A stretch of 64,000 nucleotides of DNA from Ectocarpus siliculosus (taxonomy: Eukaryota; Sar; Phaeophyceae; Ectocarpales; Ectocarpaceae). The position numbers and the translations under genes were made by a program. Of the stretch, positions 1 to 64,000 are shown piece after piece (position 1 is the stretch's first letter; each line of letters opens with the position of its first letter). Location: positions 2,850,797 to 2,914,796 of the forward strand of contig FN649746.1 of the NCBI GenBank assembly GCA_000310025.1, read 5' to 3'. Under the pieces are notes generated by a model. The model saw nothing but the letters and a program-made list of their open reading frames with translations. It ran no database searches and was not told the origin of the DNA.

Positions 1-271
1 TCCTTGCGTACGGATGACAGCTACGTATGACTTAGTTTATTTTCTGGTGCTTTCACTTCCATTGACAGTTGTAAGCACTGTGTAACTGCCTCGAGGAAGC
101 TTGACCATTTTAACACAACGTGGTGCGATCATCCCCCGTTGCGCGGAGTGAGGGTTCTCGACCCCGCACAACATGATCTACTCGACCACCATTTTGGTTA
201 CCGCCAAAAAAAAAAACCGAGGTAAAAAAAAAAACGGTAACCTGGTTGCCGAGTTCACGAAGTGAATTGGC

Positions 272-478
272 TTCTTTTACAACGTCGTTGCCAAGCGACG
301 AAAACCCAATCCCGATGGCAAACACCGAGTGGGGGGCTTGTTTTACAACGTCGTTGCCAAGCGACGAAAACCCAACCCCGATGGCAAACACCGGGGGGGG
401 CGGCTTGTTTTACAACGTCGTTGCCAAGCGACGAAAACCCAAACCCCGATGGCAAACAAGGCCGAGGGGGGAGGGGGG
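272..478. repeat. Tandem repeat, about 66 bp x 3
   Basis: Three head-to-tail copies are visible. The shared core aacgtcgttgccaagcgacg begins at 281, 347 and 414, giving periods of 66 and 67. G-rich runs of variable length separate the copies. The unit stays open in several frames, which produces repetitive spurious translations on both strands. Confidence 0.9.
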
Positions 479-2401
479 AAGAGAGCTGAAAACCCGGGGG
501 GGGGGGCATAACAGGGACACACTGCCGGAAAACGTTACAACTGGCTTGCGTTCGACACCAAAAAGATGATTGTCAAGCTACGGCGCGACACTGGTGAGCC
601 TCTGTGCCTTGAGCGCAAGCCGATCACCTCCTTTTCGTAGGCCGAACCATTTTGGAGCGATTTCGACAGTGACAGGGGCGGGGAATAGACGGAGGGGAAG
701 GGAGTGCTACCGTACGATACATATGGCACCACAAACAGAGGTCTTCTTGCTGCGAATACCCGACACGGGAAAATACTCGGCAAAAAGTGACGCCAGTGCA
801 GGCAGTACGAGGGAGTTTCAGGGAGGATACAACGACAAGGCGACGGGCAGCACAGGCGGCACAACAACGCCGGAACAAAGCGGCGAGCAACGCTGCATCA
901 CAGAGCGAAACGAAGGAAACGCCAAGCCGCTCGAGGGGCAGGCAGCGATAGAAAACGTGAAGGCGGCTGCTGCCATCCCGGAGAGAAAATGGCATAACCG
1001 CGAGGACATGGCGGAAGGAACGCACACGCTCACGGGAAGGAAAGCAAGCACTCACTTGTCCATTTCTTCTTTCCACTTCTTCACTCCCCAATAATCCAGG
1101 TCTTTCCCCACGTAAGGCCCTTCATCCAGGAACCAAAAAACAGGTTCAACCATATACAACGGGGTTCGGCACACAGCCACAGACAAACAGGTAAAGGGGG
1201 TAAACAAAACGTCGGCAGCACACAACGGAACAGCCATGGGTCGGGGGGTGGGTGGGGGCTGGGGGCACACTGGTTGCCACGCGAAGCGGGGTCAGGGGTT
1301 GTGGCGCATGGCCGTTAAACGTGCGCATTCCGACAAGTCTCTGAATCCCTGCAAGGCCGGGATGGAACGCGTTAGGTAGTGGTCCACAAGGCAGTCCGGC
1401 AAGGCCCAGATCGCAATTCACCACGTTCTGTTTTGCGACACGCGGATGATGCGGGCGTTGAGAGATTTCCCCATTCGATGATGCATCATTGCCAGAGGGA
1501 GAGAGAGAGAGAGGGAGAAAGCGAGCGACGCAACTTACCGCATTCAGCTCCCTTTCAGCCCAGAGTGCGGGAAGGGAAGGGTGGAATCACGAGGCCAGAA
1601 AGTTGGCGAAACGAAGTGCCCTACCCCCGCACCCCATCGCTGTCCCCGTCACACAAACATACTACCATACGTTTATGGTATATACTGTAGCCGAAAAAAG
1701 TCAAGCAGCCATACAATCTCTGCGACCAGACAGGTGAGACGTTAGTCTCGAGAGCTGCAGACCTCACACGAATCAACAGTAAACACATCTGATGCCAGCG
1801 GCAACGGCGCAGCCTTTTCTCCCGTTCAGTCTTTGCGCGTCTGCAGGCTGAGGGTGGAGGGTAAAGATGGCTGAAGAACATTTCTTCTCTGCTTCGGCGA
1901 CAATCCGCTGTCCTTGTGGGGAGGATGAGATGATACCCCAGAAGGGGCTCCGCGGGTCAAAATTGCCATATGGACCTAAGAAAAATCGGTTTTCGAGGAG
2001 TGCCGTATCCTTCCCTCGATAGAAATTGCGGGTCAGTGCTTGCCATGTCAAACCAAAAACGAAGGAACAATAAAAAGAGAACAACGAAGAAATTCCAGCC
2101 AAACACGTTTTATTGTTTTGTTGTCTTGACTTCAAATCAGCACTCGCAGCACTTGTGCCGTTTACTCCGACCCGTGGTCACACAGAAGGGTTGCTCTCCC
2201 TGAGGTCCCCTGCCCACCCCTCCTGCGGTACTTTTTCCCTTCGATTACTATTGCGAGAAGAGTGCAGCACTTTCTTCCTCTGTGTACACACGAACTAAAT
2301 AGCGCTTTCCACCCAGGCCACGAGCCGCTTGACTGAACAAAAACACGATCGTGGTAGAAAAGCATATCAGGCAGACGATTCGACCGAATCTAGCTACTCA
2401 C
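479..2401. other. No gene identified; probable intron of the Dicer-like gene
   Basis: No exon could be recognised on either strand. The Dicer-like gene on the minus strand has a donor at 2401 and must continue leftwards, so this stretch is probably one long intron, possibly with an unrecognised exon. It contains a short GA-rich run near 1498-1525 and one copy of a dispersed repeat at about 2130-2310. The open frames at 570-1094 (+) and 624-1091 (-) overlap each other and show no family resemblance. Confidence 0.5.
2130..2310 (+). repeat. Dispersed repeat R2, copy 1
   Basis: The stretch from about 2130 (cttgacttcaaatcag, then cacttgtgcc, then ctcc.acccgtggtcac) recurs at 12245-12350. The adjacent part (gaagagtgcagcact, then gtgtacacacgaac) recurs at 21890-21960. 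A short inverted fragment of the first part lies near 18570-18610. Similarity is clear but imperfect, so this is an old dispersed repeat of unknown class. Confidence 0.7.
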
Positions 2402-3805
2402 CGCATCGCACCCCCGTAAAGATCTGCGCGCTCTTGGCCTGCTGGAAAACTAGCTCCTGCGTGGGGCAGAGGAAGATGCACCACTTGTGGTTCTTGGACT
2501 CCCTCCGACGGGCATCCTCGAAGTAAAAGTCGCGGATGAGCATCAGGGATACCAGGGTCTACCAGAAGCAGCAGCACCGCGTGCAGCAAGTATGTCGAGG
2601 GCGGTGCCGAAGTTGCAACGTGTTGGGCCGTCACGTCAAAAACAACGGAGCACAGAAGAGTACCAGGGACTTGAGGGTAACATTAGCCGGCGGCGAACAG
2701 TTGGAAACAACCAACTGGCGGGGTACGGTCATTCCTACGCTGGCGAAAAGAGCGCAGAACTATGGAATTGCACAGCAGTCAACTTTGAGTGTATTCCTGG
2801 TAGTATTCCTCTCAAGTACAGCCGAGTCCTTGACAAGAGGTTAATGCATGCGTTGTAGGTAACGATTGCACGGGGCTATGTGGTGTCGTGGGACAAACTA
2901 GCCTCCTCTGTACCGGAAGCGCCTTGCTGGAGGTTTCCCTCGCTAAGAAGTAAGACGTTGAAGCATGTAAAGAGTGCGAGATGGCGAAAGTACCACCACG
3001 GAGGCTACAACTATGGCCGTCAAACTCCTTCTGCCGGCAAGACCGACGGCATTTTTCCAAACGAAACGCTCGGGAGGAAGTCATCTCGAGGCGAGTAACA
3101 TGTAACCCCGAGTGAAATATTTCGACAATCCCTCGGTTACAGATGGCCGATGACAAAAACCCTAGAAGGTATCGGTGGAAGAGCACTTCTCAAGCGTGCC
3201 GGCAGCCGCGTGCCATCATACCGGCAATAGTCAACATGGATCGGTGGTACCTGGTTTGCTGTCCGATAGATTGATCGATGACGATTTGGGTAAACTGCGA
3301 CGACTACAATGTAGAGCACTTGCTATCTGGCCAACAGCAGTGGCGATGCAGTTGCAGCCCTCTTCTTGAGTGAGCCTCTGACTGAAGGCTCTGGCGGGTT
3401 CGGCACCACCAGGACGATCTACGAAGGCATCACGCAAGGCAATCAATCTTACCGCAGCCCGGCCTATGTGCACCTCGTGAAAAAACGTCAGGTCTTTCCC
3501 AGGCCAGGGCCCGTCGTTCAAGGGCCCCTCTACAAAGGAATCCTCTCGCTCGCGATTTTTCCCTTAAAAAATTATGGGTATTTATTTTCATCAACATGAC
3601 AGGGACACCGCACCGCGTCTACGACACGATGTTGCACTGGTCGTTATCCATGTGGTATGTCGGCAAGACGCATGATACTGCTGTTGCTGCTGTGGAGGTG
3701 GATGTTCTCTCTCCTCACCTTTCCGACGCCGGTTGCCCCGACCATGACCACATTCGCCTTCCTTGCTGCATCGAAAGCCTCGGCCTGATACGGTCTGGGC
3801 TCCAT
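2402..3805 (-). CDS. Dicer-like SF2 helicase, N-terminal two exons (partial)
   Basis: Two minus-strand exons join in phase: 3805-3719 (29 codons, ATG in a good context) and 2558-2402 (52 codons plus one base, donor GTGAGT). Exon 1 carries a PRPYQAEAF-type Q-motif region and then Walker A GATGVGK, whose T is the first residue of exon 2. Exon 2 continues with LVSLMLIRDFY and then motif Ia-like CIFLCPTQELVFQQA and FTGVRCG. This order (PRxYQxEA, TGxGKT, LxPTxxLVxQQ, VGxYCG) is what Dicer helicase domains and relatives such as RIG-I or FANCM show. RNase III, PAZ and the DECH box are not in the window, so Dicer is inferred and not proven. The 3' part lies beyond the left edge. The ATG faces the plastid-protein gene 648 bp away, suggesting a shared divergent promoter. 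Confidence 0.62.
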
Positions 3806-4453
3806 GCTACACCGTTCCTGCGGCTACTGCTGAAAAAGAGCAGGTACAGCCATGGGCGGGGGTGCGTGGCGATGTTGGGACGAGAACACAAGCCCGCTCT
3901 ACCTGCTGTACCCATTTCCCACGACGATGCTAATTTTCTGAACGCAATGACCCGGGATGCACTTACCGCGCCTTGCAGTCGAGATACTTCACACAGAACG
4001 GCAATATCTACCTGGTAGGATGCCGACGCTGTTGTGCACCGTACCTGCCCAGCAGGCACTCGCCCACGTCGAGACCCTCTCAGGATCCTGCCGCACACTT
4101 GCTCTGTTTTACTTGCTGCCGTTGTTGCTTTCCCGGCTGCTGGTCCATGTGCTTTCGCCCACCAACTTCCTTCCAGGCGGCACAAGACCACTAACCCCTG
4201 GAGTTCCGCCCCAACTCCACGCGCTCGCCGCTGTCCCCGTCTCTGCCGCGAGGTCGTGGGCGTCCCTGTTTCTGTCCATGTTATGCAACCGCGGGCGCAT
4301 AGCCATCTACGGAGATCACACACCTCCGCGTCCCCCCCACCCCCCCCCCATCGGGGTTCCGTAGTTCTCATTACATGTGTCGAGGTGGGCCGGCACTGCA
4401 CCACTACCGCAGACCAACAAGCTGTTTAGAGAGAGTTGGCAAGGCCGAGCACC
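3806..4453. promoter_or_regulatory. Divergent intergenic region, Dicer-like / plastid protein
   Basis: This 648 bp interval separates the two start codons of divergently oriented genes, so it must hold both promoters unless upstream exons exist. No TATA box or other recognisable element was seen. A pyrimidine-rich stretch with a C run lies at about 4318-4350. A 229-residue minus-strand open frame across it (3715-4404) has no family features and is treated as chance. Confidence 0.4.
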
Positions 4454-7008
4454 ATGAGGACCTCCGTAACTTCGTTCATTGCAGCAGGGGCCCTTGCCTG
4501 CTCGTCCTCCACGAGCGCTTTCCTCTTCCCTTCTGCGGCCGTAGGCCTCCGTTCAGCAGCGCGGACGAGCGTTGCTTCCCAGAGCATCATCAGCCGCAGC
4601 AGCAGCGGCAGACGTGCGGTGATGCTGTTCGCCGAGAAGGAGGACGGGGACGAGGAGCAAGAGCCTATGGATCTCGACTTGGAACAGATGTTCGAGGTAT
4701 GTAGTATATAGGCCTGTTTGTGTGGTCTGTGCGGTAGCGTAGGGTATACTGAGTAGAGAGAACAAAGTGCACGTTCAACCAGGTGGGCACTGCTGGGCAC
4801 TGCTGCTGTTGTAAGCATGCTGCACGCGTCAAGCGTTGGGACGCGCTACTGTATGTATCTCCCATCATGCTACACCCGAATTGAATGGGGTACAAACTCT
4901 GTATCACCTGACCGGCTTTCTAGTTGCTGATACCTGACTAGGTGCGTTATTCAACGCAAGTACTCGAAATATGTCAAGACACTTGCCAGCAGCGTACTAT
5001 AGACCATTAGACTACGCATCATGTTACGTCGAGACTACTCTGTACCGCCGTAGAGTGCGAACAGCGGTCACATGTGTAGATGGAGGACAAAGTATTTTGG
5101 AGTCAAATCTTAATCTTGTTCTTGGCCAAGATTCCCCCGAGAAGATTGTGTTCGGCTGTTTAGACTACATACAAGTTTCCATCAGGTACTGTCCCCAACT
5201 TTTTCACCAGGGCCAAAATCTTGCCCGTTCGAACAAACCTTGGCCCAAGAGGAGACTCGAAATACGCCCAGTACCCACAGCCGGTTTCCCTCCACTCACT
5301 GCAAAGACTCTTAACACATCCTGTTCGACTGTGGTTATATCTCGAACGGGTAGTCTTTCTGTGTTTGTATTTATTTTTCCTGATAATTTTCCTGGAGAGG
5401 GCAGAACGACGGACTTTGTGGGTGTGGCCGAGATTACAAGGCCTTGTTTCGGTCACAACCTCAACGTCCATAAAACGTTATGAAACCTGCAAGCGGCACA
5501 GCGTGTTTGTGTTAGTTTGACGACCCCAGGTAAGGAACAGGTGCCTCAGGAAAATGCTAGACACTGATCTTACGAGCTACTGCCGCTGTAGTACTTGTAG
5601 TTCCTTTTTCAAAATCTCCGAAGCCGGAGTCCGGACCGTTGCCCTTTCATCCCATCTCCCTCACGGCCTCCTCTCGAGAGAGCCAGCTGACAAAGAAGGC
5701 GTGTTCGAGAAAATACCCCGTTCCAAAGGTTTTGTTGAAGACTTCACAGCGACGGTTGGGGGACAGCTGCTGGATACATTTTTGTCCCAATACAAGACTG
5801 GCGTATTTTCATTTGGTCGGCCGGTGTCGATGCCGAGTAAAGAAGCGCCCATACCCCGCCCACCGCCGTTGTGTACATTTCAACTGAAGGTCAGAGAGTG
5901 TCTTCAGAGACACCCCTTTGATGAAGCTCATCAGCATTGAATGAGCCAACACATTGTCTGTGCGGCGTCCGATATCCTTTGCGCAGTTGATAAAACTGGC
6001 CCCTGTGTTTATCGATAGAGCCCCTTCCTTCCAAATTCAAGAGCCGTCGTTCGGGGCCACCAGGTTGGAAGACTAAGACTCGCACCGCGCGCTCTACCCC
6101 ATGCAGTTCCCCTCCCCATCTCGTATGGCTTTGATTTTGGAGGTAGTGCACAGGGGACTAGCGATGCCGCTGACGAAGAACTACCGACCCTTCCTCACAC
6201 TAACTGAAAACCGGTGGACTTCGTCCTTAATTGTTTTTTTGCTACCTCGAAGACCGTCTCCAGAATTTCGGAGGATCATGGGCTATTTGATATTTTGATT
6301 CTGCTCTATTATAGCTGATGCACCACAGTACGTGTCTGTTTCTTCCCTTGTGGCACTTTTTCGTGAATGTTGTCCGTCCCCCTCCCGACTGAAAGTCTAA
6401 CCTCAAAGTTCAATCATGCCCCCCCTATCTTCCCCGCTCCCCTTACACCGACGGAGCGACGCATTTCTCGACGCTCAGCACAAGCCGTTGCTGTTCAACG
6501 TATGAGTTATGTGGGAATGCGGGGGTCATGATCCTCTAACACACGTTTCCCCGTGTGCTCAATCATGCGCACGATACATAGCCTACAATATTTTCTTTCT
6601 GTCTGGGGGTCATGATCCTTAAACGTACTTTTTCCGTGTACAATGGTGGTACCGGTAAAATGCCGGTGCTATCCAGCCGGTTTCACCGGCATTGTGCGAT
6701 CCAGCCGACTTCACCTGCATTATAGCGTGCAACCAGCATTATTCGGAGTATGAATGAACTTGAATATTCGAATATTCCATCTGTGCCAGACGATCCCGCC
6801 GGCGTTGCAGACCCACTACTGTATGTACCGACAACGTCACGTTTCAAATGTTGTCTTCCCGAAGGTATTCGAAGCGGCCGACAAGGAAGTATCGGACGAA
6901 GAAGTGGGCAAGAAGGGGGACAAGAAACCAGCAGCCGGGGCGAAAGACCCAGCAGAGGCGATGGGTGACATGCTCAGCAGTTTCTTCGGAGGGGGGGAGA
7001 AGAAGTAG
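4454..7008 (+). CDS. Small plastid-targeted protein, function unknown
   Basis: Exon 1 is 4454-4696 (81 codons, donor GTATGT). Exon 2 is 6865-7008 (47 codons plus TAG), joined in phase 0. The predicted protein is 128 aa. The N-terminus has a hydrophobic signal-peptide core (FIAAGALACSSS) followed by TSAF-LFP and a Ser/Arg-rich stretch. This is the bipartite heterokont plastid presequence, in which a Phe follows the signal-peptidase site. The mature part is highly charged (EKEDGDEEQEP) and ends with AMGDMLSSFFGGGEKK. I do not recognise the family. The single intron is 2.17 kb, long even here, so small middle exons could be missing; the exact phase match and continuous acidic character support the join. 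An upstream TTG in frame at 4436 was not used. The gene converges with the reductase gene. Confidence 0.6.
5253..5400 (+). repeat. Dispersed repeat R3, copy 1
   Basis: This stretch, beginning gactcgaaata and containing ccggtttccctccactcact and cgttcgactgtggttayatc (positions vary), is repeated in the same orientation at 14876-15010. It lies in the intron of the plastid-protein gene. No inverted termini are evident. Confidence 0.75.
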
Positions 7009-7639
7009 ACTGTTGATTTGACGGCTCTGCGCCTTGGCTGTGCCGCATTGTTTCGTTTTTGGTTCCACGATGGTGTATACGGACGCATCTGGATTGTCGA
7101 TTACGTAGGTGTCTTGCTTGTATAGTTGTGGCCGAGGAATTCGAGTCCGTGGTTTCATGCAACAAACGGAGTTTCGAGCGAAACAGGGTAGGGGGGCGAT
7201 CACTTGTCGTGTAAGGATAGCGCCGGACAAAAGACAAACCAATGGATGGACGATTTCGAGCACATTGGTCAGGAATGGCTGGACCAACGTGGGCTTCGGG
7301 GTTTAGCCAGTGTACTGTGTGAGTTGGGTTGGAGGAAGTCCTTCGACTTTCTAAAAGCGTAGGGGCATCGCAAGTCCGATTTGTGGCTTGTTCTACTCGA
7401 CAAGAAGAGTTCTTGCTCCTATAACCCTCTTCTTGCTGCTTTTGTCTTGTGTTTAGCATGAATACAGAATGGAGCGGCACCGACGGGTGGGGTCGAAGTT
7501 TGCGCGGACAAAAATAAAGTAACAGTATGCATGGAACACAAGAATCGATTTTTTTGCTTTCACCACACCCGTGAGTGTTTGCCGACCGGAACACGGGTAA
7601 CGCATTATGAATGTCTGCGTCGAGCCAAGCATGGTAGAG

Positions 7640-8080
7640 CGGGTATAGTGTGCGTCTTGCCCTCCATCTATTCTGGACGTCAGCGTTGCAACTTCCACAT
7701 GTTGGACGTACCAACAGCCTCATACAGGATATGGGATGTTCTTTATTGGCTGAGGTCAAGCCATCCGTAGGCTCTTGAATCTTGCTGAAAATTGGCACTC
7801 TATTGAACGGCGGTTTTTATCATTTTTCTTTTTGCTGAGTTTTTGTCCAGTACATACACAGACAAACGGCGTAAGAAATTGGACTCAGCCGTCTGCACGG
7901 CATGATGCCCTACGTGGTGTGTGTGTTCGTCCAATGTATTCTGGCGCCAGTCTATGCACCGTTCGGTGTTCATTGTTGACGTATTAGCCGGGTTTATACA
8001 GGATATGTCAACCAGGGCCGAGGCCCGGACAGCGCCACCTGTTGTCAGCCTGGATCGGTTCGGCGTTTCCCCTGTTGAGC
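7640..8080 (+). repeat. Dispersed repeat R4, two diverged copies
   Basis: Two copies in this interval (about 7648-7735 and 7915-8000) share a pattern gtgtgygt, then attctggcg..agtct, then a later gttgacgtatt or equivalent block. A third copy is at 13630-13720. They are too diverged to define ends. No coding capacity is evident. Confidence 0.5.
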
Positions 8081-9984
8081 CCGTAGCCTCGCACGGATGC
8101 AAGGACTATCTCTCCCCGTCGGTGTCTAGTGTACCGCCCGTTGAGCTTTCATCGCGAGAGGGTTTTATCTGCCCCCCATGATCGCGAATGACTCATTTCT
8201 ACGGCACATTTCAAAGTGTGGCTTTCATCCACAGAGAGAACCGAACTCACAAACTGCTACAAGTAAATGTGCTCTCCATCGCAGCCTAGCGCCTAGAGAG
8301 CGGCCCTCATGCGGAATATATAAGGACGACGAGGTGCTGTAACATAACAAAAATAAATATGTGGTGGTGCGGTAGAGTAAGTCGAGAATCACAACGGAGT
8401 CGTGTAGGTCACAGGGAAACGACAATGATGCCGACATGGGCATCATTTGCGTGGCGGAGAGAGAAGGACGACATCGCTTTGACACCAGTTCACCAACGCT
8501 CGTTGTGTTTACATCAGAACATGAGTGGCCGTCAGCGGAATACTTGCTGTGAGGGTACCTCGCCAAGATTCAACGCTTTGTGCGAAAAAAACGATTCGCT
8601 ATGCCTTAGAAAGTGTACATTTCCTCCTGTCAGCTACCTACAAATACCAAAAGGCGTAGACTGGCACCAGAATACACGGCACGACACCCACTAAAACACA
8701 ACGAAGTCAAATTGATTCCACTTGAAATCGACTTGATTTAACTCATAAACGGACCCGAATGAATGTTACACCCGTGAGGTGTGAACTGGCGTTCGGGATC
8801 TTCGATTCACGCACGGCGGACCGATCAAAAAGACTAGCGGAAATCCTGTAGCATGCTTTCATTGACACATCTAACCTGGTTTGGCACCCACAAACGCCCG
8901 CTCGGATTCGTGGAGGAAATTGGGAAGATCTGCCCTTGTTTCTCTACCGTATCCACGTGGACGATTTTCACTACATAACCGGCGAGAGAATCAAGTCCAT
9001 CTACGCAATGATTGGTCACAACAGCGAGTGCATTTCGTAGCTAGGGCGCACTCTGGCTCGATCGTTCTGTTATATTTCAAGTCTCCGACGTATGAGCCAT
9101 GCTAACAAAGTCATGCCTCGTGGAGAACTTCCAGGACTGCCCGGTCTCGGAGCGTTTCATGTACTATTATGTTGCCCTCCATGGGGCCCCTGTTTACACT
9201 GTTGGATTAGGTGCATCTCCACCGCCGGTGCATCGACGATCCTAAATTATAAAGCAAAGCACAATTACAGATTTCACTTGGACCCTTACATACGTCCTAC
9301 GCTATACAGTACTGCCCAGACGACAACAAAGGAATGGATGCGACGATTCGACGGCGACCAGAAGCAAGCAAACATACACGTCCACATCGACAACATTGTT
9401 CTACGATCGGAGAAGCCTTCAACACAACGATAAGCAATGTTGATGGCTCTACAACGTACATCGGACTCAATATTTAGCGGTTGAACATGCTACCCAGAAC
9501 CACACGTAAAGGATCTCGACTAACTTTTTATTCTGCTGTCCCAGGGTGAACTCTCTTCCAGGAAAAACACATCTGGCTCTCGCCAAGGTTCAGACAAAGC
9601 AGCAGGCGAACTCGAGCATGGCACTCCCTCCTGGTGAAAAGGGGAAGCACGCCCCCTCCTCCGGCGAGACTAAACGCAGCGGCAGCACATAAGGAGCTGC
9701 GACAGATCCGTCTCGTCGGATGCCTCGATGCTGCCGGGGTCCTGCGTAGCCGCACGACATGGGTCGGGCGCCAGACACAATGGGAAGAAAGGTGGGAAAG
9801 GGGGCGAGCGCGACGGGTGCCCAAGCGCAAGGCATTAGCAGCAACTTCATGGCCCGCCGATCGCTACGGGATAACACAAATGTCCCAAATCGTTTGGTTG
9901 TCTGCCCCAACTACAAACGTGCACGCGGCAACGTCTGTGGGTCTAGATACCAACCTCTCTGCGACCCATGTCATAAAATAATCG

Positions 9985-10845
9985 ATTGCTCACCTGCTTT
10001 TGCCGCAAATCCGCCGTTTCCAAAACCCTCACGCAGAAGGTATCGGTTTTCAATATCCGCTTCACAGTTGCATTAGTCCACGCGATGCGGCGCACGCAGA
10101 CGAGGGTCTAGTGCTGCCAGCAATAGACTCTACGTCGATTGCGGGAGCAATAGGCCCCCGTCTGCATGCGCCGCATCGCGTGGGCTAATGCAACGGTGAA
10201 GAGAGCATTCAAGACCGGTACCTTCCTCGTGACGGTCGGGGAAACGGCGGTCTATGATCGACTGCTCGCCTCTCTTTCCTCAAACCCACCTTTCCTCAAA
10301 ACCTCACGCGGAAAAGGCGATGGTCTTCATCACTCGCTTCACAAGTCGGCGTTCCATCACGCGGCCACGAATGCAGACGAGGGCCTAGTGCTGGCAGCAA
10401 AATAGGCCCTACTGTGTTCCTATTGCTGCAGCGATAGGCCCTTCGTCTGCATGCGCCACATCGTAATGGGCATCCGACCCGTGAAAGCGGGCAATGAACC
10501 CCGACACCGTCTTGGTGAGGTTTCGGAAACGGCGGCTTGTTCTCGATTGCTCACAACTATTTGCCCCAAATCCCGGTGTTTCACAAACCCTCACGCGGGA
10601 AGGCGTTCGGCCTTAATTTCCCGCTTCACAGTTCGAACAGCCGACACGATGCGATGCTCATCGACCAAGGGTCTAATGCTGCACAGCCATAGGTCACCTG
10701 TTGCTGCCGCAATAGCACCTATGGCTGCAGCAACAGACACAAATGAACGTCGGATCGTGTCGGCTGTCCGAACTGCCGTGGAGCGAGAAATGAACGCCAA
10801 CACCTCCGCGTGATGGTTTTGGGAAACGGCGGTTGCCGGTCAAAG
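9985..10845. mobile_element. Cluster of three palindromic MITE-like elements
   Basis: Three successive units of about 270-290 bp are each imperfectly self-complementary. The left halves carry ccgccgtttccaaaaccctc-type sequence, a cgcttcaca block and gcagacgagggyctartgctg. The right halves carry the complement: caataggcccccgtctgcat, then ggaaacggcgg. The unit axes lie near 10140, 10420 and 10710. This is a nested or tandem cluster of one foldback-like non-autonomous element. No ORF with transposase features was seen. Confidence 0.75.
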
Positions 10846-11763
10846 GAGAGATGAGCGGGAGCAGTTGAACACTGCTGCCGCCTCAAGGCTACGCAATGCT
10901 CCTCACCACAACACGATAGAGCCAAAAAGGAAGGGCATTTCGCAAAAAAAAAAAACTTGAACGTGGAGTTACGGATTTGCACAAATGGAGTTTTACATTG
11001 GGCGTCTTTTCACTGCGAAGTATGAGTATTTATTTCGTACTATATTGGACCGTAGATCGAAAAATCAAAATGTGCCCAGTCTCAACTCTCCATGTTTTTG
11101 GCCTATAATAGTAGGGCCATGCCAGGTAAAATCATCTTGATGCGCGTTCAATCCGGTTGTTCATCGGGGAAACTCACGTGGAGAACGCGGCGATGTTTCA
11201 ACGTACCCAGAATATCCGGCAGTTTGGTACCATTCGGGCTACTCCATGCATCTACATACAGTTCACAGGAAAACCTGCAGCGCCGTTTTTGGTTTTTGGT
11301 TGCCTGCTGCTGCTGCCAAGGCATGCGACTCCACTAGCACATCACATCGGTAGGCTCTGGCGATTTCCAGCAGGGTGGTTGTTGTGCTGAGCTGTCGCTG
11401 TCGGCAACTGGAGCACGTGTTGCTGGCCTTGTTCACCAAACATTCTCTTCGGAAAGAGTGTGCTCGTAACGTAAGCTTCAAGCAACCAGATCTCGCCCTA
11501 AACGCCTAAACTGATCAGCGGCACAGTTGTAGCAAACGGCGTTGCCTAAGCTCGTATAAGGTTGCTAAAAAGCACATGTCGAGGTTTTGGTGTCTTTGAA
11601 GGCTAGAGGGGAGGGTTGGAAGCTTACAGCAGTCGGGGGCGGCACCGCCAAGGTTTCCTTATCTACAAGGTTGAACTGTGAAAAAAAAAAGTTGAAGCAA
11701 AAATCACATTGACGGGGCCCCGGGACAGCTGAGGACGGCAACCTCTCCGCTGGAGCGGGCGTT

Positions 11764-12020
11764 CCGTTAATCCGGACCACGAGAAAACCACACCGTAAAC
11801 GCGACATACCATGCGTCCCATTAATCTGCACAACGAGGAAACCACACCCAAAACGCGACGTACACCGAAACCCTGGAATGCGTCCCGTCCCATTAATCTG
11901 CACCACGAGGAAACCACACCCAAAACGCGACGTGCACCGAAACCCTGGAATGCGTCCCGTCCCGTGTATCTGCACCACGAGAAAGCAACGGCAACAACCC
12001 GACAGACGCCGAAAGCCTCA
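11764..12020. repeat. Minisatellite, 71 bp unit
   Basis: Units begin at about 11764 (55 bp, partial), 11819 (71 bp), 11890 (71 bp) and 11961 (partial, diverged). Each contains ccattaatctgcac or a variant, then acgaggaaaccacacccaaa. The units stay open on both strands and create repetitive spurious proteins. Confidence 0.9.
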
Positions 12021-12244
12021 AACGACGCACCTCCAGGAAATCGCCGAGCTGGGAGCCTTTGAGGAGTTGTGAGGAAAACACCTTGGGTCGAAGACGGGTC
12101 ACCTGCATATCGTTTATAGCACGGAATGCAGTGAATGAAGCACGGCCGTGTTCATCATGCATGTGGCTCAAACCGAACTAAAGTCGCCGGAGTCTTCGGT
12201 GCTTGCTCATGCGCGCCTGTACGGATCAACTGAAACCACGGGGA

Positions 12245-12350
12245 TTTGCTGGTCTTGACTTCAAATCAGAGCTTGCAGCACTTGTGCCTTTTACTCCAAC
12301 CCGTGGTCACTCAGAAGGGTTTCACCCTACCCTCCCCTCCTGTGGTACTG
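12245..12350 (+). repeat. Dispersed repeat R2, copy 2
   Basis: This matches 2130-2230 in the same orientation (cttgacttcaaatcag, cttgtgcc, acccgtggtcac, agaagggtt). It ends where the sequence becomes unrelated, after a CCTCCTGYGGTACT block. Confidence 0.75.
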
Positions 12351-12527
12351 TGCCTGAGGGGGATATTATCTCCGCCGGATGTACCGGAGTGGTGCTAACG
12401 CGGAAAAAAAAAACTCTCCACTGCGGATGCCGACGACCAACGGAGCTGCGCAACACAGGTCTTCCACGGTACCCCCAATAGGCAAGCGCCTAGAGTACCA
12501 TTTCTATCTCCTTGCACACGGAACATG

Positions 12528-12652
12528 AGGCGCTTTCCTTTCCTGCATGCAATCGCCGAGCGGTGCTGCACTGGCAGAATCACGCTGAAACACTTTCATA
12601 TCCTGCATGCAATCGCCTAGCGGTGCTGCACTCGCAGAACCCAGCTACTCCC
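12528..12652. repeat. Tandem duplication, about 62 bp x 2
   Basis: The block containing cctgcatgcaatcgcc, agcggtgctgcact and gcagaa occurs twice head to tail with few differences. Confidence 0.85.
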
Positions 12653-12680
12653 GGCGGCCCAACCAACGTGACGTCACACA

Positions 12681-12911
12681 AGGGCCGTTTTATACGCAGT
12701 GATTGTGCTTCCTTTTCCAAGTTTCCGAATCCGTTGACCGTTGAACCTCGATTTGCGGCAGAGGAAAAAATATTGGAAACTTTGGCAGCACCGAAAAAAT
12801 TGGGATGAGCTCGTTCCAACATGCTTCGAAAAAAAATGGAAATCTGGAAAGTCGGAATTTGGAAATTCGGAAAATTTGGAAGCAAAACGCTGAGTACAAA
12901 CGGCCCTTAAG
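12681..12911. mobile_element. MITE with about 45 bp terminal inverted repeats
   Basis: The left end AGGGCCGTTTTATACGCAG, followed by a GCTTCC and TTCCGAATCC block, is matched in inverse at the right end (GGATTT-like AAATTCGGAAAA, GGAAGC, CTGAGTACAAACGGCCCT). The roughly 130 bp interior is AT-rich and non-coding. It sits immediately 3' of the reductase gene. No clear target duplication was seen. Confidence 0.75.
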
Positions 12912-12972
12912 GCTAGGCGGCAAAGGCCTGCCGCCGCAGAGTAGCAGTACGCCAAATACGCACCCTTCTTCG

Positions 12973-13247
12973 TTACCCACGACGCACCTGTGCCACAGCT
13001 ATCTGTTGCTCGATGGTTCCCCCCTCCAGGAAAGCGCCCACCACTCTCTCCTTCCGGACCCAGAAAGCCCCGAACGTCCGTGTCGTTCGGAATTCCGCCG
13101 CCCCGAGGACCACCACCTCCCCCTCCGCCACGCCGTAGAATCTTCTCGGAAATTTACGTCCAAGCACGCGGAGACGGAGGAAGCGTCGTGTTTACGTGCC
13201 GTGGTGAAGTGAAAACATACCAAAGGAAGGGGGGTGACGGGGTATGT

Positions 13248-13292
<45 letters not shown>

Positions 13293-16200
13293 GCTGTCTG
13301 CACATTAAAAACCGTTCCGTTCTCTCTGCCCAGAGACCTTCTCTTGTCCGCTGTAGTCTAACACTTGACGGTCGATTCCCGTGGTGTATGGAAAGTGAAA
13401 AATGCCAGGATATTGATGGACGGTGGTGGAGAACGGCGCCTGCTGTACGAGGTAACATGGCGAACAAGTTTTTTTTATCTTGGAGGTGCGGATGTGGGAG
13501 GAGACAACAAAATGAAAATACTTTTGTTACCGGCGACCGCATGCCTTGTTTCCCGTCGTGTAACAAGACAGAACTAAACACACTGGTAAAACACACCGTT
13601 TTCTTCCCCTTGACAAAAAGAAAAAAAAATGTGTGTGTTGTCTTCCTCACCCATTCTGGCGTAAGTCTACACACCAATCGGTGTACATGATTGACGAATC
13701 AGTCGGGGTCACAAACACGGGAGGTCACACACGAGTTCTGGACACATGTAGAGATATGCCCCACCTCCCTCCTGCGGTGCTTGCCTTGATTTCATCCAGA
13801 CAGGGGTTCGGCCACCCTTTTCGCTAATCGACCGTGAAGCAGTAACGTGCTTACCCACCATTTTCCACCGCAACTTGCAATTTTTTTCTTCACTCCAGAG
13901 AGAGAATCGCTTTGTACTACTTAGTACGTTTACGACGGAACGGTTTAAAATGTGAAGACAACAACAACAACAACAACAACGCCGTCAGATAACCACAATA
14001 CACCCCCGGGGCGACCAGCTCTTGCTTCTCTGAAGCATAGTCTCACAACAGACAGTCACACCTCCAGCTGAGACCCAGGAACCGGGACGAAAAGCCCGGA
14101 ACGGGCTGATACATGGGAAGCTCCCCGCCGCCGTAGTAGTCCTTCTGGAACCCCGCTTCCCCAGCGCTCGAAACCAGGCTTCCCCACGCGGAACTTCCGA
14201 CCATATTTCTCGCGGCACAGATAGCCATGTCCCTGAACGGCGTGGCAGGAAAAAGCGGGGAGCACGGGTGAAAAAAGAATGTAATGTAGGTCGCGTATGA
14301 TACCACACCCCCTGGACCGACTTCCAAAACCCGATTACCGTATACGACACAAGATAGCACACCCCCTGGACCGATTTTCAATGCTCGATTCATCAACAGC
14401 AGAAAGAGTCGCAGCGTCCAACACGGCGCCGTTGAAAAGCCGTCTGGTCGAGAGCTCTCCGAAAACGTATCGTTTCGTATATGCATCGTTTTCGTCGTGG
14501 AGTAATCGAGCTTTGAAAATCGGTCCAGGGGGTGTGTTATCTTGTGTCGTACACGGCAACCCACCACAAGAGAGGATGATGCAGTCGAACGATGAGAAGT
14601 TCGGGACAGTATCGGCGAGAGAGAGAGGGCCCGACGCCGCCCTCTTCCAACACCGCCACCGCCACCGTTTTTCTGTAGAGCAACCAAGCTTTGCAAACAG
14701 GAGTAGGTACTGTCAACCGCACCTCTCTCGAACAGCCCAGCTGACCCCAACAAACGAAAAAAAAAAAAAAAAATACAGTAGAGAACTACAGGGGATGTAG
14801 TTTTGTACAAAACCTATTCAGATACTTTTGAAGCTGGTATCACTGATATAAATAATCAGTGCCTAGGCAAAAACCAGACTCGAAATAAGCGCAGTACCCA
14901 GCCGGTTTCCCTCCACTCACTGCAAAAACTCCAAACACACCCCGTTCGACTGTGGTTACATCTGGAACGGGTAGTCTCTCGGTGTTTGTATATATATGTT
15001 TCCTGGTAAAACCTGTATACGGTTCACCCGTGCTCTCGGGGTCAATCCCCCGCCCACCTGGCGTTCTGGATGTGCTCGTGTCTCACAGGAGCGAAGCCCT
15101 CCAGCGCCAGCGGAAACGCCGCCACGTCCCCGGCCGCGTAGATAGGCCGGGGGGGAGCAGCGCTACCGACATCAATGCCGCCGCCGCCCCCGTCTTCGGA
15201 AGGGGGCTGTACCGCCGTACGGCACTGGGCGTCAACCAGAACGCCTCCGTCCTTGGAGGCGGCGACGGCGAGCACACGAACCAACGAGAGACCAACAAAA
15301 ATCAAAACTTGAACGTTTGAAACACTTGGCAAGTGTGGGGAGCGTGTTCAGGCGCGCGGCGTGTGTGGTGTTTTTTGGTACAGTCTCCCGTACCGTAGAC
15401 CTCGCAACGTGCTTTGTAGACAACCGCAGCCTACGTCAGTCGAAACGGGTAGAGGCCAACTCTTCATCAAGAGTAGCCTCATGGTGTGGGCTCAAGGTGA
15501 CCCGCAAGAAATGCTACCACCGGTTGGATGTACACTTGTGTGTGGGGAGGGGTGGTATCTACAGAAATAAGCGTGTGTTATCTTGTGACGTGTTTGTTGG
15601 GCCGCGCTGGGAACTTTTCACAACCGTGACCTGTGATATGTCAGTCGTAACCGGTAGGACCCTGGTGGTAAACAGCACGGGGAGGGGGGGGGGGGCAGCG
15701 TGCGACTCTGCTGTGCTCGTCTTGTCAGCTCCCTACCGCTCATCAATTTGCTACCACCATCTATGGATGACGGGCAGGTGGAGAAGCACATGGACAGAAA
15801 AAAATAACAAAACCTATCATTGCACAATCGAAGTACTCAAGTCATGTCAGAAAACGGCAGGCTACATATCTTAGCAACTTGTAGCACGACGGTGATGGTG
15901 AGGGTCGAGAAACCAGCGCCTCTACCTCGGCAACAAACACATCTATACAGTGGGGGGGGCGGGTTTAGCGACCCCTAGTGTCACGACGAAATTTCGCCGC
16001 TATTCAAGGAAGGTTTCTAAACCGACCTAACAATCATATAGCACTTGTAACCTGGGTGCGGCGGTGCCACGTGATTTTGTGGTCGCTATACCGAGACCCC
16101 CAGTGTACCTGGTTTGGCTCTTACGAGCGGATTGCGGATAAAATATGACGTCACGGTAAAGGCATGCTGCGAAACACTTCTCAACACACCAATCTCTCCC

Positions 16201-19200
16201 CTACCAATTCCTCCGACGCCTCCAGCTTCTCCTCCGAAAACGGGTCCAAGAGCAAAGAAGAATCGTGGCTACGTCAATGCCGATCGATTAGGAACCCGGA
16301 ACAACAACACATGCGATCAATCACATCCCAAACACAATCCAACTATCGCCAATGGCTCTGCTGCAGCAGTTGTTGTTGTTGTTGTTGTTATTGTTGTTGT
16401 TGTTGTTGTCTTCACACTAAAAACCGTTCCGTTCTCTCTACCTAGTACCTTCTTCTGTCTGCACTATTGTAGTCTAACACTTGACGGGGTCGATTCCCGT
16501 GGTCGCAGGCTAACTTTCCCAGTACTTGCAATATAATCGCACGAGAACCAACCGTCACTCCCGTCCCCCCCTCCGGACTCACCTCGGACATCTCGAGCTT
16601 CCCCCGAAATAACTCCGAGTTAGGCACCGCGCCGATGCCGATGATGACAGAGCGGGCAGGGACATGGATCTGCGTCGCGTGTGTTTTCAAAGACGGTTGT
16701 GAGGCCTGGAAGACTTAACCAATAAGCGTCGACAGCGACCTTGCACTGAAGGCGGGAGGGGGGACGGCGTACTTATGTTTTGCACTCATGTTTCTCATGC
16801 CTTTGTTTTCATAATATTGACCACGCGTCCTCGAAACGACGGAGCTTTGTTCCCACAGGATCGATGGCCAATCGTTCCTTCCTACTATGCCAAAGGTGGC
16901 TCAAAAAGGGTTTCCCTATCCTACCTATCCCATCGATGCCACTTCCCGCCTTTTCAGCCCCCTAGGCGGAGGGGTGTGTGTGGGCAGAACTCATGGCACC
17001 GGCTGCTGTAGGGAACACCGCCGTTGCTCAACCCCCCCAAGACCTTCAAACTGGAACTGGGCTCGTCGTATATAACTCAACGTTCGTACGAGCGAAAGCC
17101 AAAGCACTCAGTTCATTTCTCACTCATTCTCTTCCCCGGAGACTGACCGTATACACGGAGCCTCCATATCACTACAAAGAATACTTTCTGCGTGCCCCCC
17201 CCCGCCACCCCCCCCCATGGGAGGCACTACCGCCACTACTGTCAGTCATTCGTGGATACATGCGCGGAACTCTGCGCAAGTTCATCTTCAACACGGGCGC
17301 TGCTTGGATCCTAAACTTCTTCCAAAACGCAAAAACCCCGGAGGTTGTGGTTGTACAAAAAATATTGAAGAGTGTAATATTCTATACATAAACTGAAACA
17401 TGTGTAGTACACGTCTCACCACGAAAAATGAGGGGACTGTCGCCCAACAGCGCCACCTACCAGGGTTGTCGCCTTGGGGTGATTCACGCATAAATACAAT
17501 ATAGCGAGGGAAAATGCCGGAACCATATACATCAATCGTGTTTGGCGGTCGTGGTAGGTGGGCTTTCTTTTCGACAACGCTTCCTACCAGGGTTGTTGCC
17601 TTCGGGGCGATTTGCCCATGAATACAGAGCGCCATAAAAAACAGGACGAAAAAAAAAACCTCACCAAGCAATCTTCGGTATTGCGCAGGACGACTCCTCG
17701 GCACTCCGTGAACCCCCGGGGCGCGGGGCCGAAGTGCACCCTGCGGCCTCCCAGGGTATCGAACTCCCCCTGCAAAACAAACACCACCAAAACATATGCG
17801 GGGCAATCAAACGGACCCCACCAATGCAAACATGAGAGGGGCAATTGCCGGCTATCGTTGTCGGCGGTGCTACGGGAATGAAAATTCACAGAAGTGATGG
17901 AATGCCTTCGGATCAAATGCAGAGGCAGAGAGTGGCTGAGCCAAGGCTGGCCTGCTGATGAAAGAGGGTAGGAGTAAGTAGGGCGCTTGGTGTAGCGAGA
18001 GAGTTGTGGGATTGTACTGCGCAGAGTATATACTGTATGCCAGAGCGAACTAAAAACACCTGAGATGGAGATCGTATCCCCTAAAACAGTACCAACATAT
18101 GCATAGCCCCATGTCACAAGCACCACCACTAATAACTAACCCGTCCTTGTGCCTAGCATAACATAAACACGACAACAAATGTCCACTATAATCGCAGCAG
18201 ACTGCTGTGTCTGCCAAACGAATGGGGTCCTTGCCTGCTCCTCCAACCCCCATAGCCGCTCCGCGGTGACGTTCTTCTCGAGACGAACGCCGGCTTGCTT
18301 CAGCTTCTCCTCGTAGAAATCAGACATCTCCTGACTGACAACAGGAACAGCAATATTAAAATTGAGCGGAAAACGTATCGTGCACGCTGTAATGACACTG
18401 CCTGTGTTTCCCCGGCTAGCGCGCCAACACACTCCGGAGCATACGGAAACGCGTAGACTGCCCCCGGAATAGACTGGGTACAACAGGGACCCTCACACAC
18501 AAAACAAAAACAAACAACCACGAGTGCAAGCTGGTCAGTTTGTTTGTATCAAAACGAAGAGGGGAACGCATGCTATTATAGGTTGGAGTAAACGACACAA
18601 GTGTTATGAGTAAAGAGTTGAAGTGACGACAAGAAAAAAAAAAAAGCTCCTCCAGGCGAGCAAACAACACGAGCACCGGAATCGGAAGCTCGCCGACATA
18701 AAAACGCTTGGAAGCGACAAGGGCTGCAAGGAGCAGCACACCGCACGTGCGTAAAGGCATCGATAACATTCCCATGCAATTACCGGAGTGACATCGTCAC
18801 GGAGTGCGTGGAAATATATAGATAATTTCATTCCTGCTGTCATGAATTCCTTTGTGAATTCGGAAGCACGAATCGGACAACCACGTGACACCGCTGCACA
18901 CACAGCATGACCCTTGAGTCGGGACATGCGCTAACAGGATAAGAAAACACGCCTCCTTCCTGGGCCGAAAGCAGGCTTTTCGATACGGTACAGTAGTCTC
19001 AACGAAAAAGCATATAGACCAAAACTAGCGAGCTCCGAACAGGATTTCGTGCAAGTGCCGGCGGCTGAGCTCAATTTTTTTTTCGCGCCATTTTCCTTTC
19101 ATGGTTCTAAGAATCTATAAAACCTGAGCCTAGTTTTCTCGTGAGAGTGTGTTTCTCATTAAATGGGCCGGTTTAGCGACCCGCTGTTAAGCGACATGCC

Positions 19201-22200
19201 CTCTGTAGCGACCACAAAACAACGTCGCACAGCCGGACCCCGATAGTGTAACTGCTGCTACATTATTGGTAGTTTGGTTGAGCGACCTGCCCCGAATAGC
19301 GGCCACGTTTCGTCGTGACACTAGGGGTCGCTACACCGGGCCCCCCACTGTAATGCAAGAAAGATTTTTTCGACGGCTCACTTGAAGAAGTCCGGCATAA
19401 GACGCGACCCGGACATGAGCAGGATCGGTCGTACCCCCCTGACAGAGCAACGTCAAGGCATCAGAACAGAGCACACACAGCAGGGAAGGGGAAAGATTAA
19501 GATTTTCCCTATAATGTGTATCGCTCTCTGATCCCCGGCTCCGTGAAACCTTACGATGGATCGATGTTCTTGGGCTGGGGACGGGAGGGAAGGGACCAAG
19601 TACAGCTTGTTTTCTTCCGGCGAGCATCAGTGTTGTGTGTACATGACAACATAACGTATCGTTTTCGGGATGGACACGTTCGCCTGACTCATCGACAAGA
19701 GCGGCAGCTAAGGAACGCTGCAACATGCGCGGGAATTTACGTAGGTACTGCGAGCGAGGTCCCAACAGACTACCAACACGGAAAATGCGAAGGGGTATGG
19801 TTTGAGCACTTCGTTTCGTGAAACGCGGCACGCGCAGCAATAACAACGCCCACCCGGAAGAACACTATTAGGGTCTTATAGCCTGTGGTCAGCACGGGAA
19901 AAACAAACATGTCTAAGCGCAAGCGTCACCGACCAACCGGAAGACGCCAAAGGGATGGCAACCACGATAGATGTGCGAACAAAAACGCACACACAACACA
20001 CCCGTCGACGCACCCCCTCATGGGGTCCCCCATCATGGCCCTTTAGCAGTTTCCAGTCGCACTGACGTCTTTTCATTGGTCAGCCGGCTACATGTAGTGC
20101 GGTCCATGCAAATCACAAATAAACACATAGCGTGTGCACACATGTGCACATCATGGGAGGCGGACATTCTTTGAAACATTATATTGGCCCGCTGACTTGC
20201 TCTCATTGGTCAGCACAGTCGCGGTAGGCGCCAAAAAAGGGTACACACACACATAAACTCACGGGTAATGAGTCACGATCGCCGCGGCCACCTCCATACA
20301 CAACACCCCACCCCCCACCAGCGCAACCGTGTTCGCGTCCCCCGTCCCCCCCCCCGCGCCCCCCCCCGAGGGCACCGTGCTCAGCGCCTTCACGAGCTTG
20401 ATGCAGTCGCCGACGTCCCTAAGGTAGTGGGCGCTGCCCAGCCCGTACGCCTCCGGCTTGTCGAGCTTTGGGCCCCGTAGGTCTGAATGTCTCACGCAGA
20501 AGCACGCGCTGTCTTGGTCCCCCTGCAAGCGCTTAGGCTGGGTTTCGCGTAGTCGGAGTTGGGGTGGGGTTTGGGGTTGGAACGGATTGGAATGGGATGG
20601 ACATGCCCTGCCAAAACCAGGAAATAAACAACACCCCAAATATCTACAATAAAACATAATATTTCGTGTCTCGTTGAAAAACAGGATTTGATTGGAGAAA
20701 GCCGGTACCGAGCGGATGAGAAACGGAAGGGGGTGGGTGGGAGCGGGTTGAGCAAGCGTGGACACCCTCGCCCGGAAGTAGTTGGAATGGAAAATACAAC
20801 TCCCAAAAATCGCCACCCCATCACCCCAACCAGCGAGAGAAAAGTGCGGTGTCTCGAAACACGCCCTTCCCCTCGGGGTACAAGTAGGACGTGGCGGTCG
20901 GGTAACAGCGGAGCGACAAACATAAAAAAACGTACCACATGTCGGACAGGGGAAACGGAACCGGGGCAAGCCAAACATTGCTCGTAGGGTGGGGTTGGGA
21001 TGGAGACAGCCCCTCGCCGCAGACGCGGTCGATGTACAAGAAAGCTGAGTTCGGACGGCGTCAGTTACAACTCGAGATGAGAATTCTGCGTATTGTACCA
21101 ATACATACCGTAAGAAACCTAATTCCACATGGCATAATAGTGTAACACTCTTTGGTGACAGCACCACACAACGTGTCCTCCCTGTGTTGAACGGCTCTAG
21201 AAGACCACCACCCCCGACCATGAGAAACGACAAGACGAGCACGACACACGTACCGCAGAGCCGGTGGCTACAATCAGGGAGCCGTACGTGACTGACAGCT
21301 GCTTCGCCTTTGCCCTAGTGCGTGCCCGGTCCGAGTACTGTGTAGGGATAGCGGAGCGGACGAGAGAGAGGGACAAGAAGAAAAGCGACAGTTGCAGACG
21401 GTAATTGAGAGCAAGACGGAGAGAGAGAAGGAAATGTATATACCATGTGTACATCTAGAGAGAGAGCGAGAGAGAAAAGAGCGAGAGCGCGCGAGAGAGA
21501 GGGGCACAGACAGACAGAAACCGGGAGAGGGAGGGAGTTCCAGGACAACGTAGATATCTCGGCTCCCAAGGCAACCGAAGCATCAAGATTCGTGGCAGCG
21601 GGGCGGCGGCGGCAGGGGAACCGAGGAGCTAGCTCATCACCTGGTACAGTCGGAGCGTCGCGTTCGCCACGTCCACCTCGTAGCACTCGCAAGACGACAG
21701 GACCGTAACCCCGTTGTCCCGGTACCACCGAGCGTTCCTGCGCCAGTCACGATCACGCACACGCGAAGCATAGGACACCCCCCCAACAAGATTCGGGATT
21801 CAGAACCGGTGCTTGTGTAGAGACCACCCTCATAAAAGGTCAAGTCTCCCCAACGTCTGTCGAGGATGATTATTCTCTCTTTCACGCTTGCCTTCGATTG
21901 TTTACTCTCCGAAGAGTGCAGCACTCTCTTTCCTCCGAGTGTACACACGAACCAAGGGCTTTCGACCGCCATTGTTAAAGAGTCATTGCATCAACAGGAG
22001 GGGGTGAGGGGAGCACACGCACCTTCGCTCTCGGTCGTTCCCCGTGCTGGTGAAAGGGAAGACCTTGTTTCCCCACGCCTGGTAAACGTCACGGTCCACA
22101 TAAAACAGCACAGAGAGAGAGTGCGAGGTAGGGAGTTGGCGATTCAAACGAGGTTAACTAACCGCCGTGGCGCAGTCATGTCAACCTCTAAAAAGAGTCA

Positions 22201-22817
22201 TCACCGACTTGTGAAAGCACTAGGAACTGCCAGTCAACAAGACTCACAAGTGATCGCACCAAATTGTGAAGGCACTATATACTCGCACCTGTCAGTCGTG
22301 ACTCATCAAGCTGTGAAAGCGCTAGCACCTACCAGCAGTCATGTCAAGACGTATCGAGACGTGAAAGCACTATCAGTAGCATCTGCCAGCAGTCATGTCC
22401 AACCTTCCAAAATAGTCGTCATCAAGCTGTGAAAGCACTACATAATAGCACCTGTCTGTCCATGTCAAACCTCTCAAAAGAGGCATCACCGAGTTGTGAA
22501 AGCACCAGGAACTGCCAGTCAACAAGACTCACAAGTGATCATACCAAATTGTGAAGGCACTACATAATAGCACCTGTCTGTCCATGTCAAACCTCTCAAA
22601 AGAGACATCATCGAGTTGTAAAAGCACTACCACAATAGCACCTGCCAGTCTCTGGAATGATTGTTCTCGGGCCGGAGGCACTCCTTGGACATCTCCGACC
22701 GCTCGTACGGGACAAGGCCATCGGGGTACCCGGTCACGACGCACAGCTTCGGCCGATTGAAGCCCGGTTGCTCCGCCCCCGACTTGAGGAGCGAAACCAC
22801 CTCTTCCGCCCAGTACC
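12973..22817 (-). CDS. MDHAR: Monodehydroascorbate reductase (5' exon not found)
   Basis: Flavoenzyme that regenerates ascorbate from its radical with NAD(P)H. Eleven minus-strand exons join in phase: 22817-22642, 22078-22023, 21737-21641, about 21307-21254, 20465-20263, 18330-18235, 17769-17665, 16669-16583, 15251-15058, 14232-14062, and 13141 to either a donor at 12988 or an in-frame stop at 12973. Landmarks in order are VPYERSEMSKE, GSLIVATGSA, the NAD(P)H fold VALVGGGVLCMEVA, VIIGIGAVPNSELF, the FAD motif IYAAGDVAAFPL, FSSRFLGLSW-RFYG, and FGAFWV then VVGAFLEGG near the C-terminus. The first exon with the FAD GxGxxG must lie right of 22817 and was not found. The 20263/18330 junction does not match in phase, so a short exon is missing there. 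Gly-rich inserts (PSGGGAGGGTG; EDGGGGGIDVG) are unusual. The 18235 donor is GC. Introns carry MITEs and a minisatellite. Confidence 0.85.
13250..13384 (+). repeat. (TTG)n plus T-arm-like dispersed element, copy A
   Basis: A (TTG)n tract at 13250-13293 is followed by aaaaaccgttccgttctctct, then gtagtctaacacttgacgg and tcgattcccgtgg. It shares this order with copies at 16370-16502, 24157-24265 (inverted) and 34348-34480. Copy A has lost one G of the hairpin loop region. It lies in the first intron 5' of the last reductase exon. Confidence 0.8.
13630..13800 (+). repeat. Dispersed repeat R4, copy 3
   Basis: This contains gtgtgtgttgtct, attctggcgtaagtctacac, and a later cctcctgcggtgcttg block. 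It is homologous to the copies at about 7648 and 7915. It lies in a reductase intron. Confidence 0.5.
14284..14558. mobile_element. TIR MITE family M1, copy 1 (with an extra half end)
   Basis: The complete element spans about 14337-14558 with terminal inverted repeats over 50 bp long: CGTRTACGACACAAGATA, CACCCCCTGGACCGATTTTC, then GCTCGATT. A second, truncated left end (14284-14336) precedes it. Related copies lie at 30840-31058 and 39813-40034. There is no transposase, so it is non-autonomous. Confidence 0.9.
14876..15010 (+). repeat. Dispersed repeat R3, copy 2
   Basis: This is a direct-orientation homologue of 5253-5400, including ccggtttccctccactcact and gggtagtctytcggtgtttg. It lies in a reductase intron. 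Confidence 0.75.
15948..16105. mobile_element. Mariner-like MITE family M2, copy 1
   Basis: The left end CAGTGGGGGG and the right end, read on the other strand as CACTGGGGGT, are followed inward by RGCGACC. TA dinucleotides flank both ends (15946-15947 and 16106-16107), as expected for Tc1/mariner target sites. The length is about 158 bp with no coding capacity. A relative lies inverted at 19160-19350. Confidence 0.75.
16370..16502 (+). repeat. (TTG)n plus T-arm-like dispersed element, copy B
   Basis: This is the best-preserved copy. (TTG)n occupies 16370-16409, then aaaaaccgttccgttctctc, then ACGGG-GTCGATT-CCCGT at about 16484-16500. That last segment is a perfect 5 bp stem with a 7 nt loop of T-arm (B-box) type. 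No D-arm or anticodon arm could be drawn around it. Confidence 0.8.
19160..19350. mobile_element. Mariner-like MITE family M2, copy 2
   Basis: The right end (ccgggccccccactg followed by TA at 19351-19352) and the interior block tcgtcgtgacactaggggtcg match copy M2-1 in inverse orientation. The left end (gggccggtttagcgaccc) is degraded. It lies in a reductase intron. Confidence 0.7.
21360..21530. repeat. GA-rich low-complexity tract
   Basis: Interrupted (GA)n and (GAGAGA)n runs lie between two reductase exons. On the transcribed strand this is a long pyrimidine-rich stretch upstream of the acceptor near 21307. Confidence 0.85.
21890..21960 (+). repeat. Dispersed repeat R2, distal part
   Basis: The segment ccttcgattg, gaagagtgcagcact, ttcctc, gtgtacacacgaac matches 2235-2300 in the same orientation. 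It lies in a reductase intron. Confidence 0.7.
22150..22641 (-). repeat. Intronic minisatellite seeded at a 5' splice site
   Basis: Read on the transcribed strand, units of about 50-68 bp end in GACTGGCAG, GACAGACAG or TGCTGGCAG. Most are followed by GTGCTA...AGTGCYTTCACA (two continue TTCCTxGTGCT instead). The first unit begins exactly at the donor of the reductase exon ending at 22642 (GACTGGCAG then GTGCTATTG). At least seven units are present, with a higher-order pair of about 130 bp. Confidence 0.9.
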
Positions 22818-23714
22818 CTGACCGTTCAGCCGAACAAGGGGCGGAGGTTTGTAGCGTTGTTGATACTGCTGTGACACGGCTGGCTGAGAGTGAATCGTGC
22901 TGTGGGTATGTATGTAACCATGATTGAGGTGGAGGTCGGAGAGGTGTTTTCAGTGCCCGCCAAGGGGGGCAAGAGGAAGTGGAGTACCCAAGCGCGCCAG
23001 CGCTGCCGGCAGTACCAGGGCCATCCTCGCCCCTGCCCCTGCCCTCGCCTCTTCCACCGCCATCGACACGGCGGTAGTGATGTGTCTTCAATCGCGTTGT
23101 TCGCCACACACCAGGTAGGGTCAACATCGTTGTTCTCTGCGCAATATAAAAACCCGTTGTACTGTAGGTACATTTTGGGATGCGCATCGGTCTAAGTGAC
23201 GCGGATGACTTTCATGGTCTCTGGCTAACCGCTTCGAGTAACAGCGTGGTGCATGCGATGAGAAGGACCCAGAAAATCAATACAAACGCAAAGCAATCAC
23301 AGGCAGACTGATGGGGTCGTACAGATGGAGCACATACATAGCTCCCCGGTTGGCAGATGAACTACAATTCCGACGAGATAAAGACGCGAGACGATGATCT
23401 CGTTTGCAGCAGAAGCAGCCTTGAGTAAAAACGCTTGACTACAGCAGTAGCTCAAACCACAGCCCTTGAGAGTGTTGCCCGGGTAGCGCACGCATAGATA
23501 TGGGCGTGGTCAACCCCCCCCCGTCTGATTCAAACTCATCCAAAAATAGCGGTAAGCTCGCCCAAGCCGCTGTGGCATTGTGGGGATGCAAGGTCTACCA
23601 TATGGTTACGGTTGACTGACTACGGCAAGCGGCTATATGAGTTAACAGTCTGTGTAGTAATCCCAGTGATGCATGACCCGAAACGACAGGTTCAGCGCTT
23701 CGGGCTCAGCGAGA

Positions 23715-23833
23715 AAACAAGACAGTTCCCCGGCATCTTTGTGAAAAGAAGACAGTTCCCCCGCATCTTTGTGAAAGAAGAAAGTTCCCCGTCATCTTTG
23801 TGAAAAGAAGACAGTTCCCCGGCATCTTTGTGA
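23715..23833. repeat. Minisatellite, 33-34 bp x 4
   Basis: Four copies of agacagttccccggcatctt followed by tgtgaaaaga occur head to tail with single-base differences. Confidence 0.9.
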
Positions 23834-24156
23834 CTTCAAGTCCGGCAAGTCCGGCGAGCGAGGGGTGCGGAATGTGTAATTTTCAAGCACGGCTGTCTGC
23901 CGACGCATCCCGGTTGACCAAATTCTAAATCCGCCCACCGCTCAACAAATAGAGTCGAGGAGTACAAAAACCAGTAGGGGCCTGTATAAGGTCGGTCGCT
24001 CGATACAAACGCGGTGAAATCGGTTGGCACAGACAGAATAATTCAAGTTGTCCGATACTCTGAAAAGTGCCGGGTGCCTGATTAAGGCCGGTAAAATCCT
24101 GCGGCGGGTGGGTCCATTTTATGTGAGTTTACCTATTTTAGGTAAGTTATCATGTG

Positions 24157-24265
24157 ACCACGGGAATCGCTCAGTGACGCGCTTGATCAGTACGGACAGA
24201 TGGATGTACTGGGTTGAGAGATCGGAACGGTTTTTGATGAAGAGACAGCAACGACAACAACCTCC
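24157..24265 (-). repeat. (TTG)n plus T-arm-like dispersed element, copy C (inverted)
   Basis: The order on the plus strand is gaccacgggaatcg, ggttgagagatcggaacgg, tttttgatg, then cagcaacgacaacaacc. This is the reverse complement of copies A and B with a short, decayed (CAA)n. Confidence 0.65.
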
Positions 24266-25966
24266 AAATAGTATATAGGCGGCATTAATGCGGGCCCCCT
24301 ACTACTGTAGGAGTATGCATGCATGCCATCCTGATGCAACCATCGTTCTCAATGAAAGTCTGTCGTATGCGCCGACGGCGGAATCAGCCTCTGATCGTGA
24401 ATGGTATGTTCTACAGGACATGTCGCCCGGCTTGAACTGCTGCTGTTGTTCGAGATACAAAGTTCATGGTATATGTTTTCCCTTGTTGGGCAAGTAATCG
24501 AAGCAAGATCAATTTATGGCCAAATAGATCGACGGCTGGGGACCAAAACCAGATGTGATCGTTTGCGGCCCGCCACAGGCTGCATGCTGGTATTGTCTAC
24601 AGCAGTCATTCTAGCCTAAACTTCTGTTGGGCAGATACCACACACGACAGGAATCCTGGGGGTAACGGTCCGATCATTGCGCTGATACGCCTATTGCATA
24701 CTCACGATGCAGCAAGTCGCGCTCGCACATACACCCGTTATTCATGAGTTTCATGCGCGGGGCGAAGCAAACATGAACACACCTACACAGGCGCAGCCGT
24801 TAGGTTGGCCCTGCTATTGCCAAGAGCAACTAAACACCTTGTTGCACAGAGAGCGGGCAGCTTGTCGGATCGCATCATTTGAAAAGAGAGGGAAAAATAG
24901 AGCACTTTCTCTGGGTCCAGGCATGATATCGGGCTCGTCACGGGACACCATGAAGGCAGAAGCTCGCAAACTCACCTGCGGACACGCCTCCCCCTAAGCA
25001 CACCATGTCGAACATCTGCTCGGAAGCCATCTCACACAGCAGCTGCCCGCGTATTGATGGTGTGTGAGTGTGTGAGCCGAGCTACAGCAGCCCGCGTTAC
25101 GCCTGGGGGCACAAACAACCGGCGCATTAGATGATGAGGGGGGCTCCTTCTGTTGTCAAATGTAGGCCGTGGGCCCCCCTTACTGCGGCGGTGGCCGGTG
25201 GCCGGGTGCGGCAGAGGCGCAGCAGGGGAAGAGGGATTACCAGAGAGAGAGGGCAGCAAAGAGAAATAGTCTTCCGTATACGCAGGTGAGGGTTGGGAGG
25301 TGGCCGTTCTTTGAAGTGGGCCTTCTCCCTCTCGGAGTGGTACCCCTGTGCTGCCAGAGTAGATAAGGCAATTAAGGAAAATGTAGTAAATACACACACA
25401 GAGAGACTACCCATTCGAGATGCAATTCAAATTTCAAACCGTCAATTCAAACAGTAATACCGATCATCGCTGCTTATGTACATGCAGCATCCTGCGGTAA
25501 CAGTTACTTCTCTGCCTTGCTGTTCAACAAGGCGGGATTCGTGCGACCGTAGGCGATGCTCTCGTATGCACATGGCGTTGCTTGCCAAGAATATCAAGAC
25601 CATATGTCGAAAACAAATGCCTACGTTGGCCGTACTTGCGCAGAGAGTGCGAATTCGCTGCAAGAATCCTGCACACGCTTGCATCGCAGGTGTCGCTAGC
25701 AGATACACATCTCCAGGCAGCGATATTGCACCCCATCCTACTGTAGGCAAGACCGCGCTACAGTAGTGCAGTGTTAGTGTTCTATGTGGGTGGTACGCAA
25801 TATCAGGGTCATGTTGTCAGCGTCACGGGTGCTTGAAATATAGCCAGCACGTTGGCCACCGTATGTATGCATAGCCAACTGGCGACTGATGGTATTGGTA
25901 GAGAGACATCGAGCCAGAGAGCCAGAGATACAGTGAGAAAACAAACTCGTCTTTCCACGAGCATAT

Positions 25967-27819
25967 GACGGATTCCCCATACAAGCCGCAGTTTTTTTCT
26001 GTCGGCGGCCGTTCACCGGTCGAGGTGTGTGTTCTTCCGATTACGCCGCACTTGGTACCCGAAAATTGCACAGGATCTTTTCGATTGAAGACAGGACTTT
26101 ATTTTGACTCTCTGATCTTTCCTGTTAGGTACGGCAGCAGATGCGCAAACGGACACACACCAGTCCAACAGCACACCACACAGGCGTCGAATCTGTACGA
26201 AACCAAGGCCAAAAAGGGACTGAGTTCGTTGCTATTCGCGTCAGAGTAGGGTTGTTCTGGAGTGTAGACCGCTAGGCCTTTCCCGCTAAATAGGCGCGCA
26301 AGAAGTGTTGCGACCTGATACGAGTTGAACGCTGGCCTCAACGGGAGATCGGCATGGAGTTGGCAGGGAGGCGCGTACACGAAGCAGGGAATACATGGAG
26401 CAGCCGCGGGGTGCGAGGGAGTAATCCGACCTCCCGCGGCTGCGTTAGGGGGGTGGCGTGCTGGGCGTCCGCCCGCTTCATCTCGCGGAGTGAGCGGGTT
26501 CTTTGGCAAGGGTCCGCCGGACGCCGTCGTCTTGGAGTGTTTGTCCTCGTCATGGGCTCTTCTGGTACTCCGACGCCCCCTCCTAGGCGTCAACCTGAGA
26601 GGCGCAACACTCCAAGGAACTGCGACCCAGAGGAGGGGCACGCCCGGTCCAACGGTGGGTCTAGTTTGGGAGGGGAGATCGCACTCACACAGCAGGGCGG
26701 GACCGCCAAGCGTGCGCAGGACGAGGGAGACCCCAGNNNNNNNNNNNNNNNNNNNNNNNNNNNNNNNNNNNNNNNNNNNNNNNNNNNNNNNNNNNNNNNN
26801 NNNNNNNNNNNNNNNNNNNNNNNNNNNNNNNNNNNNCTGCCGAACCATCGCAGCGATTGACCCTCGCCTAGACACGCTCATTGGGCTTAGATGAGCGTAT
26901 CTATGCGAGGATCAATCGCTGCTATCCTTCGGCAGGGGACTTCTTCTTCACTTTCCCCCCATTCGTCCTGCCCACGCTTTGATGGCTGCCGCTTCCCTCT
27001 CTGGCTTGCGAGTACTACCACCGTTGCCGCGAGCTGCTTCGCCGTCTGACCGACTGGGGTCTGCCACTAAAAAGGGCGCCATGGCGGTCCCGCCCTGCTG
27101 TGTGAGTGCGATCTCCCCTCCCAAATTAGACCCACCGTTGGACCGGGCGTGCCCCTCCTCTGGGTCGCAGTTCCTTGGAGTGTTGCGCCTCTCAGATTGA
27201 CGCCTAGGAGGGGGCGTCGGAGTACCCGAAGAGCCCATGACGAGGACAAACACTCCAAGACGACGGCGTCCGGCGGACCCTTGCCAAAGAACCCGCTCAC
27301 TCCGCGAGATGAAGCGGGCGGACGCCCAGCACGCTACCCCCCTAACGCAGCTGCGGGAGGCCCGATTCCGACCTCGCACTCCGCGGCTGCTCCACGTATT
27401 CCCTGCTTCGTGTACGCGCCTCCCTGCCAACTCCAAGCCGATCTCCCGTTGAGGCCAGCGTTCAACTCGTATCAGGTCGCAACACTTCTTGCGCGCCTAG
27501 CGGGAAAAGCGTAGCTCACTCCACCACATTCCAGAACAACCCTCCTCCGACGCGGATGTCAACGAACTCAGCTTCTTATTGGCCTTTTGGCCCGGTACAG
27601 ATTCGACGCCTGTGTGGTGTGCTGTGTGTCCGTTCGCGCCTCTGCTGCCGTACCTCACAGGAAAATTAGAGAGTGGAAGAAAAAAGTCCTGTCTTCAAAC
27701 GAAATATCCTGTGCATTTTTTCGAGTAGCATGTGCGGCGTAATCGCCTTAGCCGGAAGAACACACCGCAGCCGGAAAAAGGCCGCCTGCAGAAAAAACTG
27801 CGGCCATGGGGAATCCGTC
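25967..27819. mobile_element. Long foldback palindrome, about 920 bp arms, almost no spacer
   Basis: The left arm (25967-26886) is the inverse of the right arm (26889-27819), with the axis near 26887 (gctcattgggcttagatgagc region). The outer tips share GACGGATTCCCCAT. The arms have diverged visibly, including small indels, so they are not one sequence read twice. Each arm carries an open frame reading toward the centre with MGSSGTPTPPPRRQ, then NTPRNCDPEEGHARSNGG; on the minus strand it runs to a stop at 26948. The frame resembles no family I can name; it may be the N-terminus of a transposon protein duplicated head to head. Confidence 0.85.
26737..26836. other. Assembly gap (100 N)
   Basis: A run of 100 N lies inside the left arm of the palindrome. 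Comparison with the right arm between the shared CCCAG and CTGCCGAA landmarks suggests about 120 bp of missing sequence, so the N count is probably a placeholder. Confidence 0.95.
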
Positions 27820-28103
27820 TTTTAAGTTGTGCCACATCCCGCTGGAATGGGCCCCCCGTTTTTCCCTAACGAACAGCCAACCTAGCATTGCCATAGGTGT
27901 AGGCGAGTAGTATGGGAAAATCTCCTACTCTTCAGCCACACAAAACAGAACCCGCTGTACCCTGTCCGACATTCTTGCACTGAAAACTTGCCCGCAAATA
28001 CAGCTCGCTCGATTCCCGCGGTCCGGCGCAAGGCGGTCTCATGTGCGCTAGATAGGCTGCGGTTGGTGCCGTGTGGGTCCTTTGGGGAAGACGGCAAAGG
28101 GCA

Positions 28104-43178
<15,075 letters not shown>

Positions 43179-44044
43179 CGTTGATCGCGCTGTCGCTAGG
43201 CGATGCGCGTAGGCAAGGAAAGTTGAGCCTGTCTTCCTGGCCAAGACTTTCCTCGAGCAGAGATGGGTAGTAAAGAAGCGTAGAATTCGTTGGAGAAGCG
43301 TTGGCGTTGGGAGAACAGACGAAACTGAACAAAGAACATGGTGAGGTCCATCAAGGGTGTGCTAGCGTTGTGACACGAAGAGACAGTCAGGGCTTGGATA
43401 GACGCCGTGTTTGTCAGAGGCGATCGTCGACGATGGTTGAGTCAATCCGCCGTATGCCCGCTAAATAGCTTCTAGCAGCTTTAGGTTTGCCCTTGCATGT
43501 GGCCGGTGGATGCTGCCGCATCAAGAGGACGTCGACGCTCGCCTCTTCGTCTCCAGGTCTGGGATATTTTTGCGAGGCTATGGGGGGCCTGGAATCGCTC
43601 GGGGCTGTGCACCGCATTGTCACAGGTATCCTCAACAAATGTGTGCGCAGCAGATGATTCCAGTTGCGGTTTGGTTTACGGTCCTGGTCATCTCCCAACA
43701 GCGTCCCCGCATTCTCAACCCAGTAGGCCGATCTTGAACCTCCAACTACGGCTCCAAAGAACTTGTTTTTTTCAAAAAAATTATGATCTACGACCGGGCC
43801 TCTGCCCCCCAATGAATTGGAGTTCGCCGGGATCCTCTACCACGACATGACCCCGTCCGTTGGTGGAAGCGGTTTTTTTCTGGGCGCGTCCCCGTCGTCC
43901 TTCCCTTCATCATCCACCTGCAAACGTCGACGGTGCACAACGAAACAAGGCTCACTTCATGAGGGGGGACCCCGAAAAAGCGGAGCTGTACATGTGCGCC
44001 GAAAATTGCCGCAGCTCTACCGAGCACAGCCTGCTCCCTAGGAA
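43179..44044. other. Convergent intergenic region MCM8 / CIA30
   Basis: This 0.87 kb region lies between two stop codons. No family-like exon was seen. If the CIA30 gene uses the donor at 44056 instead of the stop at 44045, its last exon would be here. The pieces of open frame at 43414-43812 (-) lack resemblance. Confidence 0.5.
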
Positions 44045-47000
44045 TTAACTCCTCACCTCTGACACCAGCGCCACCCACGCCACGTCCAAGCGGAACGGTC
44101 CGCCGACACCGTCTGCGATGGTGAATCCGATCGACTTGAGCTCCATCCCCACGTCCCACTTCCTCTGGATGTCGCGGATCTGGCCCTGTCCCGTGAGCAG
44201 AAGGCGGTTCAGGGGGAGGGACACGGTCGCCCACTGTCCCGCCGGGGTCCGCACGTACCCTTGGTAGAGGTCGTTGATGATGCCCGACTGCGGCTCGAAA
44301 TTCACCTCGTATCTGGTGCGGGGGTAGAAGGTTTTGATAGTGAGCACGCACATTTGATGTGTACAGGGCGTATATGTCACAGACTTGATTCATTTTGCTG
44401 TGACGTATTCGTCGAACCAAACCTTGACAATATGGCACCTCAATCTAAGTTTGTGTCGTTTGTGTTGTGGCCTGATACAATACTGGGTAATGACTGTTTG
44501 GAGAGACATGCAAAATTTAGGCCACAAACTAAAGCCTGGATGTGGTGTGACCCGGAGGTCATGTCAAATACGCAGCGGAAGCAAACAGAATGGCGTGGCT
44601 CGTAAGTATTCGTTTTCTTGACGGCACAAGGAACGTCTTGCGACTCCTGTAGTGTAGGTCATTTCATAAAACACTACGTGAGGATGTGATCTAGCGGTGT
44701 GCGTGTTCGACGGCGTATGACTCTTTGCCCATACGATCTGATCAGGCAGCGAATTGATCGAAAAGAAAATCATATCCGGTGCTCATCGTCCGAATCGTAT
44801 GTAAAATATTTGAGAAAATACCCATTGTCATATGCATACGTGCTCCAGCTCAAAGATTTCGTCCTCTTGTGTATGTACGTATCTGTATTTCACAAAGGAC
44901 TGTGGTACATTTTAGTGTCCCACGAGGCCGTGCCCGCACATACTTTTCCACGGGCGGCGGTTGCAATGACGGTGTCCATGACTTAGTATGCCTTCAACTG
45001 TGGTGATGGGTCGGAGAAGTCGGGAATACGCACAGAAACAAGAAACAGCGAAATACCAACAGCAGCAGCAGCAAGGCGACACGCGAAACTCACTGGCGCC
45101 CGTCAGTCCGTATTCGCATCTCCACGCCACGGTAACCGTCCGGAAGAACAAGCGGCTCTTGACGCCGAGTTGACCTCGTGCCGCAGAATCCTCCAACCTT
45201 AGCCTGAGCCGGCAGGGAAGGCAGAGAGGGAGCATGAAAACGCACACATGAAACAGGGGGCACCAAACAAAACGCGAACTTTGAGAGGCAATGCAACAGC
45301 AAATGCTGTTAAAAAGCAGAATAATATAACGCCGACCCGGTGACATCACCGGCGACAGTAGGAAGTACTGTAGTAGCAGCAGCAGCAATAGCGGTTATCA
45401 TGATGACTGCAGCGAGGACGGCGGCACCGCGAATGAGAGCAGTCCAACAGCCCACCTACACCACCACACCGACATTTTGGAAAAAATAAACCACCTACAG
45501 ACAGAGGTACGTATTTCGGCATTGGGATCGCATGCTCGCCAGGTGGCTGTCTCACTCTGGCGGCCCTCTCCGTGCTGAGCTCTCCCGAAAAACAAAAAAA
45601 GCCTCCCTTCTCCAACGGAGGGGCTGTGTTCTCCTCATCCCCTGCCGGCAGGCCCTCCGACTGCAAAACACCTCGTGGAGCCGCCTGCGACAATCAAGGG
45701 CATCGAAAAAAGGTCAACACGTTGGCTGGACTACACGTGTGACGGCAGCAGTATACACCCGACTTTAGTATTCTTCAAAGCCAGATGTGGGGGAAGCGAT
45801 CAACATCACGGCGGCCAACTGGCAAACCCCTGTTGTGGTCAGGTTTATTCTAGAAAATAGTGTCACACACTGATAATATGTTGCACACAGCGCCCAACCG
45901 GACATGTAATTCCAGGTGGACCATAGCCCTAAAATCGCTGCCATTTGGCCACTACTGAACATATAGTACAAAGAGACCTTTGCGTTCTACCGACGAAAAA
46001 CAAAAACACGAAACACAGCAGCGTCGAAATTGATCCACAAGTGAGTCTAATGGCGAGGCAAAAGATGAATCGGCCAATTGAGGCACTCCACCCCCAAAAC
46101 ATACCGTCGCAGGCGTTCCTTCGAAAAGCCTCCATGGCTGCACATCCAAGGCACAAGCGCCGCCAGCAGCGGCATCGGCAGCCGTGGCGGAAGCCGAACC
46201 ATCGGTTCCGCCCAATCGTTCCCACGGTTTCCACGAAACGGTGGCGGTAGATCTGGCATCAGGGCGGTAAACAAACCGCGTCGGTGCGATGTATTCCAGA
46301 TTAGTGTCGGTGCTTAGAGGTATGTAGACGGCGTTCCGTAAGAGAACGCCGTTATCCGAAGAGCTGAGAGACGATGGGTGGAGAAAAACAGCGCTCACAA
46401 CTGATTCGAGAAAAGTGCTGATGCAAGGTGGGCGTACGGCAGTACAAATCCGATGGTCAAGCGCTAGCTTCTAAAAGATGGCACAGTCTTTCATATTTTT
46501 TTCATGCGACGATTTCTCGTTGAAAGACATGTGCCCTTTCGGTTGGAGAGATACCAACATGGATGGGAAGACGTCCGGATCAACTTGGACATTTTTGGCG
46601 TCCGAACGAAAACATCGCTACAACGGCAGGCTTTGCGTGCACCAAAGAGAAACATGGAAGGAGAGAGAACAACGGCACATGTACCTACGAGGCAGCAGCA
46701 GAGGTGCTCGAGGCCAATCGATGACGGTTGGAAAAGCGCCGGTGCTTAATACTGGCGGGTGCAACCGCTTGAAACATGGACAGAAACCAAAAACTAATCG
46801 ACGTATGATAGGTTTCGTATTACACGTGCAGTGCCGGCGGCTTTGAGTTGAAGAAGCTTGGTTTGCTGATCTGGCACTGCACACCCACATACAGCACAGC
46901 AAAGCAGCGGTCCGCTGCACTCACCTTCCCGCAACAATGCATCCACGGAAAACAATGGATCCACATGCACCATGGATGCACACGGAACATACATTCGACT

Positions 47001-47382
47001 ACAACAATACAAGTGCATAGCACCGCACCCTGGCCGCCGCTTACTGTTTGTTTCAACGTGCGACCTCCTCCGTTTCTTGGAAAATAACGAAATAAAACAC
47101 TGCTGTGCCCGCGCCCTGACACATTCACAACCAATACACTTCGTTGTCTACAACAGCAGTCTATTCTGGCGCCACGGCATCCGACGTCAGGTTGAAAGCA
47201 AGCCTCTCCATTGCGAGGTCTTCTTACTTGCCGCCCCAGCTCTGGTCGGTGGTGACATCCCACCCTGCCAAGAGATCCTTGGTGGAAAACGAGCACAGCA
47301 TGAGGTCTTCTAGCACCGCCGTTCCTTTCAGGACGGCATCCGTGGGCCAGTATTTCCTGTACGTCCGTGCTACCCTTGCCAT
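44045..47382 (-). CDS. NDUFAF1: CIA30 / NDUFAF1-like complex I assembly factor
   Basis: CIA30-domain protein; the family member NDUFAF1 assists assembly of mitochondrial complex I. Exons: 47382-47228 (ATG start; FSTKDLLAGWDVTTDQSWGG), a missing piece, 45660-45556 (FFCFSGELSTERAAR), 45203-45094 (GGFCGTRS to YRGVEMRIRTDGR), 44312-44057 (YEVNFEP, QWATVSLPLNRLL, GQIRDIQRKW, KSIGFTIADGVGGPFRLDV). The last three join in phase. The first exon ends in phase 2 while the next starts in phase 0, so a short exon of length 1 mod 3 must lie between. The domain order W-V-SD-GG, F-G-LS-E, GGF-RS, RVRGDGR-like, GQIRD, IGFTxADxxxGPF matches CIA30 well. Reading through the 44057 donor gives a stop at 44045. No clear mitochondrial presequence is visible, so the start may lie in an upstream exon. 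Plastid CIA30 proteins also exist in algae; close match to NDUFAF1 in the C-terminal part favours mitochondria. Confidence 0.8.
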
Positions 47383-48424
47383 GATCTCGAGAGAGTGGTG
47401 GGTGGAGAGCGGGCAAGACAGAGGGCGCGATTCTCTGATGCGATGACAGTCCCGCTAAACGCCATCGAGGAGGTGCAACTCCCCGTTGCCATGTGGCGAA
47501 GTGGCGAAGCGGCGAAGCTCTTCGACTGCATCACCAACGAGGTTCCTGGTCTGCCTGATTACCACCGGTGAGTAGATCATGGAATTGCTGGCAGATGCAA
47601 GCTTGTGTGTGGCCAGCTGGTTTGTCGTTGTTCTGGGTGAAGTGTGGAATGAATGTGTCTGCGTGGGGTTGAAGTTCTCCGGCATGATGCGTTCCAGCTC
47701 AGTCAGGCCTTGCTTCCTTCTTGCCGTGTGGAGTGTGGAGTACAGACGCAGCCCTACCAAAGCCCACTGGCCCCGAATACACTGGAAAGAAACAGGAAAT
47801 AAGCAACGAGTGGCGGTGGCAAGAAGCAGTTTCGATGAAGGCAACTACAGTATATCCCCCCAAGGCGCTTGGTGCTGTGCAAAGGAGAGTCAGATATCTT
47901 GCTGACATGCTAACACCGCCGCTGCAAAAGCAGTAACCTACCGACCCTGCCCCCCGCTGGGAAGTTGTGCCGCGTGTCGCCTACGCTTCTGCGTGCTTCT
48001 CTCTGCTGCTCTGGGATGCTCTAACGTTACCCTGGTGTGTTGTGCGCATAACGTTCACCAACCGATGCATGTGTTACTTTCTCCGTGACCGTCGCCGTGC
48101 GCTAACATAAAGTACAACTCTAAACACCCCCACAAGTCCCGCACTCACCAGCTTATCCGTTGGTTGCCCAGCATTGCGACACCTGGCCGCTTGAGGGCCG
48201 GCAGTGGCTGCGTAGCTTTGGGATGCGCTTAAGTCCCCTTGGCTCCACCGAGTACTGCACAATTGCGACGTATGAAACGTGATTCTCCAACTTCCGCGCT
48301 TGCCCCTCCTCCTTCTCTCCCCTCTTGCTAGCGCGGCCACTACGCATATTTATTTTCATTTTCTTGTTTCGCCTTGACCGGCGGGTCGTCGGTGGCTCAC
48401 CATCGACGCAGGTCTTGCCTCGTG
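47383..48424. promoter_or_regulatory. Divergent intergenic region CIA30 / PGR7-like
   Basis: This 1.04 kb region lies between two divergent start codons and should hold both promoters. No motif could be assigned. It would also contain any upstream CIA30 exon. Confidence 0.4.
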
Positions 48425-51400
48425 ATGCGTGCGTTCATCACCTGCGGGGCGTCTTCGCTGCTCCTGGCTGGCGCTCGCGCCTTCACTGCATCTCCAGGCG
48501 AGGCTTAGCCGTACCTTGGAAGGCTAGAATCACAATATGTAGTTTGGTTGCTGCGTCGCTCGAGAGCCGTTCTGTCCTTGTGCGTGCCGAAAATCTCTTC
48601 CAGATCATAGAGCCTTTGCCTCAGGGGTAGCCTACAGCGCCAAGAGCTGCGTGATTTGGGACCAAACGTCTTTCCCCGCCGATAGTGTATACAACGGCAT
48701 CGAGCCCTTCGGACACTATGGGCGCGGGGCTCGCGATTTGTACAGTTTTCGGGAGGCTGCACACACGAAAAGACCTTTCGTCTTGTTGGCGGTGCAACGA
48801 TTTTAAATCCCAAGGATATCGACACGACGTCGACGTTGAGACCTCGAAATGTGGCCACTGGTGTGTCTGTGGCTAATTTTTCTCGCCGGAATAAAAGCGA
48901 GAGGATCCCCGAATGATGCTTGGCTTCGAGTGATGAGTTCTGTCGATTAGTTTTGCAATTCAAGACATGATGCTGAACGTGTCTCTTCGTAGATGACTGA
49001 AACAGGGAGGACCCGGTTTTCGTGGGAAAACCAGCTGTCATGGCATTGCAGAATAGAGCACGGGGACGGCGGGCTGCATCGCTAGTACTCCTGTTGTGGT
49101 GTACTTGTTAAACTCCTTCGAAGTACCACGCTATGAAGAGGTTTCTAAGGCGGCATCACCTACGATGACCGAAGAACCGCACGAAACCTAATTCTGCCGC
49201 CCCAACTCCCCCCCCCCACCTCCTGTTTGCAGCCTGCGCGCGCTTCTCGATCGCGCAGAATGCACACCGCATCCAAACACGGGGATCTTTGTCTCGTGTC
49301 CCCTCATTTTCTTCTTCGGGTCGTAGCGGTCAGCAGCGAAGACTTAGAATGGAAGCTTCAGGCGACAGCGCCGAAAGTGCGACCGAGAAAAAGGAAGAGG
49401 GTGAGCGTAGATTTCGCAGTGGGAGATGTCTGGGCATGTACAGGCAGGGCTGGGGAGCGACGGGTGGGGGACATTTGGCTCTGTATGCTGTACTTTGTAT
49501 GCACTTTTAATAGCGGTGCATGCCACAACGGCAGGCGGCGAACAGCTGCCGTCAGCAGGAGAGCTAAGCTTGGTTCATTTTCGGCATATTGTGCCAATTT
49601 TTCCATTTGTTGAGCGGAGAGGCGCAAGCCATGGGAGCTAACGAGCTAGCATTCACACTTACAGACGATTTGACCGCAACTTCAATAGTACCCTGCACTA
49701 CTCTCGATAGAAGAACTTTTGACATCGTGCCCCCCCCCCCCTGTTTTCGTCGTGAAGCAAGCGGACACAGCCCTCCGAAGGCCACCGGACACGCCGCCGG
49801 CCCCGGGCCGCAGAGGTCTCCAGAACAAGAGGCCCTGGCGGCCAGGATACAGGAGCACCAGCAGGCCGCCGCTCGCCTCTCGCACACGGAGGGTGGGTGC
49901 TACATTCAAACCAAAGTTGGTGCTTTTCGGCTTTTTGTAGCTCGGAAGTGGTTGCTGTTGGTGTTGTCTTCACAATAGAAAAAATAGTATGTGAACGATA
50001 TTTGCCGTTGGCCATGTGTTCTCTTGTGCGCGCGCTTCGTGTGCAAGTGGTTGGGGATTTTCCCGCCGTGTTTCTAGACACAGGATTTTAGTCGACGTTC
50101 ATTGCTCGCCACGTTAAATGATCAATTTATCGCACGAAAGAGAACTTCCCCACAATAGATACCTTGTCCTCCAGAGTAACACACCCGGAGATAACGTTTT
50201 GCGGCTCAACATGAGCCGAAAACGTGATACTCTCGGATCAAGTAGCAGGAAGAACACACTCCCCAGAATATATTCCGCACCCGGTGGTTTTCTTCTAGTG
50301 TTGTAGCCAAGAACGTAATCACCGAATGTGTGTTTTTGTGTCGATGATTTCTGGAATACTACGTGATGGAGAGCTTGAAGGCTGCGCCATGAATGTATTG
50401 TTCGTGTTGGGAGTGTTTCGATGCAGGCATTGAGTCTGCTTGTTTCGGTACCCAGCTGCACGCAACACCCGCCATCTTGTTTCCTCCTTTGCCGTTACTC
50501 TCCTCGAAGAGGTCCGAAACCTAATGCAGTACAGCACTGGCTTTGGAGTGCTCAGCACCAACTCCCGGACGCTCGAAGGGTGAGCGCCCTGTGCTTCAAA
50601 GTTTTTTGTTTTTTTTACTATTGTTACTAGCGGTCTAGCCCAACTTCGTATCCATGGATGTCACCTGGTTCCGTCTGAGGGACGCCTCAACGGTATTGTG
50701 TACGCGATCACCACACCATTTCTCGTTCAGGGGCGCCCTTTCGTTGATCGCGTCTTTTCACTCCACGTGTTCTCTTTGAAACGGGTACCCTCGCCGCTTG
50801 GCTAAGGGCTATTTTCTCGATGGGATTGGACCGCCTCTTTTACCGCCAGGCCCTCGTAGCTCGCTCTTCTCTCGATCTCCGCCGATTCTCCCGTGTTCTG
50901 CCGGTCCCTGCTTTCGTTTCAACGCTTCCATACGTCACCTGTGTTCGGTACTGTATTGGCGTGGGTTTTAGCGTCTGGCTTTCGGCAACTCGCGATATAT
51001 ATATGGCTCCCCGCTCCTTCCGACGGTCTCCTTTGCACCCGGTTTGGTCTGCTCTACTGCTCTCTTGCGTTGCTTCCTCTTCTTGCCTGGTGTCCTTTGT
51101 TAGGTACCCTAGCGGCTCGGTCGTGGGGTTCTCGCTGGACGATAAGGGCCGACCCCTATTCGCGTTCAGCTCCATGAGCGCGCACACGGGAGACCTCGCC
51201 GCTGACTCCCGCGTCAGCCTCACGGTAACCGCGGCCACCTTCAAGGTAAGTCATGCTGAAGCCACGACTTGGTTCCATTTGAGTTTCCTCTGAGTTGGCT
51301 GTTTCACTCATGCCTGGCGTTGCGTTGACTGTTGCTGGTACAGGCGGTATTGGCCGCAGACTGTCTCCACAGCGTTACATCACCGACATCATAACTCTAC

Positions 51401-53679
51401 TCGGTATATAGCTCTTCTGTCTCCGATAAAAATTCCCTTCTAGTTGCTTGCCTTTGGTTTTCCGGGCCTCCAACGTTCAGGCGCACTAACCACAGATTGG
51501 CTTGACCTCGCCTGCCCGATAGATACAAATTTCGTGCCCCCTACTCGAGATCTGCCATTCACCGTGAAGATCGCAACACCCGTTCTGCCTTGATCAGCCT
51601 GATCCGTTGAATGCCGGTGTTTTTGTTTTGTGTTTGTGCCGTTGATGCCTACGCTAGTGCGGGTACCGCTTGGTGATCGGCACACCCCACATCGCACTAC
51701 TGTACTTCCCCATGGTCACGGCCACCGTATGCCATGTGAATTTGAATACTCTGGGAGGAGACGCATTCGACGATAGCATCATTGTTTTCCCGTCTATTCT
51801 CTTGTTTGCCTTGGCCTTCTCCCCCTCGACTGCTCTCAGGGAGCGGCGGACGGCCGCGTGAGCTTGATCGGAGACGTGAACAAGGTGCGCTCATGTGTCC
51901 AACATGGCGCTGTTACTCAGTGACCCCTGTGCTTTTGCCATGTATCTAAGCATTGCTGTAGCCTTGGTTTCGGAGCATGCCGCTTGTACGTTGTGTCTGG
52001 GGCATTTCCCTGCGGGAACCGAAAGTGGGAGATGCCTCGTGGAGGAGAGGCTTTTCTGATTGCTTTGGGTTCTGAAAAAAATGACGCATCCCCTGGGGTA
52101 GGCTAGTGTTTTCGTTCATTTTTTGGCCTACGCTCATTGCACAAGTGTGTGTGCATTGATCCGTTCCGACTCATGAATTGGCTCGTCGTTTGATTCGATT
52201 TGGTTCAACACGTGGGACGTTCTTTGATTGACAATCCAGGTGCCGGAAGAAGACCTCCCCAGCGTTCGCGAGATGTACAAGAAAAAGCACCCGAACGCCT
52301 ACTGGGTGGACTTCGGCGACTTCCGACTCATGCGTATGGACACTATCAAGGCCATGCGGTTTGTTGGAGGGTTTGCCATGGCGGGAGACGTCAACCCAGA
52401 AGGCACGATTTTACATTGTTTTTTACGTCGTGTCCCCTCTCTGAAGTGATCCCGAGGAAGCAACACTGAAAGTTTCTAGCCGATAATTTGACCATCTCTG
52501 GTAAACTCTCCGCGGACTGTGATGTCGAAACGTTTGCGGTAGCGTAGAGCATTAGCCTAGGTTAGTGCTCGCCTGTAGGCCTGTGCACGCGTTTGAGCTT
52601 AAACGGATCACCGATGCGCCATCAGTCAATCACGCCCCCCACCCAGCGGGGCATAGTTTTCCACAAGTATCGTCTATCAAGGTATTCACGCCAGGTATGG
52701 CAAGCCATCTACCCAATGATGCATGGAACAATCAACAGTACTTCATCAGCCGATCGGTGATCAGTTTGTCGGCGTGAGGGTCCAGGAGATTGCGGTGCCG
52801 CGGGTGTCGTCATACGTTATTTGGAGACCTGAAAAAGAGCGTTTTGTCGGATTTTGTGCGGTGGCGAATCCCGGCTGCGCTGTTGACTTGTGTTCCATGC
52901 CCTTGCCCGTTTCTTCGTCCTTGTCGGTGTTCACGGACCGACCCTGCAAGCATACCGACTCTCTGTAGCTGTGCGTTGCCTTGCTTATCGTATGTGCTTC
53001 TTTTGTCAGACTACCTGACGACTGCTCCCGATGCCGTAGCGGAGTTCTCCGCCCCCATCAGCAAGCACATGAACGACGACCACTCGGACACCACGAGGGC
53101 TATGATCGCGCATTTCATCACGGGAGGAGTGGAGGTGACAAGGCGGCGTTGCAAGTGCTAATATCGTTGACACCGATGCCGATGCGGATGTTGTGTTTAG
53201 GGAGCTGTTGTTTGATGCTGTTTGCCCGTTGCTGTTCCAGTCTGCATGGCGATAGGGGCCGATGTCATGCGGTGAGTATTTTTGACCTTAAGCGAAGAGG
53301 CGGCGAGAGTGGAGCGCGGCAGAAGCGGACTTCCTGCACTGTCGTTCACGTAGAATCACGGAAGCCCCCTGTCTCGAAAAACGACGCCCTTTGTTGCATG
53401 AGGCCAACGGCATGCAGCACCACCCTTCGCCCTTGCCTCTCCCCACCCCACTGAACCCAAACCCCACACCATTCCCGCCCACAACCACGACTAACGCCCA
53501 CGACACAGGTGACTTCGGCCCAGATTACGGCCGTGGATCGACTGGGCATGTACGTGCTTGTGGGCATGCCGGACGGACAATCCGGCAAGCTCAGGCTGCC
53601 CTTCCCGCGGCCGGCCGAAAGCCGGAAAGATGTGAAAACCTTGATCGTCGAGATGACCCAAGCGGCCATGGCAAAGTAG
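48425..53679 (+). CDS. Plastid FMN-binding split barrel + DUF2470 protein (PGR7/GluTR-binding-like)
   Basis: Nine exons sum to 1092 bp (363 aa) with all phases consistent: 48425-48497, 49233-49400, 49758-49892, 50510-50579, 51104-51245, 51840-51884, 52240-52402, 53010-53134, 53509-53679. The N-terminus is a signal peptide ending AGARAF-TAS, a heterokont plastid motif, followed by a basic Ser-rich transit region. The middle is a pyridoxamine-phosphate-oxidase/HugZ-like split barrel: GFGVLSTNSRTLEG, YPSGSVVGFSLDD, FSSMSAHTGDL, SRVSLTV, YWVDFGDFRLMRM, RFVGGFAMAG. The C-terminus is DUF2470: APISKHMNDDHSDTTRAM, AVDRLGMYVLV, LPFPRP. This two-domain order is that of Arabidopsis PGR7/glutamyl-tRNA reductase-binding protein, so a role in tetrapyrrole synthesis or photosynthetic electron transport is inferred. 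Introns 1 and 7 need GC donors. The gene diverges from the CIA30 gene and converges with the NB-ARC gene. Confidence 0.87.
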
Positions 53680-54698
53680 GGGGGAAACTAGGAGGAAACA
53701 ACGTTTTTAGGGATATGACGTTGATCGATGACTCTGTGCAGCTTCGCGATGATTTGCTGCAAGTGTTGCTGAGTTTTTCGGCGTGAACAACAACGAAACT
53801 GGGTAGTCTTCCCACCCTCGGAATCTACTTCTCGGTGACTAGATCGTTTAGAATTGGTTCTGTGTAGGCAAGAACATACCAAGCATTGAGCGATGAGGTA
53901 GCGGTGGAGGGTGGGTCGGGAAAAGTGTGGCGATTTGGTTTTGATTTGTAAGCTTGGGGCTTCCACGCCCAATCACGCCCATGCTTAGCGCTTCGGCATA
54001 TAGAGATGGATTTTCAACGGCAAGATTACACAATCTTGGCGGACCCTGGGGCTAGCGAGGGTATTCGGAACCAAAGAGAATAGGCGCGAGTTGCCGAACT
54101 GATTGGCACCTCATGCCACCGACACTTGTTTCAAGCACGTCGGAGAGAGAGCGAGAGGCCAACCCAGAGAGATAGAGAGAGACAGAGAGAGAGAGAGCGA
54201 AAGTGATACGTAGGTTCTTCCCCGTTTATCTCCTGCTCTCCGCCGCACCGTACCTCGAGACTCACTACTACCAAACACACAAAACCAGCTGCAACTCGTC
54301 TGCATTTTTTTCCTTCCCCGCTCGAACCGCAATGATTCCTACACTTCCATCACATTTTCTACATACCTGTTGTACGTTCTGCTGTCGTTTTTGGGTTTCC
54401 CTGACCCTTTTGCGCAATCGGATGGAGTAACTCGTTACTTCATGACTTATCTTCGGGGTAGCTCGTAGTTTTTCGGTACATCCCCGCCTGAGGGTCAGCC
54501 GAACAATTCTACCGAACCGACTGGCAATCCCGTCGTGCAAGATTCCAATCAGGTTCACGTGAACAAATATTGGCATTCAACGCTAAATCATGGTCCCATG
54601 TCGCAAACGTATGAGCAGCACACGAGATACGTGACGCGGAGATAACCGTGGTGTCTACCCCGCTTCAGTCGCGTTGTCTATTCATAGCAAGATCCAGC
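53680..54698. other. Convergent intergenic region with GA-rich tract
   Basis: About 1 kb separates the stops of the PGR7-like and NB-ARC-TPR genes. An interrupted (GA)n tract lies at about 54137-54200. No further TPR unit could be followed beyond 54670. Confidence 0.6.
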
Positions 54699-57600
54699 TC
54701 ATGTAACGCACGGGCAGCTGGGACGTTGTTGGCCCTGACACAGCGTGGATCTTCCTGAATCGTCCAACAACGCCTCCGCGTCCCGCAGCCCCCCCAATTT
54801 ACGAACACTCCCACCAAGCTCGTGCAGCGTATCGGCCGCCTGGGCATGATTTTGCCCAAGCCTGGCCTCCTCGATCAGCAATCTCTCCGCCTCTGCTAGC
54901 CGCCCCGCCTCTCGTACGCATATGCCCAACTGATACAGCGTGTTGGCATCCTCTGACTCCAGCGTTGCCTTCCGCACGCTCAGAGAGCGTCTCAATAATG
55001 TCTCCGCCTCTTCCAACCGACCTCCCTGTCGAAGGCATACGCCCAGCTCGTACAGCGTAGAGGCTACCTTTACATCTTCTCGGCCCAGCTTGGTTTCCCT
55101 GATCGCCAGGCAACGCCTCAACAACACCTCCGCTTCCCCCAATCGTTCTGCTTCACGAACGCATATGCCAAGCTCGCGCAGCGCAAACGCGACCCCAACA
55201 TCCTCAGGGCCCAGCTTGTTTTCCTTGATGGTGAGGCAGCGCCTCAAAAATTCCTCCGCTTGCTCCATCTGCCCCGACTCTCTAGCACACACACCGAGCT
55301 GTTGCAGTGTGGTGGCCACCTGCACATCCTCTGGTCCCAGCTTGGTCTCCTCGATCGCCAGGCAGCTCCTCAGCAATCCTTCCGCCTCGCCCCACCGTCC
55401 GGACTTTCGAACGCAGGCACCCAGTTCATACAACGTGCAGGCCACTTGCATATCCTCCTGCCCCAGCTTCTTTCTCCTTATTGTCAGGCAACGCCTCAGC
55501 AATCCCTCCGCCTCGTCCAGCCGACCTGCCTCTCTAGCAGACACACCGAGCTGACGAAGCGTATCAGCCACCTGGAGATGCTCCGGGCCCAGAATGGCTT
55601 CCTTGACATCCAGAGACCGCCTTAAAAGCGTTTCCGCTAGAGCTCTATCGCCGGGTCTGAACTCCAAAGCGGTTGCTGCAACAGAGGAAAGGCTGTCCGC
55701 GTCATCTAGATCCGCTTCCAGACCAGAACGGACTAGCGCGTTCATTCTAGCCAAGGCCAGAGGGAGCCCCTCGACCTCCTTCTCATGCCATTTCGCAGCC
55801 TCTTCGATATTTCCCAATCGCTCTGCCCATATAGCTAGGTTCCCGTACGTATTTAACACGAACGGGTGGTCTGCCCCAAGCTCCCTTTTCTCGACTTCGA
55901 GCAGTCGGCGCCACGAAGCGGATGCTCCCTCCAAATCCTCCTGTGCTTCTTGAAACCATCCCACAGCCTCCGCAGTTGTTCTGAGCAAGGCGTCCGATTC
56001 CAACATCATGCCCAACGCCTTTTCATATGGGCGTGTCTTGCCCCAGCCATCTCCACCCAAGCGTTCTATAGCCAGCCATAGACCCTTCAGAACGTAGCGG
56101 TCAGTGGAACGGAGGATATCTAGCGAGGAAAGGTACCTCGTCCACCTCTTCAAAGCAGGCCGGCGCACATGCCCACGGTCCAGAAGACACTCCCTCGCAA
56201 AGTCGGTGTGGGCATCATGCATTCGGTACGTCCCTTGTGCCGAGCGGATGATCGACCATCGCTCTAAAACGTCTACTACGCCCCCTGCAGATGCTTCGTC
56301 CTCCGTGCTGGGCGACCGATCGTAAAGCAGCACCGCGGCGTCTTTCAATGAGAAAGCATGGCCATCCGGCATCACCGCGAGCGACAGGTACAACCGTTGT
56401 ACACGCTCGTCGTCCGATCCAATGGCAAGATCCTCGAACCCACCCTGAAGAATGGCTTTCCGTCTTTTCGCTGGAATGTTTTCTGCGCTATCGTTGTCGG
56501 GATCATGTCCCACCTTCTCCATCTCAGTGCGAATCGTGCTGGCCGCATCCGACCAAGACGCTGGGTCATGCCTGCCGCGAACTGTACTCCATCGCCCCAC
56601 GAACGCGACGTCCATCGCCACGCGGCCGCACAACTTGATCAGGTCAACAGCATCGTCGGGCAAGCGGGATTCGCGGGGAAGTTCTGCCGCTCTCTTCAGC
56701 ACCGACTCCGCATCTGCCTGGGACAGCTCGTCAACTACCACAGCCTTGCCTCGTGAACGCTTCACGACCGCCTCATCACGGGTTGACAGGAGGACCCACA
56801 TGCCCGTTTCCACGAGTTTCGAGACAACGTCCTCCTCCCACACGTTGTCCGCCACTACGAGGCACTTCAATCTTCTGCCCTTGTGCCCTTCCTCGAGCCG
56901 TTGTTTGATGTAGGTCGCACTGTCTTCAGACGCGCTGGGTACACGGCCTACGCTACCACCAATCTCTTCATGAACCATGCGGGCCAGCTGCAGCATCAAG
57001 GACGGGAGGCGCTTCTTTGCTCCCTCGTTCACCGGCAACCACACGATACCGTCGGAGAAGGCCTCTCGCACCTCCGTACTCCTAACGATCTCGGCCGCGA
57101 CGGTGGTCTTGCCGGACCCGCTGTAGCCCGCTAATGCAACCACACACGCTCTGTCACTACCATTGAGCGCGTCGAGCACCGTCGCCATCGCGTGCCGACG
57201 TTCCACGTGCCAGCTCTTGCGTACCGGCGCCCCCATTGGCACCGCGGCTAGCTTGCCGAATGACCTTGGTAGACTCTCCAGCCTTTGGTCTATGCGATCC
57301 TGGAGATACACGAGATGCAAAGTGCGTGAGAGGTAGATACATGGAAACCCGCCTGCAATACCGCATCAAGTGTTCAAAGCGACGAAGAAATATCATTTGA
57401 ACGAAAAAGTCGTAGCTCTTAATACGTAATTCTTGATGGACAGTCAAAGAACGCAACGCCCTGATGCGGCGCATGCAATGTAATGATACGATACCATGTA
57501 TTATTTTATCATCGCAGCACATATTAGCATAATGTCGATCGAGATGTGTGATGTTCAGTGTGTTTCCCGTGGGTGCCCCGTTAAAAGGAGCGAAACGTTC

Positions 57601-58261
57601 GGCTGAAAAACAATCCCCCAGAATGGCAAGCAAAATACGCAAGTGGCACGAATTTCCGAACGCGAGGCCCTCCCGGCGAAAATTAAGAGAAAAGAGTGGC
57701 CAGCAGCTAAGAGAGCGGAGCGCTTCAAGGCGAATGCAGAGGAGAGTTCCGCTCGCAGGAGCGAACTGTTTGAAGACTCACCAGCGTTTTCTTCATGTCG
57801 TCCACTTTCCCTTCAAGAACCGCAATCCCGGCCAGTCCCAAGTCGGTCGTCAGGCGGTCGACGCTTGAGTTCAGACCGGCAATCTCACTCTTGTCGCTAA
57901 AGGCCTTTATCACTCTCGACACCTTGCCCCTCCGGCTACAACGCTCGGCAAAGTTCTTCGCCGCCTCGACGCAGTCCTTGAGGGGAGCCACATCCACCTC
58001 GCTTTCGATTAGCCTGCACTTCACGACAAAACATGCCGTAATGTAGGTGCACCTCTGTTCGAGTGCAGCCAGCTCCTCCCGATTGTTTTTCACCGTCTCG
58101 ACCGTCGTGCGGATGGCCTTGAGAGTTTTAAAAACCGGCTTGATGACAGGAAGCTCCTCACCCAAGTCCACCGCGCAAGACACTGCATCGGAGATGGTTG
58201 AACCGATCTCCAGCGCGAGTCTTGCGGCCTCTGCTGCAGAATCGCTGATATCGGCAACCAT
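54699..58261 (-). CDS. NB-ARC-TPR protein with N-terminal helical-bundle domain
   Basis: Two exons: 58261-57782 (160 codons from ATG, donor GTGAGT) and 57299-54699 (866 codons plus stop), both in phase 0, giving about 1026 aa. Residues 1-160 are helical and resemble the four-helix bundles of the HeLo/MLKL/RPW8 class (PVIKPVFKTLKAIRTTV, then KNNREELAALEQR). An NB-ARC NTPase follows: P-loop GYSGSGKTT near 218, Walker B CLVVADNVWE near 306, LLSTRD near 330, and an MHD motif (YRMHDAHTDFARE) near 520. From about 650 there are kinesin-light-chain-type TPRs, five to six near-perfect 42-residue units from 738 (ADTLRQLGVSAREAGRLDEA pattern) and decayed ones after. The first upstream in-frame codon used by naive callers is TTG. 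The architecture is that of NLR-like receptors; brown-algal NB-ARC-TPR genes are candidate immune receptors. Ligand and output are unknown. Confidence 0.93.
54760..55694 (-). repeat. 126 bp coding repeat array (TPR units)
   Basis: Units start at 55694, 55568, 55442, 55316, 55190, 55064 and about 54938 on the minus strand, exactly 126 bp apart. Each encodes a 42-residue TPR with the pattern TLxxLGxCxRExGRLxEAExLLRRCLxIRxxKLGPEDVQVA. Later units have in-frame deletions (about 9 bp and then about 18 bp), and the last unit changes frame. No introns separate the units. Confidence 0.92.
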
Positions 58262-61200
58262 CTGTTGCTGCCGCAACACCAGCTGAAGAAACGATATTCG
58301 CAACTGCTGGTGGTGGCGCAAGCCGAGAGAGAACGGGCAGATACTGACGTGAGTAATCGAAAGATTCAGTCGTAGGCACTGAGCGTGAACATCATCGCTT
58401 TAACTGCTGCGAATGTGTACAAAAATCATGCATACGCCGGCTTTGATGGAGCAAATGCATCCGATACACAGCCAGCATCTCCTACAAGGACACGGCACAA
58501 ATGGGGTGGACATATCAAGATTGTTGTACTAAATAATAATAGAGAATTCCATCCTCGACACCGCACAGTTTTCTCGTCGTCCAGACGAAGAGGTGTGCAG
58601 CCAAGAGACGCAATTTTCGTTTCCTCGGAGCACAATATGGCCCAACGGACTTGCCTTATGGGATTGACGGCATTATACCGACCGAAAGACCGCCCGGAAA
58701 TGCATGATATACACCAGACCAGTTGGAAAGCGTTGAGCGGGAAACACTCGTTTGTTGTCGCACAGAGCAGCTGCTGGGTCCGTCTCCGCCAGCATGCCGT
58801 GCAGTGTACATCCGCACACACCCTCAAACCAAGACAAAACTTCCGCAATGCAAGCGTCAAGACTACACAGTGAGAAAAAGTTGGTGTTGAAGGAGGAGGC
58901 CTTTGCGTTTTCGGAGCCTAACCTATATGCCACAACAGTTGCAGAATTCATGGAGCATGAATTTGTGTGCTGGCATGCTCAGGTCTGATCGGTCTGTGCT
59001 GTTTATGGCTGCAGCTGCGGCTCGAAATGTCTGCAACTTTTGGGCCCAAAGCATTCATCTTTCACGGCAGTGCTCGCCTTCGCAGGCGCAATCCCCGGAT
59101 TTACGTGTCTACCGCTACACCTCATACCACAGCTTCCTTGGATGACCCGCAGTTCAGGGGTTGGGGCTCGTCGTGGCGAGCCAGGAGTGTGGCATGTTTG
59201 GTCTGATTTATGGAGGTTTGAACCCAACCGTAGCCTCCGATGTCCCGACCCCAGCACGGCCCTGAGCCCACGTCGCTACTGCCTGATGTCCTCTGCTGGT
59301 GCTGTAGAGCATGCCAGATTGGTACGCGGAAAGCCTCCGAAACCGGATCATTTTCGATTTGTTTGTCCCTCTAAAGGCGTACTCCGGAGTACCTCTAAAT
59401 CGATGTTTCGTCCTTGTCTCCAACCCCTTAAATATTCGAGTGGACTCAACATGGTTCACGGAAGGAGAAGTTTCCTTTCTTTCGCGGTGTTCCCGGGGCC
59501 TAATTTTCGATAATGGCGCTCATTCCGGCGATTTTCAAGGAGTGTTCGGCGTGCGGAGGTGAAAACCCCGGTGTTAGTTCAACGCATGTCTTCGTCAGGT
59601 TTGTCGACCTGAACATGGGCTTGTCAAATAAAATGTCTGAAACATGTCTGACGATGAGGAGGTCATCCTTCAGCTTGACTCACGATGGCCAGTCACGTTG
59701 CTTTCATCACTCGGAGGAGTAGCTAGGTCTGTGTCCCAACTCCTTTTGGCCTCAGACACGCACCATCTACACATGTACAGGTCAGGACTTGTAATGGGCA
59801 TGGCAGGTACGTCCAATCACCGACGATAAATGCAGGTATCAGAGCTGAGGCAAGCTCTTAGAAAGGAGTTTGGGTGCGGCGGGTAAAGGTTCGGCACGGA
59901 CGGAGCGTTGGGGCGTGAGCGGCGAGTATGCCCCGATCGTTTTCGTCGAATGGCAAGTATCTTCGGGGCTGCGAACCGTCAGTTTGAACTCTCCTCAAGA
60001 TAGTCGAATCTGGAATGAGTACAATGGACGTGTTTCATCTGCACCTTATCCTGCCACCACCTCCGACCTTCGATATGCCATACCTCGAGGTATAACGATC
60101 AAAACCCATTTTCGATGCGAAGATGATTACCGTCGAAACAACACAAACATCCATGCAGGGGTCTTATGCCATGTTGACTGGGCCGTGTTCATCCTCGGGG
60201 GGAATGAGGAGGGCGGGGGGCTGGACAAAAGGTGGGCATACAGTATATCAACGGCGTTTGGGTCAGGCCGATGTTCTTAAGGGAAAAAAGAACAGAACGA
60301 CGTCGCAAATAAGGCAGAGATACGATCACCACTGGTTCTCGTCCGCAAGCGGTTCTTTTTGTGCAATATCAATACTTTCTTCAACACCTGTGGTTCGTTC
60401 TAGAGCGAGAATGCCCAACGGTCTTGGCTACCCAGTTCAGAGACATGCTACATGGGGAAAACAGGAGAAATGTCTGATGCGCATCTAGACTATGTTTCCC
60501 TCTCGGCAGACAGGCTTGCGGTACTCGAGAAGGTCCCTCACTCACCGTCTGGTATTGCCTCCCGGGACAATTTGATGCGTCCCGGTCGTTCAGAGCCTCC
60601 CTCCCTCGGATTCGATCAAGACATCCCTGGGCAATTTTTCCCAACTGCGTTGTGTGCTGCGCGCTGGTGATGATTGCAGAGTGATGGGAGCTTGTGCTTG
60701 CACATGCAGCATGTGTCACCCAAGGAATGTCGCGATCAGGGGGCGCCGCGGGATGAAGCAAGCCTCGCCGACACTGCTGGGCTGGACTGGGCTACGCAGC
60801 CTGTCACACACTCCACTCTGCACCTCTTCACATCTGCTACCTCCTGTTACCTTGTATTGTGAGAGTCTCCTCGCACTAGGCTGGGCGCACGCCGTATTCG
60901 CTACCCCACTGGTGCTAGCTTCAGTGGAGAGAACGGTAGTGCCTGGAGAGCTTCACAGGTGACAATACTGCTCCCAGGCAAGCTAGCTACACTAGGCGGC
61001 AACCCAGCAGCAGCAGTAGTCACCCGAACAAGTCAGGTGTATCGTGTTGTATGCTGTTCCACCCTAGCATCCTCGGATCAACGATAAGGTGCTAGCAATA
61101 GCCGTTTACTGCTGTGAGGAGAGAGGAGCAAGGCATTGTTCGTCAATATGGGTAGGATGCGGCGTGATTACAGATGGAATTGCTCCGCGTGCTAACGCGT

Positions 61201-62002
61201 GCTCAGAGAGAGGAGAGAGTCAACGTGTAAAGACAACACACACACAAACCGCGCTCGCGTGCTCCGGCGATAAACGGCGTACAGTCGTGCAGTGCTGTCT
61301 GTGGTTTAGGGGTTCTTTTCACGACATGTCATGCTGTGTGGCAACACTGTTCTAGTCGTGCACGCAGACACACCAGCTTACACAGCACAGCTGTAGCGCA
61401 GTGTACCTGCACCTTGGGATGCGTTTGTCCCTGCCATGACTACAGACTTACAATATTTCTGCAGCTGCTGGGGCAGCACCCAAGAGCTAATCAAACGTAT
61501 TTGCGGTGAACACTTGGTGTCGGTCTTGAAAGCCCAACGCAGCCTCCCGCGCGGTGACCCCTTGTTGAGGCAACCTCCCGGCCCTCCTTGTCTCTCTGAG
61601 TGCACCCCGTCTACAATCTACGGACTGCTGTGCCCCTGTAGCATGCTGATTACACACGATGCCGCAGCTTGTTATACAGTTGGCCGTTAACAGCAGTTGT
61701 AACTCGTGTAAAGGGCTAAAAAGATGGTGCTCAAGTTCTTCGAATTTGAGTTTGTCGAGCTGAATTTGTGACTTCCAAGTACACCAGAACACTAAAACCT
61801 ACTTTAGCGGCCATTTGTAGCATAACATATGTACAGCAGTAATGTAGGAGGAACTAACATCCCCAGCCTCGACCACAAACTAGAGATTCTTAAGTGCGGG
61901 CACTAGCTGTACATGTCGCCAGTGGTTGCTACGGCTAATACATTCCCCTGCTTTGCGGCATCCCGCTCGTCTCTCTCAAGGTGGTTCGTCGTTTAGAGAA
62001 AA
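58262..62002. other. 3.7 kb divergent intergenic region, no gene found
   Basis: This lies between the NB-ARC-TPR and VPS29 start codons. I saw no exon resembling a known family and no copy of the repeat families listed here. Open frames such as 58385-58873 (+) and 58426-58860 (-) overlap on opposite strands and show no conserved motif. Confidence 0.5.
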
Positions 62003-63189
62003 ATGGCGGGGGATTTCGGGGAACTGGTGCTGGTACTGGGAGACATGCACATCCCACACCGAGAGGCCGCTATCCCGGAGAAGTTCAAGAAGATGCTCGT
62101 GCCCAACAAGATGCAGCACGTCCTATGCACGGGGAACCTGGTGGGGAAGGACCAGTACAACGACTTGCGAACGTGAGCATTCCTTGATTGCATCCTGCTC
62201 GAGAAAGAACAAAGCACGCTGCTGCTGAGCTTGCGGTAGTTCAAAGCCGGCAGCGGCATGACTTTCCTCCAAGAGGTTTACGGAACCCTCCGGAGATTAT
62301 TTTTTGGCAGAGCCACGACACGTCGATTGCTGTGCGAGCCCCCTCAAGTTGCACTGGGACATCCTTGAATGAAGTAGAAAGCCAACGCGATTCCCGGGAC
62401 GATGAAAAAGGAGCATCAGGCGCTTTGAGAGAGGTCACACTGGGGTTGAAACGATTGCTTGAAGACCGCATGAAACAAGATTTGGAGCCCTTCCCGCTTC
62501 TCTGACCTCGCCAGCTAGCCACGTGCTGCTGCAGCAACAGTATCGGTCACGCTGTTGGAGAGATTTCGCACCAAACCACGCCACCCTCTCTTGAACCCAC
62601 GAAAAGCGCATGAGCAAGATTTGTTTGTGCGCGCTGTCGCAGACTCCAGGCGTGCATTTTGTCGGGGCCTTGTTTCGAGCAGAGGTAGGAACGCTGACGC
62701 TCTGTGCCGATACAGGTCAACTGGCGCATAAAGGCAAGCAGTTTGAGGAAGACGCCCTCCCTCCCCTCCCCTCCCCTCCACAGATTAGCGCCTAACGTGC
62801 ACGTGGTGCGGGGTGACTTCGAAGAGTCCACCACCTTCCCAGAGACGAAAGTCGTCCAGATTGGCCAGTTCCGGGTAGGCCTCACCCACGGGCACCAGAT
62901 CGTGCCCTGGGGAGACCCTAACGCGCTGGCGATGACGCAGCGCCAGCTGGGCGCCGACATCCTCATCTCGGGACACACGCACCGGAATCAGGTCAACGAG
63001 TTCGGTGGCCGGTGGTTCATCAACCCTGGGTCGATCACAGGGGCGTACTCCGCCGTGGAGTCGGACGCCGTGCCGAGCTTCATCCTGCTCGCGGTGCAGG
63101 GCGCCAAGTGCGTCACGTACGTGTACGAGCTGCACGGGGACCAGGTGGAGGTGTCCAAGAGCGAGTTCAGCAAGGCATCATCAGCATGA
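62003..63189 (+). CDS. VPS29: VPS29 retromer subunit
   Basis: Two exons, 62003-62172 and 62784-63189, join in phase 2 to give 191 aa, close to the 182-190 aa usual in the family. VPS29 has a metallophosphoesterase fold and is the retromer core subunit that binds VPS35 in endosome-to-Golgi or plasma-membrane sorting. Landmarks are [69 protein letters not shown] and the C-terminal [13 protein letters not shown]. As in other eukaryotic VPS29, the residue after the GD of VRGD is Phe where active phosphatases have His, so it is probably a scaffold. The C-terminal [11 protein letters not shown] lies in a tandem repeat that extends past the stop. The acceptor at 62783 is preceded by a long CCCTCC tract. 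Confidence 0.96.
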
Positions 63190-63325
63190 TTTTTTGTTGT
63201 CGATGTCCGTGCCCATGCCCTGTCCAAAATCGACTTCAGCAAGGCATCAGCAGCATGATTGCTGTTGATGATGTCCGTGGCCAAACTCTGTCCAAGAGCG
63301 ACTTCAGTATGACATCAGCACGATC
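63151..63325 (+). repeat. Minisatellite of 68-69 bp overlapping the VPS29 stop codon
   Basis: Units start at 63151, 63220 and 63288 (partial). Each carries TGTCCAAGAGCGASTTCAGC and the CATCAGCATGA stop region, then GTTGATGATGTCCGTG-type sequence. The first unit encodes the last 12 codons and stop of VPS29. Confidence 0.9.
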
Positions 63326-63650
63326 TAGTCCCTGTGTTTGCAGTGGATGTTGTTGACAGGTCAGCTGAACCATCATCAGCTTTGTGTTGAGGCAGGACCC
63401 CTTCGCACATTCGTGTCCCAGGAGCTCGCAGGCGGCGAAGGGCTGTGTTTGCAGATCTTATTGTAGGGTTTGTTGATTTGTTTTGGTTGTTTTCGGTTGA
63501 ACGAACCTTTCTTGGCACAAGATTCCGAATCTATGCGACGGTATTTTCAGGGAAGAATAGCTCCGGCGGGGTTCAGGTTCCCACGTTACTACTGTATATA
63601 CGTATGCATGCTTGTCTTCCACGCGGCATGGCCGTGCAAGGCTTTGTCAG

Positions 63651-63800
63651 GCATGAAATTTCCATGGTGGTTTGGTTTTTGGTGGTAACATTGAGATGCG
63701 CCTGCATGGGTCAGGAGTACAGCTCATCAGGCATGCAGTTTCCAGCGTGGTTTGGTTGTGGGTGGTAACGTTGAGATGCGCGTACATGGGGCAGGAGTTT
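63651..63800. repeat. Tandem repeat, 80 bp x 2
   Basis: Units begin at 63651 and 63731 with gcatgaaatttcc / gcatgcagtttcc and contain gtggtttggtt, ggtggtaac and ttgagatgcgc. They lie downstream of VPS29. The remaining sequence to the right edge shows no gene. Confidence 0.88.
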
Positions 63801-64000
63801 AGTAGTTTTCTCGGGCTCCTTCCTTACTCTCTTCTGTAGACCACGCCATCCTCGGGTACTTTAGATAGCCCCCCCCGAACAAGGGGGCGTGTCGCTCACT
63901 ACAAAGTGTGTTCTGTTACGCTGCGGTTTGGGGGTAGCGGTGGGCAAGGGAGGTTGCGAAGGCGGGGACATAATGAACGGAACCAGGTAGATCGCGTGCG

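What the first reader, a model, noticed from the sequence alone, without database searches (positions are those of the whole stretch)
54699..58261. Helical-bundle/NB-ARC/TPR receptor in a brown-algal-type genome
The sequence shows a two-exon gene with an N-terminal all-helical domain, a full NB-ARC (P-loop, Walker B, MHD) and a TPR array. NB-ARC-TPR genes are known from Ectocarpus as candidate pathogen receptors. The N-terminal exon looks like the HeLo/MLKL/RPW8 class, which in fungi, animals and plants acts on membranes or assembles into cell-death complexes. If that holds, this would be a complete sensor-switch-executioner NLR analogue that arose in stramenopiles independently of plants.
Basis: partly seen in the sequence, partly recalled or inferred. 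Interest (0 to 1): 0.8.

Follow-up and report, generated by a model that had tools for sequence, protein, structure and literature searches.

The report
Candidate algal immune receptor gene
A gene, probably from a brown alga, encodes a protein built like the intracellular immune receptors of plants and animals: a helical head that seems related to the head of the cell-death protein MLKL, a nucleotide switch and a repeat arm; receptors of this layout are already known from brown algae, but the same genome also seems to hold kinases with a head of that type.

Summary
Window 58261-57782 and 57299-54699 (minus strand) form a two-exon, 1026-aa gene: an N-terminal helical exon, NB-ARC and kinesin-light-chain-like TPRs. 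Exon 1 belongs to the gene: homologous exons precede NB-ARC in 8 of 8 strong matches in this genome, with mostly conserved phase-0 splice sites and dN/dS below 0.5 in 28 of 28 pairs. The MLKL reading has sequence support: one paralogous exon passes the curated Pfam MLKL_N cut-off (28.6 against 27 bits), and 3 of the 10 MLKL_N hits listed for the 189-Mb genome are exons of this family. The window exon itself is below cut-off and not among those 10. No HeLo or RPW8 hit qualified. The fold could not be tested (structure prediction switched off). The architecture is not new: I recall that Teng et al. 2023 (Plant J; not held) reported an N-terminal four-helix bundle on brown-algal NB-ARC-TPR proteins. 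Not found described in the open-licence library (two searches) is that this genome also has MLKL_N exons in front of kinases with intact catalytic motifs. 'Complete sensor-switch-executioner' remains an untested, reasonable hypothesis.

The parts
57782..58261 (-). Exon 1: N-terminal helical (MLKL_N-like) domain, 160 aa
   Evidence: same exon 5' of NB-ARC in 8 of 8 strong matches
58163..58249 (-). Residues 5-33: presumed amphipathic leading helix, N-terminal to the stretch that aligns with MLKL_N
   Evidence: best 18-residue hydrophobic moment 0.53 (residues 11-28) against shuffle 95th percentile 0.44; helix limits and role are inference
57830..58135 (-). Residues 43-144: stretch aligned to Pfam MLKL_N positions 4-111
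   Evidence: E 0.027, 14.4 bits, below cut-off 27; homologous stretch of paralog L007 28.6 bits, above cut-off
57300..57781 (-). Phase-0 intron, 482 bp, GTGAGT...CAG
   Evidence: donor conserved in 7 of 8 paralogous genes, acceptor in 7 of 8
54699..57299 (-). Exon 2: NB-ARC + TPR, 866 aa plus stop
56517..57188 (-). NB-ARC domain (PF00931, exon-2 residues 38-261); P-loop GYSGSGKTT, Walker B VVADN (N at the usual second acidic position)
   Evidence: nearest NB-ARC relatives in the PDB by phmmer are Apaf-1 chains
56208..56222 (-). MHD motif (MHDAH)
54810..55652 (-). TPR array, 42-aa units (5 found by a motif pattern; limits approximate)
   Evidence: nearest PDB relatives kinesin light chains

Best explanation
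This is an NLR-type (STAND) receptor gene of the brown-algal NB-ARC-TPR kind. The TPR array is the sensing or binding arm, the NB-ARC is a nucleotide-controlled oligomerisation switch, and exon 1 is an MLKL-type helical bundle acting as the signalling or effector head. Most likely a ligand or a modified host protein on the TPRs releases the NB-ARC, the protein oligomerises, and the clustered heads with their amphipathic leading helix act on membranes or recruit further MLKL_N proteins (the genome holds MLKL_N-kinase genes) to start a defence response, possibly cell death. Shown here: gene structure on comparative evidence, identity of NB-ARC and TPR, coding status of exon 1, and similarity of the exon family to MLKL_N through one above-threshold member. 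Inferred: fold, oligomerisation, membrane action, immune role, organism.
For: Gene model and splice-site conservation. 8 of 8 strong exon-1 matches sit 5' of NB-ARC. Purifying selection on exon 1, 28 of 28 pairs below 0.5. MLKL_N: the genome search lists 10 hits at E<=10, 4 above the cut-off; three of the 10 and one of the 4 are exon 1 of this family (L007, L005, L001). hmmscan matched 6 of 13 members; individually L007 1.2e-6, L005 3.7e-4, L001 0.0025, L002 0.017, window 0.027. Control: MLKL_N rings in 1 of 14 control genomes, above cut-off in 0. NB-ARC and TPR. hhalign links the exon to the N-termini of C180 (98.6%) and class-2 NB-ARC genes (96.9%) and to three further exons (96.3%), against at most 9.4% in 240 column-shuffled and 4.2% in 6 reversed controls. 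Related heads are found in cell-death proteins: MLKL, HET-S and plant RNLs (passages of PMC9950082 and PMC10197012).
Against: The window exon alone scores below the MLKL_N cut-off and is not among the 10 hits of the genome search. No MLKL_N match at E<=1 in L003, L009, L011, L012, L013, L014 or at E<=0.5 in L008. Direct hhalign to the genome's own MLKL_N-kinase heads gives 2.5%, and to the L017/L019 heads 14.8%, barely above that group's best shuffle, 9.4%. Profile searches of PDB sequences gave MLKL only at E 1.4-1.5 (5 of 18 listed) and ZAR1 at 0.41 (1 of 13); designed helical proteins scored better in both. No structure model. No expression or function data. Residues 1-42 lie outside the MLKL_N match.
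Confidence: 0.62

Rival explanations
1. The head is a homotypic signalling or dimerisation helical bundle (adaptor-type, as in Apaf-1-like receptors) that recruits a partner, such as an MLKL_N-kinase, and does not itself touch membranes.
For: The NB-ARC is nearest to Apaf-1 in the PDB. The genome holds MLKL_N heads on kinases and homologous heads in exons where no NB-ARC was detected, which could be partners. The leading helix is amphipathic but only mildly hydrophobic (mean 0.19 on the Eisenberg scale); no transmembrane prediction was run.
Against: MLKL and HET-S, characterised members of the wider superfamily, act on membranes themselves (PMC10197012, passages).
Confidence: 0.3
2. A generic coiled-coil or helical bundle unrelated to MLKL; the Pfam match is a composition effect.
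For: Window exon below cut-off and absent from the genome-wide list; PDB profile hits to designed helical proteins; little hhalign support against the kinase heads.
Against: L007 exon above the curated cut-off, and 3 of the 10 listed genome hits in this exon family; matches fall in the same register (profile start 1-4, end 105-111 in the window exon, L002, L005 and L007; L001 is partial, 61-111); the helix-rich exon 2 gave no MLKL_N match among the 25 of 29 families shown.
Confidence: 0.15
3. A housekeeping STAND scaffold (for example in intracellular transport, given kinesin-light-chain-like TPRs) and not an immune receptor.
For: TPRs nearest to kinesin light chains; no expression data.
Against: Clustered, diverged copies (7 on contig C21, 6 of them within about 0.33 Mb), two of the 8 with broken second exons, a birth-and-death pattern typical of receptor families; brown-algal NB-ARC-TPR genes are regarded as candidate immune receptors (passages of PMC7317505 and PMC8307928).
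Confidence: 0.12

Closest known systems
[quoted passage not shown] 2012; Teng et al. 2023)
   Same: NB-ARC followed by a TPR array, clustered, multi-copy, with, as I recall from the Teng abstract, an N-terminal four-helix bundle
   Different: Nothing essential that I can show. In the C21 group the head is a separate first exon, while in the class-2 genes of this genome head and NB-ARC share one open frame. Neither paper was held; titles were seen in reference lists and the abstract is recalled.
MLKL four-helix bundle / plant MLKL
   Same: Sequence match to Pfam MLKL_N, above cut-off in one paralog; the genome also has MLKL_N + kinase genes
   Different: Here the head sits on an NB-ARC-TPR body instead of a kinase; it has about 40 extra N-terminal residues
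Plant RNL/CNL receptors (RPW8/CC head, NB-ARC, LRR)
   Same: Helical head + NB-ARC with P-loop and MHD; amphipathic leading helix
   Different: TPR in place of LRR; no RPW8 hit above cut-off in the genome search
Fungal HeLo/HELL-domain NLRs
   Same: Helical cell-death-type head on a STAND protein; TPR arms also occur in fungal NLRs (general knowledge)
   Different: No Pfam HeLo hit at E<=1 in the genome search; amyloid motifs were not looked for
Apaf-1
   Same: Nearest NB-ARC of solved structure (best E 1.2e-8)
   Different: CARD head and WD40 arm (general knowledge) instead of MLKL_N-like head and TPR

Membership tests
NLR / STAND NB-ARC proteins | NB-ARC domain with P-loop, Walker B and MHD | tested here: met
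   PF00931 58.1 bits; motifs at 57128, 56861, 56222. Walker B second acidic position is N
NLR / STAND NB-ARC proteins | C-terminal repeat arm and an N-terminal extra domain | tested here: met
   TPR_12 in 5 stretches; exon 1 conserved 5' of NB-ARC in 8 of 8 strong matches
NLR / STAND NB-ARC proteins | Ligand-induced oligomerisation | not testable with these tools
   needs protein work
Brown-algal NB-ARC-TPR receptors | NB-ARC fused to TPRs, multi-copy and clustered | tested here: met
Brown-algal NB-ARC-TPR receptors | Host is a brown alga | not tested
   the genome carries no name; inferred from architecture only
MLKL N-terminal domain (Pfam MLKL_N) | Score above the curated Pfam cut-off | tested here: inconclusive
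   window exon 14.4 bits, not met; paralogous exon L007 28.6 bits, met
MLKL N-terminal domain (Pfam MLKL_N) | Four-helix bundle fold | not testable with these tools
   Structure prediction switched off
MLKL proteins | Head followed by a (pseudo)kinase domain | tested here: not met
   this gene has NB-ARC-TPR instead; separate loci L015 and L016, and perhaps L019, have that layout
HeLo (PF14479) | Match to the HeLo profile | tested here: not met
   no hit at E<=1 in the genome search; none among hmmscan hits of exon 1
RPW8 (PF05659) | Match to the RPW8 profile | tested here: not met
   1 hit in the genome search, sub-threshold and elsewhere; none for exon 1; a sub-threshold one in L017

The most novel reading that the evidence does not exclude
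The genome carries an MLKL-type cell-death toolkit assembled outside plants, animals and fungi: one kind of head module, encoded as a first exon ending in a phase-0 intron, sits on NB-ARC-TPR receptors (sensor + switch), on kinases with intact catalytic motifs (MLKL/RIPK-like layout), and perhaps on proteins without either, so that receptor and kinase could signal through head-to-head assembly, a necroptosis-like pathway in a stramenopile. The N in Walker B of all 7 C21 receptors may make them slow-hydrolysing, one-shot switches.
Probability: 0.3. Interest if true: 0.78.

Novelty: new member of a known kind. Interest (0 to 1): 0.48.

Why it matters
Brown algae became multicellular independently of plants and animals, and how their recognition events lead to defence is described as virtually unknown (PMC7317505, passage). 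If the receptor heads really are MLKL-type bundles and MLKL-like kinases coexist with them, the idea that NLR-driven membrane-lytic cell death is an ancient eukaryotic toolkit becomes directly testable in a further complex multicellular lineage, by expressing single exons.

Tried and rejected
Profile searches of PDB sequences: no significant MLKL or ZAR1 hit, and no HET-S chain listed. Direct hhalign between this exon family and the genome's MLKL_N-kinase heads: 2.5%, not significant, so that link rests on the shared Pfam profile only. In one search I used 8 of the 11 class-2 N-termini held (L014, L024, L026 left out: partial, near-duplicate, broken) and left out the broken kinase head L033. 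Exon shuffling of the head in L002 (C476): its head is 47-56% identical to C21 heads, its NB-ARC only 45-48%, but AU tests reject neither history (p 0.28 and 0.069), so I do not claim it. RPW8 and HeLo filing: rejected. Literature: MLKL+Ectocarpus gave 1 paper and MLKL+stramenopile 4; judged from titles and abstract starts only, none is about algal MLKL. Limits: 8 of 10 searches used, open-licence library only, Teng 2023 and Zambounis 2012 not held.

Full report
What is there. Exon 2 carries NB-ARC (58.1 bits; cut-off 23.5) and a TPR array (TPR_12, 5 stretches), with P-loop, Walker B, LLSTRD, CGRVAMD and MHD motifs in order. By phmmer its TPRs are nearest to kinesin light chains and its NB-ARC to Apaf-1 among solved structures.

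Is exon 1 part of the gene? Yes, on comparative evidence. The window lies on contig C21 of a 189-Mb genome in 492 contigs. The exon-1 protein finds 22 matches at E<=1; 8 (itself and 7 others at 50-57% identity) are strong, and 8 of 8 lie 0.46-1.25 kb upstream of an NB-ARC hit on the same strand: 7 on C21, 1 on C476. The phase-0 GTGAG donor is at the homologous place in 7 of 8 (exception L001), the acceptor in 7 of 8 (exception L002); two more distant relatives, C180 (L008) and C16 (L010), also have a phase-0 GTGAG donor. Pairwise dN/dS of exon 1 is 0.16-0.47 in 28 of 28 pairs; dS is 1.0 or more in 25 of the 28 as printed, so the values are rough. Transcripts were not available.

What the head is. 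Of 13 domain sequences scanned, 6 match Pfam MLKL_N; the 13 other families listed match 1 member each. Individually: L007 28.6 bits, above the cut-off of 27, E 1.2e-6; L005 20.5 bits; L001 17.7; L002 15.1; the window exon 14.4, below cut-off; L003 none at E<=1. The genome search with MLKL_N lists 10 hits at E<=10, 4 above cut-off; 3 of the 10 and 1 of the 4 are exon 1 of this family, but the window's own exon is not among the 10 (such a search scores only candidates of a loose first look and can miss weak matches). The profile rings in 1 of 14 control genomes and passes its cut-off in 0. RPW8 gives one sub-threshold hit elsewhere and HeLo none at E<=1. Results against: no significant hit to MLKL chains in PDB sequence searches (E 1.4-1.5, 5 of 18 listed; no MLKL among the 13), and little or no hhalign match to the genome's MLKL_N-kinase heads (2.5%) or the L017/L019 heads (14.8%, best shuffle of that group 9.4%). 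A fold test was impossible. I therefore call the domain MLKL_N-like, with good but not final support.

How widely the head is used in this genome. hhalign joins the C21 head to the C180 head (98.6%; the C180 gene's NB-ARC is 43-48% identical to those of the C21 and C476 genes, though one search does not list it), to the N-termini of class-2 NB-ARC genes, in which head and NB-ARC share one open frame (96.9%; 8 of 11 sequences held were used), and to three exons, L009, L011 and L012 (96.3%), near which no NB-ARC was detected. That absence is weak, since one search also misses the C180 and C16 genes. Controls reach at most 9.4% in 240 column shuffles and 4.2% in 6 reversals. Separately, MLKL_N exons above cut-off at C10 and C29 (L015, L016) end in a phase-0 donor (AAG|GTGAGC), and an acceptor at the homologous place (TAG in L016, a weak AAG in L015) leads into a kinase domain with VAVK, HRDLK and DFG. 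phmmer places the L015 kinase with CTR1, TAK1, MLK and Raf kinases, the TKL group by general knowledge; no MLKL or RIPK chain is among the 26 listed at E<=1e-20. At C15 (L019) a sub-threshold MLKL_N exon (19.9 bits) precedes exons with HRDIK and DFG; that gene model was not worked out. A C25 copy (L033) has stops in the head. C14 (L018; 26.3 bits, 27.3) has the head followed by a glycine-rich hydrophobic tail; C485 (L017) a head upstream of cysteine-rich stretches resembling GRF zinc fingers (name recalled, not scanned); C24 (L037) a sub-threshold head that looks split over exons.

How it most likely works. TPRs sense, the NB-ARC switches and oligomerises, the head signals at membranes or by recruiting other MLKL_N proteins. 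Only the anatomy is shown; the rest is inference from MLKL, HET-S and plant RNLs, whose shared helical head and part in cell death are described in PMC9950082 and PMC10197012 (passages). The N-terminal 40 residues hold an amphipathic stretch: its moment exceeds the shuffle 95th percentile in 6 of 10 proteins tested, the window protein among them, ties in 3 and falls below in 1. In 7 of 7 C21 genes the Walker B reads ADN where C476, C180 and L034 read ADD; L010 and L028 also have N. Loss of the second acidic residue would be expected to slow hydrolysis (inference).

What is known. NB-ARC-TPR proteins as candidate receptors in brown algae are established (passages in PMC7317505 and PMC8307928). 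From memory, the abstract of Teng et al. 2023 (doi 10.1111/tpj.16131; title seen in reference lists; text not held) already reports an N-terminal four-helix bundle on these proteins. So the gene is a new member of a known kind. I found no paper on MLKL_N-kinases in brown algae in searches (MLKL+Ectocarpus: 1 paper; MLKL+stramenopile: 4 papers; judged from titles and abstract starts), which is weak evidence of absence from print.

Verdict. Observation right, coordinates right, the MLKL part of the interpretation supported by sequence through a paralog, the fold and the killing function untested, the independence claim not supported, the core architecture already published as far as I recall. 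The extra value lies in the coexistence of MLKL_N-like receptor heads and MLKL_N kinases in one genome.

Noticed in passing
L015:1393-2937 (C10:3221392-3222936), L016:1532-2920 (C29:552031-553419): MLKL_N exon above cut-off, joined by a presumed phase-0 intron to a kinase with intact VAVK/HRDLK/DFG: an MLKL-like layout in a probable brown-algal genome
   Followed up: partly
L019 (C15:3032500-3039500): A sub-threshold MLKL_N exon (19.9 bits) upstream of exons with HRDIK and DFG kinase motifs; gene model not worked out
   Followed up: no
L018:5167-6186 (C14): MLKL_N-type head followed by a glycine-rich hydrophobic, possibly membrane-inserting tail (27.3 bits; 26.3 bits)
   Followed up: no
L029, L030, L031, L032 (C9, C10, C16, C476): NB-ARC genes in which I saw no C21-type or class-2 head; L030, L031 and L032 have transmembrane-like hydrophobic segments before the NB-ARC (read by eye)
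   Followed up: no
L002 (C476:971000-975800): Head about as close to C21 heads as most of them are to each other, NB-ARC and TPR far more distant; possible exon shuffling, but AU tests are not decisive
   Followed up: yes
L004 and L005 (C21): Second exons broken by a stop or frame changes: birth-and-death pattern in the cluster
   Followed up: partly
C21 genes; window 56861: Walker B reads VVADN in 7 of 7 C21 genes in place of the usual DD
   Followed up: partly
window 30534-30929: ORF with an MCM OB domain match (PF17207, 1.4e-8), probably an exon of an MCM replication gene; 1 of 10 window ORFs scanned had a Pfam hit at E<=0.01
   Followed up: no
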